Shown one piece after another: positions 1 through 64,000 of a stretch of DNA of 64,000 bases (positions are counted from its first letter, which is position 1; the number at the start of each line of letters is the position of its first letter). The DNA comes from Acidihalobacter yilgarnensis. Its GTDB lineage: Bacteria > Pseudomonadota > Gammaproteobacteria > DSM-5130 > Acidihalobacteraceae. The notes under the pieces were generated by a model, which saw only the letters and a program-made list of their open reading frames with translations, was not told the DNA's origin and searched no databases. The DNA lies in contig NZ_CP017415.1 in the NCBI RefSeq assembly GCF_001753245.1, positions 1,206,501 through 1,270,500 of the forward strand, in the 5' to 3' direction. The position numbers and the translations under genes are program-made.

Positions 1-773
1 CCTGTTGCGTTTTCGAGCGCGTCAACCGCGTGTGACAACATGCCGTTGACGTCCGGCTCGCCCTCGTAAATCAATCCATAGGCGGACTGAGCGGCATCGA
101 GCAACTGACTTGCATGCGCCAGTCGCAAATGCTCATCCTCAAGTTCGCCGATTTCTCCCATCCGTGGCGCCGCAGCTTCGAGCTCGCGGCATTGAAAATC
201 GACGAGGTCAAGGCGGGCCTGCCGATGTTGGTTGTCCTCTTCGAGCGTGCCTAGCTCGGTTTGTATGGAGGCCCATCGGCGGTAGGCGGTGGCCGTTTCG
301 TCCAGCAGTGCGCCATGACCGGCTTGCAGGTCCAGCAAATCGCGCTGGTTTTCGCGGTGAAGAAGGGACTGGTGCGCATGTTGGCCATGAATGTCGACCA
401 ATTGTTCGCCCAGCGCCTTGAGTGTCTGAAGGGCAACGGGTGCACCGCCGATGTAGGCTCTGGTGCGTCCCTCGCGTGTGATGATGCGGCGTACCGTGCA
501 CGTGGTGTCGTCGGTGTCCAGGTCGTGGTCGAGGAGCCACTTGAGGGTTGTCGGGTGGGCGGTCAGATCGAAGCTGGCGCTGATCTCGGCTTTGTCTGCA
601 CCCGGTCGCACGACCGTGCTGTCGGCGCGATCTCCGAGCACGAGCCCGATGGCATCGATCAGGATGGATTTACCAGCACCGGTTTCGCCCGTGAGCGCAG
701 TCATCCCTCGGCCCAACTCAAGCTCCAGATGCTCAATGATGGCGAAATCGCGGATCAGAATGTGTGACAGCAT
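1..773 (-). CDS. recN: DNA repair protein RecN (C-terminus outside window)
   Basis: SMC-like ATPase of recombinational double-strand-break repair, acting on DNA in the cytoplasm. The N-terminal 257 residues are visible and the frame stays open to the window edge. A Walker A motif GETGAGKS lies at residues 29-36, followed by the typical ILIDAIGLVLGDRAD segment, and HGQHAHQSLL marks the start of the coiled-coil part. The start ATG (complement 771-773) lies 59 bases after the nadK stop, and nadK-recN is a common gammaproteobacterial pair, so the two are probably co-transcribed. The C-terminal ATPase half cannot be checked. Confidence 0.95.
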   Translation of the reverse strand, partial: MLSHILIRDFAIIEHLELELGRGMTALTGETGAGKSILIDAIGLVLGDRADSTVVRPGADKAEISASFDLTAHPTTLKWLLDHDLDTDDTTCTVRRIITREGRTRAYIGGAPVALQTLKALGEQLVDIHGQHAHQSLLHRENQRDLLDLQAGHGALLDETATAYRRWASIQTELGTLEEDNQHRQARLDLVDFQCRELEAAAPRMGEIGELEDEHLRLAHASQLLDAAQSAYGLIYEGEPDVNGMLSHAVDALENAT

Positions 774-832
774 GGGTGCCTGGACTCGATGTGCGATGCG
801 CTCGGGGGCTTAAGGACTCATGTTTGATGAAT

Positions 833-1702
833 TTAAGGCTGCTCGCCCCAGTGCAGCTTGGCCCGCAGTATATGGAAGTGATCGTAGGTGCTTGGGTGCA
901 GCAGGCGCAAGGGTTTGTCCTTCTGGCGTATACGGATGACATCGTCGGCGGTGATCGGACTGCAGGATTGGCCGTCGAAGGCCACCTGTGCCGGCGTCGT
1001 GTTGTGGGGGGATAGCGAAATTTCTATGCAGGCGGAGGAGCCGACGACCAGTGGTCGGCTGGTGAGTGTGTGAGGGCAGATGGGTACTAGTCCGATGGCC
1101 GGTAGCGAAGGCGATAGGATTGGCCCGCCACCGGATAGCGCATAGGCGGTCGAACCCGTCGGTGTGGCAATCACGAGGCCATCGGCGCGTTGGCTGCTGA
1201 CAAAGTGGCCGTCGATCCGAATATCGAACTCGATCATACGTACGTCACCGCAAATATGCAGTACGACGTCGTTGAGGGCGTCGTGCCGCGCGATCGTCTC
1301 GCCAGCGCGCAGGATCTCGGTTTCCAACAGCGCACGTGGTTCTTCGATGTAATTGCCGCCGAGGATTTCATCCAGCCTCAGGGTCATCTCTTCAGGGGAA
1401 ATGTCGGCGAGAAACCCGAGTCGTCCAAGATTGATGCCGATCAGGGGAACCTCGTGGCAGGCCAGCGAGCGCGCGGCATTGAGCAATGTGCCATCTCCGC
1501 CGACCACGATGGCGAGATCGCAGCGTTGTACCAGTTCTTCGCGGGTATGTAGCGCTTCTCCCGGCGCGAGACCGTCTGCACTCTCATCGAGGAGCGGTTG
1601 CAGGCCGCGGCTTCTCAGGAAGGCCATGAGCGACGCAAGTGTCGGCGTGAGCCGGGCGTCACCTTGCTTGGCAATAATTCCGGCACTCTTGAAATTTCGC
1701 AT
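833..1702 (-). CDS. nadK: NAD kinase
   Basis: Phosphorylates NAD+ to NADP+ using ATP, and is the only de novo source of NADP. The 289-residue length is usual. The nucleotide-binding GGDGT motif is at residues 68-72, and [11 protein letters not shown] and [16 protein letters not shown] are family signatures. It is divergent from hrcA, with about 115 bases between the starts, and it leads the nadK-recN unit. Confidence 0.96.
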
Positions 1703-1817
1703 TGTTTACAGATACTTGGTTGATGGGGGCGGTGATGGCCCAAGTGGGGCTGCGCTTGACAGTCAGAACCCGTATTGTAATCATCGTCGCAGCCATATTG
1801 CATGCCCCTGTCGGTTG

Positions 1818-2890
1818 ATGGCACATACCCGTATCCGTAACTATCCCTCCGATGACTCCGGGCTGGATGAGCGTTCCAGGCACCTGTTGAAGGTGTTGGT
1901 GGAGAGCTATATTCGGGAAGGACAACCAGTCGGTTCGCGCATTCTGAGCCAGAAAGCTGGATTGGATATCAGTGCGGCTACGGTGCGCAATGTCGTCGCC
2001 GACCTGGAAGCAATGGGTTTCGTTCGCTCACCGCATACTTCCGCCGGCCGCGTGCCGACCGCAAGAGGTTATCGCTTGTTCGTGGATACCTTGTTGCAAC
2101 AGCGCCCCCCGATGCTGAGGCCTTGCGCCAGATGCATATCCATTTGTCACCGGGTCGTGGTGCGGAAAATCTGGTCGAGTCCGCTTCGAATATCCTTTCG
2201 GGGATCACGCAGCTGGTGGGCGTGGTGACCGTGCCGCGAAGCCAGTATCTGGCGTTGCGCCAGATCGAATTCCTCGCGCTGTCGGATAAGCGCGTGTTGG
2301 TCATCCTCGTGATGAATCAACAGGAAGTCCAGAATCGTATCCTCCAGCTGGATCGCTCCTATGCCCAATCCGAGTTGGATCAGGCCGCCCGCTACCTCAA
2401 TCACCACTTTGCCGGGCGGGATCTGTTGCACATTCGGGGGGCGTTGTTGCGTGAGCTGGACGAGATGCGTGCAGATATGGACCGCATCATGCGCGATGCA
2501 GTCGAACTAGGACAGAAAGCGTTGGAGGATGAAGTCGATCAGGGTGGTGATTATGTGCTGGCTGGGCAGAATAACCTTCTGGAGTATCAGGAGTTGGCTG
2601 ATCTTGATCGGCTGCGCGCGCTGTTTTCTGCCTTCACAGAGAAACGTGAAGTGCTGCACTTGTTGGACAAGAGCGCGATTGCGGAGGATGTGCAGATTTT
2701 CATCGGCCATGAATCTGGCTATGGTGCGCTCGATTATGTCAGCGTGGTGACGGCGCCCTATGTCGCCAATGGTGAGGTGATTGGGATGTTGGGCGTGATT
2801 GGCCCAACGCGTATGCCTTATGATCGAGTGATACCCATCGTGGACATCACGGCTAGGCTCCTCGGGAGCGCACTGAACGGGCGGACTTGA
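1818..2890 (+). pseudogene. hrcA: Heat-inducible repressor HrcA, frameshifted at a C run
   Basis: HrcA represses chaperone genes by binding CIRCE operators. The first part (from ATG 1818) encodes the winged helix with [15 protein letters not shown] and [12 protein letters not shown]. At the six-C run 2105-2110 the frame is lost. Translation continues in the frame one base back with [15 protein letters not shown] and runs to the stop at 2888-2890 as a normal HrcA C-terminus. Adding one C would give an intact 357-residue protein, close to the family length. As written, the ORF ends at 2228. No CIRCE operator is visible in this window. The grpE sigma-32 promoter overlaps its 3' end. I cannot tell a true mutation from a sequence error. 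No clear Shine-Dalgarno precedes 1818, so the start is uncertain. Confidence 0.88.
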
Positions 2891-2913
2891 ACTCTGAGCG
2901 AGAGGCCCCACCT
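2886..2913 (+). promoter_or_regulatory. Sigma-32 heat-shock promoter of grpE
   Basis: CTTGAA (2886-2891), 14 bases, then CCCCACCT (2906-2913) closely match the sigma-32 consensus CTTGAA-N13-15-CCCCATNT. The -35 overlaps the hrcA stop codon, so grpE can be induced apart from hrcA. The start codon of grpE is 57 bases downstream. Confidence 0.8.
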
Positions 2914-2969
2914 ATTGCCCAGGTTTGTTTGAATTTGTTCGTGATGCCGCATCGAATCTGGAGCGATTG

Positions 2970-3542
2970 ATGAGTCAAATACCCCCTCAGAATGACGAGA
3001 AAACACAGGCCTCGCCAGATGTATCGGAGATGGCGGGTAGTGCTGAGTCTGGTGGTGCCGAGGGCGATGCCCTGGAGGCACTGCACCATGACCTGCAGGA
3101 AATGAAGGACAAGGCCCAAGTGCATTGGGATCAGTTTGTGCGCGCGCAGGCAGAGCTCGACAATCTGCGCAAACGTGCTGAACGCGACCTGGCGAACGCC
3201 CACAAATATGCGCTTGAGCGCTTCGCGAATGAGCTGCTGCCAGTCAAGGATAGCCTCGAAATGGGGATGAGCGCGGCCGAGGGCGCGGAAGGGGATTCAA
3301 GTATCCGCGAGGGTATGGCGCTGACATTGCGCATGTTCGCCCAGGTGTTGACCAAGTTCGGTATCGAAGAGGTCAACCCAGTGGGTGAGCGCTTCGATCC
3401 AGAGCGCCATCAGGCGATGACGATGCAGCCATCGGACGAGCAGCCACCCAACACCGTGCTCGCCGTTATGCAAAAAGGCTATGTGCTCAACGATCGCCTG
3501 CTGAGGCCAGCCATGGTCGTGGTTTCTAAATCACCCACTTGA
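2970..3542 (+). CDS. grpE: Nucleotide exchange factor GrpE
   Basis: Homodimeric cochaperone that releases ADP from DnaK. The product is 190 residues. An acidic disordered N-terminus is followed by the long coiled-coil helix (DQFVRAQAELDNLRKRAERD), and the C-terminal beta domain carries the signature PVGERFDPERHQAM. I chose ATG 2970, which has GGAG about seven bases upstream; a longer TTG-started version from 2925 would start before any Shine-Dalgarno. It lies between hrcA and dnaK in the classic heat-shock order. Confidence 0.95.
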   Translation: MSQIPPQNDEKTQASPDVSEMAGSAESGGAEGDALEALHHDLQEMKDKAQVHWDQFVRAQAELDNLRKRAERDLANAHKYALERFANELLPVKDSLEMGMSAAEGAEGDSSIREGMALTLRMFAQVLTKFGIEEVNPVGERFDPERHQAMTMQPSDEQPPNTVLAVMQKGYVLNDRLLRPAMVVVSKSPT

Positions 3543-3550
3543 TGCGGTGA

Positions 3551-3578
3551 CTTGAAATCAGGGCGTAAGCCCCAATCT
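3551..3578 (+). promoter_or_regulatory. Sigma-32 heat-shock promoter of dnaK
   Basis: CTTGAA (3551-3556), 13 bases, then CCCCAATC (3570-3577) match the sigma-32 consensus. It sits just after the grpE stop and 51 bases before the dnaK ATG, so dnaK has its own heat-shock promoter in addition to read-through from grpE. Confidence 0.82.
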
Positions 3579-3628
3579 AGCTCACATATTCAATACGTAT
3601 TCACCCAAGTGCTAGGGAGATGCAAGAC

Positions 3629-5557
3629 ATGGGTAAAATCATAGGTATCGACCTTGGAACCACCAATTCCTGCGTGGCCATCATGGAAGCAGGTAAACCC
3701 AAGGTGATCGAAAACAGCGAAGGCGACCGCACCACCCCTTCGATCATCGCCTTTGGCGATGACACCGAAGTGCTGGTCGGCCAGCCGGCGAAGCGCCAGG
3801 CCGTCACCAACTCCAGCAATACGCTGTATGCAGTCAAGCGTCTGATTGGCCGTCGTTTCGATGAGCCTGAGGTGCAAAAGGACATCAGGCTCGTGCCCTA
3901 CAAAATCGCCAAGGCGGATAACGGCGATGCCTGGGTTGAGGTCAATGGCAAGAAAATGGCGCCACCGGAAATTTCTGCCCGCGTGCTGATGAAGATGAAG
4001 AAGACCGCGGAGGATTATCTCGGCGAACCGGTGACTGAAGCTGTCATCACGGTGCCCGCCTACTTCAACGATTCTCAGCGTCAGGCGACCAAGGATGCCG
4101 GCAAGATCGCGGGTCTCGATGTCAAGCGGATCATTAACGAACCGACGGCGGCAGCCTTGGCCTTTGGCCTGGACAAGAAGGGCGGCGACCGCAAGGTGGC
4201 GGTATACGATTTGGGCGGTGGCACCTTCGACATTTCCATCATCGAGATGGCGGACGTCGATGGCGAGCAGCAGTTCGAGGTGTTGGCCACCAACGGCGAT
4301 ACCTTCCTGGGTGGCGAGGATTTCGATACCCGTTTGATTGACTATTTGGCAGACGAGTTCAACAAGGAACAAGGCATTGACCTGCGCGGCGACCCGCTGG
4401 CTATGCAACGCCTCAAAGAGGCTGCCGAAAAGGCCAAGATCGAACTGTCCTCGACGCAGCAGACTGAGGTCAACTTGCCTTATGTCACTGCGGACAAGAG
4501 CGGCCCCAAGCACCTGAATATCAAGGTGACTCGCGCCAAGTTGGAGTCGCTGGTCGAAAATCTCATCCAGCGCACCATCGAACCCTGCAAGCTGGCCCTC
4601 AAGGATGCGGGGTTGTCGACCTCCGAGATTGCGGACGTCATTCTGGTCGGTGGTCAGACGCGCATGCCCAAGGTGCAAGAGGCGGTCAAGAATTTCTTCG
4701 GCAAGGAGCCGCGTCGTGACGTGAATCCGGACGAGGCGGTGGCCGTGGGCGCAGCTATCCAGGGTGGCGTGCTGGGTGGAGAGGTCAAGGACGTGCTGCT
4801 GCTCGACGTGACCCCGTTGTCACTGGGTATCGAGACGATGGGTGGCGTGATGACGAAACTCATCGAGCGCAACACGACCATACCGACCAAGGCGACGCAG
4901 GTGTTCTCGACGGCGGAGGACAACCAGACCGCAGTAACGGTGCATGTGCTGCAGGGTGAGCGAGAGATGGCGGCTGGCAACAAATCGCTGGGTCGCTTCG
5001 ATCTGACGGATATCCCACCTGCACCGCGTGGTGTGCCGCAGGTAGAAGTGGTGTTCGACATCGACGCGAACGGCATTCTCAATGTGTCGGCCAAGGACAA
5101 GGCGACCGGCAAACAACAGTCGATCGTGATCAAGGCCTCTTCAGGCCTTGCCGAAGACGAAATTGATCGTATGGTCAAGGATGCCGAGGCACATCGTGAT
5201 GATGATAAGCGATTCCATGAACTCGTCACCGCGCGCAATCAGGCGGATAACCTGATACACGCGGCAGAGAAGTCTCTCAAGGAAGCTGGCGACAAGGCGA
5301 CTGCGGAAGAAACGCAGGCGATCGAACAGGCCGTCAGTGAATTGAAGGAAGCCCTCAAGAGCGACAACAAAGATACGATTGAGGCCAAGACCGAGGCATT
5401 GGGCGCCGCATCGGGTAAGCTCGCGGAAAAGCTCTATAGCCAGGCTGGCGGCGAACAGGCGCAACCCGGTGCGACAGGCGATTCGGGTGCTGGTGCTCGC
5501 AGCGGTGAGGATGTCGTGGACGCCGAGTTCGAAGAGGTCAAGGAAAACAAAAAATAG
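3629..5557 (+). CDS. dnaK: Chaperone DnaK (Hsp70)
   Basis: ATP-driven Hsp70 chaperone, 642 residues. The ATPase domain opens with [12 protein letters not shown] and contains [15 protein letters not shown] and [13 protein letters not shown]. The substrate domain has the linker [19 protein letters not shown], and the C-terminal tail ends [15 protein letters not shown] 3629 is preferred over ATG 3620 because the AGGGAG Shine-Dalgarno (3613-3618) lies 10 bases upstream of it. It works with GrpE and DnaJ encoded on either side. A strong hairpin follows the stop. Confidence 0.98.
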
Positions 5558-5566
5558 ACCAATTGT

Positions 5567-5589
5567 AAGCCGGCCCGGAGGGCCGGCTT
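5567..5589 (+). terminator. Hairpin between dnaK and dnaJ
   Basis: A perfect 10-bp GC-rich stem (5567-5576 with 5580-5589) and a GGA loop lie ten bases after the dnaK stop. No U run follows, so it is more likely a partial terminator or an mRNA 3'-end stabiliser that lowers dnaJ expression relative to dnaK than a strong intrinsic terminator. Confidence 0.6.
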
Positions 5590-5746
5590 CGTGGTGTCAG
5601 GCCTGAGCCGCCCGCTTACCATGGGACGGCTCGCATGATTGATGCGAAGCACGCGAGCCACAATGTCGCGGTGCGAGCAGCTGATCGGCAGTGCATGCCA
5701 TGTTCGGCATGAATGATTCAATTCTAACGTCAAGCGACCGATACCG

Positions 5747-6886
5747 ATGTCGAAAAGAGATTACTACGAGGTGCTGGGCGTGGAGCGCTCGGCAGGTGAC
5801 GATGAACTCAAGAAGGCGTATCGGCGCCTAGCCATGAAATACCATCCGGACCGAAATCCGGACAATGCCGAAGCGATCGAGCATTTCAAGGAAGCCAAAG
5901 AGGCCTATGAAGTGCTCAGCGATGCGCAAAAGCGCGCGGCCTACGACCAATTCGGACACGCCGGTGTGAATGGGGGTGCCGCAGGTGGCGGTGCGGGTTT
6001 CGGCGGCGCGGGTTTTGGCGACATCTTTGAGGACATCTTCGGCGATATCTTCGGTGGCGGGCGCGGACGAGGAGAGCGTGCTTACCGCGGCGCGGATCTT
6101 CAGTACAACCTCGATCTCAGCCTAGAGGAGGCGGTGTTCGGCACTGAGGTCAAGATTCGCGTACCCACGATTGTCGTCTGCGGGGTTTGTGAAGGCAGTG
6201 GGGCAAAAGCGGGAACCCGTGCCGAGAGTTGCCCGACTTGTGCGGGCGTGGGGCAGGTACGTATTCAGCAGGGCTTCTTTTCGGTTCAACAAGCCTGTCC
6301 CCGTTGCCACGGCAGCGGAAAAATCATTCCAGATCCTTGCCCAGAGTGTCGAGGCGAGGGGCGTATCCGTGAAACCCGGACATTGTCTGTGAACGTTCCG
6401 GCCGGCGTGGACACTGGGGACCGTATTCGCTTGGCTGGTGAGGGCGAGTCTGGCCCGCAAAATGGACCTGCGGGCGATCTTTACGTGCAGATCCGGGTCA
6501 AGGAGCACAAGATTTTTACCCGTGAGGGCGAGAATCTTTATTGTGAGGTTCCGATCGATTTTGTCAGTGCAGCTCTCGGTGGCGAGATCGAGGTGCCGAC
6601 ATTGGGCGGACGTGCCCGACTCAAGATTCCGTCGGAAACCCAGACGAACCGCATGTTTCGTATTAGAGGCAAAGGGATCAAGCCTGTTCGCGGTGGCGCA
6701 GAGGGCGATCTGATTTGTCGTGTGGTGGTCGAAACGCCTGTCAATTTGACCAAGGCACAGCGTGAGCTGCTGACGCAATTTCAGGAAACACTCAAGGGAA
6801 GCGAGCAGAAACACAGTCCTCAGGCGCACAGCTGGCTGGGTGGTGTGAAGGGGTTCTTCGAGGATCTCAAGTCCTGGCTTCATTGA
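5747..6886 (+). CDS. dnaJ: Chaperone DnaJ (Hsp40)
   Basis: Cochaperone that stimulates DnaK ATPase and delivers clients. The 379-residue product has the J domain with the HPD motif at residues 33-35 and a Gly/Phe region with [16 protein letters not shown]. Four zinc-binding CxxCxGxG repeats follow ([32 protein letters not shown]), then the C-terminal client-binding domains. The 189-base gap after dnaK holds a hairpin but no clear sigma-32 promoter of its own. Confidence 0.98.
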
Positions 6887-6911
6887 TCGCGGTCGTGTGG
6901 CGAGACCCTGA

Positions 6912-7727
<816 letters not shown>

Positions 7728-7743
7728 GAAGGGTATCTTCGCG

Positions 7744-7773
7744 TGGACAGGCCACGTGTGGGTCGCGTAAAAT
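7744..7773 (+). promoter_or_regulatory. Candidate sigma-70 promoter of carAB
   Basis: TGGACA (7744-7749), an 18-base spacer and TAAAAT (7768-7773), each one mismatch from consensus. A transcript from here would have a leader of roughly 135 bases holding three hairpins and a small ORF before carA. Confidence 0.5.
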
Positions 7774-7799
7774 TCAGCCGATTACATGGCCTCTTGTCT

Positions 7800-7867
7800 A
7801 CGCGCTGAACTTTCAGCGTGTATTGGGCGCGTGGGCAAGAAGCGCATGAGTCCCCCGCGTCGCGGGG
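7800..7867 (+). promoter_or_regulatory. carA leader: two upstream hairpins
   Basis: Hairpin 1 pairs 7800-7808 with 7813-7821 (9 bp with one G-U, ACTT loop). Hairpin 2 pairs 7853-7858 (CCCCGC) with 7862-7867 (GCGGGG). The C-rich arm of hairpin 2 could instead pair with CGGGG at 7883-7887, which is the 5' arm of the terminator downstream, so mutually exclusive structures are possible. Function is inferred. Confidence 0.5.
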
Positions 7868-7917
7868 ATTGGCATATCCAAACGGGGCGCTGGTCCCGTT
7901 TTTCGTATCTACGGTGA
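7846..7917 (+). CDS. Putative 23-residue carA leader peptide
   Basis: The small ORF starts at ATG 7846 (weak AAGAAG upstream), runs straight through the terminator hairpin, and stops at TGA 7915-7917. The stop overlaps the GTG start of carA (7914-7916) as GTGA. Five of the 23 residues are arginine (positions 5, 6, 15, 18, 23), and arginine is an end product of the pathway. The layout resembles leader-peptide attenuation, as known for pyrBI of enteric bacteria, plus translational coupling. Whether it is translated is unproven. Confidence 0.5.
7880..7903 (+). terminator. Intrinsic terminator (attenuator) in the carA leader
   Basis: A 7-bp stem, AAACGGG (7880-7886) with CCCGTTT (7895-7901), has an 8-base loop and a run of five T (7899-7903). 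It lies inside the leader ORF and just ahead of carA, so ribosomes on the leader would block its folding. Confidence 0.65.
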
Positions 7918-9050
7918 ACCGCTTGAATCAAGCCGCTTTGTTGGCTCTAGAAGATGGCAGCCTGTTCTATGGCACCGCCGTCGGCGCGCAAGGGGAGTGT
8001 GTCGGCGAGGTGGTATTCAATACCGCCATGACGGGCTATCAGGAAATACTGACCGATCCATCCTATGCGCGCCAAATCGTCACACTGACCTACCCGCATA
8101 TTGGTAATACCGGCACCAATCCAGAGGATGAAGAATCCGCACACGTGTTTGCGGCTGGGTTGGTCATCCGCGATTTGCCTCTACTCCATTCGAGCTGGCG
8201 GGCGACTGAGTCTCTGGATGCCTACTTGAGCAGGCGAGGCCTAGTCGCGATTGCTGAGGTCGACACGCGCCAGTTGACGCGCCTGCTGAGGGATAAAGGC
8301 GCCCTCAACGGATGCATTCAGGCGGGGGTGATCGATGTGGATCGCGCCCTCGCGGCAGCCCGTGGTTTCCCTGGGCTCAAGGGCATGGACCTCGCGCGCG
8401 AGGTGACTACCGACGAGGCTTACGAATGGCGTGAGGGCTCCTGGCTTAATAGTGGTGGGTCCCGCCAAGGTGGTGAGGGCATGGCCGACGCGTTGCACGT
8501 GGTGGCCTACGATTTTGGCGTCAAGCGCAATATTCTGCGCATGCTGGCCGACAGGGGTTGTCGCCTGACCGTCGTGCCTGCCGAGACATCCGCAGCCGAG
8601 GTGATGCGCATGGCGCCAGACGGTCTCTTCCTGTCCAACGGGCCGGGCGATCCGGAGCCCTGTGATTACGCCATCGAAGCTATAGCCGAGTTGGTCGATC
8701 GCGAAGTGCCGACCTTCGGCATCTGCCTGGGTCACCAGCTGCTCGGACTGGCGAGTGGCGCGTCGACCATTAAGATGAAGTTCGGACATCACGGCGCCAA
8801 TCATCCGGTACAGGACCTAGAGAGCGGACGAGTCATGATCAGCTCGCAGAATCACGGCTTCGCCGTGGATGAATCCAGTCTCACGACCCATCTGCGCGCT
8901 ACGCACCGTTCACTTTTCGATGGTTCGTTGCAGGGGATCGAACGGACCGACCGACCGGCGTTCGGCTTTCAGGGGCATCCCGAGGCCAGTCCCGGTCCTC
9001 ATGACGTGGCTGGTCTCTTTGATCGATTCATCCGGCTCATGCGCGCCTAA
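7914..9050 (+). CDS. carA: Carbamoyl-phosphate synthase small subunit CarA
   Basis: Glutamine amidotransferase subunit that supplies ammonia to CarB for carbamoyl phosphate, shared by arginine and pyrimidine synthesis. The product is 378 residues from GTG 7914 ([19 protein letters not shown]), close to the E. coli length. The class I amidotransferase nucleophile is in [15 protein letters not shown], with the [10 protein letters not shown] histidine/glutamate near the end. No Shine-Dalgarno precedes GTG, which fits coupling to the overlapping leader ORF. An open frame extends upstream to 7818, but that part lies in the structured leader. Confidence 0.95.
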
Positions 9051-9085
9051 ACGCTGCGCGGTTCGTACACAGACAACGGAAACCC

Positions 9086-12000
9086 ATGCCCAAACGTACC
9101 GACATCAAAAGCATCCTGGTCATAGGCGCTGGCCCGATCGTCATCGGCCAAGCCTGCGAGTTCGATTACTCGGGGGCGCAGGCGTGCAAGGCGCTCAAGG
9201 AGGAGGGCTATCGAGTCATCCTGGTTAATTCGAATCCGGCCACGATCATGACCGATCCGGAGACTGCCGACGCGGTCTATATCGAGCCAATCGAATGGCG
9301 TACCGTGTCGCGCATCATCGAGCGCGAACGCCCTGACGCGTTATTGCCAACCATGGGAGGGCAGACGGCGCTTAACTGCGCACTGGATCTGGCTCGAGAG
9401 GGGGTGCTCGAACGTCATGGCGTAGAAATGATCGGTGCCGATCGGGATGCCATCGACATGGCGGAAGATCGCGAGCGCTTTCGTCATGCGATGGCCGAAA
9501 TCGGCTTGCCCACGCCAAAAGCCTTCGCTGCGCATAGCTTCGAAGAAGCGCAACAGGTGCAGGGTGGCATTGGCTTCCCGACCATTATCCGACCGTCGTT
9601 CACCATGGGTGGTAGTGGCGGCGGAATTGCCTATAACCGTGAGGAATTCGAGGAAATCGTCAAGCGCGGACTCGATCTGTCGCCGACACATGAGGTGTTG
9701 CTTGAAGAATCGGTCCTCGGCTGGAAGGAATATGAAATGGAGGTCGTGCGCGACCGCGCCGACAACTGCATTATCGTCTGCTCCATCGAAAACCTCGATC
9801 CGATGGGCGTTCATACCGGTGATTCCATCACGGTTGCCCCTGCACAGACCTTGACCGACAAGGAATATCAGCATCTGCGCGATGCTTCCATTGCGGTCCT
9901 GCGCAAAATTGGTGTGGATACTGGCGGATCGAACGTCCAGTTCGCGGTCGATCCGGCGACGGGGCGGATCATTGTCATCGAGATGAACCCGCGCGTGTCA
10001 CGGTCATCAGCCCTGGCCTCTAAGGCAACTGGCTTCCCTATCGCCAAGGTCGCCGCCAAGCTCGCCGTAGGTTATACCCTGGACGAATTGCGCAACGACA
10101 TTACTGGCGGCGTAACCCCGGCATCGTTCGAGCCGACGATCGACTACGTCGTGACGAAGATTCCTCGCTTCACCTTTGAAAAATTCCCGAAGGCTGATTC
10201 ACGTTTGACCACCCAAATGAAATCGGTGGGGGAAGTTATGGCGATTGGCCGCAGCTTCCAGGAATCCTTCCAAAAGGCTTTGCGGGGCCTCGAAATTGGA
10301 GTCGATGGCCTCAATGAGGTGCTGGATCAAAGCGACCGGGAAACCGCCGAGGCCAGATTGCGCCAAGAGCTACGCGCGCCGACTGAACAGCGTATCTGGT
10401 ATCTTGCGGACGCCTTTCGTTACGGTATGAGCCTTGAAGAAATACATGAGCTCAGCCGTATCGATCCTTGGTTCCTTGCGCAAATCGAAGATCTCGTGCG
10501 TAGCGAGCAAGTTCTCAAGGGAACCTCGATGGAGGCCCTCTCCGCCGAGAATTTCCGGCGCCTCAAGCGTAAGGGTTTTTCGGACCGCCGCTTGGCGTGG
10601 TTGCTCGACGAGACTGAACGTACAGTACGCCAACGTCGCCATCAGCTCGGTATCCGTCCGGTTTACAAGCGGGTGGATAGTTGCGCTGCAGAATTCGCTT
10701 CAAGTACCGCCTACCTTTACTCGACTTACGAGACAGTCTGTGAGGCCGAACCGACCGGGCGCGACAAGATCATGGTGCTCGGTGGCGGGCCCAATCGGAT
10801 CGGCCAAGGTATCGAGTTCGATTACTGCTGTGTTCACGCCGCGTTGGCCTTACGTGATGATGGTTACGAAACCATCATGGTCAATTGCAATCCTGAAACG
10901 GTTTCGACCGACTACGACACCTCTGACCGGCTCTATTTCGAGCCGCTGACGCTCGAAGACGTATTAGAGATCATCGACGTCGAACAGCCCAAGGGTGTGA
11001 TCGTGCAGTATGGCGGCCAAACCCCGCTTAAGCTGGCTCGCGAGTTGGAGGCGGCAGGTGCGCCGATCATCGGGACGAGCCCGGATTCGATCGACCTTGC
11101 CGAAGATCGTGAACGGTTTCAACATCTGATCGAGTCGCTAGGCTTGATGCAGCCACCGAATCGTACCGCGCGCAGCGCGGAAGAAGCGGCTCGGTTGGCC
11201 GACGAAGTCGGTTATCCGGTCGTCGTGCGTCCATCCTATGTGTTGGGTGGTCGTGCCATGGAAATCGTGTATGACGAACAGGATTTGCGGCGGTACATGA
11301 ACGAGGCGGTCAAGGTTTCGAACGACGCGCCCGTGCTCATCGATCGCTTTCTGGACGACGCCATCGAGGTCGATGTGGACGCGATTTGTGATGGCGAATC
11401 GGTGCTCATTGGCGGTGTCATGCAGCATATCGAACAAGCGGGCGTACATTCCGGTGATTCCGCCTGCTCGCTTCCGCCGTATTCGCTCGGTGCCGAATTG
11501 TTGGAAAGGCTGCGCGATCAGGTGCGACGGATGGCGATCAGTCTCAAGGTGGTCGGGTTGATGAATGCCCAGCTGGCCGTTAAGGGTGACGATATCTATG
11601 TGCTTGAAGTCAATCCGCGCGCCTCGCGGACGGTACCGTTTGTATCCAAGGCCAATGGCTTGCCGATGGCCAAGGTTGGGGCTCGTTGCATGGTGGGGCA
11701 GACACTCGCGCAACAGGGTATCGTTAGGGAGCTGATCCCACCGTATTTCTCGGTCAAGGAGGCGGTATTCCCGTTCATTAAATTCCCCGGCGTTGACCCG
11801 ATTCTCGGTCCTGAGATGAAATCCACGGGCGAGGTGATGGGCATCGGTTTGACCTTTGGAGAGGCCTTCGCCAAGGCGCAATTGGCATCGGGCGTCGTCT
11901 TGCCGCGTGGCGGTCGAGCCTTTATCAGCGTACGCGACGAGGACAAGGCTGCCGCCGTTGATGTCGCACGGGAGCTACTCAATAGAGGGTTCAAGTTGGT

Positions 12001-12310
12001 GGCGACCCATGGTACCCGGAAGATTCTGGCCGATGCGGGATTGCTTTGCGATGCGGTCAACAAGGTCATGGAGGGGCGCCCGCACGTGGTCGATATGATC
12101 AAGAATGGCGAGATTGACATGATCGTGAACACCACCGCGAACAAGCAGGCCATAGCGGATTCCTTCACTATTCGCCGCGAGGCACTACAGCGTAAAATTA
12201 CTTACGCCACCACCATGGCCGGTGCGGTTGCGATGTGTTTGGCAATGGATTTTCTGGACAACGAGGCGGTCTACCGTCTGCAGGACCTGCATAAGGAGGC
12301 TCGGCAATGA
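9086..12310 (+). CDS. carB: Carbamoyl-phosphate synthase large subunit CarB
   Basis: The 1074-residue large subunit makes carbamoyl phosphate from bicarbonate, ammonia and two ATP. It has two homologous ATP-grasp halves: the first begins [19 protein letters not shown] and the second [17 protein letters not shown]. The C-terminal MGS-like allosteric domain ([23 protein letters not shown]) is where UMP, IMP and ornithine act in E. coli. It is 35 bases after carA and overlaps greA by four bases. Confidence 0.98.
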
Positions 12311-12783
12311 ATAAGGTGCCGTTGACAGTTCTGGGCGCTGAAAAGCTGCGGACGGAATTGCAGAAACTTAAATCCGAGGAGCGTCCGCGTGTCGTGGCAG
12401 CGATTGCGGAGGCCCGTGCGCATGGCGACCTCAAGGAGAACGCCGAGTATCACGCGGCTCGCGAGCAGCAAGGCTTTATAGAGGGTCGCATCCAGGAGGT
12501 CGAGGCGAAGCTGGCCAACGCGCAGGTGATCGACGTGACCAAGCTTAATCCGGGTGGCAAGGTGGTGTTTGGCGCGACGGTCGATTTGATGGATGTGGCT
12601 TCCGGGGATGAAATCACCTATCAGATCGTCGGGGAGGACGAGGCGGACATCAAGCAGGGCCGGGTTTCGGTCAGCTCCCCGATTGCGCGTGCACTAATCG
12701 GCAAAATGGAAGGTGACGAAGTGCTTGTGCAGGCCCCTGGCGGCACGCGAGAGTATGAAGTGCTCGCTGTGCGTTACGTCTGA
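12307..12783 (+). CDS. greA: Transcription elongation factor GreA
   Basis: Rescues backtracked RNA polymerase by stimulating transcript cleavage. The 158-residue product has an N-terminal coiled coil with the conserved acidic tip region ([20 protein letters not shown]) and a C-terminal FKBP-like domain ([18 protein letters not shown]). The start overlaps the carB stop (ATGA), so the two are translationally coupled. Its 3' end overlaps that of yhbY on the other strand by 10 bases. Confidence 0.97.
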
Positions 12784-13052
12784 TTCGTCCGTTTTTTCAG
12801 ATACAGGGCCACAATGCCACCGATGCGCTGTACGAGGTCGGCGCCGGTAGCGGAGATGATCTCGTCGACGATTGGCCCCATCGCCTCGCGACCGCCGGGT
12901 ATCCGGACCTTGATCAGTTCATGGTGATCGAGAGCCGCCTGAATTTCCTCGATCACGCTCGGATGTAGCCCCTTTTGGCCGATGAGTACGACCGGTTTAA
13001 GTGTATGCGCGCGCGCCCTGAGCGCGCGTCGTTGTTGATCATCGAGTACCAT
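12774..13052 (-). CDS. yhbY: Ribosome-assembly RNA-binding protein YhbY (CRM domain)
   Basis: A small single CRM-domain protein of 92 residues that binds pre-50S particles. Signatures are [28 protein letters not shown] and the basic C-terminus YLKKRTNQ. The ATG at complement 13050-13052 is chosen because GAAGGA lies seven to eight bases upstream; another ATG two codons earlier is too close to it. It is divergent from rlmE, a common gammaproteobacterial arrangement. Confidence 0.93.
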
Positions 13053-13109
13053 GGTCATGTCCTTCGCCCGGAAAGCCGGGCAGTCTAGCATGGGTCGGAG
13101 AGGAAACCA

Positions 13110-13733
13110 GTGCCGCCTCGCAGCAAGAGTAGCCGTCAGTGGCTGCGTGAACATTTCGATGATCCGTACGTGAAACGCGCGCAGGCGGAGGGTTATCGTT
13201 CGCGCGCTGTTTACAAATTGCTTGAGCTTGATGAGCGCAATCCATTGTTCAAGCCTGGGCAGCTGGTGGTTGATCTCGGAGCCGCTCCTGGGGGGTGGAG
13301 TCAAGTCGCGCGTGCGCGCCTTGGGGAAGGTGGGCGAGTGATCGCCACGGATATACTCCCGATGGACCCGCTGCCCGGTGTCGAATTCCTACAAGGCGAT
13401 TTTAGAGAGGAGTCGGTGCTCAGTCAGTTGCTTCTGAGCATCGGAAATCAGGGCGCCGACCTTGTATTATCCGATATGGCGCCCAATATGAGTGGGGTGC
13501 TCGCCGTGGATCAGCCCCGGGGAATGCTATTGGCTGAACTCGCGCTCGACCTTGGCATGAAAGTGCTTCGGCCGGGAGGGGGGATGGTGTTGAAACTGTT
13601 TCAAGGCCGAGGGTCAGATATTTTCCTGGCGGAGTTGAGGCGTGGATTCGAACGTGTTGGGGTGCGCAAACCCAAAGCATCACGTCCGCGTAGCCGTGAG
13701 GTCTATATCGTGGCCACCGGCCGGAAACTATAG
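13110..13733 (+). CDS. rlmE: 23S rRNA 2'-O-methyltransferase RlmE (FtsJ/RrmJ)
   Basis: Methylates U2552 of 23S rRNA using S-adenosylmethionine in late 50S assembly. The 207-residue product has [14 protein letters not shown] with the catalytic lysine, the SAM motif [15 protein letters not shown], and [10 protein letters not shown] with the catalytic aspartate. The GTG start follows a good GGAGAGGAAA. It lies 41 bases before ftsH, the heat-shock operon partner known from E. coli. Confidence 0.97.
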
Positions 13734-13774
13734 TAATGTCCGTACTGTGCGGACGTCGTACTTGAGGTGACGCT

Positions 13775-15700
13775 TTGAACGATCTCGTCAAGAATATCAT
13801 CCTGTGGGCGGTGATCGCCGTCGTGCTGATGTCTGTATTCAACAACTTCAGTCAGCACAGCGATTCATCGTCTTCGACCATGTCCTATTCCCAATTCATC
13901 GCTGCGGTGAAGAGTGGACGGGTCAAGAATGTCATGATTGACGGGCGTACCGTCAATGGCGTGACCGATGGCGGACAGAAATTCACGACCTATACGCCAA
14001 CCGATCCCGGCATGATTGGCGATCTGCTCAATAACGGCGTGAACGTCGCCGCGGCGGCACCCAAGAAGGAATCCTTGCTGCTGTCGATATTGATCAGCTG
14101 GTTCCCGATGCTGCTATTGATCGGCGTCTGGATATTTTTCCTGCGCCAGATGCAGGGTGGCGCAGGCGGACGTGGTGCGATGTCCTTCGGCAAGAGCCGG
14201 GCCAGGATGATGAGCGAGGACCAGGTGAAAATTACCTTCGCCGATGTGGCAGGTGTGGACGAGGCTAAGGAAGAGGTTTCCGAACTCGTCGAATTTCTCC
14301 GTGATCCAGGCAAATTCCAGAAACTCGGCGGCAAGATTCCGCGCGGCGTGCTGATGGTCGGTTCGCCAGGTACAGGTAAGACCTTGTTGGCCAAGGCCAT
14401 CGCGGGTGAGGCCAAGGTACCTTTCTTCAGTATTTCCGGTTCTGATTTCGTGGAGATGTTCGTGGGTGTCGGCGCCTCACGTGTGCGCGACATGTTCGAG
14501 CAGGCGAAGAAGCATGCGCCCTGCATCATCTTCATCGACGAGATTGATGCCGTGGGCCGTCACCGTGGCGCCGGTTTGGGTGGTGGCCATGATGAGCGAG
14601 AGCAGACGCTTAATCAGTTGCTGGTCGAGATGGATGGCTTCGAGGGTACCGAAGGTGTCATCGTGATCGCTGCGACTAACCGGCCGGATGTGCTCGATCC
14701 GGCGCTATTGCGTCCGGGCCGCTTCGACCGTCAAGTGGTTGTCCCGTTGCCGGATGTTCGTGGGCGAGAACAAATACTCAAGGTCCATATGCGTCGCGTG
14801 CCCATCGGTGACGACGTCAAGCCGAGCATCATCGCACGTGGTACGCCGGGGTTTTCGGGTGCCGATCTGGCCAATCTTGTGAACGAGGCGGCGCTGTTTG
14901 CGGCGCGTGCCAACAAGCGCAGCGTTGACATGCTGGAGTTCGAGCGCGCTAAGGACAAAATAATGATGGGCGCGGAACGGCGCTCAATGGTCATGAGCGA
15001 GGATGAGAAAAAGCTGACGGCATATCACGAAGCGGGCCATGCGATCGTTGGCCTTCGGGTTCCCGACCACGATCCCGTTTACAAGGTCAGTATTATTCCG
15101 CGTGGTCGAGCATTGGGCGTGACGATGTTCCTGCCCGAGGATGACCGTTATAGCTACAGCAAGCAGCGTCTGGAAAGTCAGATATCGAGTTTGTTTGGTG
15201 GGAGAATCGCGGAAGAGCTTATCTTCGGACTGGAGCGAGTGACGACAGGCGCCTCGAATGACATCGAGCGAGCGACCGATATCGCCAGGAACATGGTGAC
15301 CAAGTGGGGTCTTTCCGAACGTTTAGGTCCGTTGGCCTACAGCGAGGATGAGGGCGAGGTATTTCTGGGTCGGAGTGTTACTCAACACAAGCAGGTGTCG
15401 GATGAGACCGCGCATGTGATCGATGAGGAAATCCGGTCGGTCATCGAACGTAACTATGTCCGGTCTCAGCAGATCCTGCGTGATGATACCGATAAGCTGC
15501 ATATCATGGCTCAGGCCTTGATTAAATACGAAACTATTGATGCCGATCAGATAGCCGATATCATGTCTGGCAAGGATCCGCGGCCGCCCTCGGATTGGAG
15601 CGATGAGGGGCCGAATTCCGGCCCGACCGCATCCTCTGGAGACAAGACCACGCAAGAGGCTGGTGATGGGAAGCTGGGCGATCCCGCAAGTCTGCACTAG
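13775..15700 (+). CDS. ftsH: ATP-dependent membrane zinc protease FtsH
   Basis: Inner-membrane AAA+ protease of 641 residues that degrades misfolded membrane proteins and regulators. Transmembrane segments are near residues 7-22 and 101-123 with a periplasmic domain between. Walker A reads GSPGTGKT (196-203), with serine where E. coli has proline, and Walker B is [11 protein letters not shown]. The SRH region ends in RPGRFDRQ, and the zinc site HEAGH is at 418-422. It starts with TTG after GAGGTGA. Confidence 0.97.
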
Positions 15701-15716
15701 CCGTTACTGACTCGGT

Positions 15717-16613
15717 GTGAGCGCGCCAATAAAAGGGGCGGATGGGGTTGTCAATCCCACTCCGCCCCATTCGGTTGTGCTGGACTGCGCGGGACGACGA
15801 CTGGATCTGTCGCGACCCCGCGTCATGGGGATATTGAACGTTACGCCGGATTCGTTCTCAGACGGCGGCCGCCACACAACGATGTCCGCGGCGATCGCGT
15901 ACGCCGTGAATATGGTGGAAGCGGGCGCCGATCTCATCGATGTTGGAGGTGAGTCCACCCGCCCAGGCGCAACCGATGTCGACGTGCCCAGCGAGATTGC
16001 ACGCATCGAGAAGGTAATTCGTGCGCTGAGCCGAGAAGTCAGTGTGCCCATCTCAATTGATACGCGGAAGCCGGATGTGATGCGGGCAGCCGTTGAAGCG
16101 GGTGCAGGGCTGATCAACGACATTCGCGCCCTGCTCGCGCCAGGGGCTCTTTCCCTCGCGATCGAATTGGATGTTCCCGTTTGCCTCATGCATATGAAAG
16201 GCGAGCCAGGCAGCATGCAGGCCACGCCACCCCAATACGCAAATGTGGTCGAGGAGGTCGAATCATTCCTGCTTGCGCGCGCACGGGAATGCGTGGCTGC
16301 GGGCATGAATCCCGGGAGGATTCTACTGGACCCTGGGATCGGTTTTGGCAAAGGTTTGCAGCATAATCTGGAGCTGTTACGCGCCACCGCGCGGTTGGCC
16401 GGGCAGGGATATCCGCTACTGCTCGGCATGTCTCGAAAATCGATGATTGGGGCATTACTGGCAAATCGACCTGTAGAAGGGCGCATCGACGGGAGTGTCG
16501 GTGCTGCGGTTGCTGCTGCGTTGGCGGGTGCGCGTGTGCTCAGGGTGCACGATGTCAGGCAGACCGTCGATGCGCTGAATGTCGCTTGGGCGATTAGTCA
16601 ACAAGAGGTTTAA
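15717..16613 (+). CDS. folP: Dihydropteroate synthase FolP
   Basis: Condenses p-aminobenzoate with the pterin pyrophosphate in folate synthesis; it is the sulfonamide target. Signatures are [26 protein letters not shown] and [17 protein letters not shown]. From GTG 15717 the product is 298 residues, but a strong hairpin covers codons 7-17. An in-frame GTG at 15777 would give 278 residues, close to the usual 275-285, so the true start may be the later one. It is the second gene of the conserved ftsH-folP-glmM-tpiA-secG order. Confidence 0.95.
15735..15768 (+). promoter_or_regulatory. Hairpin at the folP 5' end
   Basis: GGGGCGGA (15735-15742) pairs with TCCGCCCC (15761-15768), and TGGG/CCCA extends the stem inward past one bulged base. 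No U run follows. It may mark the 3' end of ftsH mRNA or reduce folP translation. If folP starts at 15777, the hairpin lies wholly in the intergenic region. Confidence 0.5.
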
Positions 16614-16618
16614 CAATC

Positions 16619-17989
16619 ATGTCCAGGGCCTATTTTGGAACGGACGGCATCCGTGGTCGTGTCGGCGATGCCCCGATGACGCCGGAATTCATCTTGCGTC
16701 TCGGTTGGGCAGCGGGGCGGGTCCTTGCTGGACATGGGCGCCGGCTGATACTGATCGGCAAGGACACGCGCATATCCGGATACATGTTCGAATCCGTGCT
16801 TGAATCCGGCCTTTCAGCGGCAGGTGTCAATACCCGGTTGCTGGGGCCGATGCCAACACCTGGGGTGGCCTATTTAACGCGAACCTTTCGCGCGAGCGCG
16901 GGCATCGTGATTAGTGCGTCGCACAATCCCTACTACGACAATGGCATCAAGTTTTTCTCCGGTGCGGGCACCAAGCTGCCCGACGAACTGGAGGCGGCCA
17001 TTGAAGCGGAGTTGGTGAAGACCATGTCGGTGGTCGATTCCGCTGAGCTGGGTAAGGTTGAGCGAGTGGTCGATGCTGCAGGCCGGTATATCGAGTTTTG
17101 CAAGAGCACGGTGCCAACCGGAACGGCATTGCATGGAATGAAAATTGTGGTCGATTGCGCCAATGGCGCAACCTACCACATTGCGCCAGCCGTATTTGCC
17201 GAGCTGGGAGCCAAGGTTATCCCGCTATGCGATGAGCCTGATGGCATCAATATCAATGCCAGTTGTGGATCCACGGCTCCACGACGCTTGGCGGATGCCG
17301 TACTGAATCAGCATGCCGATCTCGGCATTGCGTTCGATGGTGATGGAGATCGCGTCGTCATGGTGGATGGTCGTGGCGAGACCGTGGATGGCGACGAGTT
17401 GCTGTACATCATTGCGGCGACACGTCTGGAGCGGGCCGAATTGCAAGGGACTGGGGTCGTGGGCACGCTGATGTCGAACTTGGGCCTGGAGCACGCTCTT
17501 GCTCGTCTTGGCATACCTTTTGAGCGAGCTGCTGTGGGCGACCGGTATGTCATGGAGGCCCTTCAGCGTAGAGGCTGGTTGCTGGGAGGGGAAAATTCCG
17601 GGCACTTGATCTGCCTCGACCGGCAGACAACGGGAGATGGAATCGTCGCAGCGCTTCAGGTGTTGGCCGCGATGGTGGCTACTGGTAGGGGTTTGCGGGA
17701 GCTGTCTTCGGGCTTGGAAAAATACCCTCAGGTACTGGTCAATGTGCCCCTTGTTCCAGGTTTCTCGATTGGCGCATCCTCAGTGCTGGCCGAGGCGGTC
17801 AGCGACGTTGAGGCCAGTCTTGGCGAGCAGGGCCGTGTTTTATTAAGGGCATCGGGTACGGAGCCTCTATTGAGAATCATGATTGAGGGCCGAGAGTCGC
17901 GTAAGGTACGGGCGCTAGCAGACCAACTAGCGGCTGCGGTGCGAGCTGAGCAAAACCGCTTTGCGGTGACGGGATCTATGCCGAATTGA
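16619..17989 (+). CDS. glmM: Phosphoglucosamine mutase GlmM
   Basis: Interconverts glucosamine 6-phosphate and 1-phosphate for UDP-GlcNAc and thus for peptidoglycan and LPS. The 456-residue product starts [10 protein letters not shown]. The phosphoserine is S101 in SASHNP, the metal site is [12 protein letters not shown], and GGENSGHLI and [10 protein letters not shown] are the sugar and phosphate loops. It lies five bases after folP. Confidence 0.97.
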
Positions 17990-18050
17990 TTTATCTTGTT
18001 ATGCCGGTTAAGCTTCGGCGCTTTCGTGTTTAGTGATCAGGAGATTTTGG

Positions 18051-18797
18051 ATGCGACAGCCTATGGTCGCCGGCAACTGGAAGCTGAATGGCTCCAGGCA
18101 GATGGTGAGTGCATTGCTGGGTGACATACTGTCGGGTCTGGGTGATCCGCTCACTGCAGAGATCGCGATTTGTCCTCCCTTCGTTTACCTTCAGGAAGCG
18201 CGTGGCGCGCTTGAGGGCAGCGGTGTTGTGTTGGGTGCGCAAGATGTTTGCGATGAGGATGAAGGGGCGTATACCGGCGAGGTGTCGGCGCCTATGTTAG
18301 GCGATGTCGGATGCCGCTATGTGATCGTAGGGCATTCCGAGCGACGAAGCTTGTATCGTGAAACAGATGAGCTGGTTGCGCGCAAATTCGAAGCTGTGAT
18401 GCGTGCCGGCCTCTGCCCAATTCTGTGCGTGGGTGAGAGCCTGGAGGAGCGTAATGCGGGTGTAACCGAGGCAGTGGTTGCGCGACAACTTGATGCTGTG
18501 GTCGAATTGGTTGGCCCCGAGCGTATAGGCGAAGCCGTTGTCGCGTATGAGCCGGTATGGGCGATAGGTACGGGGATGACAGCTTCGCCAGAGCAGGCGC
18601 AAGCCGTACACGCCTATATTCGTGGTCGGCTGGATTTGGCAGGTGTTTCCGCTGGGAGTGTTCGTCTGCTGTATGGTGGTAGCGTCAAACCTGAAAATGC
18701 GGTCGAGCTGTTTGCCATGCCGGATATCGATGGTGGTTTGATAGGCGGCGCGTCGCTTCAGGCCGAGACTTTTCTCGCGATATGTCGAGCCGCTTGA
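18051..18797 (+). CDS. tpiA: Triosephosphate isomerase
   Basis: Interconverts dihydroxyacetone phosphate and glyceraldehyde 3-phosphate. The 248-residue TIM barrel has the catalytic lysine in VAGNWKLNG, the histidine in VIVGHSERR, the glutamate in VAYEPVWAIGTG, and the phosphate loop YGGSVKPENA. ATG 18051 is chosen because CAGGAGATTTTGG precedes it; upstream in-frame starts lack a ribosome-binding site. Confidence 0.97.
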   Translation: MRQPMVAGNWKLNGSRQMVSALLGDILSGLGDPLTAEIAICPPFVYLQEARGALEGSGVVLGAQDVCDEDEGAYTGEVSAPMLGDVGCRYVIVGHSERRSLYRETDELVARKFEAVMRAGLCPILCVGESLEERNAGVTEAVVARQLDAVVELVGPERIGEAVVAYEPVWAIGTGMTASPEQAQAVHAYIRGRLDLAGVSAGSVRLLYGGSVKPENAVELFAMPDIDGGLIGGASLQAETFLAICRAA

Positions 18798-18807
18798 CGA
18801 GGCCTAT

Positions 18808-19164
18808 ATGCTCTATACGTTATTGATTGTGTTGCAAGTGGTTGTGGCGGTGGCGGTGATCGTTCTCGTGCTGTTACAGCATGGAAAGGGGGCCGATGCT
18901 GGTGCGGCGTTTGGAAGTGGAGCATCCGGCACTGTTTTTGGTGCACGCGGTTCCGCGTCGTTTCTCAGTCGCGCAACAGGTGTCTTGGCCACCGTTTTTT
19001 TCGTTAACTGTTTGGGGCTCGCCTATCTGGCGGCTCATCAAGCGACGAGCGGTGCGAGCGTGATCGATCAGTCCAATGCGCAGAGCATCATCGATAAAGC
19101 GACTAAGCCGAGCGGTATACCCGTGCCTTCACCGGGAGTTCATGGAGACGGTAAACCCCAGTAG
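18808..19164 (+). CDS. secG: Preprotein translocase subunit SecG
   Basis: A small accessory subunit of the SecYEG translocon in the inner membrane, 118 residues. It has two transmembrane helices (residues about 3-22 and 52-72) joined by the signature HGKGADAGAAFGSGASGTVFG. The C-terminus is a polar tail. It follows tpiA by ten bases, the usual tpiA-secG-tRNA-Leu order. An AT-rich stretch of about 55 bases with T runs separates it from tRNA-Leu. Confidence 0.95.
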   Translation: MLYTLLIVLQVVVAVAVIVLVLLQHGKGADAGAAFGSGASGTVFGARGSASFLSRATGVLATVFFVNCLGLAYLAAHQATSGASVIDQSNAQSIIDKATKPSGIPVPSPGVHGDGKPQ

Positions 19165-19219
19165 TTGTGTGTTGTGATAATTTATTTTTTTGTTAGTATA
19201 AGTTTGATTTTTTAGTATT

Positions 19220-19304
19220 GCCGATGTGGTGAAATTGGTAGACACGCTATCTTGAGGGGGTAGTGGCGAAAGCCGTGCCGGTTCGAATCCGGCCATCGGC
19301 ACCA
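19220..19304 (+). tRNA. tRNA-Leu (anticodon GAG)
   Basis: Class II tRNA of 85 bases with encoded CCA. The acceptor stem GCCGATG pairs with CATCGGC. The anticodon stem CTATC/GGTAG encloses loop TTGAGGG (anticodon GAG). There is a variable arm GGC-GAAA-GCC and a TTCGAAT T loop. A tRNA-Leu between secG and nuoA is typical in gammaproteobacteria. Confidence 0.97.
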
Positions 19305-19389
19305 TAGGTTGGTTTTAGGCTTACGCAGAGAGGCCGCTCAGCGCGTTAGTAACTCGCTGAAAAATAATCAAAATATCCGTTGGTGCATA

Positions 19390-19419
19390 TTGACAGCGGA
19401 AAAATCGCTGACATAGACT
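19390..19419 (+). promoter_or_regulatory. Candidate promoter of the nuo operon
   Basis: Consensus TTGACA (19390-19395) with an 18-base spacer and TAGACT (19414-19419, four of six). It lies in the 247-base gap between tRNA-Leu and nuoA, about 130 bases before the nuoA start. Nothing else in the gap is recognisable. Confidence 0.45.
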
Positions 19420-19551
19420 CCGGTGGGCGACTTGATCCGGGAAGGATCGAGGCGCCTGGGGAGAGGTACTGACCTGGCCGTCAGATGGTATTCGCGTGGG
19501 CGAAGCATTCGCCAAGCGCGGCGGTCGTAGCAGGAGCGAGGCGATTTTATT

Positions 19552-19908
19552 ATGTTGGAGAGCTATCTCCCCATCCTGGTTTTTATCGCGGTCGGCCTCT
19601 TGGTCGGCGCAGCCCCTATGGCCTTGGGAGTTTTGTTGGGTCCCAGACGCCCGGATGCAGCCAAAGACTCGCCCTATGAGTGCGGATTCGAGGCCTTTGA
19701 AGATTCGCGCATGAAGTTCGATGTGCGTTATTACCTGGTTGCCATTCTGTTCATTATTTTCGACCTGGAAATTGCATTTCTGTTCCCCTGGGCGGTGGTT
19801 CTGGGACGAATTGGCTTGTTCGGGTTGCTTTCTATGGCGCTTTTCCTGGGTATTCTGGTAATTGGCTTTATTTACGAATGGAAAAAAGGAGCGCTCGAAT
19901 GGGAATAG
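19552..19908 (+). CDS. nuoA: NADH-quinone oxidoreductase subunit A
   Basis: Membrane subunit of respiratory complex I at the junction of peripheral and membrane arms, 118 residues. It has three transmembrane helices and the conserved loop [22 protein letters not shown] (its ECGF cysteine lies near the quinone site), then [12 protein letters not shown]. First gene of the nuoA-N operon. It overlaps nuoB by ten bases. Confidence 0.97.
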
Positions 19909-20375
19909 AGGGCGTCCTTGAGAAAGGCTGGGTAACGACAAGTGCGGATAAGCTCATTAATTGGGCTCGTACGGGCTCTCTCTGGCCGATGACATTCGGT
20001 TTGGCTTGTTGCGCCGTCGAGATGATGCATGCAGGCGCAGCACGCTATGATTTGGACCGATTTGGTGTGCTATTCAGACCTAGTCCCAGGCAATCTGACG
20101 TGATGATCGTCGCGGGCACCTTAGTCAACAAGATGGCCCCCGCATTGCGTAAAGTTTACGATCAGATGGCTGAACCTCGATGGGTGATATCGATGGGGTC
20201 CTGCGCAAACGGTGGGGGTTATTATCATTACTCCTATTCGGTAGTGCGTGGTTGCGATCGTATAGTGCCGGTTGATGTCTATGTGCCCGGTTGCCCGCCT
20301 ACCGCCGAAGCATTGCTTTACGGCATTATTCAGTTGCAAAACAAGATCAGGCGTACGGATACAATCGCTCGATAA
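19899..20375 (+). CDS. nuoB: NADH-quinone oxidoreductase subunit B
   Basis: Carries the N2 [4Fe-4S] cluster that passes electrons to quinone. The 158-residue product holds the ligand cysteines in [22 protein letters not shown] and [15 protein letters not shown] chose ATG 19899 ([10 protein letters not shown]) rather than an in-frame ATG seven codons earlier, inside nuoA. Confidence 0.97.
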
Positions 20376-20401
20376 TTTTGCGCTTCGCGCGTGACACGAA
20401 G

Positions 20402-21112
20402 ATGACCTCAGATATGAATTTGCCCCAATCCCTGCATGATCGTCTTGGCTTGAAAATTGTCGAGTTGGTTGACCGTTACGGTGAATTAACACTTACGGCC
20501 ACGCCTGAGGATGTGTGTGAGGTGGCGCGTCAATTGCGCGACGCACCCGATCTTAAATTTGAGCAGTTGATCGATTTGTGTGGTGTGGATTATTTGCAAT
20601 ATGGTGTTGGCGAGTGGGCAACCGACCGTGCATCGACAGAAGGTTTTGGCCGAGGTGTGCAGCCGTCGACCTCAGCATATTTCACGTTTGAAGATGCACC
20701 CAGGGCAAGCGAGCATCATGGTCCACGCTTTGCAATTGTCTATCACCTCCTCTCGATTGCACATAACCGGCGTTTGCGATTGAAGGCTTTTTGCGTCGAT
20801 GATGAATTTCCACGTATGCCGAGCGTGGCGTCGATTTGGACGGTGGCAAACTGGTATGAGCGCGAAGCATTCGACCTGTTCGGGATTCTGTTTGACGATC
20901 ACCCAGATCTTCGGCGCCTGCTAACCGATTATGGCTTTGTCGGGCATCCATTTAGAAAAGATTTTCCGCTGATCGGGCATGTTGAAATGCGCTACGACGC
21001 GGAGCAGCGGCGCGTTATATATGAACCGGTGAGTATCGAGCCGCGTGTGTTGGTGCCGAAGGTGATACGCCGCGACAACCGTTATGCCGGTGAGGGTAGC
21101 CGAGATGCCTGA
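20402..21112 (+). CDS. nuoC: NADH-quinone oxidoreductase subunit C
   Basis: Peripheral-arm subunit (30 kDa family), 236 residues. Signatures are IDLCGVDYL, the [12 protein letters not shown] motif and [10 protein letters not shown]. It is separate from nuoD, unlike the fused nuoCD of E. coli. ATG 20402 has GAAG just upstream; ATG 20414 is an alternative. The frame upstream overlaps nuoB and is unlikely to be used. It overlaps nuoD by eight bases. Confidence 0.96.
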
Positions 21113-22358
21113 AATCAGGAATTACACGCTAAATTTCGGACCTCAGCATCCATCGGCTCATGGCGTGTTACGTCTTGTCTTGGAAATGGATGGCGAAGTT
21201 ATTGAGCGCGCGGATCCGCATATTGGATTGCTTCACCGCGCTACTGAAAAACTTGCCGAGAGCAAACCGTATAACCAGAGTATCGGTTATATGGACCGGC
21301 TCGACTATGTTTCGATGATGTGTAATGAGCATGGCTACGTGCTCGCGATAGAAAAATTGCTGTCCATCGAGCCGCCTTTACGTGCGCAGTATATCCGGGT
21401 GATGTTCGATGAAATAACGCGCATCCTGAATCATCTACTATGGCTGGGCGCCCACGCCCTCGACATTGGTGCGATGACGGTTTTCCTGTATGCGTTCCGC
21501 GAACGGGAAGACCTCATGGATTGCTATGAGGCTGTTTCCGGCGCGCGATTGCACGCAACTTACTACCGTCCGGGCGGGGTCTATCGCGATTTGCCTGGCA
21601 ATATGCCTCAATATAAAGCTTCGCGTTGGCACGATGAACGCGAAATTGCGCGCTTCAACGATGAGCGCAGTGGTTCGCTATTGGATTTTATCGAATCATT
21701 TACGGATCGCTTTCCGACGTGTGTGGATGAATATGAAACCCTGTTGACAGATAATCGAATCTGGAAACAACGGACAGTCGACATCGGTATTGTTTCTCCA
21801 GAGCGCGCTTTGCAGCTCGGATTTACGGGCCCAATGATTCGTGGGTCGGGTATCGAATGGGATCTGCGTAAAAAACAGCCTTATGAGGTTTATGATCGTC
21901 TGAATTTCGATATTCCAATAGGTGTGAGCGGCGACTGTTACGATCGTTATCTTGTGCGTGTGGAAGAAATGCGTCAGTCGAATAGAATAATTCGTCAGTG
22001 TGTCGACTGGCTGAAGCAGAATCCTGGTCCTGTCATGCTTGAGGAACACAAGGTGGCTCCGCCTCGTCGCGAAGAGATGAAGGCCGATATGGAAGCATTG
22101 ATCCATCACTTCAAGCTCTTTACTGAAGGTTATACGTTGCCGGTGGGAGAGGCCTATGCTGCTGTTGAGCATCCAAAAGGTGAGTTCGGGGTTTATCTCG
22201 TTTCGGACGGCGCAAACAAACCGTATCGATTGAAGGTGCGTGCGCCTGGCTTTGCCCATCTGGCATCGCTGGATGAGATGTCGCGTGGCCATATGTTGGC
22301 GGACGTAGTTGCGATTATTGGCAGCCAGGACATCGTTTTCGGGGAGGTGGATCGATGA
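21105..22358 (+). CDS. nuoD: NADH-quinone oxidoreductase subunit D
   Basis: The 49-kDa subunit that forms the quinone pocket with NuoB, 417 residues. The quinone-site signature [14 protein letters not shown] comes near the N-terminus, then [29 protein letters not shown] and the C-terminal [12 protein letters not shown]. The start codon overlaps the nuoC stop region, and the stop overlaps the nuoE start (ATGA). Confidence 0.97.
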
Positions 22359-22861
22359 TTTCTGAAAATCTACCAGATGGTCAGGCGATTCTCTCTGAGC
22401 ACGTCCGAGAGGAAATAGAGCATTGGCTGGCGCGTTACCCGGCTGAGCAACGCCAGTCGGCCGTACTCGCGGCTTTACGTGCAGTACAGCATGAGCATGG
22501 TTGGTTGAGCACGGAGGCTATGGATGCGGTTGCCGATTACATCGGTATGCCTCGTATTGCGGTTTATGAAGTCGCGAGCTTCTACTCGATGTACACGCTC
22601 AAGCCGGTCGGGCGGCATACGATAGCCGTGTGTTTGAATGTTTCCTGCATGCTGCGGGATGGTGAGGCAGTGCTGCATTACATCGAACGTAAACTTGATA
22701 TCAAGATTGGTGAAAGTACGCCCGACGGACGTTTCTACCTCAAACGCGAGGAAGAATGCTTGGCGGCTTGCTGCGGTGCACCGATGATGCAGGTGGATCA
22801 CGTCTATTACGAAAATCTCACGCCCGCAAAGGTGGATGAGATTCTCGATGGATTGGAGTGA
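22355..22861 (+). CDS. nuoE: NADH-quinone oxidoreductase subunit E
   Basis: The 24-kDa thioredoxin-fold subunit with the N1a [2Fe-2S] cluster, 168 residues. Ligand cysteines are in VCLNVSCML and [23 protein letters not shown] is a family signature. It overlaps nuoD and is followed after four bases by nuoF, with which it forms the NADH-oxidising module. Confidence 0.97.
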
Positions 22862-22865
22862 ACAC

Positions 22866-24161
22866 ATGACGAATCAAGTTTGTTTCATCACACTGAATCA
22901 CGAAACGCCCTGGAGTTTCGAAACTTATCAAAAAATCGATGGGTATACGGCTTGGCGGAATATCCTTTCCGAACGGATGTCACGTGACGAAATTATTGCC
23001 GAAGTCAAAGCATCGAATCTTCGAGGGCGAGGTGGCGCCGGTTTTCCAACGGGTTTGAAATGGAGCTTCATGCCGCGCCAAGCGCCAGGCCAGAAATATA
23101 TCGTGTGTAATTCCGACGAATCCGAGCCAGGTACCTGCAAAGACCGTGATATTTTGCGATTCAACCCCCACGCCCTGGTTGAAGGCATGGCGATAGCGGG
23201 CTATGCGATTGGCGCGACCGTTGGATACAACTACATGCGCGGCGAATTCATGGATGAACCTTACCAGCGATTTGCGCAAGCCGTGGAAGAAGCCTATGCG
23301 GCAGGTTTGCTTGGTAAGAATATTATGGGCTCAGGTGTGGATTTTGATCTGTATCCGACACTCGGTGCTGGCGCGTATATCTGCGGTGAGGAAACCGCTT
23401 TGCTGGAATCCCTGGAAGGTAAAAAGGGACAGCCTAGATTTAAACCGCCTTTCCCTGCTAATTTTGGTCTCTACGGCCGTCCTACCACGATTAATAATAC
23501 CGAAACGTTATCTTCGGTTCCGGTCATCATGCGCAATGGCGGGCGTTGGTTTGCCGAATTAGGCACGGAGAAATCGGGTGGCGAGAAGATTTTCGCGGTT
23601 TCAGGGCATGTAAACCGCCCCGGTAATTATGAAGTGCCTATGGGACTACCCTTCAGCGAATTGCTAGAAATGGCTGGAGGAGTGCTCAATGGCCGCACAC
23701 TCAAGGCCGTGATCCCTGGTGGCTCGTCCGTACCCGTGGTTCCAGGCGAGATCATGCTCAAAGCGAATATGGACTACGAATCGGTCGGTAAAGCTGGTTC
23801 GATGCTCGGTTCTGGGGCAGTGATGGTGTTGGATGAAACTTCCGATATGGTCAAGGTGCTGCAACGAATCTCACGTTTTTATTTCAAAGAGTCATGCGGT
23901 CAATGTACGCCCTGTCGTGAAGGCACAGGCTGGCTTTATCGAATGCTGACACGCATCGTCGAGGGGCGAGGGCGCATCGAAGATATTGAGCGGCTGGATG
24001 ATGTCGCCAGCAAAATCGAAGGCCGCACGATATGTGCGCTGGGTGATGCGGCCGCCATGCCTGTGCGCAGCTTCATTCAGCATTACCGCGAAGAATTCGT
24101 GTACTACATCGAACATGGGCGGAGCATGATCGAGTCTCCTCCGTCCGATTGGGCGGCTTAG
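22866..24161 (+). CDS. nuoF: NADH-quinone oxidoreductase subunit F
   Basis: NADH-binding 51-kDa subunit with FMN and the N3 [4Fe-4S] cluster, 431 residues. The NADH/FMN site is [16 protein letters not shown], and [14 protein letters not shown] is the FMN-binding loop. The cluster ligands are in [15 protein letters not shown] with a later cysteine in [12 protein letters not shown] chose ATG 22866, just after the nuoE stop. Confidence 0.97.
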
Positions 24162-24185
24162 CATTCACCGCGGCGAGCGATTCCT

Positions 24186-26581
24186 ATGAGCGACGAACAG
24201 CTGATCACCATCGAAATCGACGGCGCACCGTACCGTGCCCGTAGAGGCGCCATGTTGATTGAAGTGACCGATGCAAGCGGCGTGGACGTGCCACGTTTTT
24301 GCTACCACAAGAAATTATCTGTGGCGGCCAATTGCCGTATGTGCCTGGTCGAGGTGGAAAAGGCTGCAAAACCGTTGCCCGCCTGCGCGACACCGGTTCA
24401 GGAAGGCATGAAGGTATTTACTCGATCACCATTAGCCTTGTCCGCTCAGCGCGGCACTATGGAATTTCTGCTCATTAACCATCCGCTGGATTGCCCGATT
24501 TGCGATCAGGGTGGAGAGTGTGAGCTACAGGATGTGGCGATGGGTTTTGGCGAAGGCGTCTCGCGTTATGCTGAAAACAAGCGCGTGGTCAGAGATAAGG
24601 ATATCGGTTCTCTGGTCGCGACTGAAATGACACGCTGCATCCATTGCACCCGTTGTGTCCGCTTTAGTGCCGAAATTGCGGGATTACCTGAATTGGGGGC
24701 AACAGGACGCGGCGAAGACATGCGTATTGGGACTTACGTCGAGCATACCTTGTCGTCGGAATTGTCCGGTAACATCATCGACCTGTGCCCAGTGGGTGCG
24801 TTAACGGCGAAGCCCTCGCGCTTCGATGGACGTGCTTGGGAAATGATCCAGCATCCGAGTATTGGCGCGCATGACTGCGTCGGCTCAAATCTTTACATGC
24901 ATACCTTGCATGGCAAAGTGGTTCGCGTTGTTCCGCGCGATAATGAATCCCTGAATGAAACTTGGTTGTCTGATCGCGACCGCTTTAGTTACCAGGCTCT
25001 ACAGGCGCCAGATCGCGTGATGGCCCCGCAGATTAAGCGCAATGGTCGTTGGTATGAGGCTGATTGGAATAGTGCCTTGAAGGCCGTTGCTGAAGGCTTG
25101 CGAGGGTATCAAGCAGATGCGGTTGGGGGTTTGATATCCCGAATGCAACGGTCGAGGAGGCGTATCTGTTCCAGAAATTGATGCGTGGCCTTGGCTGCGC
25201 CAACCTGGATCATCGCCTACGCCAAGTCGATATGCGTGGTGATGCCCACGATCCGCTATTTCCCTGGCTGGGGCAATCGATCGAATCACTCGAACAAGCT
25301 GACGCGATCATGCTCGTCGGCAGCAATGTGCGTAAACAGCAGCCGATGATTGCGCATCGGTTACGCAAGGCTGGCATGCACGGCGCGCAGATTATGGACA
25401 TTAATCCCCGCGCATTCGAGTTCACTTTTCCCTTGGTGGAACGCGCAATCGTGGCCCCGCAGCACATGGTTTCAGTGTTGGTGGAGGTGCTTACTGCCAC
25501 CTGCGAAGCGCAAGGTGAGAAGCCGCCGACATGGATTGGTAAGTGTGTGCCTAGCGCACAAGCACAAACCATTGCACACCATCTATTGCAAGGACGACGA
25601 GCAACGGTATTGTTGGGGCATCTCGCGATTGGACACCCAGATTATGCAGACTTGCGTGCATTGGCTGCCGAAATAGCGTCACGCTGCGATGCCCGGTTGG
25701 GCTATCTACCGGATGGTGCTAATGCTGCAGGGGCATGGTTGGCCGGTGTGGTCCCGCATCGCGCGGTGAGTGGACATGTGCTCAACGAGCCGGGCTTAGG
25801 TACACAGGCGATGTTTGCGGCACCGCGCGAGGCATATTTCTTGTGCGATGTGGAGCCGGAGCTGGATTGCGAGCAAGGTGCTCGGGCGATGGATGCACTG
25901 AAAACAGCTAAATTCGTTGTCGTTCTGTCGCCATTTGCAGGGGAGGGCGCACGAGAGTATGCCGATGTCATTCTGCCGATCGCCGCATTTGCCGAGACTT
26001 CGGGTACCTATGTCAATGCGGAGGGGCGCTGGCAGAGTTTCAATGCAATCGTAAGCGCGCCAGGTGAAGTAAGACCGGCATGGCGCGTACTGCGCGTACT
26101 CGGCAACCTGTTGGATTTGCCCGGGTTCGAATTCATGTCCTCGGAAGCCGTACGTGAAGAAATGAAGTCCCATTTGGATACAGCACGCCCATTTGATAAT
26201 TCATGCTCCGCCGCTCAAGCCGATATTACGATCGAAGGTGGGATCGAAGCACCGGCGGCGGGTTTGCTGATGCGGGCCTGTGAGGTTGGGGCATATTCCG
26301 CGGATGGGGTGGTGCGAAGAAGCCCGGCGCTGCAAGAAACGCCGGATGCCCAGGCTACACATGCGTTGGCACTGCACCCGGCTGATCGACTGCGTTTGGG
26401 GCTTGAAACAGTGAGCCGTGTGCGCGTCGAACAAGAGGGGCGAGTGGGTGAATTTGATGTGGTATCAGACGAAGGTGTCCCCGAAGGTGTGGCGTGGTTG
26501 CCGATTGGTACGCCGGAAGCGGCCCGTCTGGGTGCCGCCTTTGGTGTGATTGCATTGTCGCCGGTCGGAGATGCTGCATGA
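24186..26581 (+). pseudogene. nuoG: NADH-quinone oxidoreductase subunit G, frameshifted
   Basis: The large 75-kDa subunit with several Fe-S clusters. The first frame encodes the [2Fe-2S] part (CYHKKLSVAANCRMCLVE), the HxxxCxxC-type part (HPLDCPICDQGGECELQD) and a [4Fe-4S] part (CIHCTRCVRF, CPVGAL), then the start of the molybdopterin-fold domain. At the CCC run 25138-25140 (codon about 318) the frame is lost, and it ends at 25181. The frame one base back continues PNATVEEAYLFQKLMRGLGC, a standard NuoG sequence, to 26581. One extra C restores 798 residues. All flanking nuo genes are intact apart from nuoN, so loss of function would be surprising. Confidence 0.9.
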
Positions 26582-27651
26582 TGGAGCCCTTGCTGACACT
26601 GTGGTCCGGCGTGCCGGTCGATCTGCAGACCTTCCTCGTCATATTGGCCAAAATTGTGGCCATTCTGATTCCTCTGTTGATAAGCGTTGCGTATTTTACC
26701 TTCGCGGAGAGAAAGGTGATTGGTTACATCCAGGTTCGCGTCGGACCGAATCGGGTGGGACCACGCGGTTGGCTACAGCCAATTGCCGATGCGCTCAAGC
26801 TGATCATGAAGGAAGTGATTGTCCCTACCCAGGCAAGTCGCTTTTTGTTTTTCGTGGCGCCTTTGCTGGCGATCGCGCCGGCCTTGGCGGCATGGGCCGT
26901 GATACCGTTTGGCGATGGGATGTTGTTATCCAATATCAATGCCGGCTTACTCTACATTCTTGCGATTACCTCGATTGGTGTGTACGGCATTGTCTTGGCA
27001 GGTTGGGCATCCAATTCCAAATACGCATTGCTGGGCGCGATGCGTTCCGCAGCGCAGATCGTCGCTTATGAAATAGCGATGGGTTTTGCCTTGGTTGGCG
27101 TATTGATGGCCAGTGGTAGCTTGAATCTCGGCGATATCGTGACTGCGCAATCCGGCGGTGTGACGCACTGGTATTGGCTGCCATTACTGCCAATGTTGAT
27201 GGTCTACCTCATCTCGGGCGTGGCTGAAACCAACCGAGCCCCTTTCGATGTGGCGGAAGGGGAGTCTGAGATCGTGGCCGGTTTCCACGTCGAATATTCT
27301 GGCATGGCATTCGCGGTGTTCTTTCTCGCTGAATACGCGAACATGATTCTGATTTCGGCACTGACCGCTTTGTTGTTTTTCGGTGGCTGGCTCTCACCTT
27401 TTGGAGCATGGGGTGCGAGCGTGCCCTATATCGGCGGTTTGCTCGGTGAAGGTGTGCACTGGTTCTTGATCAAGACGGCTGTCTTTATGTTCATGTTTTT
27501 ATGGTTCCGCGCGACCTTCCCGCGTTATCGATACGATCAGATCATGCGCCTGGGGTGGAAGGTGTTAATCCCGGTGACATTGGTGTGGATTGTGGTCGAA
27601 GGTGTTGCTGTTGCATTTCATCTTTCGCCGTGGTTCTCAAGGGGAGCCTGA
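26578..27651 (+). CDS. nuoH: NADH-quinone oxidoreductase subunit H
   Basis: Membrane subunit joining the quinone chamber to the proton channels, 357 residues and about eight helices. Signatures are [21 protein letters not shown], here cut to show [11 protein letters not shown], then [35 protein letters not shown] and [20 protein letters not shown] 26578 overlaps the nuoG stop as ATGA; ATG 26581 is an equal alternative. Confidence 0.97.
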
Positions 27652-27653
27652 CG

Positions 27654-28142
27654 ATGCGTATCCTTAAGTCATTTTTTAAAAGTTATTTGCTGATCGAGTT
27701 GTTACGCGGCCTGCAACTTACCGGTCGCTACATGTTCCAGCGCAAGATTACAATCCAATATCCAGAGGAAAAAACACCGCAGTCGTACCGTTTCCGCGGG
27801 CTGCACGCGTTGAGACGTTATGCCAATGGCGAGGAGCGTTGCATCGCTTGTAAGCTATGTGAAGCGGTATGCCCAGCACTCGCGATTACGATCGAATCTG
27901 AAGAACGTGCAGATGGAACGCGCCGGACGACTCGATACGATATCGATCTCTTTAAGTGTATCTATTGCGGCTTTTGCGAAGAATCGTGTCCAGTTGACTC
28001 TATTGTCGAGACACGTGTTTTCGAATACCACTTTGAAAGTCGTGGCGAGCACATCATGACCAAGGATAAATTGCTGGCCATGGGTGATAAATACGAAACA
28101 GAGATCGCCGCAGACCGCGCGGCCGATGCGCCGTATCGATAA
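27654..28142 (+). CDS. nuoI: NADH-quinone oxidoreductase subunit I
   Basis: Ferredoxin-like subunit with clusters N6a and N6b, 162 residues. Two [4Fe-4S] motifs are visible: [12 protein letters not shown] and [12 protein letters not shown]. The N-terminal amphipathic helix ([17 protein letters not shown]) anchors it at the membrane. It starts two bases after the nuoH stop. Confidence 0.97.
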
Positions 28143-28158
28143 AGGACGACGCCTACCT

Positions 28159-28755
28159 ATGAGCTTCCTGCAATTTGTGTTCTATTTTTTTTCGGCGCTG
28201 ACCATCCTGTCCGCATTAGGGATGATTGTGGCGCGGAATCCAGTGCATGCAGTTTTGTTCCTGGTATTCGCATTTTTTAATAGCGCTGCATTGTGGATCA
28301 CCTTGCAAGCTGAATTTCTGGGGATAGTGTTGGTATTGGTCTATGTCGGCGCAGTCATGGTGTTGTTCCTGTTTGTTGTGATGATGCTCGATATCAATAT
28401 CGCCCGGATGCGTGAAGGTTTTACGAAATTTTTGCCACTCGCCGTAGTGGTTGCCCTGGTGATGGTCGTGGAGATGGGGTTGGTGGTTGGTGCCCGTAAT
28501 TTTCAGATCCATGCCGCGCCGATTACAGGAGTGCCGGTCCCTAACACAGTTGCGTTAGGACGGGTGCTATACACCGAGTATGCCTACCCATTTGAGTTGG
28601 CCGCCGTGATCCTGCTAGTCGCAATTGTGGCTGCGATTTCTCTGACATTCCGCCGCCGATCCAATACAAAGTACCAGCGCCCGGAACATCAGGTTCAGAT
28701 CAGACGGGAAGACAGAGTAAGATTGGTACAAATGCCCTCTGAAAAAAAGCGATGA
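28159..28755 (+). CDS. nuoJ: NADH-quinone oxidoreductase subunit J
   Basis: Membrane subunit of complex I, 198 residues, five predicted helices (for example LGIVLVLVYVGAVMVLFLFV with the pi-bulge region). The C-terminal tail is basic. I chose ATG 28159 for its canonical N-terminus SFLQFVFYFF, 16 bases after nuoI; the upstream frame overlaps nuoI. Confidence 0.95.
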   Translation: MSFLQFVFYFFSALTILSALGMIVARNPVHAVLFLVFAFFNSAALWITLQAEFLGIVLVLVYVGAVMVLFLFVVMMLDINIARMREGFTKFLPLAVVVALVMVVEMGLVVGARNFQIHAAPITGVPVPNTVALGRVLYTEYAYPFELAAVILLVAIVAAISLTFRRRSNTKYQRPEHQVQIRREDRVRLVQMPSEKKR

Positions 28756-28814
28756 ATACAGGGTTGCTGTTAATGTGCGGCAAATTCTAGCTGTATGGTG
28801 CGCTTTCTGGAGTA

Positions 28815-29123
28815 ATGATGCTTTCACTTTCGAACTATCTGGTTGTTGGAGCGATCCTGTTTTCGCTGGCGGTGGCCGGGATATTCATTAATCGTAAAAA
28901 TGTGATCGTGCTGTTGATGTGTGTCGAGCTGATGCTGCTCGCGGTTAACATGAACTTCATCGCGTTTTCACATTTTCAACAAAATTTGGCCGGTCAGGTT
29001 TTTGTGTTTTTTGTACTGACAGTGGCCGCGGCCGAGGCTGCTATCGGCCTCGCAATTTTGGTGGTGTTGTTTCGCAATCGTCGCACGATCAACGTCAGCG
29101 ACCTGGATGACATGAAGGGGTAG
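28815..29123 (+). CDS. nuoK: NADH-quinone oxidoreductase subunit K
   Basis: Small antiporter-like membrane subunit (MrpC type) of 102 residues with three helices. The conserved membrane glutamates are in [14 protein letters not shown] and [17 protein letters not shown] precedes tandem ATG codons at 28815 and 28818. It follows nuoJ by 59 bases. Confidence 0.97.
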
Positions 29124-29126
29124 TTA

Positions 29127-31112
29127 ATGGAAGCCGTCTATCTTGCCATCCCGCTGGCCCCGCTAATCGGCGCATTGATTGCCGGTTTATTCGGGCGATC
29201 AATAGGACGCGCCGGTGCTCATTGGGTAACCACTGGCAGTGTGGCAATCTCCTTTGTGTTGTCCGCGTGGGTATTCAAACGCATTGTGTTCGACGGTGCC
29301 GCACCGTTTGATGGCGACATCTACACCTGGATGTCAGCCGGAGGCTACAGCTTTGCCATCGGATTTCTGATCGACCGCTTAAGTGTGTTGATGATGATGG
29401 TGGTGACGTTTGTCTCATTAATGGTGCATATCTATACCATCGGTTATATGGCCCATGATGAAACGCTCTGGCCAAGGGATAGCAGTCCGCGAGAAACTAC
29501 CTATCAACGCTTTTTTAGCTATATCGCGCTGTTTACCTTCTCGATGTTGATGCTGGTAATGGCGAATAATTTTCTTCAGCTTTTTTTTGGCTGGGAAGCA
29601 GTTGGCTTGGTGTCATACTTGCTGATTGGGTTTTATACCTTCCGCGAATCAGCCATATACGCCAACCTAAAAGCCTTTTTGGTAAACCGAGTCGGTGACT
29701 TTGGTTTTGTGCTCGGTATTGCCGCAGTGTATATGTATACCGGCAGCCTTGATTACCACACCGTGTTTGATCAGGCGCCGCGCCTGGCACATGCAACCAT
29801 CAGTATTCTGCCTAATGATCCCTGGTCGGTGCCCACGGTCATCGCCATCCTGCTATTCATTGGTGCGATGGGCAAGTCTGCGCAAGTGCCTTTGCACGTG
29901 TGGCTGCCCGATTCGATGGAAGGCCCTACGCCGATTTCTGCACTGATTCACGCCGCAACCATGGTGACGGCGGGTATCTATATGGTCAGCCGGATGTCAC
30001 CGATCTACGAACTTAGCCCTACTGCGCTGAGCGTGGTGCTGGTGATCGGCGCGATTACTGCATTTTTTATGGGGCTAGTTGGTATCGTGCAGCATGATAT
30101 CAAGCGTGTAATTGCCTATTCGACGCTATCACAGCTCGGTTATATGACAGCTGCGCTGGGTGCATCTGCCTACGCTGCAGGCATGTTTCATCTGCTCACG
30201 CACGCCTTTTTCAAGGCGCTACTGTTCCTTGCTGCAGGTTCGGTGATCATGGCCATGCACCACGAGCAGGACATACGTAAAATGGGTGGTTTACGTCGAT
30301 ATTTGCCGATCACCTATTGGACGTCCTTGGTTGGTTCTCTCGCGCTGATAGGCTTTCCTGGATTTTCTGGCTTTTTCTCCAAGGACTCAATTATTGAGGC
30401 GGTACACGATGCCCATATTCCAGGAGCAGGTTTAGCCTATTGGATGCTGTTATTGGGAGTGCTCGTGACGGCAATCTACACTTTTCGGCTATTTTTTCTG
30501 GTTTTTCATGGTAAAGAACGCATGGATGCGCATACACGTGAACACCTGCATGAATCGCCTAAGGTCGTCACTGTACCGCTGATTTTGTTGGCTATTCCGG
30601 CATTAGGAGCCGGTTATTTCATCCATCCGTTACTGTTTGGGGATTATTTCGGGAATACCATCGAAGTGTTGCCAGCGCATGATGTATTGGCCACGCTTGG
30701 TAGCCACTATCACGGCGCGATAAATATGATGTGGCAAGCCCTTTTTTCAGCGCCATTCTGGCTTTCGATAGCGGGTGTAGCCGTGACGGGGTATGTCTAT
30801 CTGTATCGGCCGAGTCTTGCCGATTTGATCAAGACCCGTCTGCATAGCGTGTGGCGCGTGCTGGATGAGCGCTATGGATTTGATGATTTTAATGATCGCG
30901 TATTTGCCGGGGGTGGACGCGCACTGGGGCGTTTGTTCTGGCGTGTCGGCGACGCTTTCATCATCGATGACTTGGTTGTGAACGGCGTCGCGCGAGTGAT
31001 TGGCTGGACTTCCGCACGGGTGCGTCATTTGCAGACTGGTTACCTCTACCACTACAGCTTCGCCATGATCATCGGGTTGTTGGTGTTGCTCAGCTGGTTT
31101 GTATTCCGCTAG
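29127..31112 (+). CDS. nuoL: NADH-quinone oxidoreductase subunit L
   Basis: Distal proton-pumping subunit (MrpA family), 661 residues with many transmembrane helices. Signatures are FFGWEAVGLVSYLLIGF, the lysine region GKSAQVPLHVWLPDSMEGP and HDIKRVIAYSTLSQLGYM. The lateral amphipathic helix is expected near the C-terminus. It starts three bases after nuoK. Confidence 0.97.
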   Translation: MEAVYLAIPLAPLIGALIAGLFGRSIGRAGAHWVTTGSVAISFVLSAWVFKRIVFDGAAPFDGDIYTWMSAGGYSFAIGFLIDRLSVLMMMVVTFVSLMVHIYTIGYMAHDETLWPRDSSPRETTYQRFFSYIALFTFSMLMLVMANNFLQLFFGWEAVGLVSYLLIGFYTFRESAIYANLKAFLVNRVGDFGFVLGIAAVYMYTGSLDYHTVFDQAPRLAHATISILPNDPWSVPTVIAILLFIGAMGKSAQVPLHVWLPDSMEGPTPISALIHAATMVTAGIYMVSRMSPIYELSPTALSVVLVIGAITAFFMGLVGIVQHDIKRVIAYSTLSQLGYMTAALGASAYAAGMFHLLTHAFFKALLFLAAGSVIMAMHHEQDIRKMGGLRRYLPITYWTSLVGSLALIGFPGFSGFFSKDSIIEAVHDAHIPGAGLAYWMLLLGVLVTAIYTFRLFFLVFHGKERMDAHTREHLHESPKVVTVPLILLAIPALGAGYFIHPLLFGDYFGNTIEVLPAHDVLATLGSHYHGAINMMWQALFSAPFWLSIAGVAVTGYVYLYRPSLADLIKTRLHSVWRVLDERYGFDDFNDRVFAGGGRALGRLFWRVGDAFIIDDLVVNGVARVIGWTSARVRHLQTGYLYHYSFAMIIGLLVLLSWFVFR

Positions 31113-31158
31113 TCGCGTAGCTACGCGTCGATAACGAAAAATGGATTAAGGGACTCGC

Positions 31159-32673
31159 ATGCTTACGCATTGGCCATTACTTAGCCTGGTGATCTGGCTG
31201 CCCGTCCTCGGCGGCCTCTTGCTCATGGCCACCTCCGGTGGCTCCGCGCAATTGACCCGTAGACTGGCGTTGGTGATTTCAATATTGGTGTTTGTCGTCA
31301 GCATTCCATTGCTGACAAATTTCGACACGCATACCGCAGCGATGCAGTTCGTCGAGTTTCATCCTTGGATTCGCGCGCTCAATATCAATTATCACCTTGG
31401 TGTCGATGGCTTGTCGGCCCCGCTGATCGTGCTTACCACCTTCATGACGGTCATCGTCATTATCGCCGGCTGGGAAGTGATCAGTAATCACGTTGCGCAA
31501 TACATGGCTGCTTTCCTGATTCTGGAAGGCTTGATGAATGGGGTATTCGCAGCTCTGGATTCGATCCTGTTTTATATTTTTTTCGAGGGTATGTTGATCC
31601 CGATGTTTCTTGTAATCGGTATCTGGGGTGGTCCTCGACGCGTTTATGCAACCATCAAATTTTTTCTGTATACATTTCTCGGCTCCGTGCCGATGCTCAT
31701 TGCCCTGATTTATCTTTACACCCGTTCAGGCAGCTTCGGTATAGCTGATCTGCAGCAGTTGCATATCGGCTTGCTACCTCAGGTACTGATTTTTCTTGCT
31801 TTCATGGGCGCCTTTGCGGTCAAAATCCCCATGTGGCCGGTGCATACTTGGCTGCCTGATGCCCACGTTGAGGCGCCGACCGGCGGTTCGATTATTTTGG
31901 CAGCAATTATGCTGAAGGTGGGCGCCTATGGCTTTCTGCGCTTCTCTTTGCCCATCGTTCCGGACGCCAGTCAACTAATGAGCGGTGTTTTGGTGTTCAT
32001 GTCACTAGTCGCCGTGGTTTATATCGGTTTCGTCGCGCTTGCGCAGCAGGACATGAAGAAATTGATCGCGTATTCCTCGATCGCGCATATGGGCTTCGTC
32101 ACGCTGGGATTTTTCTCTATCTATGCGATCGTTGCCCACAGCGGGCAGACTGGTGCGGCCTTGCTTGGACTTGAGGGCGGGTTGGTCCAAATGGTGTCGC
32201 ACGGCTTCATTTCGGGCGCGTTATTCCTGAGTGTCGGGGTGCTTTACGACCGTATGCATAGCCGCGAAATTTCGGCCTATGGTGGGGTGGTCAATACCAT
32301 GCCTGTATTTGCCGGATTTTTTGTGCTGTTCGCCATGGCGAACACGGGGTTACCTGGCACATCTGGTTTCGTCGGCGAGTTCATGGTCATTCTGGCCAGT
32401 TTCCACGCCAATTTTTGGATTGCATTTTTGGCCGCCTTTACGCTGATCATTGGCGCCGCCTATACGTTGTGGCTGGTCAAGCGCGTAATTTTCGGGCCGG
32501 TCGCCAATTCTGAAGTCGCCGCGCTGACTGATGTTAATCGGCGCGAGAAGCTGATGTTGACGTTACTCGCTCTGGCGGTGTTGCTGCTGGGTGTTTGGCC
32601 TGCGCCGCTGCTGGACATCATGCACGTCTCGATGCAGCACCTGCTGCAGCAGGCGTTGACTTCTAAGCTTTGA
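31159..32673 (+). CDS. nuoM: NADH-quinone oxidoreductase subunit M
   Basis: Proton-pumping antiporter-like subunit, 504 residues. The conserved glutamate region is IFFEGMLIPMFLVIGIWGG, the pump lysine is in AVKIPMWPVHTWLPDAHVEA, and QQDMKKLIAYSSIAHMGFV follows. It lies 46 bases after nuoL. A 113-base gap without recognisable features separates it from nuoN. Confidence 0.97.
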   Translation: MLTHWPLLSLVIWLPVLGGLLLMATSGGSAQLTRRLALVISILVFVVSIPLLTNFDTHTAAMQFVEFHPWIRALNINYHLGVDGLSAPLIVLTTFMTVIVIIAGWEVISNHVAQYMAAFLILEGLMNGVFAALDSILFYIFFEGMLIPMFLVIGIWGGPRRVYATIKFFLYTFLGSVPMLIALIYLYTRSGSFGIADLQQLHIGLLPQVLIFLAFMGAFAVKIPMWPVHTWLPDAHVEAPTGGSIILAAIMLKVGAYGFLRFSLPIVPDASQLMSGVLVFMSLVAVVYIGFVALAQQDMKKLIAYSSIAHMGFVTLGFFSIYAIVAHSGQTGAALLGLEGGLVQMVSHGFISGALFLSVGVLYDRMHSREISAYGGVVNTMPVFAGFFVLFAMANTGLPGTSGFVGEFMVILASFHANFWIAFLAAFTLIIGAAYTLWLVKRVIFGPVANSEVAALTDVNRREKLMLTLLALAVLLLGVWPAPLLDIMHVSMQHLLQQALTSKL

Positions 32674-32786
32674 GTTGATGATCCCCATGCCCAGCCTGCT
32701 GACGAACCACCGCCTGTGCGCAATGTACGCCGATTTCTTTCCGACGATTTCTAGCCGCGAACAACTGAGATGGGGCGCCCCGTAAC

Positions 32787-34231
32787 ATGAATCACTTTCC
32801 CCTAACCGACATCACCCTGGTGGTGCCCGAGTTGTTCATGCTCGGCATGATTTGCGCCATTCTGGTCATTGATGTGTTTCTACGCGATGAGCAGCGCTGC
32901 GTGACCTATTGGCTGACCCAAGCGAGCCTGCTTGGCACATTACTCCTGACGCTCCTGCTAGACGAAGGTGGCCGTCACATAGGGTTGCACGGTACTTTCA
33001 TCAGCGACCCGCTGTCGGTTTTGCTCAAATCATCGGTTTACGTCCTCACCATCGCGATATTCGCCTACTCGCGGCGTTACATGGAGAGTCGTGATCTGTT
33101 TAGAGGGGAGTATTTCGTGTTAGGCCTTGCCGGCGTGCTTGGCATGATGGTGCTGATTTCGGCATACAGCCTGCTGACGGTCTACCTGGGGCTTGAATTG
33201 ATGTCGCTTTCGCTGTACGCGATGGTGGCCTTGCAGCGTGATTCCGGGCGCGCATCCGAGGCTGCAATGAAGTACTTTGTTCTCGGTGCGTTGGCCTCTG
33301 GCATGTTGCTTTATGGCATGTCGATACTCTATGGCTTGACCGGATCTTTGGGCATGCCTGAGATCGCGGCATCCCTGATCCAACAAGGTCATCCCCGATG
33401 GCGGTGACCTTTGCGGTGGTTTTTGTGGTGGTCGGTTTGGCCTTTAAATTGGGGGCAGTGCCGTTTCATATGTGGGTGCCAGACGTCTATGAGGGCGCGC
33501 CGAGTTCAGTCACCCTATATGTTGGCTCTGTGACCAAAATTGCGGCCTTCGCTATGCTTCTGAGGCTGCTGGCGGAAGCGTTGCCGAGTACTCATGCCAG
33601 CTGGGGCGGCATGCTGGAACTCATGGCAGTGTTGTCCTTGGCTGTCGGCAACATCATTGCGATCGCACAGACCAATATCAAACGCATGCTCGCGTATTCA
33701 ACCATCGCGCACGTGGCCTTCGTGATGTTGGGCGTAATGACCGGTACAGCTACCGGTTATGCGGCGGCCATGTTCTATGTGCTGATCTATGCACTGATGT
33801 CAGCGGGTGCCTTCGGTATGATCGTGCTACTCAGTCGCAAAGGTTACGAGGCCGAGAATCTGAGCGACTTTAGTGGCCTCAACGAACGCAGTCCGTGGCT
33901 TGCCTTCGTTATGCTGTTGTTCATGTTTTCCATGGCGGGCGTACCGCCCACGGTGGGTTTTTATGCGAAACTTGTCGTGTTGCAATCTGTCATACAGGTT
34001 GGTCACCCCTGGTTGGCTTTATACGCCGTGATTATGTCGGTCATCGGTGCCTTCTATTACTTACGGGTTGTGAAATACATCTACTTCGACAAGCCCGTAT
34101 CTGATGAGCCAGTCTCAACTGGCCCCGTCGCCGGAGCGATTATGAGTGCTAATGGTGTGTCCGTCCTTGTCTTAGGGTTGTTCCCGGGGGTTTTGATGTC
34201 GATCTGCGCAGCCGCGGCGGCAAGCCTGTGA
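32787..34231 (+). pseudogene. nuoN: NADH-quinone oxidoreductase subunit N, frameshifted
   Basis: Third antiporter-like pump subunit. The first frame gives helices up to [15 protein letters not shown] and stops at 33407. The frame one base back continues [20 protein letters not shown] and [15 protein letters not shown] through [17 protein letters not shown] to 34231. The junction is the four-C run 33393-33396 (codon about 203); one extra C restores a 481-residue NuoN, near the usual 480-485. This is the same kind of lesion as in nuoG and hrcA. It overlaps the next gene as GTGA. Confidence 0.9.
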
Positions 34232-34545
34232 GCGTAAGCGACGGCGCCTTTACCTGGACTTATGTCATTGTGTCGCTTATCGCTGCGAATCTACCCTGGC
34301 TAAGTGAGCGGCGATTCTTCGCTTTTCCCGCACGTACACCCAAGTCGGCTTCCTTTCGTCTGCTCGAGTGGCTCACCCTTTATTTCGTGACTGGGGCTAT
34401 CGGTCTTGGGTTGGAGCACCAGATGACTGGTGAGATCTACCATAAGGGCTGGGTTTTTTATACGGTGACGGTTGCATTGTTCATCGTCTTTGCGATGCCT
34501 GGTTTCATATATCGGTACGATCTGCGTAAACTTTTGCGCGGTTAA
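34228..34545 (+). CDS. DUF2818 family membrane protein
   Basis: A 105-residue protein with three or four hydrophobic segments ([51 protein letters not shown]). It resembles the DUF2818 family, which is found downstream of nuoN in many beta- and some gammaproteobacteria; function unknown. The GTG start overlaps the nuoN stop, so it is the last gene of the nuo operon and may help complex I assembly (inference). Confidence 0.8.
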
Positions 34546-34638
34546 ACCGTTTTTCCCGCCGATTTCCCGGCAATAAGCCAATTGCGAATTCAGGCCTTGC
34601 TAAATTCGAAGGGTTTGAGTATTATTCGCAGCCTCTGA

Positions 34639-34715
34639 TGCGGGGTGGAGCAGTCTGGCAGCTCGTCGGGCTCATAACCCGAAGGTCGCAGGTTCAAATC
34701 CTGCCCCCGCTACCA
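34639..34715 (+). tRNA. Initiator tRNA-fMet (anticodon CAT)
   Basis: 77 bases with encoded CCA. The anticodon stem-loop TCGGG-CTCATAA-CCCGA shows the three G-C pairs that mark initiator tRNA. Base 1 (T) and base 72 (T) do not pair, as required for formylation, though E. coli uses C1-A72. Its place before rimP-nusA-infB matches metY of E. coli. Confidence 0.96.
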
Positions 34716-34726
34716 TGGAATAAATT

Positions 34727-34755
34727 AAAAAGGCCCCGTCAGGGGCCTTTTTATT
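34727..34755 (+). terminator. Intrinsic terminator after tRNA-fMet
   Basis: A perfect 11-bp stem (34727-34737 with 34742-34752) with a GTCA loop; the 3' arm ends in five T followed by ATT. It separates the tRNA from rimP, so the rimP operon needs read-through or a promoter downstream of it. None is obvious in the 53 bases left. Confidence 0.9.
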
Positions 34756-34808
34756 AGCCGCAGCGAATGCCCGAGACATTGTCATGCGAGCGCAAGGTCG
34801 ATTTGATC

Positions 34809-35315
34809 ATGAGTGAACCGATGCAGGAAAAGCTCGAAGGCCTACTGTCACCACTGGTGGCAGGGCTTGGTTTCGAGCTTTGGGGACTGGAATACGCCCA
34901 GCGTGGCGACCAGGCCTTGTTGCGCGTCTTCATCGATCGCGACGCTGGCGTGACGCTGGACGACTGTGCCCTGATCAGTGAGCAGGTAGGGGCATTGCTC
35001 GATGTCGAAGATCCGATCACCTTGGCTTATCGGCTGGAGGTCTCCTCTCCGGGTCTGGATCGTGTACTGTTTCGACCCGAGCAGTATTGCCGTTATCTTG
35101 GCGAACGCCTCAAGCTGCGGCTGAGCTGGGCAGTCGATGGTAGACGGAATGTACAAGGTCGTCTCGTCGACTGCGACGAGTTGACGGTCAAGGTCGAAGT
35201 GGAGATGGGCGAAGTGGTCGCGATTCCGCTGGAAGCCGTGCACCGAGCGCGTTTGATTTATGAAATGGCGTCGGGTCAGCCGGAGCAGCGGCATGCGGTT
35301 GACTCCGGCGAATGA
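34809..35315 (+). CDS. rimP: Ribosome maturation factor RimP
   Basis: Needed for 30S subunit maturation. The 168-residue product has LEGLLSPLVAGLGFELWGLEY, LRVFIDRDAGVTLDDC and the signature YRLEVSSPGLDRVLF, then an SH3-like C-terminal domain. ATG 34809 is chosen for its conserved N-terminus; ATG 34821 is possible. First protein gene of rimP-nusA-infB-rbfA-truB. Confidence 0.96.
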   Translation: MSEPMQEKLEGLLSPLVAGLGFELWGLEYAQRGDQALLRVFIDRDAGVTLDDCALISEQVGALLDVEDPITLAYRLEVSSPGLDRVLFRPEQYCRYLGERLKLRLSWAVDGRRNVQGRLVDCDELTVKVEVEMGEVVAIPLEAVHRARLIYEMASGQPEQRHAVDSGE

Positions 35316-35360
35316 TGGAATGGGTGGCTGCCTGATGCAGCCTGTCTGGGAGAGTTGGCG

Positions 35361-36860
35361 ATGAACAAAGAGATCCTTCTGGTGGTCGACGCGGTCTCCA
35401 ACGAAAAGGCCGTGGATAAGGAGATTATCTTTGAGGCCATCGAGGCCGCACTGGCGTCCGCGACCCGCAAGAAGCAGGGTGGCGAAATAGACGTGCGCGT
35501 GAACATCGATCGCCGTACGGGGGATTACCAAGGCTATCGCCGCTGGCTGGTACTCGATGATGAGGATCCCACCTTCGAGTCGTCCGAAAATCAGCGCCTC
35601 CTCAGCTACGCGCAGCAAGAGCACCCTGCTATCCAAGTGGGTGAATACGTCGAGGAGCCGATCGAGGCCGCCGATTTTGGTCGTATTGCCGCACAGATCG
35701 CGAAGCAGGTCATCGTGCAGAAGGTGCGCGAGGCAGAGCGTAAGCAGGTTGTTGAAGCCTTTGAGAATCGCATTGGCCAGTTGGTGATGGGTGTCGTCAA
35801 GCGTAGCGAGCGTCATGGCATCTACCTGGATCTGGGTGGCAATGCCGAGGCCTTTATCGGCCGTGAAGACATGATCCCGCGTGAAACGGTGCGTGCCGGT
35901 GAGCGGCTGCGCGGTTACCTCAAGGAAGTGCGTCACGAACCGCGTGGTCCGCAGCTGTTTGTGACCCGCACCGCACCGGCGTTTCTTATCGAACTGTTCA
36001 AGCTGGAAGTGCCTGAGGTGGGCCAAGGCGTGATCGAGATCAAGGGTGCTGCCCGCGATCCGGGCCTGCGTGCCAAAATTGCGGTGAAATCCAACGATCA
36101 GCGCCTTGACCCGGTGGGTGCTTGCGTGGGCATGCGCGGCTCGCGCGTGCAGTCGGTCTCCAACGAGCTGGCCGGCGAACGTATCGATATCGTGTTGTGG
36201 GATGACAATCCGGCGCAGTTCGTCATCAACGCGATGTCGCCGGCCGAGGTATTGTCGATCGTTGTTGACGAGGACAAGCACAGCATGGATTTGGCAGTTG
36301 CCGAAGACAAGTTGTCGCAAGCGATCGGGCGCGGTGGCCAAAACGTCAAACTCGCCAGTCAGTTGACTGACTGGGAGCTCAACGTGATGTCTGAGCAACA
36401 GGCCGAAGAAAAGAACGAGCATGAGACGCGCGAGCTGGCGCAGACCTTCATAGATCAGTTGGATGTCGATGAGGAAATCGCGGCCATTCTGGTACAAGAA
36501 GGCTTTACCACGGTGGATGAGGTGGCCTATGTGCCGCCTGAGGAACTGCTCGAAATCGAGGAGTTCGATGAGGCCGTGGTCGAGGAGTTGCGCGCGCGCG
36601 CAAGGGATTCCCTACTGACGCGTGCAATTGCGGCAGAAGGTTCCGCCGGCACGCCATCGGCGGATCTGCTCGGATTGGAAGGAATGGACGATGCGCTGGC
36701 AGCCGAATTGGGCAAGCGTGGCATCGTTACCGCTGAGGATTTGGCCGAGCAGGCCGTAGACGATCTGCTGGATATCCAAGGTATGGACGCGGAACGTGCG
36801 GCCGCTTTGATCATGACCGCCCGCGCGCCCTGGTTTGAGGCGTCTGGTGCTCAGGATTGA
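35361..36860 (+). CDS. nusA: Transcription termination/antitermination factor NusA
   Basis: RNA polymerase-binding elongation factor of 499 residues. In order: the polymerase-binding N-terminal domain, an S1 domain ([20 protein letters not shown]), two KH domains ([28 protein letters not shown]), and two acidic helix-hairpin-helix repeats at the C-terminus as in E. coli. ATG 35361 has GGGAGAG upstream. Confidence 0.97.
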
Positions 36861-36892
36861 ATCGCTACTAGAACGCCATGAGGTGACCGAGC

Positions 36893-39484
36893 ATGAGTAC
36901 GGTAACAGTTAAACAGCTATCCGAAATCGTCGGCACCCCCGTTGAGCGCCTGCTTGAGCAGCTCAAGGAGGCGGGGATTGCGGTTCACGATCCCGATCAA
37001 CAGGTGAGCGACTCACAGAAAATGCAGTTGCTAGAGCATCTGCGCCACAGTCATGGCAGCAGCGACGAGAGCGCCGCCAAGCAGCGCATCACGCTCAAAC
37101 GACGCAGCACCACTGAACTCAAGGTGGGCAGCTCGACCGGCCGCGCGAAGACCATCAGTGTTGAGGTGCGCAAAAAGCGGACCATCGTACGCGATGAAGA
37201 GCAGCCTACGCCCGAGCCTGAGGTTGTTGTAGTGCCGCCGGTCGAAACCGTCGAGGTGGTCGCCGAGGCGGCGGCAGAGCCCGTAGCTGACGTGATGACC
37301 AATAAATCCGCGATTCTGGCCAAGCAGTTCGAGGCGGATCGCCGCCGGCTGGAGGATGCGCGCAAGCAGGCTGACGAAGGTCGGTTGGCCGAGGATCGCG
37401 CGCGTCAGGAGCAGGAAGAACTGAAGCGTGTCGAAGCGGAGCGTCGCGAGGCCGAGGAACGCGCCAAGCGCGAAGCTGAAGAGGCGGAGCTGCGTCGAGA
37501 GAAGGAGCAGGTCAAGGTAGACGAGGCCAAGGTCGAGAAGGCCAAACCTAAAGCCAAACCGGCTAAGGCACGCGGCGAGCGCGAAAACCATTCGGCACGC
37601 AAGGAATTGCACGTGGCCAGCGATAAACGTGGGCGACGCAAGGGTGGCAAGGCAGCACCCAGAGGGCGCGGTGCGAGCAGCAACGATGCTAATTCCAAGC
37701 ATGGTTTCGCCAAGCCGACTGCCCCGATCGTGCATGAAGTGGCCGTGCCCGAGGTGATCACGGTGGCTGATCTGGCCCAGCGTATGGCGGTCAAGGCTTC
37801 CGAGGTGATCAAGGCGCTGATGGGCATGGGCGTGATGGCTACGATCAACCAGTCGCTCGATCAGGATACCGCGATCCTGGTGGTCGAAGAGCTGGGGCAT
37901 ATTCCGAAGGCGACCGGCGCCAATGACGTCGAGACCCACCTGGAGGCTCAGATCGATGACGATCAGCGTGAGCAAGCTGCGCGTCCACCCGTGGTCACCA
38001 TCATGGGGCACGTTGATCACGGCAAGACCTCACTGCTCGATTACATTCGTCGCACCAAGGTTGCGGCGGGTGAGGCGGGCGGCATTACACAGCATATCGG
38101 TGCCTACCACGTGGAAACGCCGCGCGGCAGTGTGACCTTCCTGGATACGCCAGGACATGCGGCTTTTACCGCCATGCGTGCACGTGGCGCCCAGGCGACC
38201 GATGTCGTGGTGCTCGTGGTCGCGGCCGACGATGGCGTGATGCCGCAGACCATCGAGGCGATCCAGCATGCGCGTGCGGCTGGCGTGCCGATCGTCGTCG
38301 CCGTGAACAAGATCGACAAGCCGGAGGCCGATCTTGACCGTGTACGCACCGAGCTGTCCGCACACGAAGTGATATCCGAGGCGTGGGGTGGCGATACACA
38401 GTTCGTACCTGTTTCTGCCAAGACCGGAGAGGGCGTCGACAATCTGATAGAAGCCATCCAACTACAGGCTGAATTGCTGGAACTCAAGGCGCCTTTCGAC
38501 GGTCCTGCGTCGGGTGTGGTCATCGAGTCGAGTTTGGATAAGGGCCGTGGCCCGGTCGCGACCGTACTGGTACAAAAGGGCCGTCTGAATCGTGGCGATA
38601 TTCTGCTCAGTGGCCAGGAGTTCGGACGTGTTCGCGCCATGTTGGACGAGAGCGGGCGAGAGGTCCCCTCGGCAGGGCCTTCCACACCTGTGGTGGTGCT
38701 GGGCCTTTCGGGCACGCCGAATGCTGGTGACGATGCCCTCGTGGTTGCCGATGATCGTAAGGCTAGAGAGGTGGCAGAATTCCGTCACGTGAAGGTGCGC
38801 GAGGCCAAGCTGGCGAATCAACAGGCCGCCAAACTCGAAAACCTGTTCAACCATATGCAGGAAGGTGGCGTACAAACCGTCAACCTACTGCTCAAGGCTG
38901 ATGTGCAGGGTAGCGCCGAGGCCCTGCGCGATTCGCTGCAGAAGCTCTCTACCGATGAAGTTAAGGTCAAAATCGTCTCCTCTGGTGTTGGTGGTATTGC
39001 CGAATCGGATGTCAATTTGGCGCTGGCCTCACAGGCGATCATTATCGGTTTCAACGTACGCGCCGATGTGGCCGCACGCAGACTGAGCACCGATAAGGGT
39101 GTTGATCTGCGCTATTACAGCGTGATCTACGAAGTGATCGACGACGTTCGGCAGGCGTTGTCCGGCCTGTTGTCGCCGGAGATGCGCGAGCAGATCGTCG
39201 GACTCGCACAAGTGCGCGACGTATTCCGTTCCTCACGCATGGGGCCAGTCGCAGGCTGTCTGGTTATCGAAGGCATGGTTCGTCGGGGTAACCCGATTCG
39301 TGTACTGCGCGACAACGTTGTCGTCTACGAAGGTGAACTGGAATCCCTGCGCCGCTTCAAGGATGACGTCAATGAGGTGCGAGTGGGTACGGAGTGCGGC
39401 ATCGCGGTGAAGAACTATAACGATGTCCGGCCAGGTGATCAGATCGAAGTATTCGAGAAGATCGAGGTCGAGCGGAGCCTCTAG
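36893..39484 (+). CDS. infB: Translation initiation factor IF-2
   Basis: GTPase that brings fMet-tRNA to the 30S subunit. The 863-residue product has an N-terminal IF2N domain ([20 protein letters not shown]), a long charged Lys/Glu/Ala-rich linker, a second IF2N domain ([20 protein letters not shown]) and the G domain with [23 protein letters not shown] and NKIDK. The C-terminal fMet-tRNA domain follows. Three bases separate it from rbfA. Confidence 0.98.
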
Positions 39485-39487
39485 GCG

Positions 39488-39862
39488 ATGCCACGCGAAT
39501 TCTCCAGGAGTCTGCGCGTCGGTGAGCAGATACGGCGGGAACTGGCCGTTCTGCTGCGCAGCGAGATCAAAGATCCGGGCATGGGTCTGATCACGGTGGG
39601 TGACGTCGAGCTCTCCAATGATCTTTCGCATGCGCGCGTGTATTTCACGGTGATGGGTGACGAATCCGCTGTCGGAACTACCCGCGCCGCGCTCGCGCGT
39701 GCATCGGGTTTTCTGAGGCGCGCGCTAGGCAAGCGCATGCGGTTGCGCATCGTGCCCGAACTGCAGTTCGTTTTTGACGACAGTGAGCTGCGCGGTGCGC
39801 GGGTGGATGCCCTGATCGAACAAGCCAGGCGCGCAGACCGTGAGCGGGGCTCGGAGGACTGA
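39488..39862 (+). CDS. rbfA: Ribosome-binding factor A
   Basis: Binds immature 30S subunits and helps process the 16S 5' end. The 124-residue KH-type protein has SLRVGEQIRRELAVLLRSEI, DPGMGLITVGDVELSNDL and the C-terminal LRIVPELQFVFDDS. It is tightly packed between infB and truB. Confidence 0.96.
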   Translation: MPREFSRSLRVGEQIRRELAVLLRSEIKDPGMGLITVGDVELSNDLSHARVYFTVMGDESAVGTTRAALARASGFLRRALGKRMRLRIVPELQFVFDDSELRGARVDALIEQARRADRERGSED

Positions 39863-39865
39863 GCC

Positions 39866-40804
39866 TTGGTCCAGCGTAACCGTCCCGTCGAGCGCCGCGA
39901 CGTCAGCGGCGTTTTGCTTTTGGACAAGCCCCAGGGGCTGAGTTCCAATCAAGCCCTGCAGGCCGTCAAGCGGATTTTCCGCGCACGTAAGGCCGGACAC
40001 ACCGGTAGCCTCGACCCTCTGGCCACCGGACTCCTGCCGATCTGCCTGGGAGAGGCCACCAAGGTTTCCTCGTATCTGCTCGAAGCCGACAAGCACTATC
40101 GCGCGAGCGCGCAACTTGGCGTGCGCACCGATTCCGCAGACTCCCAAGGGCACATCATTGCCCGGCACGACGTGCCTTTGATCGGTGAGACTGACCTGGA
40201 AGCTGCCATGGTCCCGTTGCGTGGTGAAATCGATCAGGTTCCACCCATGTACTCCGCGCTCAAGCACGAGGGCCGGCGGCTCTACGAGCTGGCACGAGCG
40301 GGCGTTGAAGTCGAACGTAAGGCAAGGCGCATGCGCGTCGACCGTTTCGAGCTTTTGCTACGCGACGGCGACCGACTCGATTTCGACATCCGCTGCAGTA
40401 GCGGCACCTATGTCCGTACATTGATCGACGATTTGGGCGAGGCGCTGGGCTGCGGGGCGCATGTCATTGCGCTGCGTCGCTTGGGTGTTAGCCCCTTCGA
40501 CGACCCACGGATGTATACCTTGGAGCAACTGCGCGAGCTGGCCGAGGCCGGGTCGGAAGCGCTCGACGCGGCTCTGCTTCCGGTCGATACCGCATTGGCG
40601 CGCTGGCCACAGGTGCGCCTGGGCCCTGACGCTGCGTACTATCTGGGCCAGGGTCAGGCCGTCTGGCTCCCGCGCGCACCCGTATCCGGCCTCGTGGGGC
40701 TCTACAACGATGTCGACGACGTATTCCTCGGTATTGGTGAGATACTCGATGATGGCCGTGTTTCACCCAAGCGCCTCATGCGCTGGGCACTGACGGGCGG
40801 TTGA
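39866..40804 (+). CDS. truB: tRNA pseudouridine-55 synthase TruB
   Basis: Makes pseudouridine 55 in the T loop of tRNAs. The 312-residue product has GVLLLDKPQGLSSNQALQ, the catalytic aspartate in GHTGSLDPLATGLLP, and MYSALKHEGRRLYELAR. It starts with TTG (39866) after GGAGGA. In many gammaproteobacteria rpsO follows; here a tRNA-Ser follows instead. Confidence 0.96.
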   Translation: MVQRNRPVERRDVSGVLLLDKPQGLSSNQALQAVKRIFRARKAGHTGSLDPLATGLLPICLGEATKVSSYLLEADKHYRASAQLGVRTDSADSQGHIIARHDVPLIGETDLEAAMVPLRGEIDQVPPMYSALKHEGRRLYELARAGVEVERKARRMRVDRFELLLRDGDRLDFDIRCSSGTYVRTLIDDLGEALGCGAHVIALRRLGVSPFDDPRMYTLEQLRELAEAGSEALDAALLPVDTALARWPQVRLGPDAAYYLGQGQAVWLPRAPVSGLVGLYNDVDDVFLGIGEILDDGRVSPKRLMRWALTGG

Positions 40805-40892
40805 GCCTCATTACATTTACAGCGCGTGTGTGATCGGGTAGTCTTGCCGACCGGCCCGCACACCACCTGCAGGCTGGCGCAGGAACGGTACA

Positions 40893-41367
<475 letters not shown>

Positions 41368-42411
41368 ATGCAGACGCTCACGCTTCAAGCCCCCGACGAC
41401 CTTCATGTGCATTTTCGCGACGGCGCGACTCTCGCGGAGACGGTAAGGGCAACGGCCCGTGTGTTTCGGCGTGCCATCGCGATGCCGAATCTGGTGCCAC
41501 CGGTCAGAACGGCGGGGGAGGCAATGGCCTACAAACAGCGCATTATTGATGCTCGGCCCGACGGTTGCGTGTTCGAGCCGCTGATGACCCTGTACCTGAC
41601 GGACGCTATCGACGCCGCCGAGATCGCGCGCGCCGCAGCCGCGGGCATCCGCGCGGTCAAGCTCTATCCGGCCGGCGCGACCACCAATTCCGAGGCTGGG
41701 ATCGGCAATCTGGACAGCCTGTACCCCATTCTCGACATCTTGCAGGCGCACGGAATCATACTGCTGGTGCACGGCGAGGTGACTGATCGCAGCGTGGACA
41801 TCTTTGACCGTGAGCGGGAGTTCATCGACCGGCACCTGTGTGCGATTGCCGAGCGGTTCTCGGACCTGAAGATCGTGTTCGAGCATATCAGCACGAAGGA
41901 GGCAGCCGAGTTCGTGGCCGAGGCCGGGGCGAACGTCGCGGCTACGATCACGCCACAGCATTTGCTGCTCAATCGCAATGACTTACTGGCCGGCGGTGTG
42001 AGGCCGCACAATTACTGCCTGCCCGTACTCAAGCGCAGAAACCATCAGGAGGCTCTCAGGGCGGCCGTGGTGTCCGGATCCAGCAAGTTTTTTTTGGGCA
42101 CGGATTCAGCCCCGCATGAGGTGGCGACCAAGGAATCGGCCTGTGGCTGCGCCGGTTGCTACAGCGCCCCGACCGCCCTAGAACTCTATGCGCAGGTCTT
42201 CGACGAACTTGGCGCGCTCGATCGCCTGGAAGCCTTCGCCAGCCATCACGGCGCCGATTTTTACGGTCTGCCGAGAAATACCGGCACGGTGACCCTGATC
42301 AAGGAAGCGTGGTCGATCCCTGAGCGCGTCAATATCCCCGGCGTGGGAACGATCATCCCCCTGATGGCCGGTACGCGGCTCGACTGGAAGATGCAGCAGC
42401 CATCCGATTGA
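41368..42411 (+). CDS. pyrC: Dihydroorotase PyrC
   Basis: Zinc enzyme closing carbamoyl-aspartate to dihydroorotate in pyrimidine synthesis. The 347-residue product matches the E. coli length (348). Metal ligands are in DDLHVHFRDG, the carboxylated lysine in IRAVKLYPAGATTNSEAG, and further histidines in LVHGEV, FEHIST and TPQHLL; the catalytic aspartate is in LGTDSAPH. ATG 41368 gives the standard N-terminus. It is convergent with the atpC-like gene; the 159 bases between them hold nothing recognisable. Confidence 0.97.
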   Translation: MQTLTLQAPDDLHVHFRDGATLAETVRATARVFRRAIAMPNLVPPVRTAGEAMAYKQRIIDARPDGCVFEPLMTLYLTDAIDAAEIARAAAAGIRAVKLYPAGATTNSEAGIGNLDSLYPILDILQAHGIILLVHGEVTDRSVDIFDREREFIDRHLCAIAERFSDLKIVFEHISTKEAAEFVAEAGANVAATITPQHLLLNRNDLLAGGVRPHNYCLPVLKRRNHQEALRAAVVSGSSKFFLGTDSAPHEVATKESACGCAGCYSAPTALELYAQVFDELGALDRLEAFASHHGADFYGLPRNTGTVTLIKEAWSIPERVNIPGVGTIIPLMAGTRLDWKMQQPSD

Positions 42412-42570
42412 GCCGAAACACGCCTCTGAGGTCGTGCCGACAATGAACGGGGCAATGCGCTGGCGTTCACGCGTCGCCGCCGGAATGTTGCCCGGGTCCG
42501 TGATACCGATCAGGTCGCTTGCGTTCGCAGAGCGGCCGAGAGCAGATCGTTGAGCATTCCGGGACTTTTT

Positions 42571-43005
42571 TTACCGCCTGCCCAGGCGCCTCGCGTCGCG
42601 CGCGACCTGGAGCAGGGCCAAGGCACGAATCAGTTCCGCGTGAGCCAGTTGCTTGTCGTAGGGCAGTCGAGCCCGTTCGTCCAGGCTGCGTGCGTGTTTG
42701 ACCGCTTCCTCAGCGGCGCGGGCGTCGATATCCTTTCCGCGTAAGGCGGTGTCGGCGAGTACGGTCACTTGGGTCGGCTGCACTTCCAGGTAGCCACCTT
42801 CGAGATAGAGATATTGCCAAGCGCCGTCGGTCAAATAGCGTGCCTCGCCGGGCATCAGTCGGGCGAGCACGGGCGTGTGCCCGGGCAGGACGCACATTTC
42901 GCCGCCTTCGGCGGGCAAGACGACGCGCTCGACGGTGCCAAGGAAGAGGCTGTCCTGAGCGGTAACGATGCTGAGCGTGATGTGTTTGCGGGTGTTTTCG
43001 TTCAT
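42571..43005 (-). CDS. Stand-alone F1 ATP synthase epsilon subunit-like protein
   Basis: A 144-residue protein with the full AtpC pattern: an N-terminal beta sandwich (LSIVTAQDSLFLGTVERVVL, GEMCVLPGHTPVLARLMPGE, YLEGGYLEVQPTQVTVLAD) and a C-terminal helical hairpin. In ATP synthase this subunit couples and inhibits the motor. Here no other atp gene is nearby. Instead its ATG overlaps the stop of a cytidylate-kinase-like gene (ATGA), so the two are translated together. It could be a displaced or extra epsilon subunit, or a sensor reused in another role. Whether the genome also has an atpC in an atp operon cannot be seen. Confidence 0.85.
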   Translation of the reverse strand: MNENTRKHITLSIVTAQDSLFLGTVERVVLPAEGGEMCVLPGHTPVLARLMPGEARYLTDGAWQYLYLEGGYLEVQPTQVTVLADTALRGKDIDARAAEEAVKHARSLDERARLPYDKQLAHAELIRALALLQVARDARRLGRR

Positions 43006-43673
43006 TGCTGGGTGTGGTCGGGGCGATGTGCGTGCAGGCCTGCGACGATGACGTCCACGATGCGTTCGAATGCATCCATGCGGTCGGTGTTGACGATGAG
43101 GTCGAAGTCGTCGAATTCGTCTCGTGTGCGCCCGAAATGATGTTTCAGATAGGTTCGCCTGTCGACCTCGATACGACGCCACTGGCGTTCGGCTGCGTGG
43201 TGATCCAGATTTTCGCGCTGTGCCAGGCGCGCGATGCAGGTTGCCGGCGAGGCGCGCAGATAGACGCGGTACATGTCGGGGATGCTGGCGATGAGATGTA
43301 CGCCGCGCCCGAGTATCACGCCGCCGTGTCGGGCGATGGCGAGGACCACTTCGACCAGAGCCTTGGCGTATTCGTCGGTCGAGGGAATGTTGCCGTAGCC
43401 GTGAAGTAGCCGCGAGACCAGCCCTGGTGGCGCCGATTCGTCCAGTCGGCGCATTAAGGCCGGATCGCCCTCGATCTGTTCAATAATGCCGTCGATGATG
43501 GCGCGGTCATATAAGGGCACGCCGATGCGCGCGGCGAGCAGCGGGGCGATTTCGCCGGCGCCGGCACCGTAATCGCGGCTGATCGCGACGAGCGGACCTT
43601 TGTGCGTGCCTTCGGGTGTGCCGCTTTCGTGCAACAGCGTGAGTAGATAGCGTTCCAGGGCGCTGCGTGACAT
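43002..43673 (-). CDS. Cytidylate kinase-like protein
   Basis: A 223-residue protein resembling the cytidylate-kinase-like family (PF13189). The N-terminal loop VAISRDYGAGAGEIAPLLA with GVPLYDRAII is the family hallmark. The glycine-rich loop reads GAGAGE, without the basic residue of the usual GSGGRE form, so nucleotide phosphorylation is uncertain. GVILGRGVHLI and a C-terminal DLIVNTD follow. ATG at complement 43671-43673 has GGAG upstream. It is translationally coupled to the epsilon-like gene and divergent from a DUF389 gene across a tandem repeat. Confidence 0.75.
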   Translation of the reverse strand: MSRSALERYLLTLLHESGTPEGTHKGPLVAISRDYGAGAGEIAPLLAARIGVPLYDRAIIDGIIEQIEGDPALMRRLDESAPPGLVSRLLHGYGNIPSTDEYAKALVEVVLAIARHGGVILGRGVHLIASIPDMYRVYLRASPATCIARLAQRENLDHHAAERQWRRIEVDRRTYLKHHFGRTRDEFDDFDLIVNTDRMDAFERIVDVIVAGLHAHRPDHTQQ

Positions 43674-43732
43674 AGGGTCGCTCCACGTGCGGATGGTTTC
43701 ATGGTCGAGCAGACGAAGGCGCGATGCAATCT

Positions 43733-43758
43733 TTTGTCCTTTGTCCTTTGTCCTTTGT
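43733..43758. repeat. 7-bp tandem repeat (TTTGTCC), 3.7 copies
   Basis: Three exact units of TTTGTCC (43733-43753) plus five bases of a fourth, in the gap between the divergent kinase-like and DUF389 genes. The unit length is not a multiple of three and it lies where promoters of both genes should be, so copy-number change could alter expression (inference). Confidence 0.85.
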
Positions 43759-43850
43759 GCCGGTGGATCATTGCTACGAGTTGGTCGGGTTATGCTCATC
43801 CAGCAGCCCGGCTGTGCTGCGATTGGATGAATCAATGGGGAGGTTGGTGC

Positions 43851-44837
43851 ATGAAAATCATCGAGGTCGTCGCGGAGGCGAGCAGCCGCGATACGGTGTC
43901 CGCGATCGGAGAGAAGATCGAGGCGCGCGATTTCCGTAGCGGGACGGTTGACGATGACGGCCGGCAATTCATGCGCCTGCTGGTTGCCGATGACAAGGTC
44001 CAGCACGCCTTGGATTTGCTGCAAAACGTACTTGGCGTGCAGCAGGGCGCACACATTGTCGTGCTGTCCGTCGAGGTGGCGCTGCCCCGGCAGAACGAGG
44101 CGGAAAGCCAGCAGGAGGATGCCGCGATGGCGATTCGCGAATCTCTGTATGCGAGCGTGGAACGGGATACGCGCCTGGGCGCGAACTACGTCGTGCTCGT
44201 GTTGCTGTCGACCGTGGTCGCAGGTATCGGGATGATCGAAGACAACGTCAGCGCGATCATCGGCGCGATGGTGATCGCGCCCTTGCTGGGGCCGAATCTA
44301 GCCTTTGGTTTGAGCACTGCACTGGGCGATCTTGGCCTGATGCGCAAGGCGGTGGGCAGTCTGTTGGTGGGCGTTACGCTGGCCGTGATGGCATCCGCCA
44401 TCGTGGGTGCCTTTGTACCGCACGGACTCCTTGGCAGCCATGAGCTACTGGCGCGCACCACTACTGGCTACGATACCGTGGCATTGGCATTGGCTTCCGG
44501 TGCCGCCGCGGCCTTGTCGTTGACCACGGGGCTTTCCAGCGTGCTGGTCGGTGTGATGGTCGCAGTGGCTCTGTTGCCGCCTGCTGCCGCTTTGGGCCTC
44601 TTCCTCGGCGGAGGTGACCTATCGAGCGCCGGGGGGGCCGGCTTGCTGCTGGCGGTGAATATCGTGTGCGTGAACCTCGCCAGCAAGATTGTATTCCTAC
44701 TCAAGGGCGTTCGGCCTCGAACCTGGGTGGATAAGGCACGCGCGCGTCGTGCCACCGCGATCTATCTTGCCATGTGGCTGGCGACGCTCGGGGTGCTGTT
44801 GCTGGCGATCTACTTGCGACGTGCATTGGGGGGCTGA
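43851..44837 (+). CDS. DUF389 family membrane protein
   Basis: A 328-residue protein resembling the TIGR00341/DUF389 family of unknown function. The soluble N-terminal domain of about 85 residues (KIIEVVAEASSRDTVSAIGE) is followed by about seven helices, including GANYVVLVLLSTVVAGIGM and the conserved GAMVIAPLLGPNLAFGLSTAL. ATG 43851 is preceded by GGGGAGG. Alone on its strand after the divergent repeat region. Confidence 0.8.
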   Translation: MKIIEVVAEASSRDTVSAIGEKIEARDFRSGTVDDDGRQFMRLLVADDKVQHALDLLQNVLGVQQGAHIVVLSVEVALPRQNEAESQQEDAAMAIRESLYASVERDTRLGANYVVLVLLSTVVAGIGMIEDNVSAIIGAMVIAPLLGPNLAFGLSTALGDLGLMRKAVGSLLVGVTLAVMASAIVGAFVPHGLLGSHELLARTTTGYDTVALALASGAAAALSLTTGLSSVLVGVMVAVALLPPAAALGLFLGGGDLSSAGGAGLLLAVNIVCVNLASKIVFLLKGVRPRTWVDKARARRATAIYLAMWLATLGVLLLAIYLRRALGG

Positions 44838-44924
44838 TACCGTCCGGCGGTCGTGCCGCGCGCACTTAAACGACGCTCCCCGCATCGACGGGATCGGGCG
44901 TGTTTCGGATGGAGCAAACTTGCA

Positions 44925-45755
44925 ATGAAATATCTGCGTTATGGACCGCCGGGCGAGGAGCGGCCGGGGTTGCTGGATGGGGACGGTTTCATCCGCGACC
45001 TGGGGGGCGTGTTTGCGGACCTTGCGGGCGATTGCCTGGACCCGTCGCGTCTGAGCGATTTGACGACAGGTGACATCGCGTTGCTACCACGTGTCGAAGG
45101 CGACGTGCGTCTTGGATCGTGCGTGGTCGGGACGCGGCATTTCATCGGCATCGGCCTTAATTACGCTGATCATGCCGCGGAAACTGGTATGCCGATTCCG
45201 AGCGAGCCCATCGTGTTCAACAAGGCGCCGAGTTGCATCGGGGGTCCGAATGATCCGATTCCGGTGCCGCCGGGCGCGTTCAAGGTGGACTGGGAGGTGG
45301 AGCTGGCGCTGGTGATCGGGCGCCGCGCTTGGCAGGTGAGCGAGGCTCAGGCGCTCGATTATCTGGCTGGCTACTGCATCTGCAACGACGTTTCCGAACG
45401 CGCCTGGCAACTGGAGGGCACCGGGCAATGGCTCAAGGGCAAGAGCGCGCCGGGCTTCGGTCCGCTGGGGCCGTGGCTGGTCACGCCGGACGAAATCCCC
45501 GATCCGCTGTCCCTGGGTCTGACGCTGGAGGTCAACGGCGAGACCATGCAGTCCGGTAGTACCGCCACCATGATTTTCGGCCCGGCCTACCTGGTGTCCT
45601 ATCTGTCGCGCTTCATGGCGCTGGAGCCGGGCGACGTGATTACCACTGGCACGCCGCCCGGCGTGGGCATGGCGCGGGGTCGTTTCCTCAAGCCCGGCGA
45701 CCAGGTGCGTGCTGCGGTCGCGGGATTGGGTGAGCAGGCCAACGCGGTCGTCTGA
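44925..45755 (+). CDS. Fumarylacetoacetate hydrolase family protein
   Basis: A 276-residue enzyme of the FAH superfamily, which cleaves or decarboxylates C-C bonds in beta-diketo or oxo acids with a divalent metal. Signatures are IGIGLNYADHAAETG, PIVFNKAPSCIGGPNDPI, the metal glutamates in DWEVELALVIGR, ICNDVSERAWQ and DVITTGTPPGVG. The substrate cannot be read from sequence. ATG 44925 has GGAG upstream. Confidence 0.9.
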   Translation: MKYLRYGPPGEERPGLLDGDGFIRDLGGVFADLAGDCLDPSRLSDLTTGDIALLPRVEGDVRLGSCVVGTRHFIGIGLNYADHAAETGMPIPSEPIVFNKAPSCIGGPNDPIPVPPGAFKVDWEVELALVIGRRAWQVSEAQALDYLAGYCICNDVSERAWQLEGTGQWLKGKSAPGFGPLGPWLVTPDEIPDPLSLGLTLEVNGETMQSGSTATMIFGPAYLVSYLSRFMALEPGDVITTGTPPGVGMARGRFLKPGDQVRAAVAGLGEQANAVV

Positions 45756-45761
45756 GCGAGG

Positions 45762-46180
45762 CTAGCGCGCGAAGAGCTGGTCAAGATCGCGGAAGGCCTT
45801 GAATTCGAGGGCGTTGCCGGACGGGTCGCGGAAGAACAGGGTCGCCTGCTCGCCGGGTTCCCCCTGAAGCGGACGGTGGGTTCTATCTCGAAGACGACGC
45901 CAGCACGGCGCAGCCGCTCGGCGAGCATCTGCCAGGCTTCCATGTCGAGGACTACGCCAAAGTGGGGTACGGGCACCGACTTGCCGTCCACCGGATTGTA
46001 CGCGGCGTGTCCCGCATGGTTTGGGTCGTGGTGGATCACGAACTGATGCCCCATGAAGTCGAAGTCGACCCAGTGCGGGGCGCTGCGGCCTTCGGCGAGG
46101 CCGAGGACTTCGCCGTAGAAGCGGCGGGCCTCGGTGAGGTCTCGGACGGGCACCGCGAGGTGAAACGGCTGCAGGGGCAT
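45762..46180 (-). pseudogene. VOC/glyoxalase family protein, frameshifted near C-terminus
   Basis: A vicinal-oxygen-chelate protein with [20 protein letters not shown], the metal histidine motif HQFVIHHDP and [18 protein letters not shown]. At the five-C run 45860-45864 (G run on its own strand) the frame is lost. One extra G restores [20 protein letters not shown] and the stop at complement 45762-45764, giving 139 residues. As written it reads out of frame to 45599, into the FAH gene, which supports the missing base. ATG at complement 46178-46180. Confidence 0.82.
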
Positions 46181-46299
46181 GGCGGGGCTCCTATCGTGGC
46201 GTGACAATACAAAAAGTATCCCGCGCGCCGACGCGGCAAGGCAAGCGGGCGAGCGATGATTGAACCATGTGACATACCGACCAGTCTGACTCCATGTCG

Positions 46300-46340
46300 G
46301 CGGCCACCGACGGGTCTGCGCCGGTGGCCGCTTCATTTTT
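46300..46340 (+). terminator. Terminator-like hairpin ahead of the SDR gene
   Basis: A perfect 10-bp stem GCGGCCACCG (46300-46309) with CGGTGGCCGC (46322-46331), a 12-base loop, then TTCATTTTT. It points along the plus strand and ends 20 bases before the SDR Shine-Dalgarno, in the divergent gap after the VOC gene start. It may attenuate the SDR transcript or block outside transcription. Confidence 0.65.
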
Positions 46341-46371
46341 GAAAAACCGATCTAAACCCAAGGAGTGAATG

Positions 46372-47106
46372 ATGCAACTTCGCGACATCAAAGGACGGGT
46401 GGCAGTGGTCACCGGCGCCTCCAGTGGCATCGGCGAGGCCGCTGCCCGCGCGTTGGCGGCAGAGGGCGTAGAGCTGGTGCTCGCGGCGCGCAGCCGCGAC
46501 AAGATCGAGGCGCTGGCGGCCGAACTCGGTGGCGATTGCCTCGCGGTGCAGACCGACGTTGGAGATCCGGCACAGGTTGCAGCACTGTTCGCCCGGGTCG
46601 AATCGACCTTTGGCGGGGTGGATCTGTTGTTCAACAATGCGGGTGTGGGCTACAACGGGCCCTTCGTGGACAGTGATCCGGTGCAGTGGAAGGCGACCAT
46701 CGATGCCAATCTCTATGGTGTGCTGTATTGGACACAAGCAGCGATCCCGCTGATGCGCGGGCGTGCGGGTGGCATGATCAGTACGGTTTCCAGCGTGGGG
46801 GGGCGTCACGGTATCGAGGGTTGGGCGGTTTACAACGCAACCAAATTTGCCGTGGTTGGATTTCACGACGCTCTGCGCAAGGAGCTGGGTCCAGAGGGTA
46901 TCCGCGTGTCGCTGATCGAGCCCGGCGCGGTGTATACCCAGTGGGGCTACAACGTCCCGGGAGAGGCGATGCGCGAGCGACGCGACAAGCTGGAGGCGCT
47001 GCATTCTGAGGACATCGCCAATGCGCTGGTATTCGCCTTTGCGCAGCCGGCCAACGTGAATTGTCAGGAAATGCTCATCCTGCCGACGCGCCAAACCTAT
47101 CCATAG
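46372..47106 (+). CDS. Short-chain dehydrogenase/reductase
   Basis: A classical SDR of 244 residues. The NAD(P) motif is VTGASSGIGEAAARAL, NNAGVGY is the structural motif, and the catalytic set is Ser (STVSSVGG) with YNATK. The substrate is unknown. The strong AAGGAG (46360-46365) favours ATG 46372 (spacing six), although ATG 46369 is directly next to it. Confidence 0.92.
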   Translation: MQLRDIKGRVAVVTGASSGIGEAAARALAAEGVELVLAARSRDKIEALAAELGGDCLAVQTDVGDPAQVAALFARVESTFGGVDLLFNNAGVGYNGPFVDSDPVQWKATIDANLYGVLYWTQAAIPLMRGRAGGMISTVSSVGGRHGIEGWAVYNATKFAVVGFHDALRKELGPEGIRVSLIEPGAVYTQWGYNVPGEAMRERRDKLEALHSEDIANALVFAFAQPANVNCQEMLILPTRQTYP

Positions 47107-47234
47107 ATTCCTGGGTGGCAGCCCCCGGTGCGTGATCTCCGAAGCCTGTGTCGGCGAGATATAATGGCCGCTCATGGCCGGCCCCGTCGCCGGTCTGCCC
47201 GGGCTTTTGGGCCGTGGACGCAACCGGAGGGGGC

Positions 47235-47789
47235 ATGGAGAATGAAACGGCATTATTGCTGATCGATGTGCAGCAGGGCATGGATACGGACGGGTGGGGG
47301 CCTCGTAACCGGCCTTGGGCCGAAAGCGAGATCGCGCGATTGTTGACGGCCTGGCGCGCGTCCGCGGCGCCGATCGTGCACGTCCGTCATTTATCCACGA
47401 ATCCGGCTTCGCCGCTGTACTCGACAGGGCCGGGTGTCGCCTTCAAACCCGAGGCGTTGCCGGTGGCAGACGAGCCGGTGTTCGACAAGCGCGTCAATAG
47501 CGCCTTCATGGGTACGCATCTTGAGGCGTACTTGCGCGAGCGCGGTATCGCGCGACTCGTCGTCGCCGGCCTGACCACCGACCACTGCGTTTCGACCAGC
47601 GTGCGCATGGCGGCGAATCTGGGGTTCCGGGTAATGCTGGCGGAGGATGCCTGCGCCACCTTCGGGCGCGTCGGCTACGATGGGCGCTATTACAGCGCCG
47701 ACGAACTGCATCGTGCCGCGCTGGTTAGCTTGCATGGTGAGTTCGCGCACGTCGTCACGACCACCGAGGCGATTGGAGTGTCCCTGTGA
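47235..47789 (+). CDS. Isochorismatase-family cysteine hydrolase
   Basis: A 184-residue enzyme with the Asp-Lys-Cys triad: LLLIDVQQGM, FDKRVNSAF and GLTTDHCVSTSVRMA. Members hydrolyse amides or isochorismate; the substrate is not evident. ATG 47235 follows GGAGGGGG. A consensus TATAAT at 47160-47165 may be its -10, with no good -35. Its stop overlaps the next start (GTGA), opening a packed four-gene run. Confidence 0.9.
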   Translation: MENETALLLIDVQQGMDTDGWGPRNRPWAESEIARLLTAWRASAAPIVHVRHLSTNPASPLYSTGPGVAFKPEALPVADEPVFDKRVNSAFMGTHLEAYLRERGIARLVVAGLTTDHCVSTSVRMAANLGFRVMLAEDACATFGRVGYDGRYYSADELHRAALVSLHGEFAHVVTTTEAIGVSL

Positions 47790-48115
47790 TCGCGACCACA
47801 CCAGAGCCGCCGTATTACGCGGCCATCTTCACGGCGCAGCCGGGTGCGGACGATGCCGGCTATGTAGAGACCGCCGCGCGCATGTTGATACTGGCCGAGT
47901 CGCAGCCAGGGTTTCTCGGTGTCGAGTCGGCGCACGAGGCCGGCGGCGGCATCACCGTATCCTACTGGCGCGACCTCGAATCGATCGCCGCCTGGCGGCG
48001 CCATGTCGAGCACCAGGCGGCGCAGCGTGAGGGGCGTGCGCGCTGGTACGCACGCTACGCCCTGCGTGTGGCGCGAGTCGAGCGTGCTCATGCCTTCGAT
48101 GGAGCGGTTGTATGA
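47786..48115 (+). CDS. Antibiotic biosynthesis monooxygenase (ABM) domain protein
   Basis: A 109-residue single ABM ferredoxin-like fold protein, with MLILAESQPGFLGVESAHE, ITVSYWRDLESIAAWRRH and REGRARWYARYALRVARVE. Such dimers include heme-degrading and quinone-modifying enzymes and many of unknown role. It is coupled at both ends by four-base overlaps to the hydrolase and the YbaK-like gene. Confidence 0.88.
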   Translation: MIATTPEPPYYAAIFTAQPGADDAGYVETAARMLILAESQPGFLGVESAHEAGGGITVSYWRDLESIAAWRRHVEHQAAQREGRARWYARYALRVARVERAHAFDGAVV

Positions 48116-48582
48116 CACCTGCGGTGCAGTTGGCCAAGAAGGCCGGGGTCGCGCACAGCGTGCACGTCTACGAGCATGATCCATCGGTCACCGCCTACGG
48201 TGACGAGGCGGTGGACAAGCTGGGGCTGGACCCGGCGCGGGTCTACAAGACCCTGGTGGTGGCCACCGATACCGGCGCGCTGGCGGTGGCCGTATTGCCC
48301 GTGCCCGCAAAGTTGTCATTCAAGGCCTTCGCCGCCGCTGTTGGCGCGAAGAAGGTGTCCATGGCCGATCCGGCTGCTGTTACCCGCGCGACCGGCTATG
48401 TGCTCGGCGGCGTCAGCCCGCTGGGGCAGAAAAAGCGCCTGCCATTGGTGATCGACGACAGCGCACGCAGTTTGTCGACCCTGTTCGTCAGCGCCGGGCG
48501 CCGTGGACTTGAGATCGAACTGGCCCCCGAAGCTCTGGCCGAACTCACGGGCGGCCGCTTCGCCGCCATCGTGGCGGATTAG
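48112..48582 (+). CDS. ybaK: Cys-tRNA(Pro)/Cys-tRNA(Cys) deacylase YbaK
   Basis: Trans-editing factor that hydrolyses Cys mischarged on tRNA-Pro. The 156-residue product has the YbaK pattern: YGDEAVDKLGLDPARVYKTL with the key lysine, LSFKAFAAAVGAKKVSMAD, and GYVLGGVSPLGQKKRLP. ATG overlaps the stop of the ABM gene. Confidence 0.93.
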   Translation: MTPAVQLAKKAGVAHSVHVYEHDPSVTAYGDEAVDKLGLDPARVYKTLVVATDTGALAVAVLPVPAKLSFKAFAAAVGAKKVSMADPAAVTRATGYVLGGVSPLGQKKRLPLVIDDSARSLSTLFVSAGRRGLEIELAPEALAELTGGRFAAIVAD

Positions 48583-48591
48583 GCGACACGC

Positions 48592-49032
48592 GTGCGCCTT
48601 TGGTCGCTACACCCGGAGTATCTTGACGCGCGTGGCTTGGTGGCGTTGTGGCGCGAAGGTCTGCTGGCACAGAAGGTGTTGCTCGGGCAGACGCGTGGTT
48701 ACCGACATCATCCGCAGCTGATTCGCTTCCGCGGGCGGCCCGATCCTGTCGCCGTGGTGGCTGCGTATCTGGCCGTGGTGCAGGCGGAGGCCACGCGGCG
48801 CGGCTATTGCTTCGACGCGGATAAGCTGGCCGCCGTGCGTGACGCCACGCCGATGCCGGTGACGCGCGGCCAGCTTGATTACGAATTGGCACATCTGAGC
48901 GCCAAATTGGCGGTACGCGATCCGCAGCGTCTTGCGGCGATCGCCAGTCCGTCCATCGTTCGGCCGCACCCTTGTTTTGAGGTGGTGCCCGGTCCGGTGG
49001 CTGATTGGGAGATTCTCGCGGTGTCGGGTTAG
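48592..49032 (+). CDS. Pyrimidine dimer DNA glycosylase-like protein
   Basis: A 146-residue protein of the family opening RLWSLHPEYLDARGLVALWR, with GYRHHPQLIRFR and a C-terminal PSIVRPHPCFEVVPGPVADW. I recognise it as the endonuclease V-type glycosylase/lyase group (PF13013/PF03013-like naming varies), which repairs UV dimers, but activity is not proven. GTG start nine bases after ybaK. A terminator follows. Confidence 0.6.
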   Translation: MRLWSLHPEYLDARGLVALWREGLLAQKVLLGQTRGYRHHPQLIRFRGRPDPVAVVAAYLAVVQAEATRRGYCFDADKLAAVRDATPMPVTRGQLDYELAHLSAKLAVRDPQRLAAIASPSIVRPHPCFEVVPGPVADWEILAVSG

Positions 49033-49044
49033 CGCGCGCGTCGC

Positions 49045-49072
49045 TTGTTCTGGGCGGATGGCGGTGTACAAT
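49045..49072 (+). promoter_or_regulatory. Candidate promoter upstream of the SRP RNA
   Basis: TTGTTC (49045-49050), a 16-base spacer and TACAAT (49067-49072). A transcript would start about where the next terminator hairpin begins, so the pair is odd. It may give abortive RNA or feed the SRP RNA by read-through. Confidence 0.4.
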
Positions 49073-49079
49073 AGCGGCG

Positions 49080-49106
49080 CGCCACCCGACGGGTGGCGTC
49101 GTTTTT
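49080..49106 (+). terminator. Intrinsic terminator after the glycosylase-like gene
   Basis: CGCCACCC (49080-49087), a GAC loop and GGGTGGCG (49091-49098), then TC-G-TTTTT (run at 49102-49106). It closes the hydrolase-to-glycosylase gene run and insulates the SRP RNA gene. Two more hairpins (49140-49156 and 49156-49175) lie between it and the SRP RNA. Confidence 0.85.
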
Positions 49107-49185
49107 GTAAGATCGGCCTGTATTGCCCCGGATAGCCGGCGGCAGGCAGGCTGCCGGGTACCCCCTCAGGTACCCGAACGTTCAT

Positions 49186-49297
<112 letters not shown>

Positions 49298-49340
49298 CAA
49301 TCGGTATAGTCCCAAGCTTTGGCAGCCGCCGATCCGAACG

Positions 49341-51041
49341 ATGACCTACCAGGCACTGGCGCGTAAATGGCGCCCACACAACTTCGACGAACTGGTGGGC
49401 CAGGCGCACGTGCGCCGGGCCTTGATCAATGCCCTGCGCGACCAGCGTATCCATCCGGCTTATCTGTTTACCGGCACCCGCGGCGTCGGCAAGACCACGT
49501 TGGCGCGTATTCTGGCCAAGTGCCTGAACTGCGAGACCGGTGTGACACCGACGCCCTGTGGCGTCTGTTCGGCCTGTCGTGAGATTGACGAGGGGCGCTT
49601 CATCGACCTGATCGAGGTCGACGCGGCTTCGCGCACCAAGGTGGAGGACACCCGCGAACTGCTCGAAAACGTGCAGTACGCGCCCACGCGTGGGCGTTAC
49701 AAGGTCTACCTCATCGACGAAGTGCACATGCTCTCCGGGCATAGCTTCAACGCCCTGCTCAAGACCTTGGAGGAGCCGCCACCGCACGTGCAGTTCCTGC
49801 TTGCGACCACCGATCCGCAGAAGTTGCCCGCGACGATTCTCTCGCGCTGTGTCCAGTTCGGCCTCAAACGCATCCCGGAAGGCGCCATTGCCGAACAGCT
49901 TGCCAGCGTGCTCGATCGCGAAGGCCTTTCCGGCGAACCGGATGCGCTGCGCGATCTGGCTCACGCGGCCGACGGTAGCCTGCGCGACGCGCTGAGCTTG
50001 CTGGATCAGGCCGTGGCCTACGGCGGCGGCACGGTCAACGAGGCCGATGTACGTGACATGCTGGGCACGATTTCCCGTGACGCGGTATTACGCCTGCTGC
50101 AGACGCTGGCGGCCGGTGATGCCATGGGGGTGTTGGGTGTAGTGGATGAGTTGGCCGAACAGGCGGCCGATTTCGCTTCTGTTCTGACGGATTTGCTCAC
50201 GGCTTTGCACCGACTGGCGGTACGCCAGTTCAGTACGCCCGTGCCAGATGGCGCCGATTCGACCGATGGCGTCTGGTCCGATCTGGCGGCCGCACTGAGC
50301 CCGGAGGACGTTCAGCTTTACTATCAGATTGCACTGATCGGCCGACGTGACTTGCCACTGGCGGCCGACCCGCGCAGCGGTATCGAGATGGTGTTGCTAC
50401 GCATGCTGGCGTTTCGGCCTGGGACCGGCGAGATGCAGACCGCGCGCGGTTTGACGCCGCCATCGATACCGACAACGCGTTCCCCACCCGCGCCCGTTGG
50501 CGCGGCCGAGCCGCGGGCCGAATATACCTCCACGCCAGCGGGTCGCGAGGAGGCTGCGGCGAGACCCACGCACACACCAGCCTCTGCACCCATTCCAATG
50601 GTGTCCTCGTCTGCCGCCGCCACATCGACCGGGAGTGACACCGGCGATTGGGCTGCGCGCGTGGCGGCACTGGGTCTGCGCGGCCTCGCCGGCCAGTTGG
50701 CCAGCCATACCAGTCTGATCTCGGCCGACGACGGGCACTACCGCTTGGCCATTGAGCGTGCCTCCGAGCATTTGTGTACCGAGATGGCCCGCCAACGTTT
50801 GACCGAGGCGCTGTCCGCCGCCGATGGTTGCCAAGTGCGCATCGATATCCAGGTGGCGGAATCGGTGGGCGATACACCCGCAGTGCAGGCTGAGCGTGTC
50901 GCGGCCAGTCGACAGTCAGAGGCGGAGCGTTCGATCGAGACGGACGAATGGATACAGAGCATCCGCGCGCAGTTGGACGCAAAGGTAGTGCCGGGCTCGG
51001 TGCGTCCCCACGTGGATGCGCCCAATTTGAATGATCGCTAA
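49341..51041 (+). CDS. dnaX: DNA polymerase III subunit tau DnaX
   Basis: Clamp-loader and replisome organiser, 566 residues. ARKWRPHNFDELVGQ, Walker A GTRGVGKT, the zinc cysteines (CLNCETG, CGVCSACRE), YLIDEVHMLS and the sensor ATTDPQKLPATILSRC are present. The C-terminal half is Pro/Ala/Thr-rich and low in conservation. I find no A-rich slippery heptamer as used in E. coli to make gamma, so only tau is expected. ATG 49341 gives the standard TYQALARKWRP N-terminus. Confidence 0.96.
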   Translation: MTYQALARKWRPHNFDELVGQAHVRRALINALRDQRIHPAYLFTGTRGVGKTTLARILAKCLNCETGVTPTPCGVCSACREIDEGRFIDLIEVDAASRTKVEDTRELLENVQYAPTRGRYKVYLIDEVHMLSGHSFNALLKTLEEPPPHVQFLLATTDPQKLPATILSRCVQFGLKRIPEGAIAEQLASVLDREGLSGEPDALRDLAHAADGSLRDALSLLDQAVAYGGGTVNEADVRDMLGTISRDAVLRLLQTLAAGDAMGVLGVVDELAEQAADFASVLTDLLTALHRLAVRQFSTPVPDGADSTDGVWSDLAAALSPEDVQLYYQIALIGRRDLPLAADPRSGIEMVLLRMLAFRPGTGEMQTARGLTPPSIPTTRSPPAPVGAAEPRAEYTSTPAGREEAAARPTHTPASAPIPMVSSSAAATSTGSDTGDWAARVAALGLRGLAGQLASHTSLISADDGHYRLAIERASEHLCTEMARQRLTEALSAADGCQVRIDIQVAESVGDTPAVQAERVAASRQSEAERSIETDEWIQSIRAQLDAKVVPGSVRPHVDAPNLNDR

Positions 51042-51056
51042 GAGGACGATACGAAC

Positions 51057-51380
51057 ATGAAGGGACCCATCGCAAGTTTGATGAAACAAGCGCAGCAGAT
51101 GCAAGCCGACATGCAGAAGGCTCAGGAGGAGCTTGCGAGCATGGAAATCACCGGTGAATCTGGCGGCGGCATGGTCAAGGTGGTGATGACCGGGCGGCAC
51201 GAGGCGCGTCGCGTGATCATCGATCCGAGTCTGCTGGGCGACGACAAGGAAATGCTGGAAGACTTGATTGCCGCGGCGATCAACGATGCCAGTCACAAGA
51301 TCGAGGCGGTGAGCCAGGAGCGTTTCTCCGGGATGGCTTCGGGCGTCAATCTGCCACCCGGCTTCAAGTTGCCGTTCTAA
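51057..51380 (+). CDS. ybaB: YbaB/EbfC family nucleoid-associated protein
   Basis: A small DNA-binding dimer of 107 residues, between dnaX and recR as in most bacteria. The helical N-terminus [18 protein letters not shown], the core [19 protein letters not shown] and the C-terminal [16 protein letters not shown] are typical. Confidence 0.95.
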
Positions 51381-51384
51381 GCCG

Positions 51385-51981
51385 ATGGCGCAATCCGCAT
51401 TGCTCGATGCCCTGGTCGAGGCACTGCGTTGCTTGCCGGGTGTGGGCCCCAAATCTGCCCAACGGATGGCCTATTACCTGCTGGAACGGCACCGCGACGA
51501 TGCACTGCGACTGAGCGACACGTTGAAGGTGGCGGTCGAGCGTATCGGTCACTGCGAGCGATGCCGTACCCTGAGCGAAACCGGCTTGTGCTCGGTTTGT
51601 GACGATACTCGGCGCGACGCGGGTTTGTTGTGCGTGGTGGAGAGCCCTTCACACCTACAGGTCATGGAGCAGGCGACGCACTTCAAGGGGGTTTATCACG
51701 TGCTCATGGGGCGCTTGTCGCCGCTCGACGGCATCGGGCCTGAAGAGTTGGGTCTCGACCTGCTGGAGCAACGCCTCGCGCAGGGCGAGGTTCGTGAACT
51801 GATCATGGCGATTAGTCCGACGGTCGAAGGTGAAGTTACGGCGCATTATCTTGGCGAAATGGCGCATGCCCACGGCGTGCGCGTTACCCGTCTGGCGCAA
51901 GGTGTCCCGATGGGCGGCGAGTTGGAATACCTCGATAGCGGCACCTTGACTCATGCCTTCGAGTCACGTCGTGAATATTGA
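51385..51981 (+). CDS. recR: Recombination protein RecR
   Basis: Works with RecF and RecO to load RecA on gaps. The 198-residue product has the helix-hairpin-helix (LPGVGPKSAQRMAYYLL), a zinc finger (CERCRTLSETGLCSVCDD), a Toprim domain (CVVESPSHLQVMEQ) and a C-terminal Walker B-like part (RVTRLAQGVPMGGELEYLD). Starts four bases after ybaB. Confidence 0.96.
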   Translation: MAQSALLDALVEALRCLPGVGPKSAQRMAYYLLERHRDDALRLSDTLKVAVERIGHCERCRTLSETGLCSVCDDTRRDAGLLCVVESPSHLQVMEQATHFKGVYHVLMGRLSPLDGIGPEELGLDLLEQRLAQGEVRELIMAISPTVEGEVTAHYLGEMAHAHGVRVTRLAQGVPMGGELEYLDSGTLTHAFESRREY

Positions 51982-52028
51982 CCCGCGGTCGCTTACCCAA
52001 CGCAATCCAATATAAAAGAGGCGAGCTC

Positions 52029-52415
52029 ATGAGCGACTGTCTTTTCTGCAGAATCGTGGCCGGCGAGATTCCCGTCGAACCGGTCTACCAGGATGAGGAG
52101 GTGTTCGCCTTTCGCGACATCAATCCTCAGGCGCCGCTGCACGTGTTGGTGGTGCCGCGCCGGCACATCGCGACGCTTAACGATCTTGAGGCGGGCGACG
52201 AGACGTTGGTCGGGCATCTGCACCGCGTTGCGGCACGAATCGCCGCCGACCACGGCCTGGCGGAGCCCGGTTACCGCACGGTGTTCAACTGTAACGAACA
52301 AGCAGGCCAGACGGTCTTCCATCTGCATCTGCATCTTTTGGGGGGCGCGCACTGGGGTGGCCGCCGGGTTAGCTTAGCGCCTAGTCAGGATGCGCGCGTG
52401 TTGGCGTGGCGGTGA
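52029..52415 (+). CDS. HIT family (HinT-like) protein with probable 3' frameshift
   Basis: A purine nucleoside phosphoramidase-type HIT protein with CLFCRIVAGEIP, LHVLVVPRRHI and the active-site triad in QTVFHLHLHLLGG. As written it runs 128 residues with an atypical tail. With one extra G in the six-G run 52340-52345 it would end GGRALGWPPG with stop at 52370-52372 (114 residues), the canonical HinT tail. The written version also overlaps the opposite-strand membrane gene, while the restored one does not. ATG 52029 has GAGG eight bases upstream. Confidence 0.85.
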   Translation: MSDCLFCRIVAGEIPVEPVYQDEEVFAFRDINPQAPLHVLVVPRRHIATLNDLEAGDETLVGHLHRVAARIAADHGLAEPGYRTVFNCNEQAGQTVFHLHLHLLGGAHWGGRRVSLAPSQDARVLAWR

Positions 52416-52659
52416 CAGGTGCGTGCGCAACCGGAGCCGGGTCGAACTGTCGATCGTAGCCACGCTGGTCGATGTCGTGCACGCTGAGTAGCAGCGCCAT
52501 CAGCAGATAGCTTAGCAGCGCCGCAGCGCCATGCCGGCGTAGTACCTGAGCGCCATCCTTCGCCCGGACCAGGGTGGGGCGCCGGTAGCCGATCAAGGTG
52601 AGGACGGTGAGGATCAGCGAGACGGCGAGCAGGAGGTAAAGCCAGACGTTGGTCATCAT
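52381..52659 (-). CDS. Small hypothetical membrane protein
   Basis: A 92-residue protein with two hydrophobic helices (WLYLLLAVSLILTVLTLIGY and AAALLSYLLMALLLSV) and a Pro/Ala-rich polar tail. I do not recognise a family. It lies between HIT and rsgA, 21 bases upstream of the rsgA 3' end on the same strand, and points away from rsgA's promoter side; it could be read from the rsgA transcript. Confidence 0.6.
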   Translation of the reverse strand: MMTNVWLYLLLAVSLILTVLTLIGYRRPTLVRAKDGAQVLRRHGAAALLSYLLMALLLSVHDIDQRGYDRQFDPAPVAHAPVTATPTRAHPD

Positions 52660-52680
52660 GCTCTATATAGAGTCGTCGCC

Positions 52681-53592
52681 TCAGGCGGAGTTCCGCATCT
52701 CGGTCGATAGAGCAAGGAAGTTACGCAGGCGCGTGGCTGCAATTTCTCCAGCCTCGACGGCTTCCTTCACCGCGCAGCCAGGTTCCGCTCGATGCTGACA
52801 GTTGTGGAAGCGGCAGTGGCCGAGGCGCGCGGCAATTTCGGAGAAACCCTCGAGCAAGGCCTCCCGGTCGGGTGCATAGGGGGCGAAGTCGCGCACGCCA
52901 GGGGAGTCTATCAGGTCACCGCCGCTCGGCAGGGCATAGAGATGTGCGTGGGTGGTGGTATGCCGGCCTTCGCCCGTCAGTGCGGAGAGCACGCCGACGC
53001 GAATTTCCAGCGAGGGGTCCAGGGCGCGCGTGAGCGAAGATTTGCCGACGCCTGATTGTCCGACAAGCAGGCTGGTGCGTCCGGCAAGGCGCGCACGCAT
53101 GGCCTCGATGCCACTACCGGTAAGCGTACTCGCCGGCAGTACCGGGTAGCCCAGGCCGGCGTACAGCGCCTGCGTCTCGGCGACATGGCTGGCCACGGTG
53201 TCCTCCAGTGCGAGGTCGATCTTGTTGATCACGATCGCCGCCTCGGCGCGGAGGTCCGCGGCACCCACCAGATAGCGGTCGATGAGGCCCCAGTCCGGCG
53301 ATGGCCGGGTGGACACGACGATGATGACCTGATCGATATTGGAGACGCCAGCACGTGGGCGTCCTCGATGGTCAGGGCGGACCAGGCAATTTCGCCGCGG
53401 CATCAGATGAGTGAGAACCGCCTTGTCGATACCGTGTTCGAAGGCAACCTCATCGCCGCATACCGGCGCGCGCAGGTGTTCGGGGCCTTGCTTGACCAGA
53501 TTGCGTGGTGAGATCGCCTTGTGCAGTTCGCCGGTCCCGTCGCGAACAATCAGTGCCGCGCCGAAGCGGGCGACCACGCGGCCGTGTGTCAT
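52681..53592 (-). CDS. rsgA: Small ribosomal subunit biogenesis GTPase RsgA
   Basis: Circularly permuted GTPase that matures 30S subunits, 303 residues. An N-terminal OB fold precedes G4 (VINKID), G1 (LLVGQSGVGKSSL) and G3 (DSPGV) in the permuted order, then a zinc domain (CRFHNCQHRAEPGCAV). ATG at complement 53590-53592 overlaps the stop of the pterin dehydratase gene. Confidence 0.96.
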   Translation of the reverse strand: MTHGRVVARFGAALIVRDGTGELHKAISPRNLVKQGPEHLRAPVCGDEVAFEHGIDKAVLTHLMPRRNCLVRPDHRGRPRAGVSNIDQVIIVVSTRPSPDWGLIDRYLVGAADLRAEAAIVINKIDLALEDTVASHVAETQALYAGLGYPVLPASTLTGSGIEAMRARLAGRTSLLVGQSGVGKSSLTRALDPSLEIRVGVLSALTGEGRHTTTHAHLYALPSGGDLIDSPGVRDFAPYAPDREALLEGFSEIAARLGHCRFHNCQHRAEPGCAVKEAVEAGEIAATRLRNFLALSTEMRNSA

Positions 53593-53942
53593 GCGTTGAG
53601 GGCGTCGATGTGAGCGGCACAGATGAAGTCGTTCTGCGATAGCCCGTTGATGGCATGCGTGGAGTAGCGTATGCGGCACCGGCCGTAACCAACCTCAAGG
53701 TCTGGGTGATGATCTTCGCGATGGGCGATCCAGGCAAGCGCATTGACGAAGGCCATGGTGTCGTGGAAATTCGCGAAGCGTAGCTCGCGGGTAATGGCGC
53801 CGCCGTCCTCGACCAGTCGCCAGTCCGGGTGCAGACCGCTCATCAGTCGTGCGGCCTCGGACGTGTCCAGAGGCGGCACGCCACCTTCGCAGGGTGCGCA
53901 ATGTCCCTGCCTAAGTGTGTTCCCGACGTCGTCAGTGTTCAT
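53589..53942 (-). CDS. 4a-hydroxytetrahydrobiopterin dehydratase (PCD/DCoH)
   Basis: Recycles the pterin cofactor, or acts on molybdopterin-like pterins in bacteria lacking phenylalanine hydroxylase. The 117-residue product has CAPCEGGVPPL near the start and the active-site signature IAHREDHHPDLEVGYGRCRI. It is translationally coupled to rsgA by an ATGA overlap. Confidence 0.92.
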   Translation of the reverse strand: MNTDDVGNTLRQGHCAPCEGGVPPLDTSEAARLMSGLHPDWRLVEDGGAITRELRFANFHDTMAFVNALAWIAHREDHHPDLEVGYGRCRIRYSTHAINGLSQNDFICAAHIDALNA

Positions 53943-53975
53943 GGGGATCTCCTCGCTCTGGATGGGGTGGTCGGC

Positions 53976-55235
53976 TCAGGTCGTGCCTGCGGTGTCGAGG
54001 CGATGAAGATGTTCGACCCGGATCGAAGCGGGTGGATGCGAATCGTAATAGGCCGAATGCAGCGGGTCCGGGGTCAGCGTACTGGCGTTATCTCGATAGA
54101 GCTTGACCAGGGCATGTACCAGGGGCGCGGCTCCGCCCGTCTGTAGGTGTGCGAAGGCGTCGGCCTCGAATTCCTGCTTGCGTGATCGCCAGGCGAATAA
54201 CGGCGTCAGCGGGAAGGTGAAGCTTGGCAGAGCGATCAGGAATAGCAGTAGTGCCATGTGCGTGGATGGGATGGATACGCCGAGGCCAGCGTAAAACCAG
54301 TTCTGTCCCATCAGCCAGGCGAGCAGGGCGAGGCCGGCGAGGCTGAGCGCGCTCATCAGCCACATCGCCTTTTGGACGTGGCGATGTCGGTAGTGACCCA
54401 GTTCGTGTGCGAGCACGGCTTCGATTTCTTCGGGGCTCAGTTTGTCGATGAGGGTATCGAAGAAGACGATGCGTTTGTTGCGTCCAAGCCCGGTGAAATA
54501 GGCGTTGCCGTGGCCGGAGCGCTTCGATCCGTCCATCACGTAAATACCCTTCGAGCGGAACCCGGCGCGTGCTAGCAGGGCTTCGACACGTTCGCGAAGC
54601 GCACCATCGGGCAGCGGCTCAAAGCGGTTGAAGAGGGGCGCGATGAATCGTGGGAAGGCCCAGGCCATGAATAGGCTGAAACCGGTCCAGACCACCCAGA
54701 CGTAGAGCCACCAGGCGGCGCCCATGCGTGCCATCAGCCAGAGGATGAGCACCAGCAGAGGCAAGCCCAGGATCAGCAGGAGCAGACCCTGCTTGAACAG
54801 GTCGCCAAGGTAGGTGGCCGGCCGTGTACGGTTGAAGCCGTAACGTGCCTCGACCACGAAGGTCCGCCACAGTGCGAAAGGCTGGTCGAGCAGGCCGCCG
54901 ATCACGATCACACTGAGTACGGTGGCCGTACCGGCCAGCAATGGCGGCCAGCCGGTGGCTTGCCACAGACGGTCGATGAAATCGAGTCCGCCACCCAAGG
55001 TCCAGCCGAGCAGGATCAGTGCCTCGAATCCCATTTCCAGGCGCGAAAAACGCACTCGGCTGATGGTGTAGTCGGCGGCGCGCTGATGGGCGGTGAGCGG
55101 GATGCTATCGGCAAAATCAGCCGGTACCTGGGCGCGATGCTGCTGGACATGGCCAATTTGGCGATTGGCTAACCAGAGGCGCAGTCCGAGGCTTAGCGCG
55201 ACGGCGACAAGGAAGATGAGGGTGAAGAGGTGCAT
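53976..55235 (-). CDS. M48 family (Ste24-type) membrane zinc metalloprotease
   Basis: A 419-residue integral membrane protease like eukaryotic CaaX protease Ste24. Several long hydrophobic helices, the zinc motif VLAHELGHYRHRH and the downstream glutamate in EFEADAFA are present. The Ste24-like N-terminal domain begins ADYTISRVRFSRLEMGFEA. In bacteria it likely acts in membrane protein quality control (inference). It is 33 bases upstream of the pterin dehydratase gene on the same strand. Confidence 0.92.
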   Translation of the reverse strand: MHLFTLIFLVAVALSLGLRLWLANRQIGHVQQHRAQVPADFADSIPLTAHQRAADYTISRVRFSRLEMGFEALILLGWTLGGGLDFIDRLWQATGWPPLLAGTATVLSVIVIGGLLDQPFALWRTFVVEARYGFNRTRPATYLGDLFKQGLLLLILGLPLLVLILWLMARMGAAWWLYVWVVWTGFSLFMAWAFPRFIAPLFNRFEPLPDGALRERVEALLARAGFRSKGIYVMDGSKRSGHGNAYFTGLGRNKRIVFFDTLIDKLSPEEIEAVLAHELGHYRHRHVQKAMWLMSALSLAGLALLAWLMGQNWFYAGLGVSIPSTHMALLLFLIALPSFTFPLTPLFAWRSRKQEFEADAFAHLQTGGAAPLVHALVKLYRDNASTLTPDPLHSAYYDSHPPASIRVEHLHRLDTAGTT

Positions 55236-55330
55236 ATAGGCTCCAGGCCGTCCTGATTCGTGGATGCCGTTCTAGTGTACGTGCTCGGTCGTGGCTTTTG
55301 CAGATCGATACTCGATCTGGTGAGGATCGT

Positions 55331-55359
55331 TTGATATATTGAACATCGTTCATTAAATT
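55331..55359 (+). promoter_or_regulatory. Promoter with internal operator for the XRE-azlCD operon
   Basis: TTGATA (55331-55336), 17 bases, TAAATT (55354-55359). Within the spacer lies a perfect palindrome TGAAC-ATC-GTTCA (55340-55352). A dimeric repressor bound there would block RNA polymerase; the first gene, an XRE/cupin protein, is the natural candidate. Confidence 0.65.
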
Positions 55360-55390
55360 AGGGGAAAAAGGTGCATAGTGGAGTGGGGAT

Positions 55391-55924
55391 ATGGATGGGA
55401 TACGGTGGGCGGTAGCCCTCAATCTGACGCGCCTGCGCGGGTCTCGTGGACTGTCTCTGAGCCGCCTGGCCAAACTGGCCGGCATTTCCAAGGGCACTTT
55501 GTCGGCATTAGAGCAGGGCGCCGGTAATCCGACCATCGTCACGCTCTGGGCGCTTGCTGATGCTCTGGGCGCCCCCTTCGGCGCACTGGTCGAGGGCGCC
55601 GATACGGCAGTGGCCGACGCCTCACCGGGCGTACACGTGCGCCTGCTGGCGCAGTCGTTCGGGCCACCGCGCATGGAGAGTTATTTGATGACATTGGCAG
55701 GGGGGGCGGTGCGCGAGGCCGCCGGCCACGGTGGTCGTGTGGACGAGCGTGCCATCGTGCTGCAGGGGCGAGTCCGTGCCGGGGTGTTGGGCGATACGCA
55801 TCTGCTCGATGCAGGCGATGAGTGGACCTTCGACGGCGTGCAACCGCATTTGTATGCGGCCCTGGAGGGGCCTGCGACCTTGTTGGTGATGATGCGTTAC
55901 GCGGCGTTGGGGCCCGGGATATGA
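55391..55924 (+). CDS. XRE family regulator with cupin domain
   Basis: A 177-residue regulator: an N-terminal helix-turn-helix (LSRLAKLAGISKGTLSALEQ, GNPTIVTLWALADAL), then a C-terminal cupin sensor (VDERAIVLQGRVRAGV, LLDAGDEWTFDGVQPHLYAA). It probably senses a small ligand, perhaps an amino acid, and controls azlCD. Its stop overlaps the azlC start (ATGA). Confidence 0.92.
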   Translation: MDGIRWAVALNLTRLRGSRGLSLSRLAKLAGISKGTLSALEQGAGNPTIVTLWALADALGAPFGALVEGADTAVADASPGVHVRLLAQSFGPPRMESYLMTLAGGAVREAAGHGGRVDERAIVLQGRVRAGVLGDTHLLDAGDEWTFDGVQPHLYAALEGPATLLVMMRYAALGPGI

Positions 55925-56607
55925 GCGCATTTCGACGCGGTTTTACGGCCAGCCTCCCGATTGCGGCAGGCTATCTGCCAGTGGCGGTCGCCTTCGGCGT
56001 GGCGGGTCAGGCGGCAGGGTTGCCCTATTGGTCGCTGGCCTTCACGTCCGCAGCGGTTTACGCCGGAGCCAGTCAGTTTGCACTGCTCGCTGCGCTGTCG
56101 CTGGGTGCGGCACCGCTTTCGGCGGCATTACTCGCGATGGTCCTTAATCTGCGACACTTCGTCTATGGCCCCGCCCTGAGCCGGCAATTGGCGGGTTTCA
56201 GCCGACGAACCCGTGCCGGGCTCGCCTTCGGACTCACGGACGAGACCTTCGCTGCGACGTACGGGCGTCTGCGCGCGACTGAGCCGCCAGCAGTTCGGCG
56301 CGACTGGATATTGGGTCTTGAGAGCGGTGCGTATCTGGCCTGGCAGGGCGGTACGACGCTCGGCGCGCTGGGTGGAGCGGGCATGCTTGCCTGGTCGCCG
56401 CTATTCAGGCCGGTGCTCGATTTTGCCTTACCTTTGCTGTTCGTGTTGCTGTTGCCGCCGTTACTGGCGACCGTGCGCATGCGTCTGGCCACGGTCGTCG
56501 GAGGCGTCGCGGCGCTAGTGTCGCAGCTGCAAGGAGCAACCTCCGTGGGGTTGGTAACCGCTGCCGTGAGTGGCGTGTTGGTGGCCTGGTCTTGGCGGAC
56601 GATATGA
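55921..56607 (+). CDS. azlC: AzlC family branched-chain amino acid exporter large subunit
   Basis: Large membrane subunit of an AzlCD (YgaZH-like) exporter for branched-chain amino acids or methionine, 228 residues. Signatures are FTASLPIAAGYLPVAVAFG, AAVYAGASQFALLAAL and LNLRHFVYGPALS. It is coupled to the regulator upstream and to azlD downstream (ATGA). Confidence 0.93.
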   Translation: MSAFRRGFTASLPIAAGYLPVAVAFGVAGQAAGLPYWSLAFTSAAVYAGASQFALLAALSLGAAPLSAALLAMVLNLRHFVYGPALSRQLAGFSRRTRAGLAFGLTDETFAATYGRLRATEPPAVRRDWILGLESGAYLAWQGGTTLGALGGAGMLAWSPLFRPVLDFALPLLFVLLLPPLLATVRMRLATVVGGVAALVSQLQGATSVGLVTAAVSGVLVAWSWRTI

Positions 56608-56945
56608 ACCTACACGATTGGCTGATCGCAGCTTGCGTGTTGGCATTGGCGACTTACGCGATTCGCCTTGCGGGCACTTGGCTGGCGGGTGCCGCGGCAC
56701 GCAGCGAGCATCGCCTCGGGCGTCTGTTCGAGCCGGCCGGCCCGGCCCTGATCGCGGCCTTCGTGGTGGTGTCTCTGGTGCCGGTCGGGCATACGCCTGC
56801 GCTGGCACCACTGGGTGGCGAGCTGCTGTCGATGGGCCTTGCCCTGTGGGTACAGCGCCTGAGTGGCCAATTATGGAGCGGGATGCTGGTCGGGCTCGTG
56901 GCCTACGGCCTGTGGCTTGCCGCGGGCATTGGATCGTTGCACTGA
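56604..56945 (+). CDS. azlD: AzlD family branched-chain amino acid exporter small subunit
   Basis: A 113-residue partner of AzlC with four helices. LATYAIRLAGTWLAG and FEPAGPALIAAFVVVSLVP are family features. ATG 56604 overlaps the azlC stop; an upstream TTG is less likely. Confidence 0.9.
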   Translation: MNLHDWLIAACVLALATYAIRLAGTWLAGAAARSEHRLGRLFEPAGPALIAAFVVVSLVPVGHTPALAPLGGELLSMGLALWVQRLSGQLWSGMLVGLVAYGLWLAAGIGSLH

Positions 56946-57017
56946 CGCCGATGCGAGAAGCGGTGGCGGGGTGATATAGAATGCCGCCTCATACGCATAA
57001 TCCAAGGAGAACGCCCG

Positions 57018-57569
57018 ATGCCCGCCAGCCCGGACAACCTGATCTGGATCGATCTCGAAATGACGGGGCTGGAGCCCCAGCAGGACGTCATCATCGAGAT
57101 TGCCACCGTGGTCACGGATCGCCTGCTCAACGTGCTGGCCGAAGGGCCGGTGTTGGCGATCCATCAACCGGCCGAGGTGATGGCGGGAATGGACGACTGG
57201 AACCAGCGCCAGCACGGGCAGTCCGGTCTGATCGCGCGCGTAGCCGAGAGCCGCATTGATGCCGACGAGGCACAGGCGCGCACGCTGGCTTTCCTGGGTG
57301 AGCACGTCCCGCCAGGCGTGTCGCCGATGTGTGGTAACAGTATCTGCCAGGACCGACGCTTTCTGGCACGCCTGATGCCCGAGTTGGAGCGTTTTTTCCA
57401 TTACCGCAATCTGGATGTGAGTACGCTCAAGGAACTGGCCAAGCGTTGGTATCCGGCGGTGGCCAAGGGTTTTTCAAAGACCTCGCAACACCTCGCGTTG
57501 TCCGATATTCACGATTCCATTGAAGAGTTGCGCTACTACCGGGAACGGTTGTTGCCACCGATCGAGTAA
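57018..57569 (+). CDS. orn: Oligoribonuclease
   Basis: 3'-5' exonuclease that degrades short RNAs and pGpG to mononucleotides. The 183-residue DEDDh product has [32 protein letters not shown] and the final [14 protein letters not shown]. It is convergent with the sulfurtransferase gene. Confidence 0.97.
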
Positions 57570-57586
57570 GCCGGGTTGAGACGTGT

Positions 57587-57603
57587 ACCGACCTCAGGTC
57601 GGT
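57587..57603. terminator. Palindrome between convergent orn and sulfurtransferase genes
   Basis: ACCGACC-TCA-GGTCGGT is a perfect 7-bp hairpin whose loop is the stop codon of the minus-strand gene. It sits where a bidirectional terminator would be, but has no T run on either side. Confidence 0.4.
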
Positions 57604-58418
57604 CCGTGCTCCAGCGGCAGGTGCGAGGCATTGCCCCAGTCCGACCAGGCGCCGGGATAACCTTTGACCTTGGTATAACCGAGATGGCGTAGCAGCGCCC
57701 AGGTGTGTGCCGAGCGGTGGTGCGTCTGGCAATAGCAGATGATTTCCTTGTCGGGCGTGACACCGAGGGCTTCCAATTCGCGGCGCAGTTCGTCCTCCTC
57801 ACGGATACGCAGGTTACGGCTGCGATCCATGGCGCGCGTCCATTCGAAGTGAAGGGCGCCGGGGATGCGGCCGCCGCGCGCCGCGCGCACGTCGTGTCCG
57901 TGGTATTCGGGCTGGGTACGCGTATCCAGAATCAATACCTGCTCGTCGCCCAGTCGCGCGGCGATATAGTCGCGATCAGCCACGACACCGCCGTGATAAT
58001 GGGCCTGATATTGCGTCGGCACAGGTTTGACCGGGGTGGCTTCGAGGGGATGGCCCTCGTTGGCCCAGGCGTGCAGACCGCCGTTGAGCATGCTGTGGCC
58101 TTCGAGCCCATAGGCGGCCAGTGTCCACAGGAGACGCGCGGCCTTCCCACCACCTTCGTCGTCGTAGGCAACGATATGCTTGCCATCGGCGAAACCGATG
58201 GCGGAGAGCAGGGCGCTCATATGCGCCTCGTCCGGAAGCAGGCCGGAGATGGGTGGGTGTGCTTCCACGATATCGCTGTATTCAAGATGAATTGCCCCCT
58301 GAATATGCCCAGCCTGATAAATTTCCACCTTGCACAGATCGATCACGATGAGATCGGGGTCGCCCAGGCCGGATTCCAGTTCGGCAGGTTCGATCACGAG
58401 AGGGGCGCTTGCAGTCAT
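57594..58418 (-). CDS. Sulfurtransferase (tandem rhodanese)
   Basis: A thiosulfate or 3-mercaptopyruvate:acceptor sulfurtransferase of 274 residues with two rhodanese domains: an inactive N-terminal one ([20 protein letters not shown]) and a catalytic one ([13 protein letters not shown]). The active loop cysteine is in [14 protein letters not shown]. The Shine-Dalgarno AAGGAGATC precedes the ATG at complement 58416-58418, which overlaps the nadB stop. Confidence 0.92.
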
Positions 58419-60100
58419 GGCGGATCTCCTTGGGTCTTCGCGACCGGCGAGACGACTTGGGGAGGGAATCCCGGGCGTGTCCGGTCGGGCGAGAGTATGG
58501 TGTCGCACTGCTCCAGTGTGGGGTCCGATTCGGGAAAATCCAAGGTGAAGTGCAGGCCTCTGCTTTCATGGCGCGAGAGCGCGGAGACGATGATCAGCTT
58601 GGCGACCAAGGCCAGATTGCGCAGTTCAACAAGGTTATTGCCGATACGGAAGTGTCGATAGTACTCGTCGATCTCAGCCAGCAGCAGGTCTACACGGCTG
58701 AGCGCACGCCGTAGGCGCTTGCTGCTGCGGACGATGCCGACATAATCCCACATGAAGCGACGCAGTTCGGCCCAGTTGTGAGTAACCACGACCTCTTCGT
58801 CGGAGTCGCTGACCTGGCTGTCGTCCCAGGGTGGCAGCGGGGATGGCAGCGGGGATGGTGTTGCATGGCGCTGTTGGATATCCGCCGCCGCGGTTTTGGC
58901 GAAAACCAGGCATTCGAGTAACGAATTGCTGGCCAGACGATTGGCGCCGTGCAGACCGGTACAGGCGACCTCGCCGAGGGCATAAAGACCCTCGATGTCG
59001 GTCCTGCCGTCGAGATCGGTCACAATGCCGCCGCAGGTGTAGTGTGCGGCGGGCACGACGGGGATAGGGCCTTGTGTCATGTCGTAACCCAGAGAGAGGC
59101 AACGCGCATGAATATTCGGGAAGTGCTCGCGGATGAAGTCCGCGGGACGATGGCTGATGTCGAGATGCACGTTGTCGATGCCCAGCCGCTTCATTTCATG
59201 ATCGATGGCGCGGGCGACGATATCGCGGGGTGCGAGGTCGCCGCGTGGGTCGAAATGCTGCATGAAGCGCGTGCCGTCGGGCAGCAATAGACGAGCGCCT
59301 TCACCGCGCAGGGCTTCGCTGATCAGGAAGGCCTTCGCGCGAGGCTCGTAGAGCACGGTGGGGTGAAACTGCATGAATTCCATGTTCGCCACGCGACAAC
59401 CCGCACGCCAGGCCATGGCGATGCCATCGCCAGAGGCGCCGTCTGGATTGGAGGTGTAGAGGTAGACTTTACTGGCACCGCCGGTGGCCAGCACCACTGT
59501 GCGTGCGGAGAGTGTCATGACATGATCGGAACTTCGGTCGAGGACATAGGCTCCAAGAACCCTGTCGGACCCGTCCGCGGCGATTTTGCGCGCGGTGATC
59601 AGGTCGACCGCGATGTGATTTTCCAGCAGGCTGATGCCGGGATGCGCGCGCGCGCGCTCGATCAGGGTGGTTTCAACGCCCCGGCCAGTGGCGTCGGCCG
59701 CATGCACTACCCGGCGATGACTGTGTCCACCCTCACGGGTGAGGTGGTATTCGTCGGTGTGTTCGGGTTCGCTGCGCCGGGTGAAGGGTACGCCCAGTTC
59801 GCTCAGCCATGCGATCGCTTCGGGAGCGCCTTCAACCGTCAGGCGGACGGCGTCCGTATGGTTCAACCCGGCGCCCGCGTTGAGCGTGTCGGCAATATGG
59901 GAGTCGAAGGAATCTTGGTGGTCGAAGACGGCAGAGATGCCGCCTTGAGCATAGAATGTGCAGCCCTCATGGAGAGGGCCTTTGCTCATGACGGCAACGC
60001 GCAGCGTGTCGGCCAAGCGCAGCGCAGTCGCGAGACCTGCGGCGCCGCTGCCGATGACGAGAACGTCGTAATGCAGGTCTGTGCCTTGTGAGTGCGTCAT
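58415..60100 (-). CDS. nadB: L-aspartate oxidase NadB
   Basis: FAD enzyme that makes iminoaspartate for de novo NAD synthesis, 561 residues. The FAD motif [19 protein letters not shown] is N-terminal. Then come [13 protein letters not shown], the active-site region [29 protein letters not shown] and [23 protein letters not shown] 12-bp direct repeat codes an in-frame SPLPSPLP linker. It is divergent from rpoE, as in many gammaproteobacteria. Confidence 0.97.
58833..58856. repeat. 12-bp tandem duplication within nadB
   Basis: GGCAGCGGGGAT occurs twice in a row. In nadB it encodes part of a Pro/Ser/Leu loop before the C-terminal helical domain; the duplication keeps the frame and probably only lengthens a surface linker. 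Confidence 0.8.
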
Positions 60101-60169
60101 AGAATCAGCTATTTTGTCACACTTTGTGGACCCGATGCGCAGGGCCTTGTTACGGAACAGGAGGGGGAC

Positions 60170-60208
60170 ATGGATGAAGCAATGAACCCCCAGGAAGGAT
60201 TTTCCTGA
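60170..60208 (+). CDS. Putative 12-residue leader ORF upstream of rpoE
   Basis: ATG 60170 follows a very strong AGGAGGGGG at good spacing. The ORF codes 12 residues ([12 protein letters not shown]) and stops at TGA 60206-60208, sharing the A of the rpoE ATG (TGATG). E. coli has an analogous translated leader, rseD, coupled to rpoE; this one is much shorter. Translation is inferred. Confidence 0.55.
60191..60207 (+). promoter_or_regulatory. Hairpin covering the rpoE ribosome-binding site
   Basis: CAGGAA (60191-60196) pairs perfectly with TTCCTG (60202-60207), loop GGATT. The stem and loop contain the AGGAAGGA Shine-Dalgarno of rpoE and end one base before its ATG. Ribosomes ending on the leader ORF would open it, linking rpoE translation to leader translation or to temperature (inference). 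Confidence 0.6.
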
Positions 60209-60786
60209 TGGAGCAAGGGGGTACTCCCGATGCGGAATTGGTGCGTCGTGTGCAGAATGGGGATATGCGGGCCTTTGACCTGCTGGTGCATAAATATCAG
60301 CACAAGATCCTGAATCTGATCGCGCGTTATGTCCATGAGCCTGCGGCCGCACAGGATGTTGCCCAAGAGGCCTTTATCAAGGCTTATCGTGGATTGGGAA
60401 ACTTTCGAGGCGAAAGCGCGTTCTATACGTGGTTATATCGGATCGCCATCAATACGGCGAAGAACCATCTGGTGGCGGAATCCAGGCGCTCGCCGGAGTT
60501 CGAGATCAATGCAGAGGATGCCGAACGCCTCGATGGTGAATCCGGGTTAAAAGAATATGCAACTCCTGAGGGGGAATTGTTGTCTGAGGAGATACGGCAG
60601 CGAGTATTTGACGCGATTGAAGCCCTGCCGGAGGATCTCAAGACCGCCATTACCCTGCGCGAGCTTGAGGGCATGAGCTACGAGGAGATTGCCCAGGTCA
60701 TGGGTTGTCCGATCGGGACTGTGCGGTCGCGGATATTCCGCGCACGCGAGTCCATCGACCGCAGTCTGCGGCCGCTGTTGGACTGA
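60208..60786 (+). CDS. rpoE: RNA polymerase sigma-E factor RpoE
   Basis: ECF sigma factor of the envelope stress response, 192 residues. Region 2 is [20 protein letters not shown] through [20 protein letters not shown], and region 4 is [20 protein letters not shown] with [12 protein letters not shown]. It is followed by rseA and rseB, its anti-sigma system. I found no convincing autoregulatory sigma-E promoter upstream. Confidence 0.96.
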
Positions 60787-60848
60787 TAGCATGATTCGGG
60801 TGAATTTTGAGGTGTGACTTGATAGTCGGCTCTGTTGCCGCCGGCAGG

Positions 60849-61424
60849 ATGAAAAGCATGACGACGATGACGCAAAAAGATGAGAAAATTTCGGCTCTCA
60901 TGGACGGGGAAAGCAGCCGTTTCGAGACGCGCAGGTCGGTCGATCTGCTGCTGTCGGACGCTGACCTGCGCGAGCGCTGGGGTCGTTATCACCTCATCGG
61001 CGATGTGCTGCGCCGCGACGTGAAGCAGGTCGCGCCCGCGGAATTCAGTGCCGGAGTCATGGCGCGAATTGCCGCCGAACAAGGCGAGGAGAGCATTCCT
61101 CCGCAGCGTGCTCAATTGCGATGGGCCAAGCCTCTGCTGGGTTTTGCGATGGCTGCCTCGGTGGCGGGTGCCATGGTGGTCGGTCTGCAGTCGATGCTGG
61201 GTCCGGGGCAAATTGGTGAAAGCCTTATCCAGCAGGTATTGCCCGGTAACGGGTTGGGTCAGATGGCAGAGGTCGAACAGGTTTCCGATCCCGGCCACCA
61301 CGTACCGACTCAGCTTGAGAGTTATATGCGCATGAACAGCTACCTGCTGAGCCATGCAGAGCAGACCGGCGGACAAGGCGTGATGCCTTATGTACGCATG
61401 GTTAGTTACACCCCCGGCCACTAG
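60849..61424 (+). CDS. rseA: Anti-sigma-E factor RseA (MucA)
   Basis: Single-pass inner-membrane protein that holds sigma-E until cut by DegS and RseP. The N-terminal anti-sigma domain has EKISALMDGESSRFETRRSV and WGRYHLIGDVLR, a transmembrane helix (LLGFAMAASVAGAMVVGL) follows, then a periplasmic domain that binds RseB. Start uncertain: ATG 60849, 60858 (AGG nine bases upstream) and 60867 are all possible. Confidence 0.92.
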   Translation: MKSMTTMTQKDEKISALMDGESSRFETRRSVDLLLSDADLRERWGRYHLIGDVLRRDVKQVAPAEFSAGVMARIAAEQGEESIPPQRAQLRWAKPLLGFAMAASVAGAMVVGLQSMLGPGQIGESLIQQVLPGNGLGQMAEVEQVSDPGHHVPTQLESYMRMNSYLLSHAEQTGGQGVMPYVRMVSYTPGH

Positions 61425-61435
61425 GCGAACTCAGC

Positions 61436-62419
61436 GTGCGTGTTGCTTCAATTGCCGGCTTGCTCGGCGGAGTTCTCCTGTTGCCGGCCGCTCAGGCTTG
61501 GGCTACGCCGGATCCGGCGCAGGCCTTGTTCTCGCAGATGCAGCATGCCGCGCGCACGCTCGATTATCGCGGAATTTTTGTGTATCAGGACGGCGCTTCG
61601 TTGAGCACGCTCAAGGTTGAGCACGCTTGGCATGGTGGCAAGGAATTCGAGCGCTTGGTATCGCAGGACGGCGCGCGTCGCGAGGTATTGGTGGACGGCG
61701 ATCTGGTGACTTATGTGCGCCCTTCCACCAAGTCGGTCGTGATCATGCACCGTGACAGCCGCACAGGTTTGCCGGGGCGCTTTGCCTCCGAGGTCCGTGC
61801 GACTCCTTATTATCACTTGGTTCTGGGCGAAACCAAACGCATCGCCGGGCAGACTTGCCGCATGCTGGTGCTCAAGCCGATCGATCAATATCGCTATCAG
61901 CACCGGATGTGTGTCGCTGTCGACAATCACCTGCCGCTCGAATCCGAGGTAATCGACCATCAGGGGAATCCCGTCGAACGCCTGCTGTTTACCGATATCA
62001 AGCTCGCCACGGATTTGAATCCGTCAGCGTTCAAGCCCCCGGTGCTCGGCCCGAAATACACCTTGCGTTGGGTCAAGACCAGCGGTGCCGGATCGCGTGT
62101 CGACGACGATTCACATTGGAGCTTCAAGCCTACCGTCTTGCCCCCAGGCTTCGCCCTGCGCGCTGCGCAGACCCGCCGATTCATTGCGGGCGGCGATCCG
62201 GTCCGGCATTTCGTATTGAGTGACGGTGTCGCCACGGTTTCCGTGTTTATCGCCACCCATCAACATCCTGTGCAGACGTCTCCGAACATGGAGCGCAGCG
62301 GTGCGCTGAACGTTCTGACAACGGACGCGCATGGCGCCTTGATCACAATCATGGGCGAGGTTCCGCGCGTAACGGTGCAACACATCGCGAACGCGCTGAC
62401 CTATTCGAAGGTGCGCTGA
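61436..62419 (+). CDS. rseB: Sigma-E regulatory protein RseB (MucB)
   Basis: Periplasmic protein that shields RseA from DegS and senses LPS or lipids. The 327-residue product has a signal peptide (RVASIAGLLGGVLLLPAAQA, cleaved about WA|TP), then the LolA-like domain beginning ALFSQMQHAARTLDYRGIFV and a C-terminal domain. GTG start 61436. No mucC or mucD follows; a glutaredoxin-like gene does. Confidence 0.94.
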   Translation: MRVASIAGLLGGVLLLPAAQAWATPDPAQALFSQMQHAARTLDYRGIFVYQDGASLSTLKVEHAWHGGKEFERLVSQDGARREVLVDGDLVTYVRPSTKSVVIMHRDSRTGLPGRFASEVRATPYYHLVLGETKRIAGQTCRMLVLKPIDQYRYQHRMCVAVDNHLPLESEVIDHQGNPVERLLFTDIKLATDLNPSAFKPPVLGPKYTLRWVKTSGAGSRVDDDSHWSFKPTVLPPGFALRAAQTRRFIAGGDPVRHFVLSDGVATVSVFIATHQHPVQTSPNMERSGALNVLTTDAHGALITIMGEVPRVTVQHIANALTYSKVR

Positions 62420-62572
62420 TTACCCGATGGCGGCACTCAGTGCCCGGCGCCGATGGCGTTTTCCCGCCCCTATCTGCATAATTCGCTCCACTTCCCGGGG
62501 CGCACACGCGCTGTGTGCATCTGGCGTCCCGGGCGCGCGATGCGGTGTTGCCCGCGACGAGGGGGGATGGAA

Positions 62573-62812
62573 ATGACGACGCTCACGCTGTATCACCGCG
62601 AAGGCTGCCACTTGTGCGACAACATGGCGGATGCACTCACGCCTTTGGCGGCAGAGCTGCGGTTCACGCTTGCGTATGTCGATATAGACGCGGATCCGGA
62701 ATTGCGGCAGCGTTTCAACGAAAAAATACCGGTGCTGATGGTCGGGGAAGACGTGGTGTGTTGCCACTTTCTGGACGAGAAGGCACTGAGGCAGGCACTA
62801 ACGGATGGCTAA
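62573..62812 (+). CDS. Glutaredoxin family protein (DUF836 type)
   Basis: A 79-residue thioredoxin-fold protein with the redox motif CHLC in [16 protein letters not shown], the cis-proline in [13 protein letters not shown] and a second cysteine pair CC nearby. Target unknown. ATG 62573 is eight bases after GAGGGGGG; ATG 62567 is adjacent to it. It overlaps lepA by eight bases, and a gene of this type beside lepA is seen in other gammaproteobacteria. Confidence 0.85.
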
Positions 62813-64000
62813 GCCACTCAAGAACATACGAAATTTTTCCATCATCGCGCATATCGATCACGGTAAATCCACACTGGCAGACCGGCTCATTCAGCTGTGC
62901 GGAGGGCTTAGCGCACGTGAGATGAGTGCTCAGGTGCTCGATTCGATGGACCTCGAGCGCGAGCGCGGCATCACCATCAAGGCGCAGAGCGTATCGCTGG
63001 ATTACAAGGCGGCCGATGGTGAGATCTACCAGCTCAATATCATCGATACTCCCGGCCATGTCGACTTCTCGTACGAGGTTTCACGCTCGTTGGCGGCCTG
63101 CGAAGGCGCATTGCTCGTGGTTGACGCCTCCCAGGGTGTCGAGGCGCAGAGCGTGGCCAATTGCTATACCGCGCTCGACCAAGGCCTGGAAGTTCTGCCA
63201 GTGCTTAACAAGATCGATCTGCCAGCAGCAGATCCTGATCGGGTGATCACCGAAATCGAGGAAGTCATCGGCATCGAGGCAAGCGACGCCTTACGCATCA
63301 GTGCCAAGACCGGAGAGGGCGTGCCCGCCCTGTTGGAAGAGCTGGTCGCGCGCATTCCGCCGCCACAGGGCGACCGCGATGCTCCGCTGCAGGCCTTGAT
63401 CATCGATTCCTGGTTCGACAATTACGTCGGCGTGGTGGCACTGGTGCGAGTCATGTCTGGCCGTATGACGCCGCGCCAGCGCGTTGTCGCCATGTCTACC
63501 GGGCGCCAACATCAAGTCGACAAGGTTGGGATATTCCGCCCCAAACCGACCGTGACTGAGAGCCTGGAGGCGGGCGAGGTAGGCTATCTCATCGCCAGCA
63601 TCAAGGAAATCGACGGCGCCAAGGTCGGCGACACCTTAACAGGCGTCGACAATCGGGCGGCGCAACCCTTGCCAGGTTTCAAAGAGGTACAGCCACGCGT
63701 GTTCGCCGGCATCTTCCCGGTCGAGGCGGACGATTACGAAAACTTGCGCGAGGCGCTGGACAAGCTGCGGCTGAACGACGCCTCGCTGGCCTACGAACCG
63801 GAGACTTCGCAGGCATTAGGCTTCGGATTCCGTTGCGGTTTCCTCGGCATGTTGCACATGGAAATCGTGCAGGAACGCCTGGAGCGCGAGTACGACCTTG
63901 ATCTCATCACCACGGCGCCCACGGTGGTCTACGAGGTGGAGACGAGCAAAGGTGAAATCCAGCGGATCCATAACCCGAGCGACCTTCCGTCGGTAAGCGA
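62805..64000 (+). CDS. lepA: Elongation factor 4 LepA (C-terminus outside window)
   Basis: Ribosome-bound translational GTPase. The first 398 residues are visible with no stop: [20 protein letters not shown] (G1), [12 protein letters not shown] (G2), [14 protein letters not shown] (G3), [12 protein letters not shown] (G4) and ISAKTGEGV (G5), then the beta-barrel and LepA-type domain with [20 protein letters not shown]. It usually precedes lepB, which would be beyond the window. Confidence 0.97.

Follow-up and report, generated by a model that had tools for sequence, protein, structure and literature searches.

A conserved gene pair of an ATP-synthase epsilon paralog and a cytidylate-kinase-like protein as a possible energy-linked regulatory module outside the ATP synthase

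The window, that is the whole stretch of 64,000 nucleotides of Acidihalobacter yilgarnensis DNA that was analysed, carries a second ATP-synthase epsilon gene directly downstream of a cytidylate-kinase-like gene. The two genes are adjacent in at least 38 genomes from five gammaproteobacterial families, which places the pair far beyond chance. Their conservation and their association with phosphoenolpyruvate (PEP) enzymes point to an as yet undescribed module for energy-linked regulation outside the ATP synthase. Both parts belong to known families; the combination, the epsilon clade and the genomic context appear, to us, to be new. The limited open-access literature that was searched yielded no description of the pair or of a function for PF13189, in line with the initial annotation, which knew of no such system; a prior mention is possible. 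The features of the pair are as follows.

42571..43005, minus strand: ATP-synthase epsilon-like gene, 144 aa, above the PF02823 and TIGR01216 cut-offs
43002..43673, minus strand: cytidylate-kinase-like gene (PF13189), 223 aa, the upstream gene of the pair
43002..43005, minus strand: ATGA overlap of the kinase-like stop and the epsilon-like start, read from the sequence

The epsilon-like protein gives a single match to PF02823 (88.3 bits, cut-off 27) and scores 95.9 bits against TIGR01216 (cut-off 67.25), and thus qualifies as AtpC by sequence. The kinase-like protein matches PF13189 with 117.5 bits (gathering score 28), and its paired homologues score 121-145 bits. The initial annotation had reported a full-length AtpC-like gene outside any atp operon, sharing an ATGA with the kinase-like gene. 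Both observations hold: no atp gene lies nearby, and the overlap falls exactly where it was placed. This overlap suggests that the two genes are translationally coupled. A comparison with the same-genus genome G001 (Nei-Gojobori) gave dN/dS values of 0.083 for the epsilon gene and 0.187 for the kinase-like gene; both genes of the window pair are under purifying selection. Neither protein matched the anti-phage defence models of PADLOC. A gene for a DUF389/TIGR00341 membrane protein (window 43851-44837) is divergent from the pair, and the same layout is seen in both same-genus genomes.

The window genome consists of one contig of 3.57 Mb. Its canonical epsilon gene is located at C1:3551675-3552067, within an intact atpA-atpG-atpD-atpC-glmU-glmS region, and its product shares 42% identity with the window paralog. 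Because the main atp operon keeps its own atpC, the window gene is a second epsilon and not a relocated one. The initial annotation had proposed to look for another atpC, and would have regarded the gene as a simple relocated subunit if the main operon lacked atpC and no linkage was conserved; neither holds, and a relocated single atpC is rejected. The window gene is not in an F1-gene neighbourhood of the atpD-atpC type, which is where the canonical atpC is found. A canonical atpC was likewise always present in the genomes checked for the pair-type epsilon. The alternate F1Fo operon was also considered. Like the epsilon of the sodium N-ATPase or alternate F1Fo enzyme (TIGR03166), the window gene is the second epsilon gene of its genome, but the window locus has no other F1Fo subunit and the protein scores 29.4 bits against a TIGR03166 cut-off of 100.1; this candidate is rejected as well. 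Isolated second atpC copies occur in other gammaproteobacteria in unrelated contexts, without a PF13189 neighbour and outside the pair clade (L168:5543-6004, L169:5530-6048, L170:5781-6194, L171:4952-5389, L173:4925-5428 and L088:6769-7194, the last flanked by a larB-like gene and polA). In G306 (L174:4580-5743), the main atp operon contains a tandem atpC pair with a short atpD-like fragment in between, as if the atpD-atpC end had been duplicated.

We looked for the same pair in other genomes, as the initial annotation had advised, and found it in three genomes of family f1, seven of f126, 26 of f137 and one each of f107 and f132. Both same-genus genomes, G001 and G002, carry it. Of 369 genomes sampled evenly across the class, 13 contain a strong kinase match (E below 1e-60). 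The epsilon gene is immediately downstream in six of these (G000, G001, G129, G135, G140 and G324), a seventh (G019) has both genes within one gene run, and the remaining six have no epsilon gene nearby. The kinase is present in 7 of 20 genomes of the family of G129, with epsilon next to it in 7/7, and in 27 of 201 genomes of the order of G140, all within f137, with epsilon next to it in 26/27. Genomes from the phylum's other classes commonly carry PF13189 genes, often several each; at 28 additional loci inspected in these classes, no epsilon gene adjoins the kinase gene. A scan of genome contigs with the kinase protein gave no match, and one with the epsilon protein retrieved one Acidihalobacter MAG and an unrelated verrucomicrobial atpC. 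Among 13 junctions inspected, nine have a 4-bp overlap (NTGA) and the rest have gaps of 1-9 nt. The remaining neighbours vary from genus to genus, which makes the pair the unit that is conserved. The kinase gene of G003 (L047) has decayed to roughly 45 C-terminal codons, with a stop that overlaps the start of epsilon, and in G795 (L244) an N-terminal remnant of epsilon lies between the kinase gene and the gene for pyruvate phosphate dikinase (PPDK). These remnants indicate that the kinase-epsilon order was ancestral in both lineages. Two genomes have epsilon but no intact kinase and another has the kinase but no epsilon, so neither gene is strictly dependent on the other. The pair of G324 has a divergent neighbour that encodes a putative CBS-DUF294 nucleotidyltransferase (L076:8999-10438), and in G345 (L074:1757-8518) a PF13189 gene without epsilon lies just past atpG-atpD-atpC-glmU-glmS on the opposite strand. 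PF13189 genes adjoin mfd, the gene for the transcription-repair coupling factor, in two genera from a different class of the phylum (L178:7246-11724 and L179:2752-7925), with two in tandem at L179.

In a tree of 78 epsilons, the 11 paired epsilons and those of G003 and G004, two relatives without the kinase, form one clade (support 99/97) that is separate from canonical AtpC and from the other stray atpC copies. A larger tree with the f137 members places 38 rows in one clade (SH-aLRT 93). The G135 and G019 epsilons are not in the clade, and an AU test did not reject a single clade of all 15 (p 0.54). We compared residues between 38 clade members and 55 canonical AtpC proteins. The last C-terminal helix of the clade carries R118 (34/38), D119 (33/38) and L129 (35/38), each found in 0/55 canonical proteins, together with K or R at position 127 in 37/38, where canonical proteins mostly have E or Q. 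Canonical near-invariants mostly lost in the clade are S9, A10, E11, P73, T82, A83, A86, D88 and A115; most clade members also differ at several positions that are invariant among the canonical epsilons (55/55). Core positions G23, G35, H43, G53, G70, G71, E74, L83, D85 and R89 are identical in 38/38 members, and the conserved β-sandwich residues of canonical AtpC (G23, G35, H43, G53, GG70-71, E74 and R89) are among those kept throughout. The AlphaFold model of the window epsilon (pLDDT 93) comprises a β-sandwich and a two-helix C-terminal domain, and its nearest structure is E. coli epsilon (1aqt, TM 0.88/0.94, rmsd 1.1). The structure search also turned up PDB entry 9a4b, an AbrB-AtpE model. 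The window type thus shares with the F1Fo epsilon (AtpC; PF02823, TIGR01216; 1aqt, 2e5y) its full-length two-domain fold and core β-sandwich residues, and differs from it by its separate clade, its R118-D119/K127/L129 helix signature and its location away from atp operons, in a coupled pair with a PF13189 gene. ATP-sensing epsilons bind ATP through an I(L)DxxRA motif (PMC9317440). The arginine position of this motif is alanine in 13/13 clade members first compared and glutamate in the canonical AtpC of the window genome; the window epsilon thus lacks the ATP-sensing motif, and the canonical AtpC lacks its arginine.

The model of the kinase-like protein is of moderate quality (pLDDT 82.7). Its best matches are the two PF13189-type structures 3hdt and 3fdi, followed by CMP kinases. 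PF13189 is the only family matched; there is no match to PF03618, and the score against the (d)CMP kinase equivalog TIGR02173 is 28.9 bits for a cut-off of 102.1. Alignment with the CMP-kinase P-loop places the Walker-A lysine position at residue 39 of the window protein; 53/53 aligned relatives have G, S or A at this position and 0/53 have lysine. The initial annotation had remarked that the P-loop lacks the usual basic residue. The lysine is indeed absent, but this is not special to the window protein and describes the whole PF13189 group sampled. The relatives conserve arginines 33, 123, 136, 149 and 172 and a DLxxNTD motif, which suggests that a phosphate-ligand site may be retained. The protein resembles the Cytidylate_kin2 family (PF13189; 3hdt, 3fdi) in its fold, GRG(A/V)(H/N) and DLxxNTD motifs and degenerate P-loop, whereas most sampled relatives outside the pair families have no epsilon gene. 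In the kinase tree, the window copy has a long branch.

In family f137, a PPDK gene (TIGR01828, 1275 bits) lies within 1.5 kb downstream of the kinase gene on the same strand at 21 of 27 loci. In G019 (L052:4551-14336), genes for class I fructose-bisphosphate aldolase (FBA), epsilon, PEP synthase, PorGAB, a GltD-like protein and the PF13189 kinase follow one another on one strand, and are followed by Mrp-type antiporter genes (named by eye). An ATP-type phosphofructokinase (PFK) gene is upstream of epsilon in G003 and G004, and the G003 run before the kinase remnant and epsilon reads PFK-porG-porA-porB-gltD-like. The linkage of epsilon and its partner is therefore with enzymes of carbon metabolism near pyruvate and PEP, not with atp genes. 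The PPDK linkage is largely confined to f137, those with PEP synthase, PFK and pyruvate oxidoreductase (POR) are seen in single genomes, and the window pair is adjacent to neither PPDK nor PEP synthase. Two adjacent genes lie downstream of PPDK in two f137 genomes (L241:10544-12466 and L242:10812-12731); the two L241 genes each have a PF09176 match (methylene-tetrahydromethanopterin dehydrogenase N-terminal domain), and the L242 genes look similar.

Epsilon is a rotor subunit that inhibits ATP hydrolysis. Bacterial epsilon binds ATP in some species, and what it senses is a long-noted ambiguity. The explanation that we favour, tentatively, is that the pair forms a stand-alone, two-protein epsilon-kinase regulatory module for PEP-forming and central carbon metabolism. 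We draw this from the adjacency of the genes, their coupled junctions, the distinct epsilon clade and its C-terminal signature, the PPDK and PEP-synthase context and the decay of the pair in both directions. The paralog would no longer be a standard F1 subunit, having presumably lost assembly into F1, and would be translated together with a catalytically degenerate protein of nucleotide-kinase fold, to which it most likely binds. The complex would most likely respond to the energy state of the cell through a putative ligand, and probably regulate PPDK, PEP synthase and neighbouring central-carbon enzymes. That an ATP-synthase subunit and a degenerate kinase-fold partner act as an F1-independent energy-sensing switch, specifically at the PPDK/PEP-synthase node between pyruvate and PEP, is a conceivable extension that we put forward with more reserve. 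If true, this would be a kind of regulation with no described precedent; the epsilon fold would have found a second use, as a regulator apart from the rotary motor, and PF13189, a widespread family, would gain its first clear genetic partner. The question of epsilon sensing and ATP binding could then be tested on two soluble proteins away from F1.

The main rival is an alternative F1 epsilon isoform, in which the paralog would, in certain conditions, take the place of AtpC at gamma and the c-ring and alter the inhibition of ATP hydrolysis, the kinase-like partner controlling its level or delivery. The predicted complete epsilon fold and the invariance of the β-sandwich residues agree with this idea; since those residues are kept in 38/38 members, docking onto F1 may still be possible. 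The divergence of the clade includes the C-terminal helix, the part of canonical epsilons that inhibits F1, and a canonical atpC accompanies the paralog in every genome checked. However, the paralog is linked to the kinase and to carbon-metabolism genes instead of atp genes, it shares an operon with PPDK or PEP synthase, and most of its clade has changed several residues that are invariant in the 55 canonical epsilons compared. On this balance, we consider an isoform of the motor unlikely, if worth serious attention.

An enzyme with an accessory subunit appears rather improbable to us. Here the PF13189 protein would be an active phosphotransferase, such as a nucleoside-monophosphate kinase that recycles AMP, and epsilon would be its subunit, with a structural or an allosteric role. 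Both PPDK and PEP synthase produce AMP, the modelled fold is CMP-kinase-like, and R123, R136, R149 and R172 could hold phosphates. Against this stand the Walker-A lysine, missing from every relative aligned, the low TIGR02173 score, and the literature searched, a limited open-access set in which no PF13189 enzyme activity was found. The existence of isolated atpC paralogs elsewhere (G159, G282, G313, G174, G286 and G072) could suggest a relic, an atpC copy that came by chance to lie beside a kinase gene and has no special function. Conservation in 38 genomes, a single supported clade, low dN/dS and conserved coupling contradict such a chance adjacency, which is very improbable and is rejected.

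Pyruvate dikinases have a dedicated small regulator with an unusual P-loop, PF03618 (PDRP/PpsR). As a regulatory module for these enzymes, the pair would be a functional parallel to PF03618, built from proteins of other families. The PF03618 gene of the window genome is located at C1:3487062-3487829, apart from the pair. PF03618 is missing from six f137 pair carriers (G140, G779, G783, G799, G807 and G829) and is present in all pair genomes tested outside f137. A replacement of this PPDK regulator by the pair is thus unsupported: the two co-occur in most genomes, including the window genome, and the pair is not simply a PF03618 substitute. Possibly the pair acts on PPDK and PF03618 on PEP synthase.
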